Positions 1 through 55,161 of a stretch of 55,161 nt of DNA are shown one piece after another. The position numbers and the translations under genes were made by a program. The notes below the pieces were generated by a model, which saw only the letters and a program-made list of their open reading frames with translations, was not told where the DNA came from and ran no database searches. Position 1 is the stretch's first letter; every line of letters starts with the position of its first letter. Location of the stretch: NCBI GenBank assembly GCA_022750435.1, contig JAKIVS010000001.1, forward strand, positions 166,542 to 221,702. The letters are read 5' to 3'. The DNA comes from Thermoplasmata archaeon. GTDB taxonomy: Archaea; Thermoplasmatota; Thermoplasmata; Lutacidiplasmatales; UBA184.

Positions 1-532
1 GCATCTCGCCCGCGCCCGCCGCTACCGGGTCTTCGGGCTGTGGAGCCACGCGAGCGAGTTGATGACCGGCGGTGCCTCGGTCGCCCTCGCAGAGGCCGGT
101 GGGGCCCGCATCGGCCGAACGATGTTCCCGGCGTTCCTCAGCGACATGGGACGATCGAAGGCGAGCCGGGCGCTCCGCCGCTCGACGCTCGACAAGGCGG
201 ACCACCACCTCCACCTCTCGCGTCGCAAGGGCGCGGAATCGACCCTTCCCTTCCTCGAGGCGGTCTTCGGGGCGCCCGGCATCCGGGACGGGCCGGTGTT
301 CCTCCTTCGGCGCCGGATCGTCGCGAACCTCGAGCTGACCCCCGAAGAGGTCGGCTTCCTGGCGGGCGTCGAGCCCGACGCCGACGGGATCCGGGCGTTG
401 TTCCCTGCCGAGCCCCCTGCGGCCGACGAATCCCCGCCCGCCGAGGAGGAGACACCCGCACCCGCTCCCCCGCCGAAGGCCGCCCCGGCCGAGAGCCGCA
501 AGCGCATCCAGCGCTCGCTCGGCGAGTTCTAG
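1..532 (+). CDS. rfcL: Replication factor C large subunit (clamp loader), C-terminal part
   Basis: Partial gene: the frame is open from base 2 and its start lies before the window. The product is the C-terminal part of the archaeal clamp-loader large subunit, which with RFC-small loads the PCNA ring onto primed DNA using ATP. The family signature is visible at the start: YRVFGLWSHASELMTGG, then a basic stretch with FPAFLSDMGRSKASRALR, as in archaeal RFC-L C-terminal helical domains. The ATPase domain is outside the window. An acidic, proline-rich linker (PPAADESPPAEEETPAPAPP) leads to the last residues RIQRSLGEF, which match a PCNA-interacting QxxLxxF box at the extreme C-terminus, its usual place in this subunit. 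It converges with the next gene, 7 nt away. This is the best evidence for an archaeal host. Confidence 0.88.
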   Translation, partial: HLARARRYRVFGLWSHASELMTGGASVALAEAGGARIGRTMFPAFLSDMGRSKASRALRRSTLDKADHHLHLSRRKGAESTLPFLEAVFGAPGIRDGPVFLLRRRIVANLELTPEEVGFLAGVEPDADGIRALFPAEPPAADESPPAEEETPAPAPPPKAAPAESRKRIQRSLGEF

Positions 533-539
533 CGACGGC

Positions 540-2654
540 TCACTCGAACCGGCCGACGCCGGTGGAGGAGCCTTCGCGGGACGCCTTCTCGAACTTCGAG
601 GTGGCCGGGCCATGCATGGCCGCCACCCGCAGCGCGATCGGGCGGTTCTTCATCGACACCCGGACGAATCCGGCACCGAGGAATCCGGCCGCCGCCGCGT
701 TCAGGGAGAAGTTTGCGATGCCGACGCTGCTCGGGGTGGCGATCGGGTTCGCCACGGGCGTCGCCGGGGTGATCACCACGGGAATCCCGCCGGGAGCGAT
801 GGGGAATCCGGGCGGCGGACCAGTGGCCGGCGGGCCGGTTCCCGACAACTCGACGTTGACCTGGGCCACGCCGAACGACTGGTACACCGCGGACCCGTTC
901 GACCGTGGCACGTAGAACGCCCACGTGTACTGGCCGTCCACGGACGTGCTCCCGCTCGCATGGCAGCTCGTGGTGATGCACGCATCGACGGGCACCATCC
1001 CCGTCGGCGGACCCGCGGCCTCCACGTTGAACGACGCGGACCACGAGTCGCCGAGATAGAGGACGTTCAGGCTCGGGATCTCGGAGAAGTTCCAGCTGAG
1101 GGTCTCCAACGACCCGACCAGCTGGATGAACGGAACCCTCTGGCAGCCGCTGACCTCCCCTCTCGGGGTGAGGCAGTCGGCGCTGAACTGGGGGGTAGGG
1201 GAGATCCGGATGCTGCCAATGGGAGAGTAGTGGAACATCGGGGCGTCCGAGCCGTTGGCCACCAGCGTCTGATAGACGGGTCCGAAGCTCACGCCCCGGA
1301 GTGCCTGCATCAAGGATGGGTTGACCGTGTTCGGGGTCATGACCGGCCCGTGCGGGACGTACTCCAATGTCCCGGAGTCGCCGTTGGGGCAGCTCGCGAA
1401 CGTCGGTCCGTCCCAGCTTCCACCGGTCGCTTCCGCCATGTCGCAGCCGGCTTCGATGACGTGCTCGGTGTCGGTGATGACCTTGGGGCCGCCGGGTCCA
1501 CCTCCGGATCCATGACCGACCGGCCATCCGGCGGACAGGGGGTCGGTTGCGGTATCCCAGAGGTCGATCGTGTCGATCGTACAGGTGCGACCGATGGAGT
1601 CCACGCAGTTGTGCGTGGTGTGCGCGAGACCCGCGATCGAGTCGTTGACGTTGCCGTCCTGCGAGTGAACCCACCCCTCACAGTTCGGCATCACGCCATC
1701 GGCAAACTGGTAGGACGGCTCGCAGGTCCAGCCGTCCGCCTGGCTCCCGCCGCAGCACGGATCGAACGCGCTGATGCTATAGTCCTCGACGTACGCCGGG
1801 TCCCGCGGAGCCGTCGACCCGATCAGCACCACGACGTGGTGGGTGTTCGGAGACCAGTCGAGTCCGCTCCCGATGATCGCGCCGTAGAGCGCGGTGATCG
1901 ATGGGCTGTGGAGGAAGTTGTCGTCAAGGCCGACGATCGAGATGAACCCGCCCCCGAACGTCCCGCTCGAGTACGCCTGGTCGACGGCTCCGCCGAAGTC
2001 GCTCGCCGGGACGAACTGCGGGATGTCCACGCTGTACTTCGAGGAGTCGCCACAGTCGTTCCAGTCGCCGCAGTCGGTGCCGAAGAAGTCGACCATGGCG
2101 AAGCTGACGTTGGAGTGCGGGTTCGCCGAGGCGATCTCGTTCGCGATGTCCTGCGAGTTGGCGATGAAGAACGGACCGCCGTTCGACTCCTCGCACACCG
2201 GCTGGTCCCCGCCGTTCGCGACCGCGCACTTGTCGTAGCCGGGGTAGCCGAAGTAGTGGTAGTAGAATCCGTCGTAGGCGGTGGTCTCGATGACAAACGC
2301 CACCTGGACGTTCGGCCAATAGGGACTCGGGGCGGTGTTGGCGCTCGCCGAGATCGTCACACGACTCTGGGCCGTTCCGGCCGGACACGTCGACGTCCCG
2401 TAGGCGCAGATCGAGGACGGGGAGGCCGAGACGCCGAGCGTGAGCGAGGAGCCGGCGCGGGCCGCCGGCGTCGAGGCGACGCTTGTTGCGGGAAGGACCG
2501 TCACCTGCGTCGAGCGGATGACCGGGGCCGTGTCGAAATGGAGGGGGGGCACGAGGATCGTGACCGCGACGGCCACGACGCAGACCACAAGAGCGAGCAC
2601 CGCCCGGGTCCCCCGCGCAGAAATTGCGCGTGCCGCCGCCCGGAACGGCTCCAT
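540..2654 (-). CDS. Exported protein with a von Willebrand A-like domain
   Basis: 704 aa. An N-terminal hydrophobic segment (about residues 17-38, preceded by Arg) acts as signal or anchor. Residues about 116-290 look like a vWA/Rossmann fold: a hydrophobic beta strand VQVAFVIETT, later GGGFISIVGLDDN, a helix region (ALYGAIIGSGLDWSPN) and a strand HHVVVLIGSTAPRDPAY, which resembles the usual vWA C-terminal half. The MIDAS motif DxSxS is not intact; its place is taken by ETTAY at about 123-127. The middle is Cys-rich, suggesting disulfides outside the cell. A short Ala/Gly-rich hydrophobic stretch near residue 665 could be a second membrane contact. No specific function is recognised. A TTTACA-like element at 2681-2687 lies about 30 nt from the ATG, fitting a leaderless transcript. 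Confidence 0.7.
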   Translation of the reverse strand: MEPFRAAARAISARGTRAVLALVVCVVAVAVTILVPPLHFDTAPVIRSTQVTVLPATSVASTPAARAGSSLTLGVSASPSSICAYGTSTCPAGTAQSRVTISASANTAPSPYWPNVQVAFVIETTAYDGFYYHYFGYPGYDKCAVANGGDQPVCEESNGGPFFIANSQDIANEIASANPHSNVSFAMVDFFGTDCGDWNDCGDSSKYSVDIPQFVPASDFGGAVDQAYSSGTFGGGFISIVGLDDNFLHSPSITALYGAIIGSGLDWSPNTHHVVVLIGSTAPRDPAYVEDYSISAFDPCCGGSQADGWTCEPSYQFADGVMPNCEGWVHSQDGNVNDSIAGLAHTTHNCVDSIGRTCTIDTIDLWDTATDPLSAGWPVGHGSGGGPGGPKVITDTEHVIEAGCDMAEATGGSWDGPTFASCPNGDSGTLEYVPHGPVMTPNTVNPSLMQALRGVSFGPVYQTLVANGSDAPMFHYSPIGSIRISPTPQFSADCLTPRGEVSGCQRVPFIQLVGSLETLSWNFSEIPSLNVLYLGDSWSASFNVEAAGPPTGMVPVDACITTSCHASGSTSVDGQYTWAFYVPRSNGSAVYQSFGVAQVNVELSGTGPPATGPPPGFPIAPGGIPVVITPATPVANPIATPSSVGIANFSLNAAAAGFLGAGFVRVSMKNRPIALRVAAMHGPATSKFEKASREGSSTGVGRFE

Positions 2655-2744
2655 TCGAAGAAACCCATCCCGACGATGGGCTTTACACCTTTCGTGCGAC
2701 GGGGCTCGGCGAGAACCACGTCGCTCGTCCGGACTCGAGTCAGG

Positions 2745-2756
2745 TACCCGCGGGTA
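2745..2756. promoter_or_regulatory. Palindromic operator candidate, site 1 (TACCCGCGGGTA)
   Basis: A perfect 12-bp palindrome with core ACCCGCGGGT (2746-2755). It sits about 10 bp upstream of the TATA box of the winged-helix gene at 2795 and between two divergent genes. The same core recurs at 5343-5352 and 14245-14254, both also intergenic. A site just upstream of a regulator's own promoter suggests autoregulation; that link is inference. Confidence 0.5.
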
Positions 2757-2764
2757 ACCGACGC

Positions 2765-2770
2765 TCTATA
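2765..2770 (+). promoter_or_regulatory. TATA box of the winged-helix gene
   Basis: TCTATA, centred 27 nt upstream of the ATG at 2795. At this archaeal spacing transcription would begin at or next to the start codon, so the mRNA is probably leaderless. This supports the choice of 2795 over upstream in-frame starts. Confidence 0.6.
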
Positions 2771-2794
2771 CCACCCTCCGCGCATCTCGACGCG

Positions 2795-3394
2795 ATGAGC
2801 GAATGGGCGGACCGGGCCGAGGAGGCGCCGCTCGACGACCGGGTGGTCGAGTTCCTCCAGGACCGGCCGGGCCGGGTCGCCTTCAACGGCCTCCGCCGCG
2901 CCCTCGATGCCCATCCCGAGTCGCTGGTTCGATCGCTCCGGCGTCTCGAGCGGCACGGCGTTGTGTTGCACGGGTCGGACGGTTACGGCCTCGTCGACCG
3001 TCCCGCCGTAGAACGACCGTCCGCCCCGGCGAGGAGCCGCCCGTTCGCCGAGGTCACGCTCGCGCCGGGGGTTTCCCAGACCGAGCTGTTCGGTCGCCTG
3101 GCCGGTCGGTGGTTCGGGCCGCTTCGCTGGATCGGGCTCTACGAGCCGTCCGATGGCCCTTGGCTCGTTTGGTCGGTCGAGGGGAGCCGGGCCCAGGTGC
3201 GACTCGGAATTCGGCGCGGGCGCCTGACGGTCGTGCTCGACCGGCCGGACTCCACGGTTCCGGACGGGAAGGCGGACGATGCCGCCCGCCGGCTCCTCGG
3301 CCACGCCATCGACGCGCTCGAGCCGACGGCGGGCGAGTCGTCGGAGACCCTGACCATCTCCGCGCACCCGTCGTCGCTCTCCTACGCCAGCTGA
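2795..3394 (+). CDS. Winged-helix DNA-binding protein, probable transcription regulator
   Basis: 199 aa. Residues about 13-70 form a likely winged helix-turn-helix: helices DDRVVEFLQDRPG, AFNGLRRALDAH and PESLVRSLRRLERHG, followed by a wing strand GVVLHGSDGYGLVDR, the layout of MarR/ArsR-like and archaeal HTH proteins. The remaining 130 aa are a mixed alpha/beta domain (WFGPLRWIGLYEPSDGPWLVW, then QVRLGIRRGRLTVVL) that I do not recognise; it could sense a ligand or dimerise. No membrane segment. The start at 2795 is supported by the TATA box at 2765; an in-frame start at 2624 is not. The palindrome at 2745-2756 lies directly upstream, and the same core occurs near osmC, so local autoregulation and control of osmC are plausible but untested. 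Confidence 0.72.
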   Translation: MSEWADRAEEAPLDDRVVEFLQDRPGRVAFNGLRRALDAHPESLVRSLRRLERHGVVLHGSDGYGLVDRPAVERPSAPARSRPFAEVTLAPGVSQTELFGRLAGRWFGPLRWIGLYEPSDGPWLVWSVEGSRAQVRLGIRRGRLTVVLDRPDSTVPDGKADDAARRLLGHAIDALEPTAGESSETLTISAHPSSLSYAS

Positions 3395-3498
3395 ACGTCC
3401 CCTCCGTCGGCCGGAGTGTGACTGGACCTCGGGTTTTCCGCTCAATATCCCCCCCCGCGCGGTAGGGGAATCGGCCGAACCCGGCCAAGGAACCAACC

Positions 3499-3747
3499 AT
3501 GACGCACTTTGAGGGAAGCGACGAGGGACCGAGCTACGGACCGTGGGTGTGGAGCGCGTACAAGGCGTACAACGAGCTCCTCCGCGAGAAGATCAAGAAG
3601 CGATTCGAGGCGAAGGAAGGACCCTGGATGGACCAGCTCGCCGAGCTGCTCGTCCAGCTCGTGGACGCTCGCTGGGAAGGCGGCCGGCAGGGCGACAAGA
3701 CCGAGTCGGAGATCCGGGCGAAGCTCGACCAGCTGCTCGCGCAGTAG
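3499..3747 (+). CDS. Small hypothetical protein (82 aa)
   Basis: A short, strongly charged, mostly helical protein. It opens with an acidic, Gly/Ser stretch and a Tyr/Trp-rich patch (YGPWVWSAYKAYNELL), then Lys/Glu helices and a final amphipathic helix ESEIRAKLDQLLAQ. There is no Cys, signal peptide or membrane segment, so it is probably cytosolic. The codon use matches the neighbours and the ATG at 3499 is the natural start. An AATATC element at 3444-3449 lies about 53 nt upstream, giving a predicted leader of about 25 nt. The htrA-like gene follows 110 nt downstream on the same strand, possibly from its own promoter. I do not recognise the family. Confidence 0.6.
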   Translation: MTHFEGSDEGPSYGPWVWSAYKAYNELLREKIKKRFEAKEGPWMDQLAELLVQLVDARWEGGRQGDKTESEIRAKLDQLLAQ

Positions 3748-3824
3748 GTCCATGGCGCCCACGATGCCCAGCTCCCCGGGTCCGTCGCCGCGACCGACCC
3801 CGAACCCGGGGGTACCTTTTCCAT

Positions 3825-3846
3825 GGCCCGGCCCGTAGGCCGGGCC
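3825..3846 (+). promoter_or_regulatory. Perfect 8-bp-arm hairpin before the htrA-like gene
   Basis: GGCCCGGC (3825-3832) and GCCGGGCC (3839-3846) are exact inverted repeats around a 6-nt loop. The element ends 11 nt before the GTG start at 3858, downstream of a weak T-rich promoter-like stretch (3812-3820). It could be an mRNA hairpin limiting translation, an operator, or the end of the upstream transcript. Confidence 0.4.
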
Positions 3847-3857
3847 CCCTAGGACCC

Positions 3858-4820
3858 GTGGCGCTCGCAGCCCAGCAGGAGGAGCTCGTCGCGGCCGTCG
3901 CGACGCTCACGCCGAGCGTGGTCCGGGTCGTTCGGGTCACCGAACGGCGCCGCCACCGGAGGGCCGGGGAAGAGACCGCCGCCGGCAGCGGATTCGTCGT
4001 CGACGACCGCGGCCACGTCGTCACCAACTACCACGTCGTCCGGGAATCCGGGACGATCCAGGTGACGTTCGCCGACGGCGCGTCGGTCTCGGGAGAGCTC
4101 GTCGGCGCCGACCCGCTCACCGACCTCGCTCTCCTCCGCGTGGTCCGCAAGGGACCGCCGGCGGTGACGTGGGCCGACTCCGACCGGTTGCGGGCGGGGC
4201 AGTTCGCGATCGCCGTCGGGAACTCCCTCGGACTTCCGGGCTCACCGACCGTGTCGCTCGGCGTCGTCAGCGCCGTCGGACGCCCGCTCCCGTGGGCGTC
4301 GCACGTCCTGGAGGGGCTGGTCCAGACCGACGCCGCCATCAATCCCGGGAACAGCGGCGGTCCCCTCGCGGACCTTTCCGGGAAGGTGATCGGCGTCAAC
4401 ACCGCCATCGTTCCATACGCGCAGGGGGTAGGGTTCGCCGTCCCCTCGAACACGACCCGGTGGGTGTTGGACGCGCTCCTCGAGCACGGCCGCGTGGTGC
4501 GCCCGTGGCTGGGGATCCAGGCCGTCACGAGACTCGACGGCGACGGGACGTTCGCGAAGCCCGCCGGCGTGTACGTGGTCGAAGTGGTGCCGAACGGACC
4601 GGCCGGTCAGGCCGGGGTCCGCGAGGGGGACGTCCTGACCCGGATCGGGCCGCACCCGATCGCCACGCTCCACGACTTGCTGGTCGCCCTCAGCCGGGTC
4701 CCCATCGGCGGCGTCGTCGATGTCGTCAGTCGACGCGCCGGAGCGGAAGTACGGACGGTCGTCCGGGTCGCGGAAGGGCCACGTCCCGTCGAGGCGACGT
4801 CGCACGTCGCCGGCGAGTAA
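3858..4820 (+). CDS. HtrA/DegP-like trypsin-fold serine protease with one PDZ domain
   Basis: 320 aa from GTG 3858. The protease domain contains the full catalytic triad: His59 in TNYHVV, Asp89 in LTDLALL, and Ser166 in NPGNSGGPL, the diagnostic HtrA motif. Residues about 225-310 form a single PDZ domain (RPWLGIQAV, then VVPNGPAGQAGVREGDVLTRIG). Such proteases degrade or refold damaged proteins, and the PDZ domain recognises exposed C-termini. The usual bacterial signal peptide or membrane anchor is absent: the N-terminus ALAAQQEELVAAVATL is a soluble helix, so the enzyme is predicted to be cytoplasmic unless a start was missed. GTG 3858 is chosen because the upstream in-frame sequence is an Arg/Pro-rich shadow. 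It converges with osmC, 39 nt away, so quality control and oxidative stress genes sit together. Confidence 0.88.
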   Translation: MALAAQQEELVAAVATLTPSVVRVVRVTERRRHRRAGEETAAGSGFVVDDRGHVVTNYHVVRESGTIQVTFADGASVSGELVGADPLTDLALLRVVRKGPPAVTWADSDRLRAGQFAIAVGNSLGLPGSPTVSLGVVSAVGRPLPWASHVLEGLVQTDAAINPGNSGGPLADLSGKVIGVNTAIVPYAQGVGFAVPSNTTRWVLDALLEHGRVVRPWLGIQAVTRLDGDGTFAKPAGVYVVEVVPNGPAGQAGVREGDVLTRIGPHPIATLHDLLVALSRVPIGGVVDVVSRRAGAEVRTVVRVAEGPRPVEATSHVAGE

Positions 4821-4859
4821 CGGTCCGGACCCTTCGGCCCGAGCGCTCGTCCGGCCGCC

Positions 4860-5297
4860 CTAATCGAGCGTCGCGACGACCGAGATGACGACGTTCCCGT
4901 GGAGAGCCCCCGAGATCGGGCAGCCGGTCCCGGCCGCCGCCGCGGCCGCCGCGAATTTCTCCTGCGTCAGACCCGGCACCTTGCCGTGGACGACGAGCTC
5001 GCTCGTGGTGACCTTCCAGGCATCGCCGACCTTGTCGAACGTGACGGTCGCCTTGACGTCCAGTCGCTCGGGGGGTGTCCCGCCCCGGCCCAGTCCGGCG
5101 GCGAGGGCCATCGAGAAGCACGCTGCGTGCGCGGCCGCGAGGAGTTCTTCCGGGCTCGTCTTGCCGCCGGACGCCTCCGTCCGGGCGGCCCAGCTCACCG
5201 CGGTTTCGGGGAGCCCGCCGCTGAGGCCCTTGACCCGGCCGCTGCCCTTCGCGAGGTCGTGCTCCCAGACCGCTTCGGCGGTACGCTTGGCTGCCAT
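4860..5297 (-). CDS. osmC: OsmC-family peroxiredoxin
   Basis: 145 aa, the normal family size. OsmC/Ohr proteins reduce organic hydroperoxides through two conserved cysteines in a homodimer. Both are present: Cys60 in AHAACFSMAL and Cys126 in GTGCPISGAL, with SPEELLAAAHAACFS matching the OsmC signature. The sequence fits the OsmC subgroup rather than Ohr. No signal peptide, so cytosolic. The ATG at 5297 is preferred to an in-frame start at 5402 because a TATA-like GTTATCT (5320-5326, minus strand) is centred 26 nt upstream, giving a leaderless mRNA. It is divergent from the gene at 5393, and the shared 95-bp region holds the palindrome ACCCGCGGGT at 5343-5352. Confidence 0.9.
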   Translation of the reverse strand: MAAKRTAEAVWEHDLAKGSGRVKGLSGGLPETAVSWAARTEASGGKTSPEELLAAAHAACFSMALAAGLGRGGTPPERLDVKATVTFDKVGDAWKVTTSELVVHGKVPGLTQEKFAAAAAAAGTGCPISGALHGNVVISVVATLD

Positions 5298-5342
5298 CGG
5301 GGCGGCGAGGCCGTCCGAGAGATAACGTCCCCCGGCGGTCCC

Positions 5343-5352
5343 ACCCGCGGGT
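5343..5352. promoter_or_regulatory. Palindromic operator candidate, site 2 (ACCCGCGGGT)
   Basis: An exact second copy of the 10-bp core found at 2746. It lies between the divergent osmC and 5393 genes. Its centre is about 45 nt upstream of the 5393 start and 50 nt upstream of the osmC start, close to the 45-nt spacing seen at the winged-helix gene. Confidence 0.5.
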
Positions 5353-5392
5353 CCAGCCCGAGGGGTTTTCTGCCCGCGCGCGCTGATTACCA

Positions 5393-5818
5393 ATGGACCC
5401 ACCGATGGCGATCGAGATCTCCGAGCTCCCGCGCTACCTTGTCCTCGAACCGGGCGGCGGCATCCGCCTCGACATGCGCCTCGAGGCGACCGCGTGCGAG
5501 TTCGACTTTGCCCTCGAGAGTCCCCGCCCCGGTCGCAGCTTCATCGTGATGATCGGCCACCGCTCCGGCTCGATCGTCCAGCGGGTCCGCCTCGCCGGCA
5601 AGGCGAAGATCCTCTTCGACCCCGAAGGTCCGGGCGAGTACACCCTGGTGCTCACGAATCCGATGGCGGACCCGGCCGTCGTCCGCTTGAAGGCGACCGC
5701 GGTCTCCGGTCCGGAACCTCCGCACGTAACTCGACGCAAGCCTACGGCTGGCGTCACCTCCCGCCGACGCAAGCCCACCGCGCCGCGGGCGGCGCGGGGT
5801 TCGTCGAGGTCTAAATAG
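5393..5818 (+). CDS. Small protein with predicted beta-sandwich domain and basic tail
   Basis: 141 aa. The first 100 residues alternate like a beta sandwich: YLVLEPGGGIRLDMRLEA, FDFALESPRPGRSFIVMIGH, SIVQRVRLAGKAKILFDPEG and GEYTLVLTNPMADPAVVRLKA. The GEYTLVLTN run, strand-turn and Asn, is reminiscent of GOLD/emp24-like sandwiches, but that is only a resemblance. The last 35 residues are almost pure Arg/Lys/Pro/Ser/Thr (HVTRRKPTAGVTSRRRKP), suggesting binding to nucleic acid or acidic lipid. No Cys pairs, signal peptide or membrane segment. ATG 5393 is used; a second in-frame ATG (5405) is also possible. The stop codon overlaps the TATA box of the next gene. Function unknown. Confidence 0.65.
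   Translation: MDPPMAIEISELPRYLVLEPGGGIRLDMRLEATACEFDFALESPRPGRSFIVMIGHRSGSIVQRVRLAGKAKILFDPEGPGEYTLVLTNPMADPAVVRLKATAVSGPEPPHVTRRKPTAGVTSRRRKPTAPRAARGSSRSK
5811..5818 (+). promoter_or_regulatory. TATA box of the tryptophanase gene, overlapping the upstream stop codon
   Basis: CTAAATAG, centred about 24 nt before GTG 5838 (27 before the adjacent TTG 5841). It contains the TAG stop of the preceding gene, so the two genes are abutted but the second has its own promoter and a leaderless start. Confidence 0.55.
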
Positions 5819-5837
5819 GCGCGCCCCGGTCGCCGGG

Positions 5838-7223
5838 GTGTTGGCGTCCGCTCCGAGAGAACCTCGGCCGCCCGTCGAGCCCTACAAGGTCAAGGTCGTC
5901 GAGCGGATCCGCCTTCCCAGTCGGGAGGAGCGGGAAGCCGCGCTGAGAACGGCCGGCTACAATCTGTTCCAGATCCGGTCCGACGACGTCTACATCGACC
6001 TGCTCACCGACTCGGGCACATCGGCGATGAGCGACCGCCAGTGGGCGGGGATGATGGTTGGCGACGAGTCGTACGCCGGCAGCCGCAATTTCGCTCACTT
6101 CGAGGCGACCGTCCAGGAACTGACCGGGTTCCCGTTCGTCATCCCGGCCCACCAGGGCCGGGCCGCCGAGAACCTACTGTTCTCGTTGATGGGCCGACCG
6201 GGGACGGTCATCCCCAACAACATGCACTTCGACACCACCCGGGCCCACGTCGAACGGAACGGCTCGAAAGCGGTCAACCTGGCGATCCCGGAGGCGTACG
6301 ACCTCGCGAGCCCGCACCCGTTCAAGGGGAACGTCGACGTGCCGAAGCTCGAGGACCTCCTCCGCGCGGGGCCGTCGAAGGTCCCCCTCGTGATGGTCAC
6401 GCTCACGAACAACACGGGGGGCGGTCAACCGGTCTCCGTGGCCAACCTCACGGCCGTACGGGACGCCTGCCGGGCGGCGGGAGTCCCGCTCTACCTCGAC
6501 ATGTGCCGGTGGGCGGAGAACTCGTTCTTCGTCCGGGAGCGCGAGGGAGGGATGTCCGGCCGCACGATCCCGGAGATCGGCCGTCTCTGCTTCGACCTCG
6601 CCGACGGGGCGACCATGAGTGCGAAGAAGGACGGCCTCGTCAACATCGGGGGCTTCGTGGCCACGCGCGACGCCGCCCTGGCGGCCCGCCTCAAGGAGCA
6701 GTTGATCGTCTTCGAGGGATTCCCCACGTACGGCGGCCTCGCCCGCCGGGACCTGGAAGCCGCCTCGATCGGGATGCGCGAGGCGTGCGACCTCGACTAC
6801 CTCGCGCACCGGATCGGGCAGGTCCGATACCTCGCCTCTCTGCTCGATGAGGCGGTGATTCCGTACGTTCGACCCCCGGGGGGGCATGGGATCTACCTCG
6901 ACGTTCGTCGGTTCCTCCCGGACCTCCCGAGCGCCGATTTCCCGGGACAGTCGCTGGTCATCGAACTGTACCGGGAGGGCGCCGTCCGGACGGTCGAGGT
7001 CGGGGCCGTGATGTTCGGTGACGGGGCGCCGGGCGACCCCGCCCCGCTGGAATTGGTGCGTCTGGCGATCCCGCGGCGGGTCTACACCTCCGCCCACCTC
7101 GCATACGTGGCCGAGGTGGTCCGGCGAGTCTGGGACCGCCGGGCAACGATCCGGGGCGTCCGGATGGTCGAGGCCCCCGAGCGACTCCGCCATTTCACCG
7201 CGAAGTTCCAACCGAACGGGTGA
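5838..7223 (+). CDS. tnaA: Tryptophanase (L-tryptophan indole-lyase), PLP-dependent
   Basis: 461 aa, the normal size for the beta-eliminating lyase family (tryptophanase and tyrosine phenol-lyase). Tryptophanase splits L-tryptophan into indole, pyruvate and ammonia. Family motifs are intact: IDLLTDSGT, the THQGR-like AHQGRAAENL, GGQPVS, and the PLP lysine Lys264 in MSAKKDGLVNIGG. The choice between the two activities rests on three positions. Asp132 in FDTT (tyrosine phenol-lyase has Thr), Val388 in TVEVG (phenol-lyase has the substrate Arg in MERG) and His452 in LRHFTAK (phenol-lyase has Phe) all follow the tryptophanase pattern. No signal peptide. It is probably monocistronic from the TATA box at 5811. 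The family is mainly bacterial, so transfer is possible; base composition is not visibly different from the neighbours. Confidence 0.88.
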   Translation: MLASAPREPRPPVEPYKVKVVERIRLPSREEREAALRTAGYNLFQIRSDDVYIDLLTDSGTSAMSDRQWAGMMVGDESYAGSRNFAHFEATVQELTGFPFVIPAHQGRAAENLLFSLMGRPGTVIPNNMHFDTTRAHVERNGSKAVNLAIPEAYDLASPHPFKGNVDVPKLEDLLRAGPSKVPLVMVTLTNNTGGGQPVSVANLTAVRDACRAAGVPLYLDMCRWAENSFFVREREGGMSGRTIPEIGRLCFDLADGATMSAKKDGLVNIGGFVATRDAALAARLKEQLIVFEGFPTYGGLARRDLEAASIGMREACDLDYLAHRIGQVRYLASLLDEAVIPYVRPPGGHGIYLDVRRFLPDLPSADFPGQSLVIELYREGAVRTVEVGAVMFGDGAPGDPAPLELVRLAIPRRVYTSAHLAYVAEVVRRVWDRRATIRGVRMVEAPERLRHFTAKFQPNG

Positions 7224-7296
7224 CCCCGGCGCCCGCACCCGCGGCGTCCGGCCCCCCGCGTCGCAATCGGTCCCGCCGAACCGAGCGGAGAGAATT

Positions 7297-7350
7297 GTTT
7301 ATCAACCCCCCTTGGGTGGGCCGAGCGCCGAGGAGCCTCTCTCAGGAGGC
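7297..7350 (+). promoter_or_regulatory. TATA box and Shine-Dalgarno hairpin of the gene at 7361
   Basis: GTTTATCA (7297-7304) is a good TATA box, placing the transcript start near 7327 and leaving a leader of about 34 nt. The leader contains AGGAGG (7344-7349), 11 nt before the ATG. GCCTC (7335-7339) can pair with GAGGC (7346-7350), which includes most of that ribosome site, so the hairpin could mask it. This is one of the few genes here with a clear Shine-Dalgarno leader. Confidence 0.5.
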
Positions 7351-7360
7351 GTGCGGACAG

Positions 7361-8656
7361 ATGCAGACGGATACGTGCAACCAACCGGGCGACGGGGCCC
7401 TACCCTCCAACCGACCGGCCGGCACTTCGCTGCCTCCGACGAACCCTTCCTCGATCCTGGCGCGACCGCGCCGGACCACCCTCCTCGCCCTCGGAGCGGT
7501 GTTCGTTCTCGCGATCCTCGCCTCCTCCGCCACGCCCCTCCCGTCCGCGTCGACCTCGAACGGAGCGTTCGGTCCGTCCTCTCCCATTCAGAGCTCCGCG
7601 TACGGCAACTGCAACCCCGTCGGAACCCAGACCCCCTCCGCCATCCTGCAAGGGATCCCGGTCCCGTCGACGAACGTGACCCCCGGCGGGAACCTGTCGG
7701 CCGTCATGCAGGTCGAGGCCCAGAACTGGGTCGCCGCCGACTCGAACATCTCGGTGCATTTCCCGAGCATCTTCTTCGACTTCCCGCGCGCTTCCGGGGG
7801 GAACCAGCAATTGTTCTTCACGAACCGTTCGATTCTGATGAATTTCTCCGGATGGTCCACGCCGTCGTTCGGGTCGACCAAGAATTACACGTTCCCGAGC
7901 GGGCTGCAGTTCGAGGCGGGAGCGAAGGCGCGGATCGACTCGATGAAACTCGCGGTCACCGCCACGGTGGACTACGGCGGGATCACGATTGAGATCCGGT
8001 GGCACTGGACGTACACGTCGGCGCCGGGCGTTTCCATCACCTCTCCTTGGTCGGTGCCGACCACGAAGACGAACTGGCCCAAGGCCGTGCCGTCCATCTT
8101 CTGGCCGGCGCCCTATACCACCTACCTGAACAGCACCGGGATTTCGGCCGTGATCGGAACAAACTGGTCCGCCACCCTCGGCGGCGACGTGGGCGGTCGG
8201 ACGTTCTTCCTGGAGATGGAGTACCCGTCGGGAAGCGTCGTGCAGGACCTCCAGCAGACGGCGCCCGCGAACGCCACCACATTCCTGGTGCAAATCCCGA
8301 TGGTCAACTACGACCACTACCTCGACCCGGGCGCTTTCCTGATCCATATCCACGACGCGTGTGGGGCGATGCTCTACAGCAAGACGGTGAACGCGGTGTT
8401 CCCGCCCTCGGCGACCGTTGGGTTCTTCCTAACCCCGTCGGCCTGCGCGACCCACTTCATCACGTTCAACGGGACCAAGTACGGCAACGGGACCACCGGA
8501 GTCTTCCTGCCCTCCGCGACGGGGTACTCGATGTCGATCCCCGCCTGCACGGGACATCCGTTCTCGGGCTGGTCGACGACCGGGGCCATGCACATCGAGA
8601 ACGGTCATACGATGATCGTGAGCAATAGCGGTACGTTCACCGTCAACTACAGCTGA
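7361..8656 (+). CDS. Exported surface protein with C-terminal InlB-like repeat
   Basis: 431 aa. A cytoplasmic Pro/Ser-rich N-terminus is followed by a hydrophobic segment (RTTLLALGAVFVLAILAS, about residues 38-56) that serves as signal or anchor. The exported part is beta-rich, with many N-glycosylation sequons (for example NVT, NLS, NIS, NRS, NFS). The last 65 residues, ending HPFSGWSTTGAMHIENGH and FTVNYS, resemble the divergent InlB B-repeat (Flg_new_2-like) module. There is no C-terminal anchor, so it is either N-anchored or released. ATG 7361 is chosen for its AGGAGG site; an in-frame GTG at 7316 is an alternative. The next gene begins 20 nt after the stop, so the two probably form an operon. 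Function unknown. Confidence 0.75.
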   Translation: MQTDTCNQPGDGALPSNRPAGTSLPPTNPSSILARPRRTTLLALGAVFVLAILASSATPLPSASTSNGAFGPSSPIQSSAYGNCNPVGTQTPSAILQGIPVPSTNVTPGGNLSAVMQVEAQNWVAADSNISVHFPSIFFDFPRASGGNQQLFFTNRSILMNFSGWSTPSFGSTKNYTFPSGLQFEAGAKARIDSMKLAVTATVDYGGITIEIRWHWTYTSAPGVSITSPWSVPTTKTNWPKAVPSIFWPAPYTTYLNSTGISAVIGTNWSATLGGDVGGRTFFLEMEYPSGSVVQDLQQTAPANATTFLVQIPMVNYDHYLDPGAFLIHIHDACGAMLYSKTVNAVFPPSATVGFFLTPSACATHFITFNGTKYGNGTTGVFLPSATGYSMSIPACTGHPFSGWSTTGAMHIENGHTMIVSNSGTFTVNYS

Positions 8657-8676
8657 GCCAGGGACGGTGGGAAGCC

Positions 8677-11073
8677 GTGCGCGCGCGTCGCCCTCTCGGG
8701 CTCATTCGCGCCGCGCTCGTCATCACTCTGCTGCTCCTCGTCACGGGGACCGGTCCGGCTGCGGCCGCGCCCCTATCCTCCGCACGGGCGTCGTCGGCCC
8801 CGGCGGTCGTCCCCGCGGCCGCGACCCCGTACATCCAGCACGTGGTCGTGGTCGTCCTCGAGAACGAAGTGCTCTCCAACGTCTGGGGGCACGGGCCGTA
8901 CGAACGGTACCTCGCCGCCCAGTACGGCAACGCGACCCAATACTACGCGGCCTGCCACCCGTCGGCGCCGAACTACCTGGTCATGTTCGCCGCCGTGGTC
9001 AACCAGTGCGGATCGGATAGCTGGAACAATTACACGAACACCTCGATCAACGAGGAACTCGACGCGGCGGGCCTCAGCTGGGGGGCCTATGCGGAGAGCT
9101 TACCGTCGGGGGCGTGCGCCGACCCGGGCTCGGCTACCGCGGGGCTGTTCGCGACCCGGCACGTGCCGGCGCTCTGGTTCGCCAACGTCCTCCAGAACCA
9201 GACCTACTGCGGGGACCACGTGCTCCCCTCGGACTCGTTCAATCAGAGCCTGGCGAACGGGACCCTGCCGAACTACTCGTACTACACCCCGAACCTCTGC
9301 GACGACGGGCACAACGGGTGCGGCGGCAACACGACCGGGGCACAGATGACCGCGCAAGCGGATGCCTGGCTCGACGGGTGGCTGAGCCCGATCCTGAACC
9401 ACACGGGCACGTACGCCGGCGCGGCGGAACAGGCCCTGGTCAATCACACGGCGTTCTTCATCACGTGGGACGAGGGAACCGGTAGCAACAGCGGCTTCGC
9501 GGTGCCGGGCCTTACGGGTGGGGACAATTACAAGTGGTGCGGGCAGAACGGCGCGTCGGGCGACGCCGTCTGCGGCGGCCAGATCTACACCTCCGTGGTC
9601 AGCCCCTATTCCCGGCACACGACATTCACCGCCAACGACTCCCCGTATGGGCTGCTGCGGACCGTCGAGTGGCTGTTCGACCTGCCGCCTCTCGCGAACC
9701 CGGGCGGATTCGACAACACGAGCGGCTTTCCGGCGATGACCACCCTGTTTCGGTTCCCAGCGACGTTCAACGTCACCGCCCAGGAGTCCCAGCTTCCACC
9801 GAACGGCACGTGGTGGTTCAATGTCACCGGCGGTCCTACGACGTGGACGAACGGCACTTCCCTCACGGTTCCTCTGCCGAACGGCTCGTACGCCTTCACC
9901 GCCTCCACCCCCCTCCCCGGCTGGAACTCGCCGAACGGGACGTTCTCGGTCAACGGCACGGCCGTGAATGTCTCGGTGGCGTTCTCCGCGGAGCAGTACC
10001 CGGTCACGTTCACGAAGGGCGGCCTTCCCCCCGGGACGTGGTGGCAGCTCACGGTCGACGGGGATCGGCAGCCGGGAACCAACCAGACCTCCGTGGTCGT
10101 GAACCTCTCCGAAGGGTTCCAATTCTGGGTCGCCACCACCAACGACTCCACCTGGAACTCACCCAACGGGACCTTCCCGCTCTTCGGCGGCCCGTGGAGC
10201 GTGAACGTCACGTTCTCGCGCGTCACCTACCTCGCCACCGTCACGCAAACCAGCCTCCCTGCGACGACGAGCTGGTGGCTGAACGTGACCAACGAGACGG
10301 ATGTCGTCGGGATGGGGAGCCGACTTTCGGTGTACCTACCGAACGGGTCGTACCCGTTCACCGCCCAAGCGGACGGGAACTCGTGGAGCCGTGGGGCCGG
10401 GACGCTCGACGTTGCGGGAGGAGCCGCTTTCGCGTCGGTGAACTTCACCCTCGAAGTCTTCCCCGTCATCTTCTCCGCCTCGGGCCTCACAGTCGGCGCC
10501 ACGTGGAACCTGACGCTTGAGGGAGCCGTTCGGAACCTCTCGTACGATGGATCGACGTCGTTCTCCGAGCCGAACGGGACCTATTCGTATCGCGTCCTGG
10601 CGCCGTCGAACGCCCCACCGCTCCGACCGAACGGGACGTTCTTGGTCGCGGGTGGGCCGGTGAACGTCACCGTCGGGTTTGACCCGGCGCTGTCGGTTGG
10701 CGGACTCCCCGCCACGCCGACGGTCGTCGAACTCGGCGGGCCGGTGTCGATTGCCGGGACCATCCAGGGGGGGACTCCTCCGTTCCAAGTCCGATTCAGC
10801 GGCCTGCCGCCGGGGTGCAACAATTCGACCCCCCCGACCCTTCGGTGCATCCCGTCGACTGCCGGACATTTTACGGTGGTCCTCTCGGTGACGGACTCGG
10901 TCGGAGCCATCGCCTCCGCCACGACGACCGTGGTGGTCGTGGTGACCTCCGGCCCCGGTCCGAACGCGATCCCGGGGGCGCCGTCCTGGTCGCTCGACGT
11001 GGGCCTGGTGGCCGTGGCCGCGATCGCCGTCGGAGCCGGATTCGTCGTGGCTCGCCGTTTCCGGCGTCGGTGA
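8677..11073 (+). CDS. Secreted PF04185-type phosphoesterase fused to surface repeats, membrane anchored
   Basis: 798 aa from GTG 8677. After a signal peptide (about 1-32), residues about 50-360 form a phosphoesterase/acid phosphatase domain of the AlkP-like fold: HVVVVVLENEV (metal Glu/Asn region), HPSAPNYLVM (the HPSxPNY signature), FFITWDEGTG (metal Asp/Glu) and YTSVVSPYSRH. The paralogue at 11235 has His in GGHIY where this protein has Gln in GGQIY, so one predicted metal or active-site contact may differ. About four or five thermopsin-like repeats follow (LPPGTWWQLTVDG, PNGSYAFTA), then one Ig/PKD-like domain (LPPGCNNSTPPTLRCIPSTAG) and a C-terminal membrane helix with RRFRRR. It likely cleaves phosphate esters outside the cell while tethered to the membrane. 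It probably shares a transcript with the gene at 7361. Confidence 0.82.
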   Translation: MRARRPLGLIRAALVITLLLLVTGTGPAAAAPLSSARASSAPAVVPAAATPYIQHVVVVVLENEVLSNVWGHGPYERYLAAQYGNATQYYAACHPSAPNYLVMFAAVVNQCGSDSWNNYTNTSINEELDAAGLSWGAYAESLPSGACADPGSATAGLFATRHVPALWFANVLQNQTYCGDHVLPSDSFNQSLANGTLPNYSYYTPNLCDDGHNGCGGNTTGAQMTAQADAWLDGWLSPILNHTGTYAGAAEQALVNHTAFFITWDEGTGSNSGFAVPGLTGGDNYKWCGQNGASGDAVCGGQIYTSVVSPYSRHTTFTANDSPYGLLRTVEWLFDLPPLANPGGFDNTSGFPAMTTLFRFPATFNVTAQESQLPPNGTWWFNVTGGPTTWTNGTSLTVPLPNGSYAFTASTPLPGWNSPNGTFSVNGTAVNVSVAFSAEQYPVTFTKGGLPPGTWWQLTVDGDRQPGTNQTSVVVNLSEGFQFWVATTNDSTWNSPNGTFPLFGGPWSVNVTFSRVTYLATVTQTSLPATTSWWLNVTNETDVVGMGSRLSVYLPNGSYPFTAQADGNSWSRGAGTLDVAGGAAFASVNFTLEVFPVIFSASGLTVGATWNLTLEGAVRNLSYDGSTSFSEPNGTYSYRVLAPSNAPPLRPNGTFLVAGGPVNVTVGFDPALSVGGLPATPTVVELGGPVSIAGTIQGGTPPFQVRFSGLPPGCNNSTPPTLRCIPSTAGHFTVVLSVTDSVGAIASATTTVVVVVTSGPGPNAIPGAPSWSLDVGLVAVAAIAVGAGFVVARRFRRR

Positions 11074-11234
11074 GCCGGCGGTTCGCCGAAAGTCTTGCGC
11101 GCGCCGGATCCGTCCCGTCGAATTCGGGTCGCTAGGTTCCGCTACGGCTCCGTCGCACCTCTCGGACCGGAGTTCTCGCCAAGGGCGTACCGGTCCCGGC
11201 AGGGACGGCGCCCGTCCGGGAACGGGTGCCCGAC

Positions 11235-12266
11235 TCAACCGACTCGGCGTTGGGGGGCGGCGACGGGGGACATCAACGCCAGGTCCGCGGCGTTGCGGGG
11301 GGCGTGGCCGGACGGCTTCTTCGCGGGGAAGGAGAAGAGGTCCTCCATCGGCGGGTGGGTCGTCCAGTTGTCGTTGTGCCCCGTGTGCCCGAGGCCCAGC
11401 AGCCACTCGGTGGTCGTCAACAGGTCGTAGTCGTCGTACTGGGTCGTGGAGTTGTAGCCGCCGACGGTGTACGGCGAGACCGCGGCCATGTAGATGTGAC
11501 CCCCGCCGGAGCCGCCGTTGATCCCGAGGTTGGAGGTCCCCTCGTCGAAGGTGAGGAAGAACACCGTGTTCGAGAACAGCGACCCGTTGACGAGCGGCGG
11601 TAGCCACGTCTGGAGCCACGCGTTCGCGACGCTCACATTCGTGTCGTGTCCGTCGTCCGTGTTGTTCGGAACGACGAAGGAGTAGTTCGGGAGCTTGCTG
11701 GCCGCCACGTCGGCGTTCCAGGCGGTGAAGTTCACGACGTGCGAATCGCACTTCGCCGTGTTCGACACCACGTCGTAGTACATCATGAACGGATTGTGAT
11801 TGATGTCGTAGGTCCCGGAGCTGTTCGGGTCGCACGGGTAGGGCATCCCCTCCAAGAACGCCCCCCAGGTCCGGCCCGTGTTGCCGACGAGGTCCCCGAT
11901 CTGCTTCGTCTTTGTCACCTTGAATTGGTTCGTGGTGATCCCGGACGTCGCGGCGAGATAGTTCGGCAGCGAGTAGTGCTCCACGGAGTAGTACTGGCTC
12001 GCGAAGGCGTAGTGGTCGGCGAGGTACGCGAAGTAGCTTCCGTTCGCCAGCACCGAGCCGACCTCGGCGTTCTCGAAGTACAGGATCACGACATGGCGGA
12101 TTGGACTCGGATACACGGGGGTGGAGTCGGCATGGAGCGGCGCCACCGCCGTGGATCCGCTCGGTACGGCGCCCAGTAGCGCCGCCCCGACCAGGACGAT
12201 CGCGACTCCGACCGCCGCGAGGGCCGTTCGGAGAATGTGCGCGTGGGACCACGTAGGGACACGCAT
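11235..12266 (-). CDS. Secreted PF04185-type phosphoesterase (acid phosphatase/phospholipase C family)
   Basis: 343 aa. An N-terminal hydrophobic segment (about 10-33) exports the protein; no C-terminal anchor. Family motifs: RHVVILYFENAEVGS, the HYSLPNYLAATSG signature, NYSFVVPNNTDDGHD, FFLTFDEGTS and GGGHIYMAAVSPY, which together match PF04185 phosphoesterases of the AlkP-like superfamily. It hydrolyses phosphomonoesters or phosphodiesters; the substrate is not readable from sequence. It is a shorter relative of the catalytic domain at 8677 and lies tail to tail with it, 161 nt apart. The TATA box (12290-12297, minus strand) is centred 27 nt before the ATG, so the mRNA should be leaderless. 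Confidence 0.82.
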   Translation of the reverse strand: MRVPTWSHAHILRTALAAVGVAIVLVGAALLGAVPSGSTAVAPLHADSTPVYPSPIRHVVILYFENAEVGSVLANGSYFAYLADHYAFASQYYSVEHYSLPNYLAATSGITTNQFKVTKTKQIGDLVGNTGRTWGAFLEGMPYPCDPNSSGTYDINHNPFMMYYDVVSNTAKCDSHVVNFTAWNADVAASKLPNYSFVVPNNTDDGHDTNVSVANAWLQTWLPPLVNGSLFSNTVFFLTFDEGTSNLGINGGSGGGHIYMAAVSPYTVGGYNSTTQYDDYDLLTTTEWLLGLGHTGHNDNWTTHPPMEDLFSFPAKKPSGHAPRNAADLALMSPVAAPQRRVG

Positions 12267-12289
12267 CGATCCCTCGGAGCGCTCGTCGG

Positions 12290-12297
12290 ATAAAAAG
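12290..12297 (-). promoter_or_regulatory. TATA box of the secreted phosphoesterase at 11235-12266
   Basis: CTTTTTAT on the minus strand, one of the strongest TATA elements in the window, centred about 27 nt before the ATG at 12266 and so predicting a leaderless transcript. Confidence 0.65.
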
Positions 12298-12390
12298 GCT
12301 CGTCCCGGGATGTGGGTCCCATCGAAGAAGTTCGTCCCGAACGCCGACGGAGGAGCGGACGGAGACGCACCTCCCCGGCGGGCCTGGTCG

Positions 12391-13911
12391 CTAGATGTAT
12401 CCCCAGGAGCGAAGCCGCTCTTCGACGTCGCTCGATACGGCCACCGACGAGGACTCGGCCATGCGGCCCGCCACCCCGCGGACTTCGCCGGCCAGGCCCG
12501 CGAGCTCCGGCCCCCGGATGGGCCACAAGTCGGTCCGCTCGTCCGGGTCCCGCCGCACGTCGTAGGCGCAGATCCGGTCGTCCGTCGCGTCGTACACGAC
12601 CTTCAGGTCCCCTTCCCAGCCGGCCACGAGGATCCGGTCGAACTCGTGCTTCCGCTTCTCCGACAGACGGCCGCGCTCGTGCTCCGGGATGATCGTCTTC
12701 CACACGAGACCGTCGGCGGCGGCCAGGACGGGGCCGGGGCGGGGCCGGTCGCGGAGCTGACCGAGGGGGACTCCGGAAGAGACGAGCGGGTAGGGGAGCT
12801 CTGCGTCCTCGGCCAACGTCGGTGCGACGTCCACGAGGCTCGCCCATCCCGTCGCCTCCCCGGCCGGCGACCGCTGGCGGGCACGCCGGATCCAGAGCGG
12901 GATGCGGACGAGCGGTTCTTCGAGGCGGAGCATGTGGAACAGGACGTCGTGCTCGCCGAACGCCTGGCCGTGGTCGCTGGTGACGACCACGGTCGTGTCG
13001 TCCCATCGCCCGTGTCGTTGGAACACCTCCGCGATCCCCGCAAGCCGACGATCGGCGTCGCGAAGGTTTTCTCGGAACAGCTCGTGGAGCTGCCGGTACT
13101 CGTCCGCTGTGGGCGTCCAGGAGCCCGCCAACCAGCCGACATGGTCCTGGCGCGCCCGGCCCCGCTTCAACCATCCGAGGACGTCCGAGCGCCACTCGGA
13201 CATCGGGTAGTACGGCTCGTGCGTCTCCAGGAGATTCACGAACGTGAACACCGGCTTTTCGGCGGGGGTCTCCGACAGCCAGCGGTCGAGGGTCGGCTCG
13301 ATCCATGGCGAGACGCCGGGGAGCTCGCGCGCGTCGGGGTGGCGGAGTCGCTGGGAGAACCGTCCGGCGGAGTCCGTGACGAAGGGGAACCGGTACACGA
13401 CTCGACTGCTGAGCTTGAGCGCCTGCCAGGCCGGCCCGTGCTGAAGGCGGCTCAGGCTGGACGATGCCGGCCCTACCCCGTCGTCGAGCGTATGCGGCGG
13501 GTGACCGCTCCCCGAGACCCGAAGGTACGGTTCCCACCAGCCCGCCCAGGCGGCACGGTCGAATCCCTCGGTGAAACCGAGGTCGGGAGAAATCAGGTGG
13601 TTGGCGGAGAGGGACATCGTCCGGTACCCCCGCTCGCGCAGGAGGCTCGGGAGCCGTGGGATCCCGCCGACGAGCTTCAGGGCGGACTTGGCGTGCGCTC
13701 CGTGCTCCCAGGGGTAGAGGCCCGTGAACAGGCTGGCGTGGGACGGGACCGTCCACGGCGCGGGGCTCACGGCGTTGGGGAACCACATCCCTTCGCGGCG
13801 GAGCCGGTCGGCGAACGGCATGTTGGTGACGGCGCGCGGACCCCCCGGCAGGTCGTCAGCGCGGCCGCAGTCGAAGACGATGACGAGGACGTTCGGCGGA
13901 GGTCGGCCCAT
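12391..13911 (-). CDS. Cytoplasmic AlkP-superfamily (sulfatase-like) hydrolase, Thr nucleophile
   Basis: 506 aa, no signal peptide. The AlkP fold is clear: metal Asp14 in LVIVFDCGRAD, the nucleophile motif APWTVPSHASLFTGLYP with Thr54, NLLETHEPY, and metal-binding VVTSDHGQAFGEH. Classical sulfatases need C/S-x-P-x-R for formylglycine; here the positions read T-V-P-S-H, so a formylglycine sulfatase is unlikely and a Thr-nucleophile phosphodiesterase or transferase is more probable. It ends DVEERLRSWGYI, nearly identical to the end of the paralogue at 32935. It may act on a phosphorylated glycan or lipid-linked intermediate, given two GT-C genes 1.4 kb away; this is inference. I see no TATA box at leaderless spacing, but a short upstream ORF ends on its start codon. 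Confidence 0.82.
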   Translation of the reverse strand: MGRPPPNVLVIVFDCGRADDLPGGPRAVTNMPFADRLRREGMWFPNAVSPAPWTVPSHASLFTGLYPWEHGAHAKSALKLVGGIPRLPSLLRERGYRTMSLSANHLISPDLGFTEGFDRAAWAGWWEPYLRVSGSGHPPHTLDDGVGPASSSLSRLQHGPAWQALKLSSRVVYRFPFVTDSAGRFSQRLRHPDARELPGVSPWIEPTLDRWLSETPAEKPVFTFVNLLETHEPYYPMSEWRSDVLGWLKRGRARQDHVGWLAGSWTPTADEYRQLHELFRENLRDADRRLAGIAEVFQRHGRWDDTTVVVTSDHGQAFGEHDVLFHMLRLEEPLVRIPLWIRRARQRSPAGEATGWASLVDVAPTLAEDAELPYPLVSSGVPLGQLRDRPRPGPVLAAADGLVWKTIIPEHERGRLSEKRKHEFDRILVAGWEGDLKVVYDATDDRICAYDVRRDPDERTDLWPIRGPELAGLAGEVRGVAGRMAESSSVAVSSDVEERLRSWGYI

Positions 13912-14012
13912 CAGGAGGCCACCATCGCGGGGGACCCCCGCGCGGTCGCCCGACTCTCGCGTCCGACGCCCGAGGGAGGGTCAGAATGTCCGGCGCGGAG
14001 AGGAACCGTCAT
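13911..14012 (-). CDS. Possible upstream ORF (33 codons) ending on the AlkP start codon
   Basis: The minus-strand ATG at 14012 opens 33 codons (starting MTVPLRAGHS) whose TGA shares one base with the ATG of the next gene (TGATG). A weak TATA (CATAAG) lies about 36 nt before it. In GC-rich DNA open frames are common, so this may be chance; it is listed because similar arrangements occur upstream of sat and two other genes. Confidence 0.2.
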   Translation of the reverse strand: MTVPLRAGHSDPPSGVGRESRATARGSPAMVAS

Positions 14013-14266
14013 GCGAACCCCGTGGTCCCGCGCGTGAACTCCGACGCTTATGACCGTGGCGAGTCGGTCTGTCGCTCCGGTTCGCGACGGTCGAGACTCC
14101 GGGGACGGAGGCCCCGGGAGGCCGGGGCGGGGGCCCTCCTCCGTACGGGAAACCGCGGAGGGTGGCGTCGTTCGGGCCGAGAACGAATTCGTCCCGGCAG
14201 CCCCGGCGTGTTTCCGAATGCCTTGTTTCGGTCGTCCTAATGTGACCCGCGGGTCATGATGAAAGC
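13912..14266. other. 355-bp intergenic region with candidate regulatory signals
   Basis: This lies between the divergent genes at 13911 and 14267. It contains a possible minus-strand TATA (CATAAG, 14046-14051), a possible upstream ORF (13911-14012), GC-rich inverted repeats around 14098-14165, and the 14-bp palindrome at 14243-14256. Small ORFs here (for example 13986-14240) have Arg/Gly-rich composition typical of shadows. I find no tRNA, SRP or RNase P signature, though a structured RNA cannot be excluded. Confidence 0.4.
14243..14256. promoter_or_regulatory. Palindromic operator candidate, site 3 (TGACCCGCGGGTCA)
   Basis: A perfect 14-bp palindrome that includes the core ACCCGCGGGT. It begins right after a weak TATA-like CCTAATG (14236-14242) and ends 11 nt before GTG 14267, so a bound protein would cover the transcription start of the surface-protein gene. 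Confidence 0.5.
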
Positions 14267-15313
14267 GTGCACCAGCGTCTGGGATTCGTCACGTTCGCCG
14301 CCGCCGTTCTCCTCCTGACCCTGTTGGCGCCCTCGGTCTCCAACCCCGGCTCCCTCTCCGCGGACCCGCCGGACCGCTCCGTCGCGTGGGAGTCGCGCCC
14401 GGCGGGGAATACTTCGATCAACGACGCGATCGCCCTCACGGGGTCGTCGCCGACCGGCACCCTCCCCGTCGGGACGCTCGTGCGGGTCAACCTCCGCTTC
14501 ATGGCGAGCTCGACGACGTCGGCCCCCAACGCCACGGTCTACGTGCCCCAGCAGCAGGCCGTCTTCCCCGCCGTCCCCGCTTCGGTGCAGATCTTTCCCA
14601 CCGGGGTGAACCTCAGCGTCCCGTTCGGCTCGGAGGTCATCGTCAATTCGGGAACGTTCACCCTTCGCAACGCGACGACGTTCAACACGACGGGGAAGGT
14701 GACGTTCACGAGCGAGCTCGCGGCGCTGATGGGGTCGGAGCCGTTTGGGGACCTCACCGTCGACGCGCAATGGGGGTGGAACGTAACGACGCCGACCGGG
14801 ACCGTGACGACGAGCGGCTGGGAGCCGTCTCCCGGTCAGGTCATCCAACCCGCCGAGGTCGCGTTCCTCCAGAGCCTCCAACCCCGGAGCTTTACCGTCC
14901 CGGCCACGATCACCGCCTGTCTGACCGGCCCGGTACAGGGCCGCACGTTCTCGCTGCATGCGGAGACACCGAAGCCGGTCGACGACTTCGTCATCAACAC
15001 GACGCGGGACCCGGTCGGCGGACCGTTGGTGTTTTGCCTCTCGATCGTGATCGGGGCGACGATCGCTCCCCAACCGCTCCTCGCCCACGTCTGGGACTAC
15101 GAGTCGGTGACGCTCCTGCTCTACATCGTGAAATTGACGGTCACCAACCTCACTTCGGGCGGCGGAGGCGGCGGCGGTCCCGACTGGACCGAGTACGTCG
15201 ACATCGCCGCAATCCTCGGGGTTGCGCTGGTCGCGGTCGGCGTAGTGGTCGTCCTGCGGCGTCAGCCGCCGCACCCCCCCGCTCCGGCCCAAGACGTGTC
15301 GCCGCCGCCGTAG
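14267..15313 (+). CDS. Surface protein with signal peptide and C-terminal membrane anchor
   Basis: 348 aa from GTG 14267. Signal peptide HQRLGFVTFAAAVLLLTLLA. The ectodomain is beta-rich, with sequons such as NTS, NAT, NLS and NTT, and two Cys residues near 225 and 255 that may pair. A run of seven Gly (about 294-300) forms a flexible stalk before the membrane helix IAAILGVALVAVGVVVVL and a short Pro-rich cytoplasmic tail. This is a type I surface-anchored layout. No catalytic motif is recognised. The promoter is weak (CCTAATG, 28 nt before the start) and overlaid by the 14-bp palindrome, so repression is likely. The gene converges with the GT-C gene ending at 15365. Confidence 0.7.
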   Translation: MHQRLGFVTFAAAVLLLTLLAPSVSNPGSLSADPPDRSVAWESRPAGNTSINDAIALTGSSPTGTLPVGTLVRVNLRFMASSTTSAPNATVYVPQQQAVFPAVPASVQIFPTGVNLSVPFGSEVIVNSGTFTLRNATTFNTTGKVTFTSELAALMGSEPFGDLTVDAQWGWNVTTPTGTVTTSGWEPSPGQVIQPAEVAFLQSLQPRSFTVPATITACLTGPVQGRTFSLHAETPKPVDDFVINTTRDPVGGPLVFCLSIVIGATIAPQPLLAHVWDYESVTLLLYIVKLTVTNLTSGGGGGGGPDWTEYVDIAAILGVALVAVGVVVVLRRQPPHPPAPAQDVSPPP

Positions 15314-15364
15314 ACCGGCTTCACGCCGCGAAGTCGGACTCAAGACCCCGGCGCGGGGTCCGGG

Positions 15365-17857
15365 TCACCGGGAGAAGACCTGCCACTCCGAGTTCGTGAA
15401 CGCGATGTGGAACCCGTAGGTCGTCTCGAGGAGCGCGACCACGGCCGCAAAGTTGGACGCGTTCGGGAGGAGGGCGAACTGGATGTCGAAATTGCTGAGG
15501 AAGGCCCCGGTGCTCATCACCGGCGGAAGCGTGGTGGCCGGGTTCGAGGTCCCGGCGGTCCGGAACTCGACTGAGGCGCGAAGCGGCTCCGACGGTTCCG
15601 GGTTTGTCACGGTGGCCGACGCGACGTTCCGCGGCGAGCCCGAATTGACGGTGACCGTCGCCGTCGCCGGCGAGACCGAGGTCGAGGTGCCGATCAGCAC
15701 TTTCCCGGGGAGCTGGCCGAGCGCGATGGAGACGTTCCAATCGACTTGGTCGTTCGCCTCGGTGATGTTGTCGAGGTAGCCACTGTGGACGACCGGGTCG
15801 TTCGGGGGAGGTCCCTCGAGCGAGAAGCCGAGCTGCAAGACGTTCGTGCCGGACGACGGGGTGACGGTGAAGTTGACCCAGCCGACTCCGCTCTGGAGGC
15901 CCGTCGCCACCTGCTCGGAGACGTTCGCGACCGAGCTCGTGTAGTTCAGCCACGCGGTCGGGGTGGCCGTCGACGTTGCCGCCCAGGTAGGCGCTCCGAG
16001 CGTCGCGACCGAAAGGTTCCCGCTGGCGTTCGCGTGGGTGAACGCGACGACGATCGACGCCGGGTCGATCCGCACCGTCGGGATCGGGACCCCCTCGATG
16101 TACGGCGTGTAGATCGGGGCCTCGGACTGTCCCGGTGTGGAGGTCGGCGAAAACCCGAATGCGACCTGGTTGTTCGTGATCGCGTCCGGGCCGTTCAGGG
16201 CCCAGTAGGCGAGCTCGGCGTTCGTCACCTGCCAGGGCTCGAACAGAAGCCACGTCGGGCCGGGGTCGTACGCCCCCCGGTCGGAGATCGCCTCGACCCA
16301 CCGGGCGGTCGACGAGGTCGTCAGGACGGACCCGGAGTTCGGGTTGGTCTGCAGCCACTGCGTGGCCGCGAGGAGCAGGGAGTCGTGCGACTTCCCCGTG
16401 TCGTGCGTCTCGTTGCTCGTGACGACGGGCAAGGTGACGAGGGTGAGAAGGACGACGACGACGAACCATACCCCGAGGAACGCCGAGGCCCGACCGGCAC
16501 TATGGGCGGGGCGAGGTCGACCGGAGGCGACCGGCCTCGTCGGCGCCACGACGACCGGAGGCGTCGCCCTCGCGGCGGCCGGTGCCGAGGACTCCTCCTT
16601 CGTCGGCTCGGGCGATAGCATCCGCTCGACGAAGAGCGCGACGACGAGCGAGATGGGGAGGGGGAGAAAGTAGACGAATCGCGTGTAATCGGTCCCGATG
16701 TGCGCGAGGTCGCCGAGTGCGGGGACCGCGAGGGTCGCCGCCAGCCAGCCGAGACCGATGCGCAGCGGGTCGTTCAGCCATCCTCGGACCCGGCGGTCGA
16801 GATACAGGACCGCGACGACGATCGCCGCCGCGGAAGCCAGGAGCATCGCAAGCACCACGTCCGGACTGGTGACGAACGGGGCGCCGGCCGGGAAGAACAT
16901 CGGCGCCCCGCCGAGCGGCTGGAACATCTCGCCGAGATTGTCCAGTACCAGCGCCGCGGGGTTCGCGTACAGGTAGCCCGGATGGGAGATGTGGTAGATC
17001 CGGGACAGGAGTTCGTAGGTCCCCGCGGGAATGAGGAGGGCGAGCGTGGCCAGCAGCGCCCGGAGGGAGAAGAACGTACGGACGACCGCAGGGCGCGAAG
17101 TGGCAACCAGGACGATCGCCCCCAGGGCCCCGACGATGAGCATGGCGAACGTCAGCGTGTGCGTGAGGTACAGGAGGCCGGCCATGCCGTACATCCAGAC
17201 CCCGTTCCAGAACGTCGGGGCCCGGAGGAACCGGAGCAGGCCGACGAACGCCAGGTTGAGGAACAGGAACGCGAAGACGTTCGGATACCCGCCCCAGAAT
17301 AGCATCGACAGCGTCGTGCCGTTCAGTACGGCCAGGCCGACGAACAGGAGCCGGGGGGCGCCCGGACGCAGGTACGCCCAGCCGAGGACGATGCACGAAA
17401 GCCCGTAGAGGGTCAGGAGCAGCCCCCCAAAGACGAATCCGGCCGTGAGAGGGCTGCCGGTGAGCACGACGAGGGCGCCGAGGATCGGGAAGGCCAGAGG
17501 GGGGTACAGGTAGGGCGACCCGACCGCCTGGACCGGCGGGTGGGGGAGCCCGACAAACGCGTACGACCGCTGCAGCCAGTCTCCGGGGTCGACGCCCGGC
17601 GGCAGGGGAGACTGGCTGTAGGCGGCCTCCAGGATCGCGACGGCGGCGAACACAAGGACGATCGCCGAGATCAGCTCCAGCAGGTCCCAGTTCGGTCCGG
17701 GCGGAGCCGAGCGCGTCTCGGCCGTCTCCGGGCTCGGAGGGTCCAGGGACGCGTCCGCTGGCGCGGCGCGAGGGGGCGTCGGGGCGGAGGTCGACGGCGC
17801 CGCCGTGGACCGGACCTGGGAAGTGCCCGCGGCGCGTGGCCCCGGTCCGGCGCTCAT
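15365..17857 (-). CDS. GT-C-type multi-pass membrane glycosyltransferase-like protein (paralogue A)
   Basis: 830 aa. A Pro/Ala/Ser-rich cytoplasmic N-terminus (about 1-55) precedes the first membrane helix (ELISAIVLVFAAVAILEA). The first outer loop carries PPGVDPGDWLQRSYAF with Asp90, then YLYPPLAFPILGALV and later SMLFWGGYPN. An acidic residue in the first loop is the usual catalytic base of GT-C enzymes, which transfer sugars from polyprenyl phosphates outside the cell. About 10-12 membrane helices are followed by a last helix near 445-470 and an outer domain of roughly 350 aa with sequons (NAS, NLS, NYT, NVS). It may also be annotated as PF10131-like (6-pyruvoyl-tetrahydropterin synthase-related membrane protein). 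It overlaps the upstream paralogue by 4 nt (ATGA), so the two are co-translated. Confidence 0.75.
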   Translation of the reverse strand: MSAGPGPRAAGTSQVRSTAAPSTSAPTPPRAAPADASLDPPSPETAETRSAPPGPNWDLLELISAIVLVFAAVAILEAAYSQSPLPPGVDPGDWLQRSYAFVGLPHPPVQAVGSPYLYPPLAFPILGALVVLTGSPLTAGFVFGGLLLTLYGLSCIVLGWAYLRPGAPRLLFVGLAVLNGTTLSMLFWGGYPNVFAFLFLNLAFVGLLRFLRAPTFWNGVWMYGMAGLLYLTHTLTFAMLIVGALGAIVLVATSRPAVVRTFFSLRALLATLALLIPAGTYELLSRIYHISHPGYLYANPAALVLDNLGEMFQPLGGAPMFFPAGAPFVTSPDVVLAMLLASAAAIVVAVLYLDRRVRGWLNDPLRIGLGWLAATLAVPALGDLAHIGTDYTRFVYFLPLPISLVVALFVERMLSPEPTKEESSAPAAARATPPVVVAPTRPVASGRPRPAHSAGRASAFLGVWFVVVVLLTLVTLPVVTSNETHDTGKSHDSLLLAATQWLQTNPNSGSVLTTSSTARWVEAISDRGAYDPGPTWLLFEPWQVTNAELAYWALNGPDAITNNQVAFGFSPTSTPGQSEAPIYTPYIEGVPIPTVRIDPASIVVAFTHANASGNLSVATLGAPTWAATSTATPTAWLNYTSSVANVSEQVATGLQSGVGWVNFTVTPSSGTNVLQLGFSLEGPPPNDPVVHSGYLDNITEANDQVDWNVSIALGQLPGKVLIGTSTSVSPATATVTVNSGSPRNVASATVTNPEPSEPLRASVEFRTAGTSNPATTLPPVMSTGAFLSNFDIQFALLPNASNFAAVVALLETTYGFHIAFTNSEWQVFSR

Positions 17858-20565
17858 GTCCCCGGTAGCCGGAGGACGGTCCAGGGCCCAAACGAGGAGA
17901 AGGGCGTCGCCCCGAACGTCTGCTCGAGGTACGCGATCTCCTGCGCCACCGGTAGGGGATAGTTGCGCGGCATCGTGGTGTTGTTTCCCAGCAGGACGAA
18001 GGAGACTCCGAGGGACTGCCAGACCTGCGCGGTTCGGATCAGCGTCGGGATCGCCGAGATCAAGTTCTGCGCGGCGGGGGTGGTCAGGGTGACGGTAAAG
18101 TTGAGCCCGCGAACCCCCTTGGACACCGGGGTCCGGTCGGAGAAGGTCAGTCGCGGGGCGTTGACGCTCGGGGCCCCGGGCGTCTTGATGCTCAGGCCAA
18201 TGGACGCCGGCGAGACGACCCCATCGGTGACCAGAGCCGTGTTCTTGACGGGGGTCCAGGAGAATGTCCCTTGCCCGGAATTGGCAACCGCCACCGCCCC
18301 CTGCATCTTGGCTGTCGTGAGCGTGACGTTGGCCTGGAGAAGGTTGTTCGCGCCGGTCGCCGCCACCGAGATGGAGAGGACGAGCGACGGTTGGCCCGGG
18401 ATCGGTGTCGCCACGATCGTTCCGCTCACGCCGGGCACGGCGGAGGTGAACGTCAGCTGGCCGGCATTGGTCGCGGACATGGTCACGTTCGGGACCTCCC
18501 CGAACAGACTCGCGGTGTGTCCCCCCTGGAGCTGCAGATTGATCGACGTCGGGTCCAGCCGGAGGACCGGGGTCGTGTGGCCGTAGTAGAATGCCTGGTA
18601 GTCGGGGAGACCGGTGATGGACGAACTATTGTTCCCGGCGTAGGAGGCCGAGACGAGACCGTTGGTGACCGCCACCGAGTCCGCGAGGGCGTAGTAGGCG
18701 AGTTCGCTATCGAGGACCTTCGACGGGTAGAAGTCCTGCGTCCCCAGCGTCGAGGGGTCCAAGGGGGAGTAGGTGTTGCGCAGGATGAGCGCGCGCGGCC
18801 ACCGCCCGGTTTGCGGAACGCCGACCAGGATCCCGCCGGGGATGTTGGAGGCCTGGATCGAGTGGAGCGCGGCCGTGTAGTTCGTGTCGTGCCCGGGTTG
18901 GGCGAAGAACCGCTCGTCGGTCGCGATCGACGGGACCGTGGCGAGGTCGGTCATCAGGAACAGTCCGACGACCACGATCACCGCGAGCATCGCGCGCAGC
19001 GGTCGAGCGCGCGCGTCGAGAGAAAACCCGGGGGAGGGGCGGCGGGGGGCGGGAGTTCCGGGCGGGCTCTCGGCGGGAGGTCCCGAAGCGGCCCGTCGCC
19101 GCTGCCACCCTCGGTCGATCGCGGCATCGAGAAGTCGAATCCCGTACGCCACCGCCACGATGATCGGCAGGATCAGGAGGTACCCAAACCGGCCGTAGAC
19201 GGAGACGACGTTGAGCACCCATCCGGCGACGGCGAGCAGCATCACACCGGCCGTCCAAGCCCCGAGGGTGATGTCCGTCGTGGTCACCCGGTCCGGGATC
19301 CAGATCGTCGTCGCCAGGAGGATTAGGACGATCGCGGCGGAGAGGAGCGCCAGCGCGACGAACGTCACCGTCGCGGACGGGGTCGCCTTGAAGCCGAACG
19401 GTCCGACGACGGCCGCGAAGAACGTGCCGAGGTCGCTCAGGACGTGGGCCGAGGACGAGGCGGCGGCGTAGTTGGCGTGCGGGACCTTCTCGAGGTCGGT
19501 GATGACGTAGAACCCGCCCACGAGGGCGGCGAAGATCGCGGCGCCGACCAGGCCCCCGCGGTTGAGCAGCACGCGCCACGGCCGGGCGCCCGCCGCCGTG
19601 AGGAGGACCGCCATGATCGCGAGCGTCGCGCCCAGCATCGAGGCGACCAGCGACTCGGAGAGGACGGCGACCGCCGCCGCGACCCAGAAAACGAGCGCGT
19701 ACCAGGGACGCGGCGCCCCGAAGAATCGGTTGAGGTAGGTCAGGGAGAGACAGACGAACACGAGGCCGAACAGCGTCGGATACCCGCCCCAGAAGTCCAT
19801 CCGAACCACCGACGGGAACAGGAGGAACGTCGCTTCGCACAGGAGTGCCAACGGCACGCTCCGGAGGAGCGTTCGCGCGAGCTGGTAGGTCGCGAGTCCC
19901 AGAAAGACGGTGATCAGTCCCACGAACGCGAGCGCCGCCCGGACGGGACCCCCGAACGCCCGGACGAGCAGACCGAGGAAGGGGAACATCGCGGGCGGGT
20001 ACGCGAGCGGAACGATCTCCGAAGGATACGGCAGTCCGACGTACGCATAGGAGGTGGCGATCCACTGACCCTCGTCCTGCCCCGGAGGCACGACGTACCC
20101 CGCCATCACCCGGACGATCGCTGCCCCGATGGTGACCGCGATGGCGAACGCCAGGAGCCAACCGAGCCAGCGGGGTTCGTCCGGCGGCGCCGCAATCTCC
20201 GCGGCCGGAGGCACCGCCGCGGGAGGCGGGACGGGCGTGGCCGTGGCGACCGGCGGGACGGGCACCGGCGGGGCCGGCGCTGTTACGGGCGGTGAAAAGG
20301 GAACGGCCGGTGCTCGGGGGGGCGATGGCGCGGGCGGCATCCCGCCCGTCGCACTTCCAGGGCTCGCCGTGTTGCGCAACCGAGAACGGATCGAAGCGAG
20401 CTCGGCGGAAATTTCGGCGAGCCGCTCAGGGCCCGGGGCTTCGGCCGCCTCTTGGGCCAGCTCGCGCGCGCGGGCCGTGAGTCGCTCCCCCTCGGTGCCG
20501 GCGGTCGCACGCGGCGCGGGCGGGGACGCCGGGGGCGGGGTCGAGGGACCGTCAGGGTCGACCAT
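17854..20565 (-). CDS. GT-C-type multi-pass membrane glycosyltransferase-like protein (paralogue B)
   Basis: 903 aa. The N-terminal 135 residues are cytoplasmic: a possible coiled coil (about 24-66, GERLTARARELAQEAAEA) and a Pro/Val-rich linker. The membrane part repeats the family motifs: PPGQDEGQWIATSYAY with Asp164, LAYPPAMFPFLGLLV and MDFWGGYPTLFGLVF. The C-terminal outer domain begins after a helix near 560 and holds the family signature (SELAYYALADSVAVTNGLV, then FVLLGNN and EIAYLEQTFGA near the end). It is the first gene of a two-gene unit with paralogue A. A leaderless TATA is not obvious; GTATTC at 20661-20666 and a T-rich element near 20685 on the minus strand are possible promoters. 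A sugar-transfer role is inferred from fold type and conserved loop acid. Confidence 0.75.
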   Translation of the reverse strand: MVDPDGPSTPPPASPPAPRATAGTEGERLTARARELAQEAAEAPGPERLAEISAELASIRSRLRNTASPGSATGGMPPAPSPPRAPAVPFSPPVTAPAPPVPVPPVATATPVPPPAAVPPAAEIAAPPDEPRWLGWLLAFAIAVTIGAAIVRVMAGYVVPPGQDEGQWIATSYAYVGLPYPSEIVPLAYPPAMFPFLGLLVRAFGGPVRAALAFVGLITVFLGLATYQLARTLLRSVPLALLCEATFLLFPSVVRMDFWGGYPTLFGLVFVCLSLTYLNRFFGAPRPWYALVFWVAAAVAVLSESLVASMLGATLAIMAVLLTAAGARPWRVLLNRGGLVGAAIFAALVGGFYVITDLEKVPHANYAAASSSAHVLSDLGTFFAAVVGPFGFKATPSATVTFVALALLSAAIVLILLATTIWIPDRVTTTDITLGAWTAGVMLLAVAGWVLNVVSVYGRFGYLLILPIIVAVAYGIRLLDAAIDRGWQRRRAASGPPAESPPGTPAPRRPSPGFSLDARARPLRAMLAVIVVVGLFLMTDLATVPSIATDERFFAQPGHDTNYTAALHSIQASNIPGGILVGVPQTGRWPRALILRNTYSPLDPSTLGTQDFYPSKVLDSELAYYALADSVAVTNGLVSASYAGNNSSSITGLPDYQAFYYGHTTPVLRLDPTSINLQLQGGHTASLFGEVPNVTMSATNAGQLTFTSAVPGVSGTIVATPIPGQPSLVLSISVAATGANNLLQANVTLTTAKMQGAVAVANSGQGTFSWTPVKNTALVTDGVVSPASIGLSIKTPGAPSVNAPRLTFSDRTPVSKGVRGLNFTVTLTTPAAQNLISAIPTLIRTAQVWQSLGVSFVLLGNNTTMPRNYPLPVAQEIAYLEQTFGATPFSSFGPWTVLRLPGT

Positions 20566-20788
20566 GGAGCGCCCTCACGCCTCCGATGCCACGTCTCGGT
20601 CGGTCTCCGCCACCATCATTTGCCACACGTCACGGGGTGGGGATCCAGCTCCGTGGCGGAATACCCCTCTGGGCAGGACGTAGAAAACTCCACGCCGGAG
20701 CGGATTCGCCGGCGCGAGTCTCGGACCTTGGCGGGTCTGGGAGGTCGAACGCGCCGAGGGTCGATGGGTCCATCGGAGTCACCGTGCG

Positions 20789-22642
20789 TCACCGCGCAAC
20801 CGGGGAGGAGGCCGGGCCTGGGACGGATGTGGCCCCACGCCTTCGGCGCCAGACGAGGACGACCACGACGGCGACCGCCAGCAACGCAACTCCGGCCACG
20901 GCGAGGGTCTCCCCCGTCGACCATCCGGACGCGCCCGATGGCCCGTCCACGACGACCGTGGAGGTTGTGACATTGTTCTCGCCCGCGGCGTCGGTGACGG
21001 TGAGCGTGACCTCGAAGTCGCCGCTGCCCGTCGGGATGCAGGTGAGATTCGTCGCATTCGTTTCGGGGCACCCCGGAGGGAGCCCCGAGTACGAGAACAT
21101 CAACGGCGAGGTTCCGCCCAGGACGGCCGCGGAGATGGTGAGGGTACCGTGCCCGAGGTGGTAGGGGTACGGCAGGGCGGTCAGGCTCGCCACCCGGAGG
21201 TTCGGATTGACCGTGACTGTACCGACGCCCTGCGTGACGGGTCCGCCCGCCGATTCCGAGACGTTGACGGCGACGTCGAACCGCCCTGTCGACGTGACGA
21301 CGCACCGGAGGGAGGGGGCGGCGGCCGAGGTACAGCCCGAGGGGAGCGGCGCCGAGTTTCCCGACCAGGAGTACGAGAACGGAGGAGCCCCTCCGATGGG
21401 ACTCGCCACGAATTGCACGCTCTGGCCGAGATCCATGCCGGACCGGTTCGCCTCGACGGCGACACCGACGATCGTTTCGCTGCCGAAGATCCAGGTATCA
21501 TTGAGGATGCCGCCGTTCGAGGTACCTCCGCCGACCAGCAGAAGGAACGAGTCCTGCGTGCTCGACCCGAGGTACGCCACGGCGGCGGGCTCGCTCCGCG
21601 GGCTCGGCGTGGCTCCCACGATCGCGAGGGGACCGGTCCAGGTGCCGTTGGCGTACGTCCAGGTGTCGTTCTCGGACGCGCCCGACGCCGATTCGCCCCC
21701 GAACAGGACGAGGGCGCCGACGGAGTCGTCGTCGACCAGGGCCGCGCCGAACCGGGGGGACGGCGAGGTCGACGGGGTCGCGAGGGACCAGTGGCCGCCG
21801 CGGAACCACCACGTGTCGCCGAGGACGCGAGCGGTCGTGGACAGCGTTCCGTTTCCGCCGAAGAGCACGACAGTCTGGTTGGTATCGTCGAAGGTGAACG
21901 AGGCGGAATAGCGGGCAGCGGGTGTCCCGTTCGGACTCCCCGATGCGACCGAGATGTTCTTCCACGTTCCTGCCAGGAACTCCCAGGTGTCGTTGAGGAC
22001 CGTCACGTAGTTGCGACCCCCGAACAGGACCGCCTCGCCGTCGGCGGAATCCCACGCCATCGCGGCGAAGAACCGCTTGGACGGGGCGGCTCCCGCGGTC
22101 GCGGTGATGTTCGTCCAGGTGTTGTTCGCGAACGTCCACGTGTCCGAGAGCGGCCCCCCGGCGCCGTGCCCTCCGAACATGATCACCTGGCCCGTGAGTG
22201 GGTCGTACGTCATGGCGGCGCCGGCGCGCGCGGACGGAGTTCCGCTCGTCTTCGGGTGGCTCCAACTCCCGTTCGAGTACACCCAGGTGCCGCCCGTGGG
22301 CTGGTCGGCGACTCCGAATCCTCCGAAGACCACCGCCTCATCGTCGGAGACGTCGAACGCGGCAGCAGCTCCGGACCGGCTTCCCGGGTTGGAGCTCAGC
22401 ACGGCGGTCAGATTTTGCCAGGTGGGAGCGCGGCCCGGGTCGGCGGACACGAAGGCGTGATCCTGGCCCGCCGCGAGTGCGCCGGTCCCAGGCCGACTCA
22501 ACGTCGCCGGGGAGGCGGAGGTTTCGGACACGGTCGGCATCAGAAGTACGCTCACCCCGACGCAGAGCAACACGGCCTGACAGGCGGGACCGAAGGTACG
22601 GCCGAGGCCGGAGCGGGGCCGCCGAGAGATTCGCTTCGGCAT
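20789..22642 (-). CDS. Kelch-propeller surface protein with two Ig/PKD-like domains and C-terminal anchor
   Basis: 617 aa from ATG 22642 (an in-frame start at 22687 adds 15 aa). Signal peptide near residues 18-35. Six Kelch blades follow, each with the pattern VVFGG, DTW and WxFxNxTW (WTFANNTW, WEFLAGTW, WWFRGGHW, WTYANGTW). Kelch propellers usually bind other proteins or glycans. Then come two Ig/PKD-like domains of about 90 aa with the motif SGLPPGC and a second Cys, a type repeated in the proteins at 8677, 37044 and 53635, and a membrane helix (AVAGVALLAVAVVVVLVW) followed by RRRR. Many sequons suggest heavy N-glycosylation. The start at 22642 is favoured because CCTTACG (minus strand, about 22665-22671) is centred 26 nt upstream. 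Confidence 0.78.
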   Translation of the reverse strand: MPKRISRRPRSGLGRTFGPACQAVLLCVGVSVLLMPTVSETSASPATLSRPGTGALAAGQDHAFVSADPGRAPTWQNLTAVLSSNPGSRSGAAAAFDVSDDEAVVFGGFGVADQPTGGTWVYSNGSWSHPKTSGTPSARAGAAMTYDPLTGQVIMFGGHGAGGPLSDTWTFANNTWTNITATAGAAPSKRFFAAMAWDSADGEAVLFGGRNYVTVLNDTWEFLAGTWKNISVASGSPNGTPAARYSASFTFDDTNQTVVLFGGNGTLSTTARVLGDTWWFRGGHWSLATPSTSPSPRFGAALVDDDSVGALVLFGGESASGASENDTWTYANGTWTGPLAIVGATPSPRSEPAAVAYLGSSTQDSFLLLVGGGTSNGGILNDTWIFGSETIVGVAVEANRSGMDLGQSVQFVASPIGGAPPFSYSWSGNSAPLPSGCTSAAAPSLRCVVTSTGRFDVAVNVSESAGGPVTQGVGTVTVNPNLRVASLTALPYPYHLGHGTLTISAAVLGGTSPLMFSYSGLPPGCPETNATNLTCIPTGSGDFEVTLTVTDAAGENNVTTSTVVVDGPSGASGWSTGETLAVAGVALLAVAVVVVLVWRRRRGATSVPGPASSPVAR

Positions 22643-22889
22643 ATTCGGCCCAGAACGAAGCGCACGTAAGGTTGTCCGAGGTCGCATTCGACTCGCTTCC
22701 CTAGGACAGCCGCCGGGTTCACGGGCGCGAAGCCGCCGACCGAGGTGACGAAGATCCCGCTGTCCCCGCCGTCCGGCCGACAGCTTGAGTTCACACGGGG
22801 GGGACCCGGGTGCGACAAACCGGGGTTGGGACCGCCGCCCTGAAGTACACGAATCCAGTCGTCCTTCCGCCGGTCCTGGACCCGCGAAG

Positions 22890-24125
22890 GTGAGCGAACT
22901 GGTCCTCTCCGCGACTCCGACACCCGCCGGGAAATCCCAGACTGCTCAATCCCCCGGGATCCCTCCTTCCCGACCTGCTTCGGAGTCGCATGGAATTGCG
23001 CGAGGCGGAGCCATCGTCGCGATCGCGATCGTATTCGTGCTGATGACCACCTCCTTCGCCGGGGCCAACATCACCTCGCGACCCCCGCCCGACCCCCACG
23101 CGACGCCGGTCCCGGCCTCCGCGACGGCGGCCTGGCTTGCCCTCAACGTGAGCGGTCCCGCGAACCGGAGCGAATTCGGGTTCGTCTGGGTGACGCCGCT
23201 GGTCGGCGGGCCGTACGGGCTGCTGTTCGGAGGCCGGAACGGCCGGACCACGTTCGACGACACCTGGGTGTTCGCCAACTCGACCTGGCAGCAGCTGTAC
23301 CCGTCCATCCACCCTGGTCCGACGCGGTACCCGATGGTCGCCTGGGACGCGCAGGACCAGCAGGTCCTCCTCTTCGGCGGGTCCAACTCCACGGCCTACC
23401 TGAACGCAACCTGGGTCTTCCACTTCGGCCATGGGTGGCGCCTTCTCCATCCTGGGCTCACGCCTCCCGCCCGGCGCTCCGGAGGATTGACCGACGACCC
23501 GGCGGATCACTACGTCGTGCTGTGGGGCGGCCACAACGGCACCGCGCCGAACGGCTCGCCGAACCAACAGGCCTACTACACGATGCTCAACGACACCTGG
23601 ACCTTCGTGAGCGGTCTCTGGTCGCACGTCGTGACGAGCACGGCGCCACCCCCGTCGTCCGAGCCGAGCCTCGTGTACGACCGAGCTGTCGACGAAGTGA
23701 TCGAGTTCGGCGGGTACATTCAACACGGCGTCGGAAATTACACCGCGTTTAACCAGACGTGGGCCTACGCCGCCGGCGTCTGGACCAACCTGGGGCTCGT
23801 CCACGCGCCGTTCGCCCGCGACGGGGCCGCGGCCGCCTACGATCCAAACCGCGGGCTGGTCATCGCGGGGGGACAGGACGAAGGCGTCCCCGGCGAGTGT
23901 CTAATGAACAACACCTGGGTTCTGAGCGGCACGACCGTCCCGGCGCTGCACTGGAATCAGCTGCTGACCCGGTCGACCTTCCCGCTCTTGGACTCCGCCT
24001 CGGCGGTCTACGACACGCAGTCCCATGCTCTGATCCTGTTCGGCGGGACCGGCACAAACAAGCACGTTTGCGGGTCGGTCAAGACGATGACGTGGCTCGA
24101 CGGTACCTGGGAGATGTCCCCCTAG
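22890..24125 (+). CDS. Kelch-propeller exported protein
   Basis: 411 aa from GTG 22890; an in-frame TTG at 22785 would add 35 aa of low-complexity sequence. An N-terminal hydrophobic segment (AIVAIAIVFVLMTTSF, about residues 38-55) exports or anchors it. Six Kelch blades fill the rest (LLFGGRNGRTTFDDTWVF, LLFGGSNSTAYLNATWVF, VLWGGHNG, EFGGYIQ, VIAGGQDEG, ILFGGTGTN), with sequons in several loops. There is no C-terminal anchor or Ig domain, unlike the Kelch protein at 20789 from which it diverges across 247 nt. Probably a binding protein on the cell surface; ligand unknown. Start choice is uncertain because no convincing TATA box is visible. Confidence 0.72.
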   Translation: MSELVLSATPTPAGKSQTAQSPGIPPSRPASESHGIARGGAIVAIAIVFVLMTTSFAGANITSRPPPDPHATPVPASATAAWLALNVSGPANRSEFGFVWVTPLVGGPYGLLFGGRNGRTTFDDTWVFANSTWQQLYPSIHPGPTRYPMVAWDAQDQQVLLFGGSNSTAYLNATWVFHFGHGWRLLHPGLTPPARRSGGLTDDPADHYVVLWGGHNGTAPNGSPNQQAYYTMLNDTWTFVSGLWSHVVTSTAPPPSSEPSLVYDRAVDEVIEFGGYIQHGVGNYTAFNQTWAYAAGVWTNLGLVHAPFARDGAAAAYDPNRGLVIAGGQDEGVPGECLMNNTWVLSGTTVPALHWNQLLTRSTFPLLDSASAVYDTQSHALILFGGTGTNKHVCGSVKTMTWLDGTWEMSP

Positions 24126-24209
24126 GGACTCTGCCCGCTTCCCTCGCCCGTACCTCTGGCCGAGCCGGGGCGCCACACCGGCGGGACGGACCCCCTCCCT
24201 CGAGAATGA

Positions 24210-24271
24210 GTATAAATACCACTTTATACGTATTCCAATTCGTTCCCTCGCCGAAGGGAACTGCGCCCTTC
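24210..24271 (+). promoter_or_regulatory. AT-rich promoter with inverted repeats before the GH-like gene
   Basis: GTATAAA (24210-24216) and TTTATAC (24223-24229) are exact inverted repeats 6 nt apart, each able to act as a TATA box. ATACGTAT (24226-24233) overlaps the second arm and recurs at 45856. In the leader, GAAGGG (24253-24258) can pair with CCCTTC (24266-24271), a hairpin ending 1 nt before the ATG. This is the most AT-rich stretch I noticed in the window and probably a strongly regulated promoter. Confidence 0.55.
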
Positions 24272-24272
24272 C

Positions 24273-26669
24273 ATGGTGAACTCACGCTGGCGGGCCCCGC
24301 AGACGTTCGGGGTCTTGGCCGTACTGGCGATCTTGGTCCTCCCAGGAGCGATCACCGTCGCCTCGGTCGGCGTCCCGGACCCGCCCGTCGCCGCGCATCC
24401 ATCCGCCGCCCTCGAACCGGGTGCGACGGTCCCGTCCATGTCCGCGATCGAACTGTCCGACGACACAAGCGTGCTCGGAGGGCCGAACGGGACCGCACCG
24501 ATTGTGGACGCCGTGGTGCCGGGCACCGTCGGACTCACGGTCCGGTCGTACACGGTGGAGATCCGCGTCCCGGCGCCCGCCTCAGGATTCCCGGTCCTGG
24601 TCGACACCGATGCGGTGTTCGACTGGGCGTCGCCGTCCCAGCTTCCGGGCGGGCCGGACGCGCTCCCGCCGCTCTCGGAGTGGCAGTGGTCGGTCACCGC
24701 CGCCGGGCGCACCGACACCCCGAACTGGACCGTCGACGCGGCGACGGGGGACCTGCAGCGAACCGTGGACTGGCAGAACGCCACCTTCGTGGTCGTCGGA
24801 CAGTTTGTCGGCGCCGAATCGGTCCGCGTCTACCCCGGGATCCCCGATGGGACGCAACCGACGTCGCTGTCCGTCTCCCTGAACGGCTGGTCCCCGGGGG
24901 CCAAGTCGCCGACGACGGCGAACCTGACGGCCGCCACCGGGGCGCTCCATCCGTCGATCGTGCGGTTTGGGATGACGTCGAGCGGGATCGCCGCGACCTG
25001 GAACGTCACGAACGGAACTCCGACGTTCGACCTCGCGCACTTCGACATGATCGTCGGGTTCATCGACTCGGTCGGGGCGGTTCCGATGCTCAGCCTTCCC
25101 GCCGGCACCTGGGGCGACGGCAACGTGCTGCCCGCCGGGATGCCCGAAAACCTCGGCGTCCCGATCGAGCTCAACGGCTCCAATGGGTTTTTCGCCGACG
25201 CGAGCGCGTACGCAACGTACGTCGCGACGCTCGCCGCGCACGTCCGCGCGGTCGGCGAGGCGCTCCCGTACTGGGAGGTCGGCAACGAGGTGCCGCTGCT
25301 CAACGTCTCCGAAGTCGGCACCTTCGCGCAGCTCATCACCGTCGCCGCGGCCGCGATCCACAGCTCGCTCCCCAATGCGCTCGTGAGCGCCGACACGATC
25401 ACCAGCCGGACGTACCTCGACCAGTTCGCGAACACGACGACCGGTGTCGGGTTCCTCTCCTTCCACTACTACGCATCGAACACCCTCTGCACCGCGAACG
25501 GGAGCTACTGCCCGCCCGGCACGATGGGCGAGGGCGACACCGACGGCGACCTGATGAGTCCGCTCTCGAACATCACCCACGCGCCGTTCCTCCCGCCGGC
25601 CACCGCCCAGGCCGACTGGTTCGCGCTGACGGGCGAGCACCTCCCGATCCTCGACACCGAGTCGAACCTCAACGCCGCCGGCGGCACGGGGCCGGGCGGG
25701 ACCGGCAGCGACCCGCGGATCCCGGCCCTGTTCGGAGCCGCGTGGCTCGGCTCGACGTTGATCGACGCCTCGCGCGCGAACGTCTCGGCGCTGACGTACT
25801 TCCGCCTGACGAACCCGGGGGGTCCGAACGTCACCGAGACGGCCCCGTTCGGCGGGTTCGGCTTCGGCTTGACGACCCTCAATCTCAGCAACCAGTTCGT
25901 GGAGTTCGCCCCCTACTGGGCGTCGTACTTGTGGGCGAACCACGTCCAGAACGGCGGGAATGGGGTCCTCGTCAACGCGACCGGGGCGGTCGACGTGGCG
26001 CCGTATGCGGTGCGGAGCGGGAACCACCTCACCGTGGTCCTCGTCAACCGGATGGATACCGAGGTCAACACCACCGTCGCCTTCCCGAACGCGAGCGAGT
26101 GGAGCCCGACGGGACTCAGCGTGCTCGACACGCGGGGGTACGACGAGGTGTACGATGCTGCGAACCAGTCGGTGGCCGTCGAGCGCTCCGGGGTCGTCAA
26201 CCTCACGCCGCCCGGGTCGGGCGGACGCGTTCAGCTGGACGGGTACGGGATGGCCGTCCTCACGGGGCTGTACCAGCCGTTGAACTCCTCCCAAGGCCCG
26301 GGGAACTCGTCGAACGGCACCGGCTCCGGGAATGGGACGGGCCCCCGGAATCAAACCGGGACCAACACGTCCGCGAACCAGACGGGCGCCAACGCGACGA
26401 ACACCTCCGGATCGTCTTCGCACCCGCCGACCTCCGGGACCCACACGCGAGCGGGGAACTCCGCGTCGGAGGGAGCGTCGGCGCTCCCGCAGACCGCGGT
26501 CTCCGCCTCGCGGGCCGTGCTCGGACTCTCGACGAATCGGTGGGCCGCCCTTCTGATCCTCGGCGTGACCCTGGCGGTCGCGCTGGTGGCCTGGGGTTCG
26601 TCGGCCCCGCTGCCCGGGGTCCAGCACGCGCGCCCGCCTCCCCGGCGGACTCGGGCCCGGCGACGGTAG
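24273..26669 (+). CDS. Surface protein with GH-A-like TIM-barrel domain, sequon-rich stalk and anchor (paralogue 1)
   Basis: 798 aa. Signal peptide (about 10-33), a beta-rich N-domain (about 50-230), then a probable (beta/alpha)8 domain (about 230-560). It carries the pair of acids typical of clan GH-A glycosidases: Glu339 in YWEVGNEVP (Asn-Glu acid/base motif) and Glu463 in LPILDTESNLN (nucleophile position), 124 residues apart. A beta-sandwich follows, then a Gly/Asn/Ser/Thr stalk dense in sequons (about 670-715), a membrane helix (WAALLILGVTLAVALVAW) and a basic tail. It likely cuts or transfers glycans at the cell surface, perhaps of the archaeon's own envelope. The exact GH family is not identifiable by eye. 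Its paralogue at 27500 faces it. Confidence 0.72.
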   Translation: MVNSRWRAPQTFGVLAVLAILVLPGAITVASVGVPDPPVAAHPSAALEPGATVPSMSAIELSDDTSVLGGPNGTAPIVDAVVPGTVGLTVRSYTVEIRVPAPASGFPVLVDTDAVFDWASPSQLPGGPDALPPLSEWQWSVTAAGRTDTPNWTVDAATGDLQRTVDWQNATFVVVGQFVGAESVRVYPGIPDGTQPTSLSVSLNGWSPGAKSPTTANLTAATGALHPSIVRFGMTSSGIAATWNVTNGTPTFDLAHFDMIVGFIDSVGAVPMLSLPAGTWGDGNVLPAGMPENLGVPIELNGSNGFFADASAYATYVATLAAHVRAVGEALPYWEVGNEVPLLNVSEVGTFAQLITVAAAAIHSSLPNALVSADTITSRTYLDQFANTTTGVGFLSFHYYASNTLCTANGSYCPPGTMGEGDTDGDLMSPLSNITHAPFLPPATAQADWFALTGEHLPILDTESNLNAAGGTGPGGTGSDPRIPALFGAAWLGSTLIDASRANVSALTYFRLTNPGGPNVTETAPFGGFGFGLTTLNLSNQFVEFAPYWASYLWANHVQNGGNGVLVNATGAVDVAPYAVRSGNHLTVVLVNRMDTEVNTTVAFPNASEWSPTGLSVLDTRGYDEVYDAANQSVAVERSGVVNLTPPGSGGRVQLDGYGMAVLTGLYQPLNSSQGPGNSSNGTGSGNGTGPRNQTGTNTSANQTGANATNTSGSSSHPPTSGTHTRAGNSASEGASALPQTAVSASRAVLGLSTNRWAALLILGVTLAVALVAWGSSAPLPGVQHARPPPRRTRARRR

Positions 26670-26794
26670 GTCGACGGGGACGGGACCCGGGTCACCGATG
26701 CACGGGGCCGAGGGGTCCGACCCGAGTTCGGCGCCGAGCGGCCCCGCCCCCGAGCTCGGAACGTCGAGCTTATGGAATCGCCGGCGTCCGGGCC

Positions 26795-26875
26795 GTGGGC
26801 GCGGGCGTGACCGAACTCGGAACGAAGCGGGCGCAGGTTCGGGATGTCACCCCACGCCGGTGGAGTCGGAGATGA
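26795..26875 (+). CDS. Possible leaderless upstream ORF (26 codons) overlapping the next start
   Basis: GTG 26795 opens 26 codons (MGAGVTELGTKRAQVRDV at its start) ending in TGA at 26873-26875, which overlaps the ATG of the next gene as ATGA. A TATA-like GCTTATGG (26768-26775) is centred about 24 nt before the GTG, the spacing of leaderless genes here, while the main gene is about 100 nt away. It may be a leader peptide coupling translation, or chance. Confidence 0.3.
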   Translation: MGAGVTELGTKRAQVRDVTPRRWSRR

Positions 26876-27405
26876 CCCTCGCCCGACGCCAGCGCATCGC
26901 CGTCTTCCTCGCGGTGGCCATCGCCTCCCTCGTCGTCCTCGGGTGGGTCGCGTCCCTGACGGGACCCCCGACGACGAATCCGTCCGTGGAGATCGTGAAC
27001 ACGACCAACCTGGAGATCACGAGCGGCCTCACGAACGCGGTCGTCTTCCCCTTCCAACTCGCACCGGAGCAGCAGCCAGGCGAGGAAGGGACGCCCACGA
27101 TCGGCTCCGCTTCCGCGAGCGTGACGTTCTCCGTCTCCGGGTGCGTGGCCGCGAGCGCGGGCGCGTGCCCCGGGGTTGCCGTGGCGATCTTCACGAGCGA
27201 CGAAGCGGGCACCATCGCCTCGGGGGGCAACGCCACCCCGGTCTGGTGCGGGGAGATGAACGGGTCCTCCTGCGGTTCCCAGATGAGCGGGCAAGCGACC
27301 GTCGACCTGACCTCCCTCGCTGGGCAGGGGCTCGACCTCGTGATCTGGAGCACGTCGGGCACCGAGTGGGTCGACGTGGATTCGAGCGGCTCCTGGTCGG
27401 GCTAG
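26872..27405 (+). CDS. Small exported membrane-anchored protein between two GH-like genes
   Basis: 177 aa from ATG 26872. A single N-terminal membrane segment (RIAVFLAVAIASLVVLGWVA, residues 7-26) is followed by an outer beta-rich domain with two Cys pairs (ASVTFSVSGCVAASAGACPG and VWCGEMNGSSCGSQ) that probably form disulfides, and sequons NTT, NAT and NGS. It ends in an acidic/Ser stretch without a second anchor. Longer in-frame ORFs start at 26698, but that extension is Arg/Pro-rich and lies before the promoter element. It sits between the two GH-like paralogues, so it may interact with them; no family is recognised. Confidence 0.65.
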   Translation: MTLARRQRIAVFLAVAIASLVVLGWVASLTGPPTTNPSVEIVNTTNLEITSGLTNAVVFPFQLAPEQQPGEEGTPTIGSASASVTFSVSGCVAASAGACPGVAVAIFTSDEAGTIASGGNATPVWCGEMNGSSCGSQMSGQATVDLTSLAGQGLDLVIWSTSGTEWVDVDSSGSWSG

Positions 27406-27499
27406 CGACCCTCCGGGGGGCGTGGCCCCTTTCCCTGCGGGCTCCGCTCGAGAGACTTCGTTCGGTCTCGGACGGCCCGACGGCCCGTCACGCACCGAC

Positions 27500-29713
27500 T
27501 TAGCAGGACGGAAGGACCGGGCGGACCGTCGCTGCGACGAAGCCCTCGGTCCACGGAGTTCGCGCCAGGTCGCCGAAGGAGCCAGCGCCGCTCCAGGGGC
27601 TCGTCGAGAACGTCGTGTTGCCGAGCGCGCCGCCGGCGGAGCAGAGTCCCGACTCCCCGAACAGAGCGCCGGGCGCGTAGTGGATCCCTGGGTGCGCCAC
27701 CGTCGGCGTCTCGGTGAGCACCGCGACGCCGTACCCCTGCAGCACGAACGTCACCGGATTGCTCGTCCGAACGCGCGGGAGGACCCCCGACTTGGTGAGG
27801 ACCTCCTGGTGGGTGAGCGGGTTCCACGTTTCCGAGTAGGAACGGTGGTCGAGGAGCGTCAGGTTGGTCGGGGTCAACGACTGGCCGGGGAAGGAGATCG
27901 TGAATCGGACGCTGGCGTTCACGTGGTTGACGGCGACCACAGAGATGCCGGTCCCGACCCGGTAGGCCTGCGCCTCCGCGAGCCCGTCAACGGAGCCCGT
28001 GGTGAGGAGCGCGGCGCTCTGCGACGGGACCGCCTTCCCCCACATCGTGGCGGCCCAGTACGGGGCGTACAGGGTGGCCGAGCTCCCGTTGAAGCGCATC
28101 ATCTGGAATCCCCAGCCTCCGTACGCGGAGGTCGGCGTGGAGTTGATCGCCGAAGGTCCGGCGAGCGTGTAGTAGACGATCCCCTTGACGCCCTGCTGCG
28201 TCCCGTCGATGTAGAGCCCGGCGAGCCACTGGGCGCCGAACAACGTCTGGATTCGGGGGTCGGTGCCGGCCGCCGTGGCCAGAGTGCCCCCCTCATGGTT
28301 GAGGTTCGACTCCGAGTCGAGGACCGGGAGCAACTTCCCGGTGAGGTTGAACCATTCGGAGCGGGCGACGAGCGGTGGGTCCCAGGAGAGCATGGTGCCG
28401 AACTCGGTCGACCGGGCGACCAGATCCGGGTCCGGGATCCCCTGGCTCCCTCCCTGCGGCGGGCAGTAGACCCCGTTGTTGAGGCACATTCCGCTGACGG
28501 CGTAGAAGTGAAACGAAAGGAACTGTGTGTTGGGCGCGCCCTTGGCGAACTGCACGAGGTAGTTCGGGTCCATCATCACGTCCGTGCCGACGAGGGCACC
28601 GGGAAGGTACTTGTGGACCGCGAGCTCGGCCGCGTTGAACACCTTGATGAACGTCGCCACTTCGGACACGTTCACGCGCGGGACCTCGTTGCCGATGCTC
28701 CAGTACATCACGTGCTCCCCCGCCTGGTGCACGTGCTGGGCGAGCGCGGAAACGTACTTCGTGTAGGCCGTGACCGTCGGGAAGTAGCCGGTCGTTCCGT
28801 AGAACGTGACCGGCATCAGCAAGTTCAGGGGCATCCCCGTCGGCAGCGTGTTGCCGTCGCCCCACGAGCCAGCGGGCAGGCTCAGCATGATGTTCGCCCC
28901 CACCGACTTCGAGAAGTTGATCAGCCGGTCGAGCCCGGTCCATTTGAACGCGACCGAATTGTTCGTCGTGTTCCACGTGACCTGCACGCCGATGCTGGTG
29001 ATGCCGATCCGCACGATCCCGGGGTGGGTCGCGGCGGCCAGTCCGGGGAAGGTCGTGCTGTTCAGCGTGCCGGACGTCGTCGAGAAGATCCCGTTCGCGA
29101 CGAAGCCGCTCGAGGGGGCCACCTGGCCACTGACGCCGGTCGGGAGCACACTGATCGAGAGGACCGGATTGGCCCGAGCCGTGATGGTGTAGACTGCGTT
29201 CTGCCACGGGGCGGTGCGCGTCAAGGTGCCCGTCGTCGGGTTCGTGCTCCAGTTGCGCGTGTCGTTCTTGCCGTGGGTGAGGATCGTGAAGTTCCACATC
29301 CCGAACGCCGGAAGCGCGTCCGCGCCGCCGGGGAGTTGGGCGGGCTGGCTCATCACCGTCAGGGGCGAGGTCAAGACGGCGACGGTCAGGAGGGGAACGG
29401 CGACGCTGGCGACGAGATTGACCTCGTACGTGCGCTGATAGCCCGTCGAGGAGAGCGGGGTCGCCGTGTCGGTCAGGACGCTGACGACCTTGCCCTTGCT
29501 GAGGTCCTTGATCGACGAATCGTCGACCACCTTGAGCGCGGCTCCGCCCTGGAACTCCGCGCTCGGAGACGCGGAGGCCGAGGCGGCGGTGAGGCTCAAC
29601 CCCGACGAAGTTGGGATCAACAGGACGACAAGGGTGAGCAAGACGAGCGCTCCCGCCGCGAGCGAGAGATGGGTCGCGCGGGAAGGTGCGAGCAGGAAGT
29701 TCTTGCTCGTCAC
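27500..29713 (-). CDS. Surface protein with GH-A-like TIM-barrel domain (paralogue 2)
   Basis: 737 aa from GTG 29713. A signal segment (LSLAAGALVLLTLVVLLI, about 17-34) and a beta-rich N-domain lead into a barrel parallel to paralogue 1: THPGIVRIGITS, Glu343 in YWSIGNEVPRVN, QFLSFHFYAVSG, and Glu468 in LPVLDSESNLN, spacing 125. The C-terminal beta domain also matches (TNLTLLDHRSYSETWNP, FVLQGYGVAVLTE). It lacks the sequon-rich stalk and membrane anchor of paralogue 1, so it is secreted or held only by the N-terminal segment. The tail is about 65 residues of unrelated sequence ending in Cys. Same inferred role: a surface glycan hydrolase or transglycosylase. It converges on the small membrane protein at 26872. 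A TATA box at 29843-29850 lies about 130 nt upstream. Confidence 0.72.
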   Translation of the reverse strand: MTSKNFLLAPSRATHLSLAAGALVLLTLVVLLIPTSSGLSLTAASASASPSAEFQGGAALKVVDDSSIKDLSKGKVVSVLTDTATPLSSTGYQRTYEVNLVASVAVPLLTVAVLTSPLTVMSQPAQLPGGADALPAFGMWNFTILTHGKNDTRNWSTNPTTGTLTRTAPWQNAVYTITARANPVLSISVLPTGVSGQVAPSSGFVANGIFSTTSGTLNSTTFPGLAAATHPGIVRIGITSIGVQVTWNTTNNSVAFKWTGLDRLINFSKSVGANIMLSLPAGSWGDGNTLPTGMPLNLLMPVTFYGTTGYFPTVTAYTKYVSALAQHVHQAGEHVMYWSIGNEVPRVNVSEVATFIKVFNAAELAVHKYLPGALVGTDVMMDPNYLVQFAKGAPNTQFLSFHFYAVSGMCLNNGVYCPPQGGSQGIPDPDLVARSTEFGTMLSWDPPLVARSEWFNLTGKLLPVLDSESNLNHEGGTLATAAGTDPRIQTLFGAQWLAGLYIDGTQQGVKGIVYYTLAGPSAINSTPTSAYGGWGFQMMRFNGSSATLYAPYWAATMWGKAVPSQSAALLTTGSVDGLAEAQAYRVGTGISVVAVNHVNASVRFTISFPGQSLTPTNLTLLDHRSYSETWNPLTHQEVLTKSGVLPRVRTSNPVTFVLQGYGVAVLTETPTVAHPGIHYAPGALFGESGLCSAGGALGNTTFSTSPWSGAGSFGDLARTPWTEGFVAATVRPVLPSC

Positions 29714-29725
29714 CGGCGGCTCCGT

Positions 29726-29812
29726 TTAGGGTGCAACTCCAGGGGGAGGGCGGGGCCGGACGACGAGCGCGCGAGGAGGAGAGGCGTCGATGCCACGTCC
29801 CAACCTCGGCAT
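29726..29812 (-). CDS. Possible short upstream ORF (28 codons) before GH-like paralogue 2
   Basis: ATG at 29812 (minus strand) opens 28 codons (starting MPRLGRGIDASPP), ending 12 nt before GTG 29713. The only good TATA box upstream is about 35 nt before this ATG, so the main gene would have a leader of about 110 nt containing this ORF. The Pro/Arg-rich composition is like random GC-rich sequence; confidence is low. Confidence 0.2.
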   Translation of the reverse strand: MPRLGRGIDASPPRALVVRPRPPPGVAP

Positions 29813-29842
29813 TCTGCTCAACCGACCGAGGTGACCACGGAC

Positions 29843-29850
29843 GTATATCA
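29843..29850 (-). promoter_or_regulatory. TATA box in the 298-bp region upstream of GH-like paralogue 2
   Basis: TGATATAC on the minus strand, the only AT-rich element in the region. It shares TATACGT with the promoter of paralogue 1 (24225-24231). The rest of 29714-30011 holds no other gene that I can support. Confidence 0.45.
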
Positions 29851-30011
29851 TTCATGAACCTTTGGGACGGAGAACCGTCGGAATCCGAGAATCGAGACGG
29901 CCGGGCGACATTCGGTCCGGACGGCAGCCGGCGCCCCTCGGTCCAGGCGAATCGGTCCGGCACACGAGCGCGGACGCGCTCCACCGGTCCATCGAACGGT
30001 CGGGGCGTCGG

Positions 30012-32564
30012 TCAACCGTCGGGCGCCGGCAGGAGCAACACGGTCCACGTCCCCTCGACGGCGAGGACGCTCGCGCCATACTCCCCCACGAGGTAGTTCG
30101 TCTCCCACAGGATCGCGCTCGGGTGATTGAAGATCAGCCGGGACTCGTTGGTGGCGAGGACGAATCGGACGCCCCAGCCCTGCCAGACCGTCGGAGCGTC
30201 CAGGTACGTCGGCAGGTCGTCGACGAGATTTTCGGCCTTCGGGGTGGAGAACGCCACCGTGAGCTCGATGGAGGGGGCGCCCGACGGGCCCCCGGAAACG
30301 TTCAGCGGTACGCGCGCCACCTCGCCGACGGTGATCCGGTTGAACGACTGGGGCCGTCCGACGGCGCTCGTCGGCGTCACGTTCGCGAACGTCCGTAGGT
30401 TCGCGGCGATCGCCGACGGGGTCAGGTACAGCTGGCCACCCGAGGGTCCGGGAAGGATGTTGGTGGCGGCCACGCCCATCGGCGGGCCGGTCATGTTCCC
30501 CCGGACGTCGAGGATCGACCACCCCGGGTCGGCCGAGAACTGGAAGGAGAAGACGGCGTGCGGCAGGGACGGGTCGATGACGATGGTGATGTTGAGGGAG
30601 AATCCGTCCTCCGGATACAGCAGGGCCATCGACGCGGGTCCGGCCGGAGTCGCCACGATCGTAGGCGAAGCGGTCACCGATTCGGTGCGATTCCCGGTTC
30701 CGTTCGTCAGGGTGACGTTGAACTCATCGGCGGCGAGGCCCGCGACCGGGATGAACTGGCCCGACGTCGAGGCCTCGTAGTCGGGCGTCACGTTGTCGAA
30801 GGAGGCGTTCGTGCCGGCGATGGTCGCCGCGACGAGGCTGTTGGTGACCGAAGCGCGAGCGACGAGGGCGAAGTAGGCGATCTCCTCGTCGGTGAGGTGG
30901 CCCGGGTCGAAGGTGAATCGGGGGGCGACGAACGGAGTGTACGCCTCGCGGTCGAGGAGCGCCCGCGTCCACTTGGCCGCGCCGCCGGGCGCGATGACGT
31001 TGCCGGACACGCCCGAGTGTTGGATGTCGTTGAGGGCCGCCAAGAACGTCCCGTCGTGGAACAGCGAGGAGTTCGCCTGCTCGTACCCCGAGAGGTGGGG
31101 CTCCGTCACGAGGGCCGTGCTGAGCAGGAGCGCCACGATCGCGAGCGTGAGGACCACGGTGCCGGGAAGCGTCCAGCCGGCGGGGACCCGGCGCGACGGC
31201 CCGGCGCGGCGCACGGTGGGCCGGTGGATCGGCCCCGCGGCCGGTGGGAGGGGGGAGTCCGGAGAGGGCGGCGCTGCGACTCCGGCCAGGAGGTGGGTGA
31301 GGGTCTTCGAATCCCAGTGGAGGAAGGCGTCCAGCCCAAGGCCGAGCCCGAGGCCGATCGGCACCACGAGGAAGAACGCGAATTGGGGGTAGTCGGTCAC
31401 GACCGACAGCTTCCAGGCGGCGTAGGCGCCCCCGATTACCGCCAGGAGCATCGTGAGCACGGTGAGCGTTCCGAGCGAGAGTCGGCGCGGACGGAGGAGG
31501 CGAAGGCCGACGAGGGTCACGGCGAGGAACCCGGCCAGGAGGAGGGAGATGAGCTCGGCGTTGGGGAGCGACGGTTTCGCCCCGGCGAGATACGGGTTGA
31601 GCAGGAGATAGTACAGGCTCCCGAGGCCGTTGCGGACGTAGGAGAAGGCGTTCGCGGCGAGGAAGTGGGGCTGCGGCACGCGCGCCGCGGCCGCCAAGCC
31701 ATAAAATCCCCCAACGCTCAGGACGAAGACGGCGAACCCCGCGAGGGCGACCCTGCCCCGGTAGAACGTCCGCGTGAGCTGCTGGGACGAGACGAGGAAG
31801 AGGGCGAGGACGGCCAAGGTGAGCCCCAGCACCGTCGCCGTCTGCGGCTGACTCAGGACGGTCGCCGCAGTCGCGACCCAGAACAGGAAGACGTGCGTCT
31901 CCGAGCCCGAACGGACGAACCGGATCAAGAAGGCGATCGAGAGGTTCAGGAAGATCAGGCCGAGGATCGTGGGATAGATCCCCTGGAAGAACGACTGGAC
32001 GAGGGTCGGGCTGAGGAGGACGAACGCCTCCACGCCGAGAGCCACGACCCGGGAGCGCAGCAGCGTCCGGCTGAGGTAGTAGGTACTGAGCCCGAGCCCG
32101 ACGCCCCCCAAGGCCACGAAGGCGCGACCCGCCTGCAACGGGCCGAACCACCGGACGAACAGCCCCAGGATCGGGAAGACCAGGGGCGGGTACTGGCCCG
32201 GGAGGAGCCAGTTGGGGTACGGCAACCCGATGAAGGCGTACGACCCGGAGATCCATTGCCCCGGATCTCCCCCCGAGGGAATCGGGTAAGCCGACATCGC
32301 TCGCTCGACGAGGTAGACGGCGAAGAGGCCGATCGCCAGGGCGAACAGGTAGCCGTAGAGCTCGGGCTTTCCCGGTTCCCGGACCCCGGTCGGGTTGGAG
32401 CCTCTCGCGAGGCGCGGGGGGAAGTAGGTGTCCTCGAATCGAGTCAGGGTATTGCGACGCGGCGCGGGCTCCGCCGGCCGGGACTCCGACGGCCGCTCCG
32501 CCCCCGTTGCCCCCGGGGGAGGCGCCGGAGCACCGGGCGGCGGTGTCCCGTTCGTCAGGTCCAC
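30012..32564 (-). CDS. GT-C-type multi-pass membrane glycosyltransferase-like protein (paralogue C)
   Basis: 850 aa from GTG 32564. N-terminal cytoplasmic region of 70 residues with RFEDTYFPP, a motif shared with paralogue D (RVEDALFPP). First membrane helix YLFALAIGLFAVYLVERA, then the outer-loop motif PSGGDPGQWISGSYAF with Asp100, GQYPPLVFPILGLFV and FFQGIYPTILGLIF. About 11-12 membrane helices, a Pro/Arg-rich loop (about 435-465), a last helix, then an outer domain of about 350 aa with GGAAKWTRALLDREAYTP, DEEIAYFALVARASVTNSLV, sequons, and a conserved end VRFVLATN, ETNYLVGEYGASVL and WTVLLLP. A sugar-transfer role is inferred. It is divergent from the AlkP gene at 32935 across 370 nt. An upstream ORF overlaps its start. 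Confidence 0.77.
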   Translation of the reverse strand: MDLTNGTPPPGAPAPPPGATGAERPSESRPAEPAPRRNTLTRFEDTYFPPRLARGSNPTGVREPGKPELYGYLFALAIGLFAVYLVERAMSAYPIPSGGDPGQWISGSYAFIGLPYPNWLLPGQYPPLVFPILGLFVRWFGPLQAGRAFVALGGVGLGLSTYYLSRTLLRSRVVALGVEAFVLLSPTLVQSFFQGIYPTILGLIFLNLSIAFLIRFVRSGSETHVFLFWVATAATVLSQPQTATVLGLTLAVLALFLVSSQQLTRTFYRGRVALAGFAVFVLSVGGFYGLAAAARVPQPHFLAANAFSYVRNGLGSLYYLLLNPYLAGAKPSLPNAELISLLLAGFLAVTLVGLRLLRPRRLSLGTLTVLTMLLAVIGGAYAAWKLSVVTDYPQFAFFLVVPIGLGLGLGLDAFLHWDSKTLTHLLAGVAAPPSPDSPLPPAAGPIHRPTVRRAGPSRRVPAGWTLPGTVVLTLAIVALLLSTALVTEPHLSGYEQANSSLFHDGTFLAALNDIQHSGVSGNVIAPGGAAKWTRALLDREAYTPFVAPRFTFDPGHLTDEEIAYFALVARASVTNSLVAATIAGTNASFDNVTPDYEASTSGQFIPVAGLAADEFNVTLTNGTGNRTESVTASPTIVATPAGPASMALLYPEDGFSLNITIVIDPSLPHAVFSFQFSADPGWSILDVRGNMTGPPMGVAATNILPGPSGGQLYLTPSAIAANLRTFANVTPTSAVGRPQSFNRITVGEVARVPLNVSGGPSGAPSIELTVAFSTPKAENLVDDLPTYLDAPTVWQGWGVRFVLATNESRLIFNHPSAILWETNYLVGEYGASVLAVEGTWTVLLLPAPDG

Positions 32565-32680
32565 GTCGGACTCCCTCGGTTGGCCCTCGCCCGAACGAAC
32601 CTCCGCGGACGCGAGAGCCCGAGCTCCGGTCCAGAATGGGGGACCGATGGTCTCTGGCCCGCCGGCCGTCGAGTGCGCAT
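32555..32680 (-). CDS. Possible leaderless upstream ORF (41 codons) overlapping the paralogue C start
   Basis: The minus-strand ATG at 32680 lies 29 nt after a TATA-like CTTTATC (32706-32712). The ORF runs 41 codons (starting MRTRRPAGQRPSVPH) and ends at 32555, overlapping the GTG start of the GT-C gene by 10 nt. The main gene has no TATA at leaderless distance, so its transcript would carry this ORF first. It may set translational coupling or be chance. Confidence 0.3.
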   Translation of the reverse strand: MRTRRPAGQRPSVPHSGPELGLSRPRRFVRARANRGSPTWT

Positions 32681-32934
32681 GGCGGGCTCGCGGACTGCGG
32701 AGCGGGATAAAGCCATCCCGGTGCCGCGCTCCGAGCCGCGGTGCGCCGGGGACACCCCGACCCCGAGGGGACGGACTTGGGACCGCCCCTGGACCCCCGG
32801 TGTCCCGGGTGCGCGCTCCGTCGTCGCGGTCCGGGTTTGCCCGACGGACACCGGCCGCCGTCGCTCGCCGGTCGACGGGACGCGTCGCTCCCCGGTTCGT
32901 GAGACGTTAAGAAGAGGAGCGGGTCGGGCGGTGG
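32565..32934. other. 370-bp divergent promoter region between GT-C paralogue C and the AlkP gene
   Basis: Left part: the candidate upstream ORF and its TATA (32706-32712, minus strand). Right part: GTTAAG (32906-32911), centred 26 nt before the ATG at 32935, the leaderless spacing. The middle, about 32720-32900, is very GC-rich and holds nothing else I can support. Confidence 0.45.
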
Positions 32935-34437
32935 ATGGCGTCGGCGACCGGGCGGGACCGGCCCGACCTTCTCCTGGTGGTCTTGGACTGCGTCCGGGCT
33001 TCGGATTTCCCCGGAGGGGCCGAGGCCGTTGGACCGACACCGTTCCTGGACCGGCTGCGGAAGGAGTCGGTCGACTACCCGAAGGCCGCCAGCGTCGCCC
33101 ACTGGACCGTCCCCGCCCACGCCAGCATGTTCACCGGGATGTACCCGTGGGAGCACGGGGTCCACGCGAAAGGTCTCCTGAAGCTCGACGCCCACGGCCA
33201 GTCGGTGGGGGCCCTGCTCCAGTCGTCCGGCTATCACACCATGTCCATCTCGGCGAACGGACTGATCAGCCCCGCCCTCGGCCTGGTCGATGGGATCGAC
33301 CGAAGCGCCTGGGGGGTCTCGTTGTTCCACCGGTTCGGGAATGGCGTGGTCCCCCCGAAGGGTTCCGAGTCCGCCGCGGCGGGAGCCCCAGTCCCGCCGC
33401 CGCGGCACATGAGTCCCATCGCGTATTGGACCGCGGTGATGCTGGCGCGGTATCCGGGAACCTGGGACCTGCCGACCCGGCTCATGATGCTCCTTCGCCA
33501 CCGGTCCGACGGGGCGCGCGCCCGCCTCGCCAATTGGCTGGAGCCGACCGCCGGTCGGTGGCTGAAGGAGGCCCCCCAGGACCGCCCCCTCTACTGTTTC
33601 GTCAATCTCCTGGACGCCCACGAGCCGTACCTGGCCGAGCCCGAAGTCGTCCGGACCCTCCGCGCATGGTGGGCGTACGCCCGGACCCGGCAGGACCGCC
33701 TCGGCTGGGTGACGGGGAAGTGGAAACCGACTCCCACCGAATTTGAACTGCTGCACGAGCTCTACCGGGCGATGGTCCTCTCGCTCGACCGACGGGTCGA
33801 GGCGGTCGTGAACGCGTTTCAAGCGGCCGGCCGCTGGGACAACACCACGATGATCCTGACCAGCGACCACGGTCAGGCGTTCGGGGAGCACTCGGCGCTG
33901 TTCCACATTCTCGGGGTCGACGAGCCGGAGATCCGGGTCCCGATGAGCGTCCGGTACGCCGGTCGCCGACACGCCGGCGCCAGCGCCGAAGGGTGGGCCA
34001 GTCTGATCGATGTCTACGCGACCCTCCTCGCCGAAGGGCGGGTTGCCATGCCCCCGCGGCCATCGGCGCCGGTGTCGCTCGAGACCCTCATCGACCAACC
34101 CCGCTCGGCTCCGGTCTACGCGATGTCGGATGGCCTGGTCCACGACTCCGACCGCAACCAGGTCCCGAGCGAGCGCCGCGAGAAGATCGACCGGCTCCTG
34201 GTGGCCGCCTACGAGGGCGACTTCAAGATCGTCCACGACCCGGTGACCGACGAGATCAGGGCCTACCGGCACCGCGAGGACCCGGGCGAGACGAACGACG
34301 TGGCCGCCACCCACGGGCCGGAATTGGCCGCGCTCGCCGAAGGCGCCCGGGAGATCGGTCGACGGATCCTGAGCGGACCGGAGTCGCAAGTTCCGACCGA
34401 CGTGGAGGAACGCCTTCGGTCGTGGGGCTACATCTAG
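32935..34437 (+). CDS. Cytoplasmic AlkP-superfamily (sulfatase-like) hydrolase, Thr nucleophile
   Basis: 500 aa, no signal peptide. Metal Asp18 in LLVVLDCVRASD, nucleophile motif HWTVPAHASMFTGMYPWEHG with Thr58, NLLDAHEPY, and metal-binding MILTSDHGQAFGEH. As in the paralogue at 12391 there is no formylglycine signature (T-V-P-A-H instead of C-x-P-x-R), so a phosphodiesterase, phosphatase or transferase acting through Thr is more likely than a sulfatase. The two share long blocks, including the terminal DVEERLRSWGYI. GT-C paralogue D begins 10 nt after its stop, so they form an operon and probably act in one pathway. A TATA-like GTTAAG at leaderless spacing precedes it. Confidence 0.84.
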   Translation: MASATGRDRPDLLLVVLDCVRASDFPGGAEAVGPTPFLDRLRKESVDYPKAASVAHWTVPAHASMFTGMYPWEHGVHAKGLLKLDAHGQSVGALLQSSGYHTMSISANGLISPALGLVDGIDRSAWGVSLFHRFGNGVVPPKGSESAAAGAPVPPPRHMSPIAYWTAVMLARYPGTWDLPTRLMMLLRHRSDGARARLANWLEPTAGRWLKEAPQDRPLYCFVNLLDAHEPYLAEPEVVRTLRAWWAYARTRQDRLGWVTGKWKPTPTEFELLHELYRAMVLSLDRRVEAVVNAFQAAGRWDNTTMILTSDHGQAFGEHSALFHILGVDEPEIRVPMSVRYAGRRHAGASAEGWASLIDVYATLLAEGRVAMPPRPSAPVSLETLIDQPRSAPVYAMSDGLVHDSDRNQVPSERREKIDRLLVAAYEGDFKIVHDPVTDEIRAYRHREDPGETNDVAATHGPELAALAEGAREIGRRILSGPESQVPTDVEERLRSWGYI

Positions 34438-34447
34438 GCTCCCCGAC

Positions 34448-36916
34448 ATGGATTCCTCCGTGACCGCGGCCACGACGCCTCCTCCTTCCCCCGGGCCGGG
34501 GCTCCGTCGGCTCGTCCATCGGGTCGAAGACGCGCTGTTCCCGCCCTCGGCGGGTCCGTCTCAGAACCCCCGGGGCGTCCTTGCCGCCGCCCTCCCGGAG
34601 TGGCCCGGCGTCCTGATGGCGCTCCTGGTCGCCGTCTCGGTCGCGGTCCTCCTCGAGCAGATCATCTCGGTCCAGCCGATCCCTCCCGGCGGCGACCCCG
34701 GCGAGTGGACGTCGACGGCGCTCGCGTACGCCGGACTTCCCTACCCGTCGTGGATCATCCCGGGGCAGTACCCCCCGCTCCTGTTCCCGCTCCTCGGACT
34801 CCTCGTCCGCTTGGGCGGCGGCGCCGCCGCCGGGGCGCGCGCGTACGTCGGCGTCGCGGCGGTGCTGATCGGGCTGTCCGTCTACTTCCTGGCGCGGGGG
34901 CTCACCCGGCGCCGCTCGACGGCGATCATCGCCGAAGCGCTCGTTCTGATGAATCCGTCCCTCCTCCAGATGTTTTTCTGGGGTGCCTACCCGAACCTCC
35001 TCGGGTTTGTCTTCCTCAATCTCACCCTCGCCTTCCTCGTCCGGTACATCCGCTCGCGTCGTCCGCTCCATCTCGTCCTCTTCTGGAGCGCGGCCGCCGC
35101 CGGCGTGCTCACGCACAGTCTCGTCGGGGTCATCGAGCTCGGGGCCGTCGGCCTCGTCCTGCTGATGTGCCTCTCGTTGCGGATCGTCCCGCGTGCGATT
35201 CTCCGCAGCCGGGCGGCGATCGCCGGCCTCGCCGTGTTCGTGGGCTCGATCGGGTCGTACTACCTGGTGACCAACCTCCTCCACATCCATCATCCGAACT
35301 ATTTCCAGAGCGGCGCCTTCGCCTACGTCAAGAACGGGCTCGGGGCGATCTTCTACCTCCTCGTGCGTCCGTTCGTCCCCGCGTTCCGTCTCCCCCTCGC
35401 CACCGCGCTCCCGCTCCTCTGGATCATCGTCGGCGTCCTCACCCTCTACGTCCTCGGCATGCGCCTGTTCTGGAAGGAACGGATGACCCTCGGCACGATG
35501 GTGACCATCGGGCTCGCGCTCTCGGCCACCGGACTCGCCGCGGTCGGCTGGGAGCTCTCCGTCGTCACCGACTACGTCCGGTTCGGCTACTTCCTCGTCA
35601 CACCGATCGCGCTCGGGCTCGCACTGTTTCTCGACTGGTTCATGTCCGGCCTGGCGGGCCGCGCGGCGAAGGTCGCGACGACGTCGCCGCACCGTCCGCC
35701 CCGGACGACCTGGCACGCACCGGGCGTCCTCGCGGACCCTCCCGCGGCGAACGCCCTCCTCGCGTTCTCGGTGGTCGTGGTCCTCGGCGTTTCGGCCCTC
35801 GTCACCCTACCGGCGCTCCCCCTCTACGAATCCAACAACACCAAGGTCGCCCACGATTCGACGTTCCTCGGCGCGCTCCATCTGGTCCAGAACACCGGGG
35901 TTCCCGGGGGGCTCCTCACCGTCCCAGGAGCCGCCAAGTGGACGCGGGCCCTGCTGGTGCGGGACGCCTATTCGCCGAACCTGCCCGCCCGCTACACGTT
36001 CGACGCGAGCCATCTCGTCGACGAGGAGACCGCGTACTTCGCCCTCACGAGCCGCTTCGCCGTCGACAACGGCGTCGTGGCGGTTTCCGGATTGGGGACG
36101 AACCTCTCCTCCGGGAACGCGACGTTCGAGTACCAGGCGGCGTACTTCGGGGTGTTCACGCCCGTGATCGCCCTCCCCGTCGGGAATATCTCGGTCCTCG
36201 TCGAGACCGGGGGGACCGTGCACGCCGAAACGGTCACCGGCGTCACCGGGGTCCGGATGGGGAGCGCCGGCGCGTCGTGGTTCGAGATCGACTACGCGGG
36301 CCCGTCGTTCTCGCTCGCCCTTCGCGGCACCGCCCTCCCAGGGACGACCTCGGCCACGATCGCCGTGACCGCCAACGCCTCGGCGGGTTCGACGCTTCTC
36401 TCCCTCGCCGGGAACCTCACGGGGCCGTCGGTCGGGTTCACGCACATCGCCCGGAGCCGGACCGCGGGAGAGCTCAACCTCACTCCCGGAACGTTCGGCG
36501 GACGCCTCGCGAGCTCGGCTCAGTTCGTCCCCGCGTACTCGCTCCTCTCCCTGTTCCCGTACAACCATCTCGGGACCCCGGCCCACGCCAGTTTCGCCGT
36601 GAACGACTCGACCGGGGCGCCCGTTCTGAACTTCACGCTCCTGTTCACCACCCCGGGCGCCTCCAACCTGGTGCGGGGTCTTCCCCCGCTCCTCTCGACG
36701 CCGCTCATCTACCAGAACTGGTCCATCCGGTTCGTGCTGTTCACGACCACCCCGAACCCCGGGGCCGCCCAGGCCAACCTCCCGGCGACCGAGGTCGCGT
36801 ACCTGGAGGCGGAGTACGGGGCGAAGGTGCTCGGGGTCTCCGGACGCTGGACCGTCCTCCTCCTTCCCGCTCCCACCGACCTGCCCGGCCTCCCGGTGCT
36901 GAACCTTGGAGGCTGA
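34448..36916 (+). CDS. GT-C-type multi-pass membrane glycosyltransferase-like protein (paralogue D)
   Basis: 822 aa. Closest relative in the window is paralogue C: shared RVEDALFPP near residue 26, then PPGGDPGEWTSTALAYAGLPYP with Asp83, GQYPPLLFPLLGLLV and MFFWGAYPNLLGFVF. About 11-12 membrane helices, then an outer domain from about residue 455 containing GAAKWTRALLVRDAYSP, DEETAYFALTSRFAVDNGVV, several sequons, and the family end SIRFVLFT, EVAYLEAEYGAKVL and WTVLLLP. The conserved Asp in the first outer loop fits GT-C catalysis with a polyprenyl-phosphate sugar donor. It is translated from the same mRNA as the AlkP enzyme 10 nt upstream. Confidence 0.78.
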   Translation: MDSSVTAATTPPPSPGPGLRRLVHRVEDALFPPSAGPSQNPRGVLAAALPEWPGVLMALLVAVSVAVLLEQIISVQPIPPGGDPGEWTSTALAYAGLPYPSWIIPGQYPPLLFPLLGLLVRLGGGAAAGARAYVGVAAVLIGLSVYFLARGLTRRRSTAIIAEALVLMNPSLLQMFFWGAYPNLLGFVFLNLTLAFLVRYIRSRRPLHLVLFWSAAAAGVLTHSLVGVIELGAVGLVLLMCLSLRIVPRAILRSRAAIAGLAVFVGSIGSYYLVTNLLHIHHPNYFQSGAFAYVKNGLGAIFYLLVRPFVPAFRLPLATALPLLWIIVGVLTLYVLGMRLFWKERMTLGTMVTIGLALSATGLAAVGWELSVVTDYVRFGYFLVTPIALGLALFLDWFMSGLAGRAAKVATTSPHRPPRTTWHAPGVLADPPAANALLAFSVVVVLGVSALVTLPALPLYESNNTKVAHDSTFLGALHLVQNTGVPGGLLTVPGAAKWTRALLVRDAYSPNLPARYTFDASHLVDEETAYFALTSRFAVDNGVVAVSGLGTNLSSGNATFEYQAAYFGVFTPVIALPVGNISVLVETGGTVHAETVTGVTGVRMGSAGASWFEIDYAGPSFSLALRGTALPGTTSATIAVTANASAGSTLLSLAGNLTGPSVGFTHIARSRTAGELNLTPGTFGGRLASSAQFVPAYSLLSLFPYNHLGTPAHASFAVNDSTGAPVLNFTLLFTTPGASNLVRGLPPLLSTPLIYQNWSIRFVLFTTTPNPGAAQANLPATEVAYLEAEYGAKVLGVSGRWTVLLLPAPTDLPGLPVLNLGG

Positions 36917-37043
36917 CGGTCGGTGTCCGGAGTGTCGCTCGTGCTAGGGTCGACTGCGACGATGGTCCGGAGATAGCCTTATGGAAGGTCGTTCTGCCCC
37001 GTTCCCGCCACCTCCGGCACGCCGGGGCGGGGCCGGTCATTCG

Positions 37044-40000
37044 ATGCGGAGCACGATGGGAGTCGGAGCGGGGATTCGCCGTGGGCGTTCCGCCGTCCTG
37101 GGCATCGCCTTGGTCGTCCTCGTTCTCGTCCTACCGGGGACCCTCGTCTCCGTCGGAACGGTCGGTGTCGGTCCGACCCGCTCGGGGACGTCCGTCGCCG
37201 GGACCCCCTGGCACTCCACCGGGACCACGTCGCACCCCGGGTCCATCGCCTCCCGGCCACGACCGTCCGGATCCGCCGCCTGCGACGGACTGTGGCCGGA
37301 CTTCGCGGCGACGTTCCCCGCCCCCCTCGGATGCGTCGGGAGGGACCAGGCGATCGCCGGGTTCTATTCCGATGTCGCCGGGGGCGCCGGGAACGTGACC
37401 ATGGTCCTGACCCTCCCCGCCGACCGGTCCCCGACCGCGAACCAGTCCGACCTCTACCGAGCGCTCTGGGTCGGATTCGCCCTCGCCGACCCGAACGCCT
37501 GGATGGGCGAGTGCTTCCTCGAACTCCGGTTCCAGCCCGATGCGTCCTGGAACTTGACGGCGGGAGGAAACGCCACCGACCCGAACAACTGGACGGGAAC
37601 GCTCGTCGGCTGGGAGTTCGACCCGGCGGCGGGTACGGTCGACGCCTGCGTGGACGAGCCGCTCTATGCGACGAGCACCGGGAACGGAACGTACCTGGCG
37701 CTCCAGGGCGGGGACGTGCTGAACATCACGACGACCGGCTGGTTCGGGGACGTGGCCGGCGAATCGATCGTCGTCACGGACACCTCGAGCGGACAGACCA
37801 GCACGGTGAACGGAATCAACGACGACGGCGCGCCGCTCGACCCGGCGTATGCGACGGCGAACGTCCTCGATGCCCTCGCCGGCTCTGGGGCCCAGATCCC
37901 GGCCGTCGCCGTCGGCGTCGAGCTCGCGGGTGGGGCGAATCCGTCGATCCCGACGAACTCGAGCTTCGGCGGGTGCACGCCGGGGATCCCGCCCGGTACC
38001 CCCGCCAACCCCTCCGTGCCGTGCCCGAGCTACGACCCTGCCTCCTGGATCAACGACACCGCGTCTCCGCTCCGATTCTCCGCACCGACGTTCACGGGGC
38101 ACACGAGCGCTCCCAGCAGCGAGGTCCTGTTCTCCAGCAGCATCGGCGGGACCACCGGCGTGGCCAACCTCAGCAACAAGACCTGCGTGGGCCGGATCGG
38201 CTCCGCGTTCTGCACGTACCCGTGGTACAGCTACTCGTGCGGCGCCGGCTCCTTTGAGTTCGGGGCGACGGACTACTCGGGAGTCACCACCGATTTCACC
38301 GAGCAGAATCAGTACGGCTCGACGCCCGTCGCCAACCTCCTCGGCGATCCGCAGTTCGCAGGGAACGCGTTCGCTGTCCCGGGGTGCGGGGGCCAGGCCC
38401 AAAACGTCTCGGTCGGCGTCTCGGCCGGCACGGGCCTCGTCCAGCTCCTTGGCTCGAACTACACGGCCCCGACCGGGGTGTCGATCGCGAGCGGGGCGTA
38501 CGCCATCTCCGCGCTGCCGGGCCCGGGCCAATCGTTCGTCGGTTGGACGGTCACCGGCGGCAGCACCGTCCTCAACCTCGTGAGCTCGTCCACGACCCTC
38601 GTCGTTGGCACGGCGGGCAGCGTCGTCGCGAGGTTCAACGCCACCGCCCCCACGACGAACGTCACATTCTCCACGACCGGAGGGAACGGCTCCTTCGTCC
38701 TCGGACCGCTGTGGGGGAACAGTTCCCTCGGGTCTCCGACGACCGTCCCGAACGGTTCCGCCGTCGCGCTCGCCCCGGGATCCTACCCCCTCCAATCCAC
38801 TCCGGCCCCCGGGGACGGGTTCGTGGTCTGGTCCGGGTCGCTCCATGCGGCCGTCGGGGAGCGCTCCGCCCCGGCCACGTGGCTGTCGATCTCGAGCTCC
38901 GGAGGCACCGGCTCGGTGTCGGCGCGGCTCCATCCGATCGGCTCGAACGCGACCGTCATCGCGAACGCCACGGGGAACGGCACGATCTCGGTCGACGGCG
39001 TCGCCATCCCCTACACGTCCGCCAACCGAAGCTCGTTCGGCTCCGTCAACGTCACGGGTGGCACCGTTCTCCTCGAAGCCAACGCCTCCCCCGGCTGGGA
39101 GTTCCTCGGTTGGTCGGTCCTCCCGGGAGGCGTGGCCCTGCCCGGGAATTCCACCGAAACGAACGTGACCCTGGCGGCCGGCACGGCCTACGCCGTCGGA
39201 GAGTTCGCGGCGCTGGTCACCGTCGATTCACGCTCGTCAATGGACGGCCAGGTGTCGGTGGACGAGGCGGCTCCGGTCTCGAACGGCACCCTCGTCCCCC
39301 TCGGGGAGGGGCTCCACGACATCGGGGCGGCGCCGTACGGAGGGTTCGCTTTCCAGCGCTGGCTCGTCTCCGACCCCACCGAGCTCTGGGTGACCAAGCC
39401 CCTCTCGCCTCTGACGGAGCTGACCGTCAACGGCACGGGGACGCTGACCGCCGTGTACGCGAGCGCCGCGACGGGGAACGTGACACTCAAGGTCACGCCC
39501 GGCGGGGGCGGGTTCCTCGAGTTCAATTTCGCGAACCTGAGCGCCAACCCGACCGTCAACACGTCGACGGTGGTCACCACGTACGAGCTGCGCGCCATCG
39601 CGAACTACGGCTACCGGTTCCTCGGCTGGAACGTGACCGGGCCGGCGAGCGTCGTCCCCGGAAAACTCACGTTGACCGGTTCCGGGGCCGTCGTCACGGC
39701 CAAGTTCACGGCGAAGTTCTTCCCGGTCACCTTCGTCGTCACCCGACCCGGAACGGTCTCGATGACCGTCAACGGCAACGCCGTCGCGAGCGGCGCGACC
39801 CTCGGCCTGGCCCGCGGAGTCTACCCGTTGACGGCGACGGTGACGGCCCGGAACACGACGTTCCTCGGATGGTCCACGGCGTTCCTGATCGGGAACGTGT
39901 CGCCAAGCCACACGAGCGCCACGGTCACCATCGACGGCTCCGGTAGCGTCTTCGGGATCGTCGCCGGCTTCGTGCTCGCGGGATTCACCGTGACGCCGTC

Positions 40001-41195
40001 GACCACCGACGTCGGGGCGACGTTCCACGTCACCGTCGCCACGAACGGGACCGGCCCGCTCACGTACAAGTACTTCGGACTTCCCCCGAACTGCAACTCG
40101 GTCAACCGCAACAACTTCACCTGCCGCCCGACCGCCTCGGGAACCTATCCGATCCGGGCGTCGGTCACGGACCAAGGGGGCGCGGTCGAATTGACGCCGA
40201 CGGTCCTTCTGACCGTCGTCGGCGACCCGACGGTCGTCTCGTTCACGACCGACCCGGTCCAAACCGACCTGGGCGTGCCGGTCGTACTCGCGGTCGCCGT
40301 CCAGCAGGGGCTCGGGCCCTATTCGTACGCCTACACGAACCTGCCGCCGGGCTGTTCCACGATGAACGTCTCGATTCTCAACTGCCTCCCGAGCCAGACC
40401 GGGTCGACGCTCGTCTCGGTCACGGTGACCGACTCGGTGGGAGTCGCCGCGACGGGCGCCACCAGCGTCGTGGTGGTCCCGCGGCCTGCGGTCGCGAGCT
40501 TCGTCGCGAGCCGTTCGTCCTTGGACGTCGGCGTCCCGACGTACCTGAACGTGACCACGACGGGCGGCACGGGCCCCTACACCTGGACCTACACCCAACT
40601 TCCCAGCGGCTGCACGACCCACCCGACCGCGAACTTGGAGTGCACGCCGACGGGTGCGGGCACGTACAACGTCACCGTCACCGTCCAGGACGGGTTCGGT
40701 CTCGACGCGATCAGCTTCGTCGTTCTCACCGTCCACGCCCGCCCCACCGTCACCTTGTTCTCGGCCTCTCCCGCGAACGTGACCATCGGCGAGTCGGTCC
40801 TGTTCACGGTCGTCGCGAGCGCCGGGACCGGGGCGTACGGCTACACGTACATCGGGCTCCCGCCCGGTTGCCCCGCGACGGCGGTCGCCTCGTTCCGCTG
40901 CACCCCCAGCACGACCGGTGGGTACGCGGTCACGGTCACCGTCGTCGACGGGGACGGGGCCCGGGCGAACGGCTCGACTGCGGTGACGATCGTCGCGGTC
41001 TCGCCGACCGGCCCGAATCCGTCGCCAAACCCGACGACGGGACAGGGAATCGACTGGACGATCGTCGCGCTGTTCGTCGTCGTCGCCCTGGTCATCGCCA
41101 TCGTGTTGATCTGGCGGTTCGGCCGACCGCCGACACCGGCACCGGCCGCCGCGCCGGCAGGGGCAGAGTCCCCGCCGGACGTCGCACCGAAGTGA
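37044..41195 (+). CDS. Large surface protein with InlB-like repeats and Ig/PKD-like domains, C-terminal anchor
   Basis: 1,383 aa from ATG 37044; an in-frame ATG at 36981 adds 21 aa but overlaps the probable TATA (CCTTATGG, 36977-36984). Signal segment AVLGIALVVLVLVLPG. Residues about 60-440 form a Cys-containing domain with many sequons (PLGCVGRDQAIAGFYSD, NAWMGECFLELRF). Next come about seven divergent InlB/Flg_new_2-like repeats with an FxGW core (SFVGWTVTGG, EFLGWSVLPGG, RFLGWNVTG, TFLGWSTAF). Then four Ig/PKD-like domains of about 85-90 aa, each with LPPxC or LPSGC and a second Cys. A membrane helix (IVALFVVVALVIAIVLIW) and Pro/Ala tail end it. Its size and repeats suggest an S-layer-like or adhesive role. 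The AlkP gene follows on the same strand after 108 nt. Confidence 0.76.
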   Translation: MRSTMGVGAGIRRGRSAVLGIALVVLVLVLPGTLVSVGTVGVGPTRSGTSVAGTPWHSTGTTSHPGSIASRPRPSGSAACDGLWPDFAATFPAPLGCVGRDQAIAGFYSDVAGGAGNVTMVLTLPADRSPTANQSDLYRALWVGFALADPNAWMGECFLELRFQPDASWNLTAGGNATDPNNWTGTLVGWEFDPAAGTVDACVDEPLYATSTGNGTYLALQGGDVLNITTTGWFGDVAGESIVVTDTSSGQTSTVNGINDDGAPLDPAYATANVLDALAGSGAQIPAVAVGVELAGGANPSIPTNSSFGGCTPGIPPGTPANPSVPCPSYDPASWINDTASPLRFSAPTFTGHTSAPSSEVLFSSSIGGTTGVANLSNKTCVGRIGSAFCTYPWYSYSCGAGSFEFGATDYSGVTTDFTEQNQYGSTPVANLLGDPQFAGNAFAVPGCGGQAQNVSVGVSAGTGLVQLLGSNYTAPTGVSIASGAYAISALPGPGQSFVGWTVTGGSTVLNLVSSSTTLVVGTAGSVVARFNATAPTTNVTFSTTGGNGSFVLGPLWGNSSLGSPTTVPNGSAVALAPGSYPLQSTPAPGDGFVVWSGSLHAAVGERSAPATWLSISSSGGTGSVSARLHPIGSNATVIANATGNGTISVDGVAIPYTSANRSSFGSVNVTGGTVLLEANASPGWEFLGWSVLPGGVALPGNSTETNVTLAAGTAYAVGEFAALVTVDSRSSMDGQVSVDEAAPVSNGTLVPLGEGLHDIGAAPYGGFAFQRWLVSDPTELWVTKPLSPLTELTVNGTGTLTAVYASAATGNVTLKVTPGGGGFLEFNFANLSANPTVNTSTVVTTYELRAIANYGYRFLGWNVTGPASVVPGKLTLTGSGAVVTAKFTAKFFPVTFVVTRPGTVSMTVNGNAVASGATLGLARGVYPLTATVTARNTTFLGWSTAFLIGNVSPSHTSATVTIDGSGSVFGIVAGFVLAGFTVTPSTTDVGATFHVTVATNGTGPLTYKYFGLPPNCNSVNRNNFTCRPTASGTYPIRASVTDQGGAVELTPTVLLTVVGDPTVVSFTTDPVQTDLGVPVVLAVAVQQGLGPYSYAYTNLPPGCSTMNVSILNCLPSQTGSTLVSVTVTDSVGVAATGATSVVVVPRPAVASFVASRSSLDVGVPTYLNVTTTGGTGPYTWTYTQLPSGCTTHPTANLECTPTGAGTYNVTVTVQDGFGLDAISFVVLTVHARPTVTLFSASPANVTIGESVLFTVVASAGTGAYGYTYIGLPPGCPATAVASFRCTPSTTGGYAVTVTVVDGDGARANGSTAVTIVAVSPTGPNPSPNPTTGQGIDWTIVALFVVVALVIAIVLIWRFGRPPTPAPAAAPAGAESPPDVAPK

Positions 41196-41303
41196 CCTCG
41201 TCCGGCGAATCGCTTATCGCCGACCCCGACTGGGTCCCCGTCCGGGGGTCGACGAGCGACGGTCGCAGCCGACGGGGTCCGGACCGCCCGTCCCCCGAAC
41301 CTG

Positions 41304-42734
41304 GTGACGGTCGTCCTCGACTGCGTGCGCGCGGCGAGCGTCGCCTCGTTCTCGGGGGGCGTCGGGGCGCCGACACCGGAGCTCGACCGGCTCGTCGCCC
41401 GAGGCGCCACCGTCTTCTCCCACGCGGTCGCCCCGGGGAACTGGACCGTCCCGTCCCACATGTCCATCATGACGGGGACCTATCCCTGGGTCCACCGCCG
41501 TCGGACGTTCCAGCGGGGGGAACCCCCAAGCGAAACGATCGCGCAGTGGCTCCGCCGACGCGGCTACCGGACCGGGATCTTCACGGAGGAGGCCCACCTC
41601 ACCGGCGGCTACGGGCTGGAAGCCGGGTACGACGACCGGTTCAGCCGCCGGATCGGAACCTCGGACGAGAACCGGACCACCGTCAACCGGACCCTCGGCC
41701 ACGCGCGCTTCCTCTACTCCGAGCGATTCCGCAAGCTGCTCGCCGCGATCCCTCCGCTCGCGCTCCCCATGACCACGCTCAACTTCGCGCAGGAGGTCGA
41801 GTACAAGCGCGACGTCTGCGGGGAGTACCTCCTCGACGACTGGCGTCGGTGGCTCGCGGCCGGGCCGAAGGACCAGCCGTTCCACGCGTTCTTCAACTTC
41901 GTCGACGGGCACGAGCCGTACCCGGAGCTGGCCCAGGGACTCACGGACCAGCTCTCCGCCCATGGCTACGCCCAGGTGCCTCGATTCTACCTCCTCGCGG
42001 TCCCGGGGATCCGGGAACGCGTTCCGTGGGACCGGGTCCGCGCCGCCTACCAACGGGCGATCACGGCCGCGGACCGGAAGGTGGGCCTCCTCGTGGCAGC
42101 GCTCGCCGCGGTGGGCGAGCTCGACCGGACCTGGATCTTCGTCACCAGCGACCACGGCCAGTCGTTCGGAGAGGGCGGGAACGTCTACCATGGTTGCGGC
42201 GCCACGGACTCGGTGCTTCGCGTCCCGCTCTGGGTGATGGGGCCTCCGGACGTCGAGCGCCCGAAGGCGGTGGACCGGTGGGTGACCCTCTGCGACATTC
42301 CGTCGTGGATGAAGTCGGCCGCGTTGGGTCGGCCGGCGTTCGACGTCGAAGGCCGCCCCGCGATCCCGTTCCCGGTCTCCCCCCCCGATCGCGAGACGAT
42401 CCTCGCCGAAGGCGGGCCGGCGTCCGACCCGAACCGCTCGCTCCTCGGCCTCCGGACCGACCAGGCCTGGAACCGTCGGCAGGTGGCGGCGTACCGGAAG
42501 GGCGAGAAGTGGACCCTCGACCTGGTCAGCGGCGACGTTCGCCACTGGCCGACCGGCGACACCGGAGCGACGACGCTCCCCGAACCTCTGACCGGACACG
42601 AGGCCCAGGAGGCGAAGCACGGGGTCTTCGGGATCTTCGGGAAGGACGACGTCCTCCGGTACGTCGGCGACGGGAGCGAACTCCACCGCGACTCCCTCGA
42701 CGACGCCCGGATGAAGTCCTGGGGCTACGACTGA
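41304..42734 (+). CDS. Cytoplasmic AlkP-superfamily (sulfatase-like) hydrolase, Thr nucleophile
   Basis: 476 aa from GTG 41304. Metal Asp6 in TVVLDCVRAAS, nucleophile motif NWTVPSHMSIMTGTYPW with Thr48, FFNFVDGHEPYP, and metal-binding FVTSDHGQSFGEGGN. No formylglycine motif and no signal peptide. It is more distant from the other two sulfatase-like proteins but ends with the related MKSWGYD. The first beta strand begins almost at the start codon, and the preceding in-frame residues (RPPNL) look native, so the real start may lie slightly upstream at a non-standard codon; no ATG, GTG or TTG is available there. A TATA-like CTTATC at 41213-41218 would start transcription near 41241. Substrate unknown, probably a phosphodiester in envelope assembly. 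Confidence 0.8.
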   Translation: MTVVLDCVRAASVASFSGGVGAPTPELDRLVARGATVFSHAVAPGNWTVPSHMSIMTGTYPWVHRRRTFQRGEPPSETIAQWLRRRGYRTGIFTEEAHLTGGYGLEAGYDDRFSRRIGTSDENRTTVNRTLGHARFLYSERFRKLLAAIPPLALPMTTLNFAQEVEYKRDVCGEYLLDDWRRWLAAGPKDQPFHAFFNFVDGHEPYPELAQGLTDQLSAHGYAQVPRFYLLAVPGIRERVPWDRVRAAYQRAITAADRKVGLLVAALAAVGELDRTWIFVTSDHGQSFGEGGNVYHGCGATDSVLRVPLWVMGPPDVERPKAVDRWVTLCDIPSWMKSAALGRPAFDVEGRPAIPFPVSPPDRETILAEGGPASDPNRSLLGLRTDQAWNRRQVAAYRKGEKWTLDLVSGDVRHWPTGDTGATTLPEPLTGHEAQEAKHGVFGIFGKDDVLRYVGDGSELHRDSLDDARMKSWGYD

Positions 42735-42764
42735 GCGAGGGCGGCCCGCGCCGATGGCCCCGGG

Positions 42765-44198
42765 CTAGGCGGGGCCGGTGAGGCAGGGAACGTCCGCCAC
42801 GATGCGGCGACCCTGAATGTGCCGCGGGATCGGCAGGCCGCCGATGGCGAGGAGGGTCGGCGCGACGTCCCGAATCGCCTGGGCGGCGATGGCGCTTCCC
42901 GTCGGGGAGCGGGGGTCGGAGACCGCGAACACGCCATCGTAGGAATGGACGGCATCGTCCGGACCCGTATCGTTCTCCTCGAGGTAGAGGCTCGGATGGC
43001 CGAGCGAACCGGCCGACCGCCACTTCAGCTCACCGAAGTACGCCATCAGGTCCGGAGGGTCCCCGACGACGGATTCGTAGGTCGTCACGGGGTCGAGGAA
43101 CCGCACCGGCATCGGAGCGCCGTCGGGTCCCGTGAGCGCGGAGAGCTCGCGCGTCAGCTTCTCTCGAAGCGCGGGAACGTCGGCGGGGAGGACGATGCCC
43201 TGGGCCTCGCGGCCCGCGATGTTGTAGAACAGCCGGGCGTAGTACCCTCCGGCGCCCCAGACGGTGGTGTGGGCCCAGTCCACGTCGCACTTCTCGAACG
43301 GCGTCGGACCCTTCGGGGTGGTCTTGAACCGAAGGTAGCCGTGCTCGGCGAGCCAGGCGTTGATGCAGAAGCACCCGGACATCGCCATGCTGCCGTGGTC
43401 GGAGGCGAGCACCACGACGGCGTCCTCCGGAACGTGGGCGAGGAGACGGCCGATGCACTCGTCGACGATCGCATAGTACTCCTCGACGACGTGCTCGAGC
43501 GGGTTCCCCGGCACGAACGCCCGGTGGCTCGGGTCGAAGTACTTCGTGTAGGCGTGGTGGAGCCGGTCGACCCCGATCTCGTGGATCGCGAAGACGTCCC
43601 ACGGTTCCCGCTGGTACAGCTCCTCGGCGATCGCCCAACGCTGCTGGGTCATCTGGACGATGTCCCGGTAGAGCTGCCGACGCTCGGTGGCCCGGAAGGT
43701 GACGTCGAACCGGTAGCGGCCGAACCGGGACTCGAGTTCCGTCGCCAGAGACGGGGGATACGTCCAATCGGTCGCGCCGGCTGGAGTGAGGAAGTCCGAG
43801 ATCGAGATTCCGTTCAGATGGAGCGGGGGGTACCCGGGCGGCATCCCGATCGTGCAGACCCGGCGGCCGGCCGCGGAGAACAATTCCCAGACCGAGGGGA
43901 CGGGAAGCTTCGAGGTCGGGCCGTAGGTCTCCGTGTAGGAGAAGTCCTTCCGGTGCCGGAAACCGTAGAGACCGAGGGTCCCGGGGTCGACTCCGGTGAG
44001 CATCACCGGCCACGATGGGATCGAGATCGGCGGGTCGGCGCTGGTCAGCACCGAGTGGACGCCGTGGGCGAGGAGCTTCTGGACGTTCGGCATCCTTGGA
44101 AGGCATTGGCCGAACAGGTGCTCGGGCGTCGCGGAATCGAGCCCCAGGACGACGAGCGGTCGGGGGCGGCCTGGGCGTCCCGAACCCGCCGACGCCAT
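42765..44198 (-). CDS. Type I phosphodiesterase/nucleotide pyrophosphatase-like AlkP enzyme, Ser at nucleophile position
   Basis: 477 aa, cytoplasmic. Family features: metal Asp21 in VVLGLDSATPE, nucleophile motif PPISIPSWPVMLTGVDPG, DVFAIHEIGVDRLHH and VVVLASDHGSMAM. The nucleophile position is Ser59, where the neighbour at 44236 has Thr; Ser is used by alkaline phosphatase itself, so activity may be kept with altered specificity. Residues such as GISISDFLTPAG and WGAGGYYARLFYN are shared with the neighbour, so the pair arose by duplication. Members cleave nucleotide-linked or phosphodiester substrates; nucleotide sugars or polyprenyl-phosphate intermediates are plausible here. It is the second gene of a two-gene unit, 37 nt after the paralogue. 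Confidence 0.82.
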   Translation of the reverse strand: MASAGSGRPGRPRPLVVLGLDSATPEHLFGQCLPRMPNVQKLLAHGVHSVLTSADPPISIPSWPVMLTGVDPGTLGLYGFRHRKDFSYTETYGPTSKLPVPSVWELFSAAGRRVCTIGMPPGYPPLHLNGISISDFLTPAGATDWTYPPSLATELESRFGRYRFDVTFRATERRQLYRDIVQMTQQRWAIAEELYQREPWDVFAIHEIGVDRLHHAYTKYFDPSHRAFVPGNPLEHVVEEYYAIVDECIGRLLAHVPEDAVVVLASDHGSMAMSGCFCINAWLAEHGYLRFKTTPKGPTPFEKCDVDWAHTTVWGAGGYYARLFYNIAGREAQGIVLPADVPALREKLTRELSALTGPDGAPMPVRFLDPVTTYESVVGDPPDLMAYFGELKWRSAGSLGHPSLYLEENDTGPDDAVHSYDGVFAVSDPRSPTGSAIAAQAIRDVAPTLLAIGGLPIPRHIQGRRIVADVPCLTGPA

Positions 44199-44235
44199 CG
44201 CCGGTCTCCTCCCGCCCGCCGAGCCGGACTCCCGA

Positions 44236-45633
44236 CTACAGCAGCTCCGGGATAGGCTTCCCCTGGACGTGGGCCCCGGGCTCGATGCCCATCCGCTTGA
44301 GGATCGTCGGCCCGATGTCGATGCCGACCTTCGGGGAGAGATGCGGGGAGCCGGTGGAGCCCGGGGTTCGGACGGCGAAGATGCCGTCGAAGGAGTGGAC
44401 CGAGTCGTCGGGGCCGGTGTCGTTCTCCTCGAGGAAGAGTCCGTTGTACCCGAGCGTCCCCGCCGAGCGCCACTTGAGATTCCCGAAGTAGATCATCACG
44501 TCCGGAGCGTCGCCCCGGACCTGGTGGTAGATCTTCGAGGGGATCTTGACGTCCGGCTGGAGCGGCTGGCCGTCCGGGCGCCGGACCTCGGCGAGCTCGC
44601 GGCCGATCTTCTCGATCATCGCGGGAACCTCGGCGGCGGGCAGGATCCCCTCGGGCTCGCGCCCTTTGACGTTGAAGAAGATCCGCGCGTAGTAGCCCCC
44701 CGCGCCCCAGGCGGTCGTCTTCGACCAGTCGATGGGGTACTTCTCGAGCGCGGTCCCCCGCTTCTCGGGCGGGGTCTTCAGCGTCAGGTACCCCTTCTGG
44801 ATGAGCCACTCGTTGATGCAGAAGCATCCGTCCATGCCCTGGCTGCCGTGGTCGGAGAGGACCATCACCGTGACGTCGTCCGGGACGAGGGCGAGGAACT
44901 TGCCGATCTCCTCGTCCATCAAGCGGTAGTAGTCGTCGACCAGCTTCGCGAACGCCGGATGATTCTCGAAGCGCGGATGCTTCTCGTCAAAGAACTTCCA
45001 GAACGTGTGGTGGAGGCGGTCCGGGCCGATCTCGTGGAGGGCGAAGAAGTCCCACTTCTCTTTCTGCCAGAAGTGCCGGGCGACCGCCCAGCGCTTCTTG
45101 GTCATCTCGAACAGTTCGACGCCGATCCGCTCCCGGTCCTCGGCCCGGAAGGTGACGTCGAACTCGTAGCCGCCGGCCACGGCGAGCACTTCGGGCGCGA
45201 GGGAAGCGGGGTGGACGAAGTCCTTCGCCTTCGCGGGGGTCAGGAAGTCGGAGATGTAGACGCCGTTGATCTTCGGGGGCGGGTAGCCGGGAGGCATCCC
45301 GATCACCGCGCAGCGCTTGCCGAGCCGTGTCAGGACCTCCCAGACGGGGGGGTGGGGAAGCATCTGGGGGCTCGGGGAGTAGGTGTCCCAGTACGTTCGG
45401 GGGCGCCGGTGGCGGAAGCCGTAGATGCCGAGGGAGCCGGGGTCCATCCCCGTGAACATGACCGCCCACGACGGGACGGTGATCGGGGGGTCGCACGCTT
45501 TGAGGGTTCCCCACGCGGAGTTCGCGAGCAGCTTCTGGAGGTTCGGCATCATCGGCCGGAATCGGTCGAACAGAAGCTCCGGCGGGACCGAATCGAGGCC
45601 GAGAACGAGGACGCGCTCCGACGAGGGTGCCAT
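44236..45633 (-). CDS. Type I phosphodiesterase/nucleotide pyrophosphatase-like AlkP enzyme, Thr nucleophile
   Basis: 465 aa, cytoplasmic. Metal Asp14 in LVLGLDSVPPE, nucleophile motif PPITVPSWAVMFTGMDPG with Thr52, DFFALHEIGPDRLHH and VTVMVLSDHGSQGM. These match the type I phosphodiesterase branch of the AlkP superfamily. It shares long blocks with the next gene (GVYISDFLTPAK, WGAGGYYARIFFN, SLYLEENDTGPDD-like LFLEENDTGPDD). Likely reaction: cleavage of a pyrophosphate or phosphodiester in a nucleotide or lipid-linked sugar. A strong TATA box (CTTTTATC, minus strand, 45657-45664) is centred 27 nt before the ATG, predicting a leaderless mRNA. It is divergent from the GT2 gene, sharing a 268-bp regulatory region. 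Confidence 0.84.
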   Translation of the reverse strand: MAPSSERVLVLGLDSVPPELLFDRFRPMMPNLQKLLANSAWGTLKACDPPITVPSWAVMFTGMDPGSLGIYGFRHRRPRTYWDTYSPSPQMLPHPPVWEVLTRLGKRCAVIGMPPGYPPPKINGVYISDFLTPAKAKDFVHPASLAPEVLAVAGGYEFDVTFRAEDRERIGVELFEMTKKRWAVARHFWQKEKWDFFALHEIGPDRLHHTFWKFFDEKHPRFENHPAFAKLVDDYYRLMDEEIGKFLALVPDDVTVMVLSDHGSQGMDGCFCINEWLIQKGYLTLKTPPEKRGTALEKYPIDWSKTTAWGAGGYYARIFFNVKGREPEGILPAAEVPAMIEKIGRELAEVRRPDGQPLQPDVKIPSKIYHQVRGDAPDVMIYFGNLKWRSAGTLGYNGLFLEENDTGPDDSVHSFDGIFAVRTPGSTGSPHLSPKVGIDIGPTILKRMGIEPGAHVQGKPIPELL

Positions 45634-45901
45634 AGGAGCGGCGCGGGGGGCCCACAGATAAAAGCTTGACCGCAGTCGCCGACCCAGCCCGCCGGTTTGC
45701 GACGCCGTCCCGCGGCCCCGCCGTGCCGGCCCGCCGATTCGGCGTCGACGGGCGCGAATCCCGGCAGTGCGTATGCGTGTGTCTCACATAGACACGCGAT
45801 TTCGGAACGGAGGATAAGGCATTAAGAAGGGGAGTTCAGTCGAGGAACCTGCTGAATACGTATTCGGCGAAGCGCGAAAGCGAGGAGGCGGAACAACGAT
45901 T
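45634..45901. promoter_or_regulatory. Divergent regulatory region between the phosphodiesterase pair and the GT2 gene
   Basis: Signals from left to right: TATA of the phosphodiesterase unit (45657-45664, minus strand); a hairpin GTGTCT/AGACAC (45779-45784, 45790-45795); TATA-like GCATTAAG (45820-45827) for the GT2 gene; a perfect 12-bp palindrome GAATACGTATTC (45854-45865) at about the expected transcription start; and a GAGGAGG ribosome site (45882-45888) about 13 nt before ATG 45902. The palindrome is well placed for a repressor. Confidence 0.55.
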
Positions 45902-47278
45902 ATGACGGAGACGGATACCCCCCACCCTCCTATGAACGGAGCCGTCCCCGTCGCGATTCTCCTTCCGACGCTCAACGAGCAGGAGGGCCTCGCTCGGACA
46001 CTTGACGACATTCCCGTCGACCACCTCCGGTCCGCCGGCTTTGACCCGACGTTCGTCGTCGTCGACGGCCACTCCACCGACAAGACCGTGGAGGTCGCCC
46101 ACGCCTACGGGGCGACGGTCCTCATCCAGACGTCGAAGGGGAAGGGCGGCGCCACCCGCGAGGGGCTCGACTGGGCCCACGCGCACGGCATGAAGTATGC
46201 CATCCTGATCGACGCCGACTTCACGTACCCCGGGACGGGCATCGCCTCCCTCCTCTCGCTCCTCGAAGCCGGGTCCGACCTCGTCATCGGAGTCCGCCGC
46301 CCGGAGTTCAACCCCCTCGGCGTCGTCCGCGCCGCCATCCACCGGGCCGGCGACGGGCTGTTGAACTACATCGCCGCCCAGCTGAGCCACTCCCCGATCC
46401 TCGACATCTGCAGCGGCCTCTGGGGGATTCGGACCTCCGTGGTCGGAAGCCTCGAACTCGAGTCGACGGGCTTTGAGATCGAAGCCGAGGTGTTCCTCAA
46501 GTCGTTCCGCTCGGGTCTTCGGGTCTCCCAGATCCCGATCTCCTACCGCAACCGTGTCGGCGAGGCGAAGCTCCACGCGGTCCGCGACGGCGCCCGGATC
46601 CTGCTCGGCATCGTCCGTCACTCCGGCGCCGCCCAGATCCGCGCCGACCCGCTTCGCGCGCACCGCCAGGCCCCCCGCCAACCGCTGCGGGACCTGCAGG
46701 CGATCTGCCTCGCCACCGACGCCCACGACCTCGTCGTCTTCAGTCCGATGGCCCGCGTCTCCGAGGCGAACGACCTCGCGCGACGCCTGCGGGCGGGGAA
46801 GATCGGCGCGCGCATCACCGTCATCCCCTACGACCCGCTGAAGCAGTCCGTCGTCGGCCCCCCGAGCCCGCTCCCCCTCGGCGCGGCGGTCTCCAAAGAG
46901 GGTCGGATCCCCATCGTGGTCTCCCTCCCGACGGGCGGCTCCGACGCCGACCCGATGTCGATCGCCGTGGTCGGCCTCCCGAACAGCCGACGCCTCGTCT
47001 GCGTCCCGATCGGCCCCGACGACATCGGCGACGACCCGTTCGCTCTCCCGGCCCACCTGACGCGGTCCGGCGGCTACCGCCTCGAGCCCGCGGGAAACGC
47101 CCGGTTCCGCTCGCTCTCGATCCTTTCCTCGTCGTTCAACGGCTCGGTCCAGGGGAAGGAGCTCGTCCTCCTCCGGGCGAACGCCGACTCCCTGCGGGTC
47201 TACCGGGAGACCGGCGGCACCGTCCGCAGCGAGACCGCCGTCCACGTCGCCTCGACGCCCGTCGAGAGCACGGCGTAG
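45902..47278 (+). CDS. GT2 glycosyltransferase (dolichyl-phosphate sugar synthase-like) with C-terminal extra domain
   Basis: 458 aa. Residues about 15-235 are a GT-A/GT2 domain of the dolichyl-phosphate mannose/glucose synthase type: VAILLPTLNEQEGLARTL, FVVVDGHSTDKT, GKGGATREGLDWA, the metal motif LIDADFTYP, DICSGLWGIR and GFEIEAEVFLKS. Such enzymes move a sugar from a nucleotide to polyprenyl phosphate at the inner membrane face, making donors for GT-C enzymes. Residues about 236-458 form an extra mixed alpha/beta domain (DLQAICLATDAHDLVVFSP, RIPIVVSLPTGGSDADP) that the basic family does not have and I cannot place. No membrane segments. It has its own promoter and a Shine-Dalgarno leader; the mutase gene follows after 85 nt. 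Confidence 0.82.
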   Translation: MTETDTPHPPMNGAVPVAILLPTLNEQEGLARTLDDIPVDHLRSAGFDPTFVVVDGHSTDKTVEVAHAYGATVLIQTSKGKGGATREGLDWAHAHGMKYAILIDADFTYPGTGIASLLSLLEAGSDLVIGVRRPEFNPLGVVRAAIHRAGDGLLNYIAAQLSHSPILDICSGLWGIRTSVVGSLELESTGFEIEAEVFLKSFRSGLRVSQIPISYRNRVGEAKLHAVRDGARILLGIVRHSGAAQIRADPLRAHRQAPRQPLRDLQAICLATDAHDLVVFSPMARVSEANDLARRLRAGKIGARITVIPYDPLKQSVVGPPSPLPLGAAVSKEGRIPIVVSLPTGGSDADPMSIAVVGLPNSRRLVCVPIGPDDIGDDPFALPAHLTRSGGYRLEPAGNARFRSLSILSSSFNGSVQGKELVLLRANADSLRVYRETGGTVRSETAVHVASTPVESTA

Positions 47279-47330
47279 GCCAGGTCTCCGCTCCGTGGCC
47301 CCCGACTGAGACGTTCGAGCTGCGCCGCAA

Positions 47331-47339
47331 CGTTATTAG
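47331..47339 (+). promoter_or_regulatory. TATA box of the phosphohexomutase gene
   Basis: CGTTATTAG, centred about 28 nt before ATG 47364, predicting a leaderless transcript that would continue through the flippase and GT4 genes. Confidence 0.6.
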
Positions 47340-47363
47340 ACGGGGCCGTCCCGGCAACCCCCG

Positions 47364-48755
47364 ATGGCCGAGGAGTCGATCCCCCGTCTGTTCGGGACGG
47401 ACGGGATCCGCCGTGTGGTGAACGCGGAGTTCTCCCCGGTGTTCATCGCCGAGGTCGCCGCCGCCACCGCCGAGTTCCTGCAGGGCGAGGGCCCGGTGCT
47501 CATCGCCCAGGACTTCCGAACGACGAGCCCGGGGATCGCGCGCATCCTCGCGGGCGTCCTCGCCATGGACGGGATCGACGTCGTCGAGTTGGGCGCGATG
47601 CCCACCCCGTGCCTCCAGTTCAACGTCCGCGCGTTGCAGGCGCGCCTCGGGCTGATGGTCACGGCGTCGCACAATCCGACCGACTTCAACGGGATCAAGT
47701 TCTCCGGCCCCGAGGGACTGGAGATCACTCCCGAGGAGGAGCACGCGATCGAGCGCAACGTCCATCGTCGGACCTATGCGGTCCCGCGCTGGGACCGGGC
47801 CCTCCCGGTCCGACGCGACACCGACGGGGTCGCGCGCTACCTCCGGTCCGTGGTCGGCCTCGTCGACCGGCCGCGCATCGCCGCCCGCCAGTTCCGCGTG
47901 GTGCTGGACTGCGGCAACGGCACGAGCGCGGCGACCAGCCCGGAGCTTCTCCGCTCCCTCGGGTGCCGGCTCACGACCCTCAACGCGAACCCCGACGGTC
48001 ACTTCCCCGGTCACCCGTCGGAGCCGACCGAGGCGAACCTCGCCGACCTCCGCAAGGCGGTGGTCGCGATCGGCGCCGATTTCGGGGTGGCGCACGACGG
48101 CGACTCCGACCGGGTCGCCTTCGTCGACGAGACCGGCCGCTACATCCCCGGCGAGGAGGCCCTCGGCCTGTTCGCGCGCGAGATGCTGCGCCGGGGCGAC
48201 GGCGGTACGATCGTCACGAGCGTCACCTCGACCCGGTGTGTCGAAGAGGTCGTCCGCCAGGGCCACGGCAAGCTCGTCATCACCCGCTCCGGCTCGCTCC
48301 CGGTCGCCCGCGCCATCGCCGAGGAGAAGGCGACGTTCGGGGGCGAGGAGAACGGCGGGTTCTACTGGCCGACCCACCAGGACGCCCGCGATGGACCCGC
48401 GAGCTCCGCGATGCTCCTCGACCTCCTCGCCGAGACGGGCAAGTCGCTCGGCGAGCTGCTCTCGACCCTGCCGAAATATCATGTCGTCAAGCGAAACGTA
48501 CCGCTCCCGGCGCCGGCGAAGGCGACGGTGATGGAGCGGGTCCGCCTTTCGCTCGGCGGCGAGGCGGAGCGTCTGGTCACCCTCGACGGCGTCAAGGCGT
48601 TCTACCCGGACGGTTGGATCCTCGTCCGCCCCTCGGGCACCGAGCCGATCTGCCGCGTCTACGCCGAGAGCCAGGACGCGACGAAGGCGAAGGCGATGTG
48701 CGAACGGGCGGTCGCCCTCGTCGGTTCCCTCGTCCGGGAAGCGGCCGCCCCGTAG
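47364..48755 (+). CDS. glmM: Phosphoglucosamine mutase / phosphomannomutase family
   Basis: 463 aa, typical length. Alpha-D-phosphohexomutases interconvert hexose-6-phosphate and hexose-1-phosphate, giving the 1-phosphates needed for nucleotide sugars. All four active-site loops are present: phosphoserine loop VTASHNPTDFNG (Ser102), metal loop AHDGDSDR, sugar loop GGEENGG and phosphate loop RPSGTEP. The N-terminal GTDGIR matches the GlmM branch, but archaeal members may also use mannose or glucose phosphates, so the symbol is tentative. Cytosolic. It starts a probable operon with the flippase (27 nt downstream) and the GT4 gene, tying sugar activation to glycan export. Confidence 0.87.
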   Translation: MAEESIPRLFGTDGIRRVVNAEFSPVFIAEVAAATAEFLQGEGPVLIAQDFRTTSPGIARILAGVLAMDGIDVVELGAMPTPCLQFNVRALQARLGLMVTASHNPTDFNGIKFSGPEGLEITPEEEHAIERNVHRRTYAVPRWDRALPVRRDTDGVARYLRSVVGLVDRPRIAARQFRVVLDCGNGTSAATSPELLRSLGCRLTTLNANPDGHFPGHPSEPTEANLADLRKAVVAIGADFGVAHDGDSDRVAFVDETGRYIPGEEALGLFAREMLRRGDGGTIVTSVTSTRCVEEVVRQGHGKLVITRSGSLPVARAIAEEKATFGGEENGGFYWPTHQDARDGPASSAMLLDLLAETGKSLGELLSTLPKYHVVKRNVPLPAPAKATVMERVRLSLGGEAERLVTLDGVKAFYPDGWILVRPSGTEPICRVYAESQDATKAKAMCERAVALVGSLVREAAAP

Positions 48756-48782
48756 GCGGTCGGTAGGAGCCATCGGACCGCC

Positions 48783-50405
48783 ATGGAACTCGCCCCCACG
48801 CCTCCGGTCCCGCCCCCGGGCGACGCGGCGGAACGGGACGACGCCTCCTATCACCACTCGTTGAACATCGTCGGCAAGGGGACGGCCGTGATGGCCGCCA
48901 GCACCGTCCTCCTCCTCGTCTTCAGCTTCTTCGGACGCGTCGGCCTCGCCCGCTCGTTCGGCGTCGACGCCTGGGGAGAGTTCTCGATCGGCCTCGCGCT
49001 CACCGGTCTGCTTTCGCTCGTCGCCCTGCTCGGCCTGAACCAGGCAATCGCCCGGTCCCTCTCCTACGAGACCGACCCGGGCGAGCGACGCGCCCTCATC
49101 CGGTGGGGCCTGCTGATCACCGGGATCGCCTCGGTGGTGATCTCCACCGTCGTCTACGTCGCGGCCCCCGAGCTTGCCGACTTGTTCCACAACCAGGCGC
49201 TGACGGTCGTCTTCCGGCTGTTCAGCACCACCATCGGATTCCAGATGATGGCGGCGATGCTTGCCTCCATCTTCCAGGGGTTTGAGGACAGCGCACCGAA
49301 CGCCTGGTTCAATGGCGTCGCGGCGCCCGCGCTCTTCGTCATCTTCCTGGTCGCGGTCCTCCTCTTCCACCTCGGCTTCACGGCCGCGCTCATCGGCTAC
49401 ACGGCGAGCCAGGGCGTCACCCTCCTGCTCCTCGTCGTCTACACGATCCGCAGGCTGCCGAAGCACCTGCCCCCGGTCGAGCACGTGCCTTCGCGGCCCC
49501 GCTCGCAGCTGTGGACGCTCTCGGTCGCCCTGTGGGGCGTCGCCTCGCTCCAGTTCGTCACCGCCTACGTCGACACCCTCATCCTCGGAGTGTTCCGGGA
49601 CACGGCCACGGTCGGTCTCTACTCGACCGCCATGATCCTCGGGCGCCTGCTCCTCGTCGGCAACGGCGCGCTGACGTACATCTACATGCCCACGGCGGCC
49701 CGCCTGACGGCGCAGAACGACCGGGAGACGATCCGGCGCACGTTCGTCACCTCCACCCGCTGGACGCTCGCCATCACGGTCCCGATGTTCCTCTTGTTCG
49801 TCTGCCTCCCGTCGCAATCGATCAACACGGTGTTCGGCCCGAAGTTCCTCGGGGCGACCAACGCCCTTGAGATCCTCGTCCTCGGTTCGTTCTTCTCGGT
49901 CACCCTCGGGCCGGTGAACGCCTGCATGGCCGGGATGGGGTATGCCCGACCGCTGCTCGTCACGACGGCGGTGGCGGCGTCCGCGAACATGATCCTCAGC
50001 TTCGGATTGATCCCGTTCTACGGACTCATCGGCGCGGCCATCGCCTGGACGGTCGCGCGCTGTCTCTACCCGGGAGTCGGTCTGCTCTATCTCTACCGGA
50101 CGGACCGGATCACGCCGTACCGGCGCATTCTGCTGGTTCCCGTACTCGCCACCATTGCCGTCGGGATCCCGATCTTCCTCTTCGTCGGCTCTCTTCCGAT
50201 CTCGAAATTCGTCGTGTTCCCGCTGTACTTCTTCGGGGTCGCGCTGTTCCTCGCCGCCCTGGTCCTCACGAAGAGCCTCGACCCCGGCGACGCGGTCGCC
50301 GCCTCGGTCCTCGAACGGTTGACGGGTCGGCCCATGCCGGCGCTGCGGCGGCTGATCGGCCGCTACTCCCTCGCCCCCGCCCCGTCCCCCGAGGTGCCGG
50401 TCTGA
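48783..50405 (+). CDS. MOP-superfamily polysaccharide flippase (Wzx-like)
   Basis: 540 aa with about 12-14 membrane helices and few charged residues in them. A Pro-rich cytoplasmic start precedes GKGTAVMAASTVLLLVFSFFGRVGLARSFG, the usual first helices of the polysaccharide-biosynthesis/PST exporter family; later blocks include VALWGVASLQFVTAYVDTLI and YSTAMILGRLL. It would flip lipid-linked oligosaccharides across the membrane. A TAGGAG site (48763-48768) lies about 14 nt before the ATG. It follows the mutase by 27 nt and its stop overlaps the apparent start of the GT4 gene, so the three are co-expressed. Confidence 0.86.
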   Translation: MELAPTPPVPPPGDAAERDDASYHHSLNIVGKGTAVMAASTVLLLVFSFFGRVGLARSFGVDAWGEFSIGLALTGLLSLVALLGLNQAIARSLSYETDPGERRALIRWGLLITGIASVVISTVVYVAAPELADLFHNQALTVVFRLFSTTIGFQMMAAMLASIFQGFEDSAPNAWFNGVAAPALFVIFLVAVLLFHLGFTAALIGYTASQGVTLLLLVVYTIRRLPKHLPPVEHVPSRPRSQLWTLSVALWGVASLQFVTAYVDTLILGVFRDTATVGLYSTAMILGRLLLVGNGALTYIYMPTAARLTAQNDRETIRRTFVTSTRWTLAITVPMFLLFVCLPSQSINTVFGPKFLGATNALEILVLGSFFSVTLGPVNACMAGMGYARPLLVTTAVAASANMILSFGLIPFYGLIGAAIAWTVARCLYPGVGLLYLYRTDRITPYRRILLVPVLATIAVGIPIFLFVGSLPISKFVVFPLYFFGVALFLAALVLTKSLDPGDAVAASVLERLTGRPMPALRRLIGRYSLAPAPSPEVPV

Positions 50406-51583
50406 CCGCGCGCACGGGGCCGCTCACCGTCGTCGTCCCGCTTCCGCCGACGTATCGCGGCGGGACGGAGGAATACGCCTACCAGCTCGTTCGGCGGTTC
50501 GCCGAGCACCGCCCGGTCGAAGCGCTCGCGACCCGGGTCCGGTACACCCCGAAGCTCGGCGCGATCGACATCGGAAGGGCCCACCTCCAGCTGCTCGACG
50601 CCCGCGAGACGATGCAGAGACCGCTCCTCCTCGGTCGCGCGCCCCGGCGGCAGCTCCGCGATGCCATCGGGGCGGCGTCGGCCCTCCAGCTGCACATGCC
50701 GTTCCCGATGGTGGAGGCGCCGGCGGTCCGCTGGGCGAAGCGCGCCGGGGTTCCGTCGGTCTTGACCTACCACATGGACGCCGACCTCGGGGGCGCCTCC
50801 AGCGCGCCGGGCGCCGGCCTCGTGACGCCGGCGTACCGGCGGCTGTCGGCGTTCCCCGCCCTGGCGGGATGCGATGTCGTCGTCTCGAACAGCCGTGGGT
50901 ACGCCGAGGCGTCCCCGGTCGTCTCGCGCTACCTCCCGAAGGTCCGTGTCATCGCCAAGGGCGCCGACCCCGAACGCCTCGGCCTCGGTCGGGAGACGGG
51001 GCGCGCGCGGCCCACGTCCGTCCCGGCCGACGTGACCGGCCCGGTCGTGGCGTTCGTTGGCCGACTCGTCCCCTACAAGGGCGTCTCGGTGCTCCTCGAC
51101 GCCACGGAGCGGCTTCTGCGCGACGGCGAGAAGCTCACGATCGTGATCGCCGGACGCGGTCCCCTGCTCGAGGAGCTCACCGCCGAGGTCGCCCGCCGCA
51201 ACCTCACGGCGTCGGTCCGGTTCCTCGGCTTCGTTCCCGACGACCAGATCGGACCCTTGTACCGATTTGCGGACGTCGTCTGCTGCCCTTCGATCGGCAC
51301 GCTCGAGTCCTCCGCCACGGCCCTCGAGGAGGCCGCCATGTGCGGCACGCCGGTGGTCGGCTCCGACCTCCCAGGGGCTTCCGAGTCGATCCCCCACGAT
51401 GGGACGCGCGGGCTTCTCGTCGCCCCCAAAGACCCCGATGCGCTCGCCCACGCCCTCCGACGGATTCTGGGCCAGGAGCGACCCACGGGCCCGGCCCCGG
51501 TGCGGACCTGGGACGACGTCGCCGCGGATTACGAGCGCTTGTTCGACGAACTCGGGGTCCGTCGGCCGGGCGCCCCGTCGTAA
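50402..51583 (+). CDS. GT4-family glycosyltransferase with apparent CTG start
   Basis: 393 aa if read from CTG 50402. Typical GT4 (GT-B fold): the N-terminal strand and loop TVVVPLPPTYRGGTEEYAYQ, a middle VLTYHMDADLGG, then the C-terminal half with VVAFVGRLVPYKGVSVLLDA, GRGPLLEEL, FLGFVPDDQIGPLY and the donor-binding E-x7-E region (GTLESSATALEEAAMCG). The first ATG in frame, 50612, would delete the first 70 residues, including the loop that every GT4 needs. No ATG, GTG or TTG exists between the upstream stop and 50612; CTG 50402 overlaps the flippase stop as CTGA, mimicking an ATGA junction. It likely adds a sugar to the glycan exported by the flippase. Cytoplasmic. Confidence 0.8.
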   Translation: MTARTGPLTVVVPLPPTYRGGTEEYAYQLVRRFAEHRPVEALATRVRYTPKLGAIDIGRAHLQLLDARETMQRPLLLGRAPRRQLRDAIGAASALQLHMPFPMVEAPAVRWAKRAGVPSVLTYHMDADLGGASSAPGAGLVTPAYRRLSAFPALAGCDVVVSNSRGYAEASPVVSRYLPKVRVIAKGADPERLGLGRETGRARPTSVPADVTGPVVAFVGRLVPYKGVSVLLDATERLLRDGEKLTIVIAGRGPLLEELTAEVARRNLTASVRFLGFVPDDQIGPLYRFADVVCCPSIGTLESSATALEEAAMCGTPVVGSDLPGASESIPHDGTRGLLVAPKDPDALAHALRRILGQERPTGPAPVRTWDDVAADYERLFDELGVRRPGAPS

Positions 51584-51640
51584 GCGCGGGCGTCTCGGCG
51601 ACGTCTCAATCGGCGGCGGCCCCCTCGCGGCCGCGCAACG

Positions 51641-51650
51641 TTCTTAAGGC
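51641..51650 (+). promoter_or_regulatory. TATA-like element of the APS kinase gene
   Basis: TTCTTAAGGC, about 44 nt before ATG 51690, giving a predicted leader of about 17 nt. The gene thus seems to have its own promoter, separate from the GT4 operon that ends 106 nt upstream. Confidence 0.45.
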
Positions 51651-51689
51651 GAGGCGGGTCGGCCCGCCGCCGAACACGGGGAACGCACG

Positions 51690-52226
51690 ATGAAGGAGCG
51701 CGGATTTTGCATCTGGCTGACGGGACTGCCGAGCGCCGGGAAGACGACGATCGCGAAGGAACTCACGCCGCGCCTCCAGGCGATGGGGCGGTACACCGAA
51801 CTCCTCGACGGCGACGAGATCCGCAAGGGGCTCAGCTCCGACCTCGGCTTCGACCGAAAGGCGCGCGAGATGCACGCGGCCCGCGTCACCTACGTCGCGA
51901 AGGTCCTCGCCCGCAACGGCGTCATCCCCATCGTCGCCCTGATCAGCCCGTACCGTTCCTCGCGCGCGAAGGCCCGCAGCGAGATTGGCAGCTTCGTCGA
52001 GGTCTACGTCAGCACGCCGCTCGAGCTGTGCGAACAGCGCGACGTCAAGGGACTCTACAAGAAGGCCCGCGCCGGCGAGATCAAGGAGATGACCGGGGTG
52101 GACGACCCGTACGAGCCCCCCGAGCACCCGGAGGTCCTCGTCGACACCAAATCGTCGACACCGGCGCAGTCGGCGGACAAGATCCTCGCCGAGCTCCATC
52201 GGCTCGGCTGGCTCCCCGCCGCGTAG
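51690..52226 (+). CDS. cysC: Adenylyl-sulfate (APS) kinase
   Basis: 178 aa, full length for the family. It phosphorylates adenosine 5'-phosphosulfate with ATP to PAPS, the sulfate donor for sulfotransferases. Motifs: P-loop GLPSAGKTT (12-20), LLDGDEIRKGLSSDLGF, ALISPYRSSRAKAR, the conserved RDVKGLYKKARAGEIKEMTG and DDPYEPPEHPE. All key residues are present. The Met-His-Ala run after the DLGF motif departs slightly from the common form. It is convergent with the ATP sulfurylase gene, 31 nt apart, so the two steps of PAPS synthesis are side by side but separately transcribed. No APS or PAPS reductase is seen here, which favours sulfation over sulfur assimilation. Confidence 0.92.
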   Translation: MKERGFCIWLTGLPSAGKTTIAKELTPRLQAMGRYTELLDGDEIRKGLSSDLGFDRKAREMHAARVTYVAKVLARNGVIPIVALISPYRSSRAKARSEIGSFVEVYVSTPLELCEQRDVKGLYKKARAGEIKEMTGVDDPYEPPEHPEVLVDTKSSTPAQSADKILAELHRLGWLPAA

Positions 52227-52257
52227 GGACCGGCCCCAACCCCTTCCGTCCTTCCCC

Positions 52258-53421
52258 TCAGTTCAACGTGACGTTGGGCTGACGGAGGATCTCCGCGACC
52301 TCGGGCCGGAGGATCTCCCCTGGCAGCGGCTGACCATCCGCGAGCGCCTTGCGGATCCTGGTCTGGCTCGTGTCGACCCGGTCGGACGGCGGGTGCGGGC
52401 ACGTCTTCATCGTGGCCATCGAGCCGCACTTGCGGCACAGCCAGGCCTCGTCGTAGCAGAGCGCCTGGATGCCGATGTCGTACTCCTCGAAGATCCGGTG
52501 GCACGCGTACGGGTCGTAGTACTTCCCGACGCCCGCCTGGTCGCGGCCGACGATGTACGAATTGCAGCCGAAGTTCTTCCGGACGATGGCGAGGAACAAC
52601 GCCGCCTTCGGTCCGGCGTAGCGCATGGCGATGGAGAACGCGGCGAGGTGCACGCGGTCCGGGGAGTGGTAGTTCGCGACGAGGGCGCGGTACGCCTGCA
52701 GGATGACGTCGGGTCGGTAGTCGCCCTTCTTCAGGCGCCCGACGACGGGGTGGATCAGCAGCGCGTCGACGTCCTGGCGCTCCAGCGTGAGGCGCTGCAG
52801 GTACTCGTGCGCCGTGTGCGGGGGATTGCGGCACTGGTAGGCGGAGACGTTCTTCCAGCCTCTCTTCTCAAACAGGGCGCGGGCCTCCGTCGGCGTCATC
52901 TCGTCGGGGCCCGTCGGCAGGTCGAGGCGCCGGACGAGGTCGATCTTCCCGGCGAGGGCGACGTCGCCCGTCGCGTGGATGTCGGCGACGTTCGGGTGCG
53001 CCACCTCCGTCGTACCGTAAGTCGCCTGCGCCCACGCGGTGCGGTCGGGGGAGAACTTCTCCTCGAGATGCAGGATGGCGAACAGACGGCCCGTGCCATC
53101 GAGCAACGCCGCCTCGTCGCCGGGGGAGAGCGACTGGATCGTCGCGGCATTCTCCGGCCCGGGAGGCGTCAGGAGGATCGGCATCGACCACGGGAGGTCG
53201 TTCGGGAGGCGGTTCCCGGAGAGGACCCCCTCGAACGTTGCCCGGTCCATGAACCCCTCGAGCGGGCTGTAGGCGCCGATGGCGATCTTCTCGGCATCGT
53301 ACAGCTCGTCGACGAACGGACGGAGCTTCGGAAGGTCGGCGAACTCGGAATCCCGTCGGGCCCGGTCCGCCTCGGAAAGTTCGCGACGGACCAGCCGGCC
53401 GCCGTGGGCCGGGACGGTCAT
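52258..53421 (-). CDS. sat: Sulfate adenylyltransferase (ATP sulfurylase), archaeal type
   Basis: 387 aa. Forms APS from sulfate and ATP, feeding the neighbouring APS kinase. Signature blocks: SPLEGFM, the catalytic QCRNPPHTAHEYLQR with its HxxH, IHPVVGRLKKGD and VGRDQAGVG. Many homologues have His in GRDHAG; here it is Gln, a position that is also Pro in some eukaryotic enzymes, so function is likely kept. A zinc-site-like CRKCGSMATMKTCPH lies near residue 340, as in archaeal and thermophilic forms, and the following SDRVDTSQTRIRKAL is conserved. The ATG at 53421 overlaps the stop of a 24-codon upstream ORF (ATGA), and no TATA box lies at leaderless distance from sat itself. Confidence 0.92.
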   Translation of the reverse strand: MTVPAHGGRLVRRELSEADRARRDSEFADLPKLRPFVDELYDAEKIAIGAYSPLEGFMDRATFEGVLSGNRLPNDLPWSMPILLTPPGPENAATIQSLSPGDEAALLDGTGRLFAILHLEEKFSPDRTAWAQATYGTTEVAHPNVADIHATGDVALAGKIDLVRRLDLPTGPDEMTPTEARALFEKRGWKNVSAYQCRNPPHTAHEYLQRLTLERQDVDALLIHPVVGRLKKGDYRPDVILQAYRALVANYHSPDRVHLAAFSIAMRYAGPKAALFLAIVRKNFGCNSYIVGRDQAGVGKYYDPYACHRIFEEYDIGIQALCYDEAWLCRKCGSMATMKTCPHPPSDRVDTSQTRIRKALADGQPLPGEILRPEVAEILRQPNVTLN

Positions 53422-53492
53422 GGCCGGTCCGCCCGAGCGGCGCAGGCGGTCGATCGGCCGGGGAACGTCAGGAGGGCGAGCATCCGGGTCAT
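53418..53492 (-). CDS. Leaderless 24-codon upstream ORF coupled to sat
   Basis: ATG 53492 lies 26 nt after the centre of the only TATA box upstream of sat (GGTATCAA, minus strand, 53515-53522), the spacing of other leaderless genes here. The ORF starts MTRMLALLTFPGRSTA, contains one Cys (residue 17), and its TGA overlaps the sat ATG as ATGA. It would be the first thing translated on the sat mRNA, so sat translation probably depends on it. Too short for family assignment. Confidence 0.45.
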   Translation of the reverse strand: MTRMLALLTFPGRSTACAARADRP

Positions 53493-53514
53493 CGGTTCGC
53501 GGCTGGGCCGACGG

Positions 53515-53522
53515 TTGATACC
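53515..53522 (-). promoter_or_regulatory. TATA box of the sat transcript
   Basis: GGTATCAA on the minus strand, preceded by a purine-rich GCAAAG that could be a BRE. It points to the upstream ORF start at 53492 rather than to sat at 53421. Confidence 0.55.
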
Positions 53523-53634
53523 CTTTGCGGCGGGAACGACGATTCCCCTCCGACGTCGCCGCGGTGAGACGCGTGGTTCCGGTGTCCTCCCCCGGTCCAC
53601 GTCCCGGACGGGGCCCGAACTGGTCAGAGCGGCG

Positions 53635-55161
53635 CTAGGGGGCGCGGGGGGGGAGGTTCGTGGCTCCCCCGGGGGGCCGGGACGGAGGAGCGGCCCTTGG
53701 CTTCGCCGCCTGTTGGGCCCGCTCGCGCCGCCACAGAACGATCGCGAGGACGACCCCCAGCACCAGCACCCCACCCGCGGCGAAGATCCATACGGGAAAC
53801 TTCGATTTCGCGAGCGGGGTCGAGTTCCCGGGCGTCGAACTACCAGGGAGGACGGTGAGATTCTGCTCGGAGACCGCCGAGTTGTCCAAGGTGTCCGTGA
53901 CGTTCACAGCGATTCCGTACGTTCCGGCCGTCGTGGGGGCGCAGGAGAGGACGCTCTGATTCGCCGCCGAGCACCCAGGGGGCAATCCGGACCAAGTGTA
54001 GGTCAGATTCCCCCAGCCGCCGGTGGCAGAGACATTCCACGCCACGAACGTCCCGCGGTCGACGCTGGCCGCGCTCTCCGTCAGGTTCGCCCTCAGTCGG
54101 TGGTACGCCGTCACTGCGAGCGTGGAACTCCCGTGGTCGCCGACGGAGTCGGTGGCGTTGAGGGTGACGTTGAAGACGCCTTGGTGGAGATACGGGTGCA
54201 CCACGGCCGCCCCGGTGGCCGTGTGGTGGTCGCCGAAGTTCCACTGGTAGGTGTACGGCCCGATCCCGCCGCTGGTGACCTCCGAGAAGTTGAAGCTCAG
54301 GGGACCGGCCCCGCCCGTGTGGTTGGCGACGATCGTCACCTCGACGGGAAGGGTCAGGGCGTAGGTCGCGTTGAACCACACCACCGTGTGGGCCCCGCTG
54401 TGGCCGCCGAACAACACGGCGGTCGAAAGCTGAGGGTCGAAGATCATTGCCGCGGAGTCGGCGGAGACGGGTGGCTGCGCCACGTCGACGGGCTGCCACG
54501 CGAGCGTCCCGGGGCTATTCCCGAGCAGGACCCACGTGTCGTTGAGCTCGAGGGTGGAGAAATTTCCCGATTCGTTCTGACCGCCCTGGAGGACCGGCGC
54601 TTGGAGGATGGGGTCAAACGCCATCGGGGCGCCGTCCCGGGGAGACGGCGCGACCGAGAGAGGGACCGGCGTCCAGACACCGGCGAGGAACATCCACGTG
54701 TCGTTGTACGCCAGGTACGCCGGCTGCGTGGTGTAGCCGCCGAACAGGACGATCGCGCCGAGGGAGGGGTCGTACTCCTCCGAGGACTCGGACCGGCCAA
54801 GAGGCTGCACGGTCGGGAACAGTTCGGTCCAGCGTCCGTGGACGAACGTCCACGTGTCCTGGATCGTCGTGAAATTGGCGTTCACGCCGAGGCTGGTGCC
54901 GTTGTGCCCGCTGAACAAGAGGAGGTAGCCGTCCGCCCCGTCCCACGCGAAGCCGCCCACCCGGCGGGGGGCGGGGGAGACGGGCGGGAACAACTCCGAC
55001 CACGCGGAGCCGTTGAACACCCACGTGTCGCCCATGTAGGCGGTCCCGCTCGAACCGCCGAACAGAACCAGGTACCCGTCGACCGGGTCGAACGCGGCCA
55101 TCGCCCCCCGACGGGCCGCCGGGTGGACCGCGAGGAACAATTGGTGCCATGTCCCGTTGGT
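53635..55161 (-). CDS. Kelch-propeller surface protein with PKD/Ig-like domains and anchor, N-terminus cut by window edge
   Basis: Partial: the frame stays open to base 55161 and the edge residues TNGTWHQLFLAV are the end of a Kelch blade, so the true start lies outside; an apparent TTG start at 55140 is not real. Five further blades are visible (YLVLFGGSSGTAYMGDTWVF, LLLFSGHNG, IVLFGGYTT, PVLQGGQNES, AVLFGGHSG). A PKD domain follows with the classical YTYQWNFGDHH motif, then an Ig-like domain with LPPGCSAANQSVLSCAP, a Ser/Thr stalk, a membrane helix (VWIFAAGGVLVLGVVLAIVLW) and a basic/Pro tail. Many sequons. A cell-surface binding role is likely. It is downstream of, and on the same strand as, the opposite-edge genes outside this window. 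Confidence 0.78.
   Translation of the reverse strand, partial: TNGTWHQLFLAVHPAARRGAMAAFDPVDGYLVLFGGSSGTAYMGDTWVFNGSAWSELFPPVSPAPRRVGGFAWDGADGYLLLFSGHNGTSLGVNANFTTIQDTWTFVHGRWTELFPTVQPLGRSESSEEYDPSLGAIVLFGGYTTQPAYLAYNDTWMFLAGVWTPVPLSVAPSPRDGAPMAFDPILQAPVLQGGQNESGNFSTLELNDTWVLLGNSPGTLAWQPVDVAQPPVSADSAAMIFDPQLSTAVLFGGHSGAHTVVWFNATYALTLPVEVTIVANHTGGAGPLSFNFSEVTSGGIGPYTYQWNFGDHHTATGAAVVHPYLHQGVFNVTLNATDSVGDHGSSTLAVTAYHRLRANLTESAASVDRGTFVAWNVSATGGWGNLTYTWSGLPPGCSAANQSVLSCAPTTAGTYGIAVNVTDTLDNSAVSEQNLTVLPGSSTPGNSTPLAKSKFPVWIFAAGGVLVLGVVLAIVLWRRERAQQAAKPRAAPPSRPPGGATNLPPRAP

Follow-up and report, generated by a model that had tools for sequence, protein, structure and literature searches.

The locus analysed here raises the question of whether three exact copies of the palindromic 10-mer ACCCGCGGGT, found within a window of 55,161 nucleotides of Thermoplasmata DNA, are the operators of one small regulon. 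A preliminary description had proposed this, with the winged-helix (wHTH) protein encoded at 2795 as regulator and osmC (or the gene at 5393) and a surface-protein gene as further targets. Its basic observations were reproduced. ACCCGCGGGT occurs exactly three times (starts 2746, 5343 and 14245), each time outside the genes predicted by a codon-usage gene caller, which assigns 91% of the window to coding sequence, and the palindrome extends to 12 bp at site 1 and to 14 bp at site 3. The expectation of well under one copy was confirmed, as shuffled windows contained a mean of 0.26 copies and 0/100 reached three. A centre-to-start distance of about 45 nt, described for two genes, holds for the 2795 gene (44.5) and is doubtful for ATG 5393 (45.5). 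The start is assigned at codon 5 (5405) in 12 of 25 homologue rows from other genomes, G049 has TAG in place of ATG 5393, and the gene caller also prefers 5405; a start at 5405 makes the second distance about 57, not 45.5. Site 3 lies about 17 nt from its gene start. The coordinates of all features are listed in Table 1.

Table 1. Positions of the features discussed, numbered from the first nucleotide of the window.
Feature	Position	Strand	Details
Candidate wHTH-gene operator	2743..2759	+	GGTAC-CCGCGG-GTAACC; includes 10-mer copy 1 (2746-2755)
Operator subparts	left arm 2743-2747, spacer 2748-2753, right arm 2754-2759	+	
TATA-like box CTATAC	2766..2771	+	about 26 nt 5' of ATG 2795; aligned promoter columns
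wHTH regulator, 199 aa	2795..3394	+	winged helix at the N-terminus, alpha/beta domain at the C-terminus; cysteine-free
82-aa-gene promoter	3417..3449	+	TGTGACTGG ... TCAATATC; consensus TGTGACCGG ... CCGSTCAATATCC; 39 aligned promoters
Leader hairpin GGCCG/CGGCC	3473..3486	+	directly 5' of ATG 3499; 38 leaders
Conserved 82-aa protein, partner of wHTH gene	3499..3747	+	co-occurrence
HtrA/DegP-type trypsin-PDZ protease	3858..4820	+	Pfam
10-mer copy 2	5343..5352	.	between osmC (4860-5297, -) and 5393/5405 gene
10-mer copy 3	14245..14254	.	17 nt 5' of GTG 14267, surface-protein gene

A search for 10-bp palindromes present at least three times in the window revealed 11 different ones, and Markov simulations gave means of 5.2 (order 2), 7.1 (order 3) and 5.8 (order 5), so the copy number of ACCCGCGGGT alone is unremarkable. 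Its placement is mildly unusual: only 18 of 120 palindromes in the window are intergenic, ACCCGCGGGT is the only all-intergenic one among the 11, and the chance of such an arrangement is roughly 0.15^3 x 11 = 0.04. The window's own genome (1.92 Mb) contains eight copies, close to the approximately nine expected by scaling the window shuffle rate (reversed-pattern control: six), and an enriched genomic motif was rejected on this ground. The remaining five of these eight copies are in-frame coding and all encode Asp-Pro-Arg-Val. Among the same-genus copies examined, 21/22 were called coding. Five copies from other genera (L009-L013) were excluded from the counts because the gene caller, trained on the codon use of the window, is unreliable outside the window's genus. 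It placed L011 in coding sequence and the other four between genes, yet the frame at L012 is one that we take to resemble an NAD kinase. Summed over 19 genus genomes, ACCCGCGGGT occurred 113 times and the reversed control 64 times. Use of Asp-Pro-Arg-Val in coding sequence is the sole explanation offered for this excess.

Copies inside coding regions and sites not conserved in relatives had both been named beforehand as observations that would speak against the regulon, and both were made. In the two nearest relatives examined (G049 and G090), the corresponding places upstream of the orthologues contain no copy of the 10-mer, be it at the wHTH gene, at the osmC/5393 site or in the promoters of the surface-protein homologues, whose starts there are uncertain. 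The exact 10-mer was found in 1/43 wHTH-gene promoters and in 1/33 osmC promoters, in each case that of the window's own genome. A regulon in which the wHTH protein also governs osmC (or 5393) and the surface-protein gene would fit three intergenic copies 5' of starts, their excess over the shuffled mean, their singular all-intergenic placement and the genus-wide count. Against the coding copies, the loss of all three sites and the composition of the conserved element described below, we regard it as very unlikely.

Alignment of the promoters of 43 wHTH homologues revealed that another feature of site 1 is conserved. A right arm with the consensus GTWACC lies 6 bp 5' of the TATA box in 36/43 promoters, the other seven having no recognisable right arm. 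The TATA columns are found at +12 to +17 from the right arm, with [CT]T[AT][AT]A in 28 of the 36; the conservation of the right-arm columns is inflated because the alignment was anchored on this arm. The left-arm core accompanies the right arm in 26/43 promoters, giving a degenerate dyad around GGTNRC-N6-GTWACC, and the core TDRC-N6-GTNASY is present in 26/43 wHTH promoters vs 2/40 promoters of the 82-aa gene and 0/33 osmC promoters. The left arm is loose, with the full consensus GGTDRC-N6-GTWACC in 6/43 and GTDRC-N6-GTWASC in 15/43 promoters, and that of the window (GGTAC) is one base below consensus length. Since site 1 reads GGTAC-CCGCGG-GTAACC, the CCGCGG core of the 10-mer is unconserved spacer, and the 10-mer is therefore not supported as an operator.

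A matrix of the element gave site 1 the top score in the window (17.1 bits; leave-one-out 15.9), whereas site 2 scored -8.3 bits and site 3 2.3 bits. Scores above the 99% shuffle score were obtained for 37/43 wHTH, 2/40 82-aa-gene and 0/33 osmC promoters. A stringent pattern of element plus TATA box had 16 matches in 78 genus genomes, 16/16 before a wHTH gene; these fell in 16 genomes, the window's own not among them. At the most distant loci, 5/16 carry a comparable dyad, TGGTAG-N7-CTACCA before TTTATAA. The loose dyad GGTNAC-N5..7-GTNACC occurs at 12 sites in the window's own genome (control: two), none of them of the site-1 form, with spacers of seven bases in 11 and five bases in one. Genome comparison shows a conserved element that, in the searches made, is restricted to the wHTH promoter.

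The 2795 gene probably has an operator at site 1, for which its own product is the likeliest ligand, because the element is conserved before homologues and element plus TATA is found only before wHTH genes. The proposal that the 2795 protein acts at site 1 stands in this form, with the element in place of the 10-mer. It is unlikely that the element belongs to the core promoter or to another factor. The element does adjoin BRE and TATA box, and conservation is much stronger in the right arm than in the left; but it is absent from osmC promoters, rare in 82-aa-gene promoters and, together with a TATA box, matched at wHTH genes only. The TATA-like box about 26 nt before ATG 2795 suggests that the wHTH transcript is leaderless.

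Homologues of the wHTH protein were detected in 45/61 genus genomes. The nearest are 68-69% identical, residues 26-57 are identical to G049, and the region of helix 41-53 is near-invariant. In an AlphaFold2 model, residues 13-66 form a winged-helix fold in blocks of pLDDT 81-94. Searches for its family showed a weak MarR_2 match in 16/16 members (best 3.9e-6; HTH matches likewise weak), with the window protein under the Pfam curated cut-off (14.8 vs 27 bits). TrmB (PF01978) matched 1/16 members (E 0.067), the window protein not being listed. A PDB sequence search reached a best E of 0.11 and did not identify the family, and a PDB fold search revealed nothing at E<=0.001 (best 0.0028) and did not identify it either. 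The protein thus resembles MarR-superfamily regulators in its winged helix and weak MarR_2 matches, and differs from them in its score below the cut-off, its C-terminal alpha/beta domain and the lack of a PDB fold match at E<=0.001. Even less probable than the small regulon is a very recent, species-specific one, in which the protein of this genome alone shifted to ACCCGCGGGT and relatives are uninformative. The atypical left arm of the window and the GTGAC-N6-GTCA retained at site 3 would agree with such a shift, but the identities given above, the sites of the nearest homologues, which follow the element, and the poor matrix scores at sites 2 and 3 argue against it.

The suggested link to peroxide defence was not borne out. 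No cysteine is present in any of 16 aligned wHTH proteins, which makes a thiol peroxide sensor unlikely, and a thiol-based peroxide regulator was rejected. The osmC gene itself is well assigned (PF02566 62.7 bits; TIGR03562 152.7 vs a cut-off of 85.8). It was rejected as a target, since GTWASC was found at -60 to -30 in 0/33 osmC promoters, site 2 scores poorly, and the association of osmC with the wHTH gene reaches only p=0.43 (Fisher; osmC in 12/16 genomes without wHTH). The surface protein, with homologues in 10/61 genomes and the low score of site 3, was likewise rejected. Copies 2 and 3 are judged to be chance copies, whose resemblance to site 1 lies mainly in the spacer.

We consider it likely that site 1 is part of an autoregulatory operator of the wHTH gene within a protease module, that sites 2 and 3 are coincidental, and that osmC and the surface gene are not targets. 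A plausible regulon prediction is corrected in this way and replaced, for uncultured Thermoplasmata, by a testable one with a precise candidate operator, a likely regulator and likely partner genes. The case also illustrates that identical palindromes may share an unconserved spacer by chance, one of the three standing in a real site.

The wHTH gene is followed by genes for a conserved 82-aa protein and a protease with the trypsin-like and PDZ domains of HtrA/DegP (Trypsin_2 2e-35, 123 bits; PDZ_2 37.7 bits; both over cut-off). Comparison across genomes showed the 82-aa gene in 41/45 genomes with wHTH vs 1/16 without (Fisher p=8e-10), and identical counts and p value were obtained for the protease. 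The protease was detected in the retrieved DNA at 60/80 wHTH loci, and the linkage recurs in other archaeal phyla, which would open a way to archaeal protein-damage sensing. In three genomes of 93-95% completeness (G001, G017 and G037) the wHTH gene is present and no protease was counted.

In the wHTH promoters the conserved element sits beside BRE and TATA box, as expected of an autoregulated archaeal winged-helix regulator. We infer that the wHTH protein binds the element and regulates its own gene; site 1 would be part of an operator beside the TATA box, where the regulator would help or hinder recruitment of TFB/TBP, and it may also control the 82-aa protein and the protease. A published account (PMC4158304) gives TATCAC-N5-GTGATA as the TGM of TrmB/Tgr-type archaeal regulators, proposes autoregulation for Tgr and likewise places a palindromic site beside BRE/TATA. 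The present dyad is different from theirs, and TrmB similarity is confined to the single match above. Among archaeal heat-shock repressors, Phr and HSR1 are tied to protein-quality-control genes. The wHTH regulator would resemble them in its tie to such genes and differs in having an HtrA-type protease as its partner.

A wider reading, which we offer only tentatively, is an undescribed protein-quality-control switch across Thermoplasmatota, Bathyarchaeota and Thaumarchaeota, in which a cysteine-free winged-helix sensor might control its own gene through a TATA-adjacent dyad and might also control an HtrA-type protease. Within the genus of the window, control might extend to a small helper protein, and the covarying hairpin close to the start codon in the mRNA leader of this protein might add a second layer, at translation. 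The titles and abstract openings of the literature searched contained no account of a wHTH/82-aa/protease module. The hairpin stem shows compensatory changes across 38 leaders, with a covariation score of 0.431 vs 0.171 (sd 0.023) for shuffled leaders, two of five measures not exceeding the shuffles. The promoter pattern of the 82-aa gene had 42 matches in 41/78 genomes, and 29/30 loci examined lay directly 5' of an 82-aa gene. The window's own 82-aa-gene promoter carries one base that the search pattern excludes.

The window contains three copies of the 10-mer ACCCGCGGGT, at 2746 before the winged-helix (wHTH) regulator gene (site 1), at 5343 between osmC and the gene listed from 5393 (site 2) and at 14245 before the surface-protein gene at 14267 (site 3). 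The preliminary description had interpreted these copies as the operator of a three-gene regulon, with the wHTH protein as candidate regulator. The copies themselves are real: dinucleotide shuffling gave a mean of 0.26 copies and reached three in 0 of 100 shuffles, and all three are intergenic according to codon-usage gene calls, which class 91% of the window as coding. The weight of this three-copy observation is smaller than it first appears. Eleven 10-bp palindromes have at least three copies in the window, and Markov models of order 2, 3 and 5 gave expected means of 5.2, 7.1 and 5.8, respectively. Among the eleven, ACCCGCGGGT is the only wholly intergenic one; as 18 of 120 palindromes overall are intergenic, the rough post-hoc probability of its placement is 0.04.

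The full genome (84% complete, 28 contigs totalling 1.92 Mb) contains eight copies of the 10-mer compared with six of a reversed control pattern, and all five copies beyond the window are coding, in frame as GAC CCG CGG GTC (Asp-Pro-Arg-Val). Summed over 19 genomes of the genus, the window's own included, 113 copies stand against 64 of the control. Of 22 same-genus copies examined from other genomes, 21 were called coding; these calls rest on codon usage and are soft for a few copies close to gene ends. One of the 21, in locus L117, overlaps a reading-frame end about 60 nt before another start and could be promoter-proximal, and the copy in locus L128 was called intergenic, yet lies away from any start.

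The nearest relatives found, genomes G049 and G090 (Thermoplasmata archaeon AcS5-58), encode wHTH proteins with 68-69% identity to that of the window, and the 10-mer is kept at none of the three sites in them. The counterpart of site 1, CCTAACGCCGGGGTAACCGACGCTCTATA in G049 and CCTACCTCGGGGTAACCACCGCTCTATA in G090, retains the right half and the TATA box and has lost the 10-mer; at site 2 the 10-mer is missing from both, and at site 3 it was not found in the stretches examined, where homologue starts are uncertain. The exact 10-mer is present in 1/43 wHTH, 1/33 osmC and 0/40 82-aa gene promoters, both matches being the window genome's own; the osmC promoter of locus L071 carries a copy with one mismatch. 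A regulon of three ACCCGCGGGT sites is not supported. Judged by sequence comparison, site 1 probably belongs to a genuine operator of local action, and chance is the best explanation for sites 2 and 3. We consider this explanation likely, at a confidence slightly lower than initially set, because the recounted dyad is less strict than its right arm alone.

Of 61 genomes of the genus, 45 yielded homologues of the wHTH gene. The 44 loci other than fragment L111 entered the promoter analysis, and for 43 the upstream sequence reached 110 nt or more. The right arm GT[AGT]A[CG][CT] is present upstream of the start in 36 of these 43, at -40 to -43 in 32 and at -50 to -56 in four, and a recognisable right arm is missing in seven (L039, L099, L101, L106, L108, L109, L110). 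Anchoring on the right arm, which inflates the anchor columns, revealed a left arm of approximately GGTDRC 6 bp upstream and the TATA box YTAAAT 6 bp downstream, neither of which had been selected for. An unanchored search for GTWASC or its complement within -60 to -30 matched 34/43 wHTH, 1/40 82-aa gene and 0/33 osmC promoters. Conservation is weaker in the left arm than in the right: the full consensus GGTDRC-N6-GTWACC matches 6 of the 43 wHTH promoters, GTDRC-N6-GTWASC 15, the core TDRC-N6-GTNASY 26 and the core with a left arm one base short allowed 34, compared with 0, 0, 2 and 4 of 40 82-aa gene promoters and 0 of 33 osmC promoters for each pattern. Leave-one-out scoring with an element matrix placed 37/43 wHTH promoters above the 99% shuffle level of 7.7 bits (the window's own at 15.9 bits), as well as 2/40 82-aa gene and 0/33 osmC promoters. 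In a matrix scan of the full window, site 1 ranks first with 17.1 bits; sites 2 and 3 score -8.3 and 2.3. The CCGCGG common to all three sites is the element's spacer, whose columns are low in information save for a preferred G at the first position. The element-plus-TATA pattern has one match each in 16 of 78 genus genomes, the window's genome lying outside these 16, and a wHTH gene is directly downstream in 16/16.

Coordinates of features in the window
Feature	Position	Strand
Element, GGTAC-CCGCGG-GTAACC	2743-2759	
wHTH gene	2795-3394	+
Gene-specific 82-aa promoter, TGTGACCGG...TCAATATCC, fixed 32-nt geometry	3417-3449	
Hairpin with compensatory changes, 82-aa gene leader between promoter and ATG, just upstream of ATG	3473-3486	
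82-aa gene	3499-3747	+
Protease gene (HtrA/DegP type)	3858-4820	+
osmC and 5393/5405 gene, divergent pair	4860-5818	
Phosphoesterase-family (PF04185) proteins	8677-11073 and 11235-12266	opposite

A separate conserved promoter, TGTGACCGG ... CCGSTCAATATCC, precedes the 82-aa gene. A TATA-like anchor is present in 39 of 40 promoters, all save that of L028 (misassigned start), and GTGA is in register in nearly all 39. The promoter pattern gave 42 matches in 41 of 78 genomes, 42/42 at 32 nt though variation was allowed. It occurs in 31/45 genomes with the wHTH gene and 0/16 without, as expected if the 82-aa gene goes with the regulator. This gene lies 28-101 nt downstream of the pattern in 29 of 30 loci returned; at the remaining one, L257, the protease and osmC genes are close by. 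As GTGACC in this promoter resembles one dyad arm, the wHTH protein might also bind here. In the leader hairpin, 80.7% of cells are paired, and its covariation score of 0.431 exceeds that of shuffles (0.171, sd 0.023) and of slid controls (none above 0.165); two of five measures fail to exceed shuffles (113 and 92 of 500), and RNAalifold predicted only four of the pairs at a weak energy of -1.55 kcal/mol. This leader adjoins a regulator gene that is apparently leaderless.

Gene arrangement was surveyed at 49 loci in 45 genomes, four of which contributed two loci each. Counted by genome, 33 have the 82-aa gene divergent from the wHTH gene and seven have it in tandem downstream (at a distance of 6.6 kb in G049); in the other five, no 82-aa gene was detected in the DNA fetched. 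Both the 82-aa gene and the protease (counted at E<1e-20) are present in 41/45 genomes with the wHTH gene and 1/16 without (p=8e-10 each, 61 genomes), compared with 39/45 and 12/16 for osmC (p=0.43) and 9/45 and 1/16 for the surface protein (p=0.27); these p-values overstate independence since the genomes are related, and completeness (56-100%) is uncorrected. The sole wHTH-less exception, G014, has the 82-aa gene and the protease gene on one contig, with the 82-aa gene truncated at the contig edge. Against strict linkage, three genomes of 93-95% completeness (G001, G017, G037) have the wHTH gene and no protease counted. A wider scan, in which 80 of 108 loci were kept, extended to records titled Bathyarchaeota, Thaumarchaeota and Nitrososphaera, and 60 of the 80 wHTH loci had a detected protease gene in their fetched DNA. 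The neighbourhood of site 1 is apparently an undescribed archaeal regulator-protease module: we found no description of one in the literature searched, mostly without subscription papers. We regard this module as the more interesting result.

Among the most distant loci (L228-L243), a TGGTAG-N7-CTACCA dyad before TTTATAA was found upstream of the wHTH homologue in 5/16 and not in the other 11. In these five (L234, L235, L236, L238, L240; records titled Bathyarchaeota or Crenarchaeota), which are close kin and represent about one lineage, it is perfect, directly precedes TTTATAA and has a variable spacer.

In these searches, the element is found only at the wHTH protein's own gene, which suggests that the protein would act on that gene through it (autoregulation). 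Passages of a TrmB review describe activation from regulator sites upstream of BRE/TATA and repression from downstream sites, and repression by P. furiosus TrmB from a site at BRE/TATA itself (PMC4158304). The element's end directly precedes the BRE position, so that by analogy either activation or repression would be possible. Cysteine is absent from the wHTH protein in 16/16 aligned sequences. Its structure model (mean pLDDT 78) displays a winged helix and a C-terminal alpha/beta domain, which may sense a signal; a PDB fold search with the model returned nothing at E<=0.001.

The osmC promoter showed little conservation beyond the TATA box used as anchor. The divergent pairing of osmC with the 5393/5405 gene recurs in other loci of the genus; 27 locus rows, counting duplicates, carry 5393 homologues. 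For the gene listed from ATG 5393, ATG 5405 may be the true start: this start is assigned in 12/25 foreign homologue rows, and G049 has TAG in place of the first ATG. The genes for the two PF04185 proteins lie close together on opposite strands.
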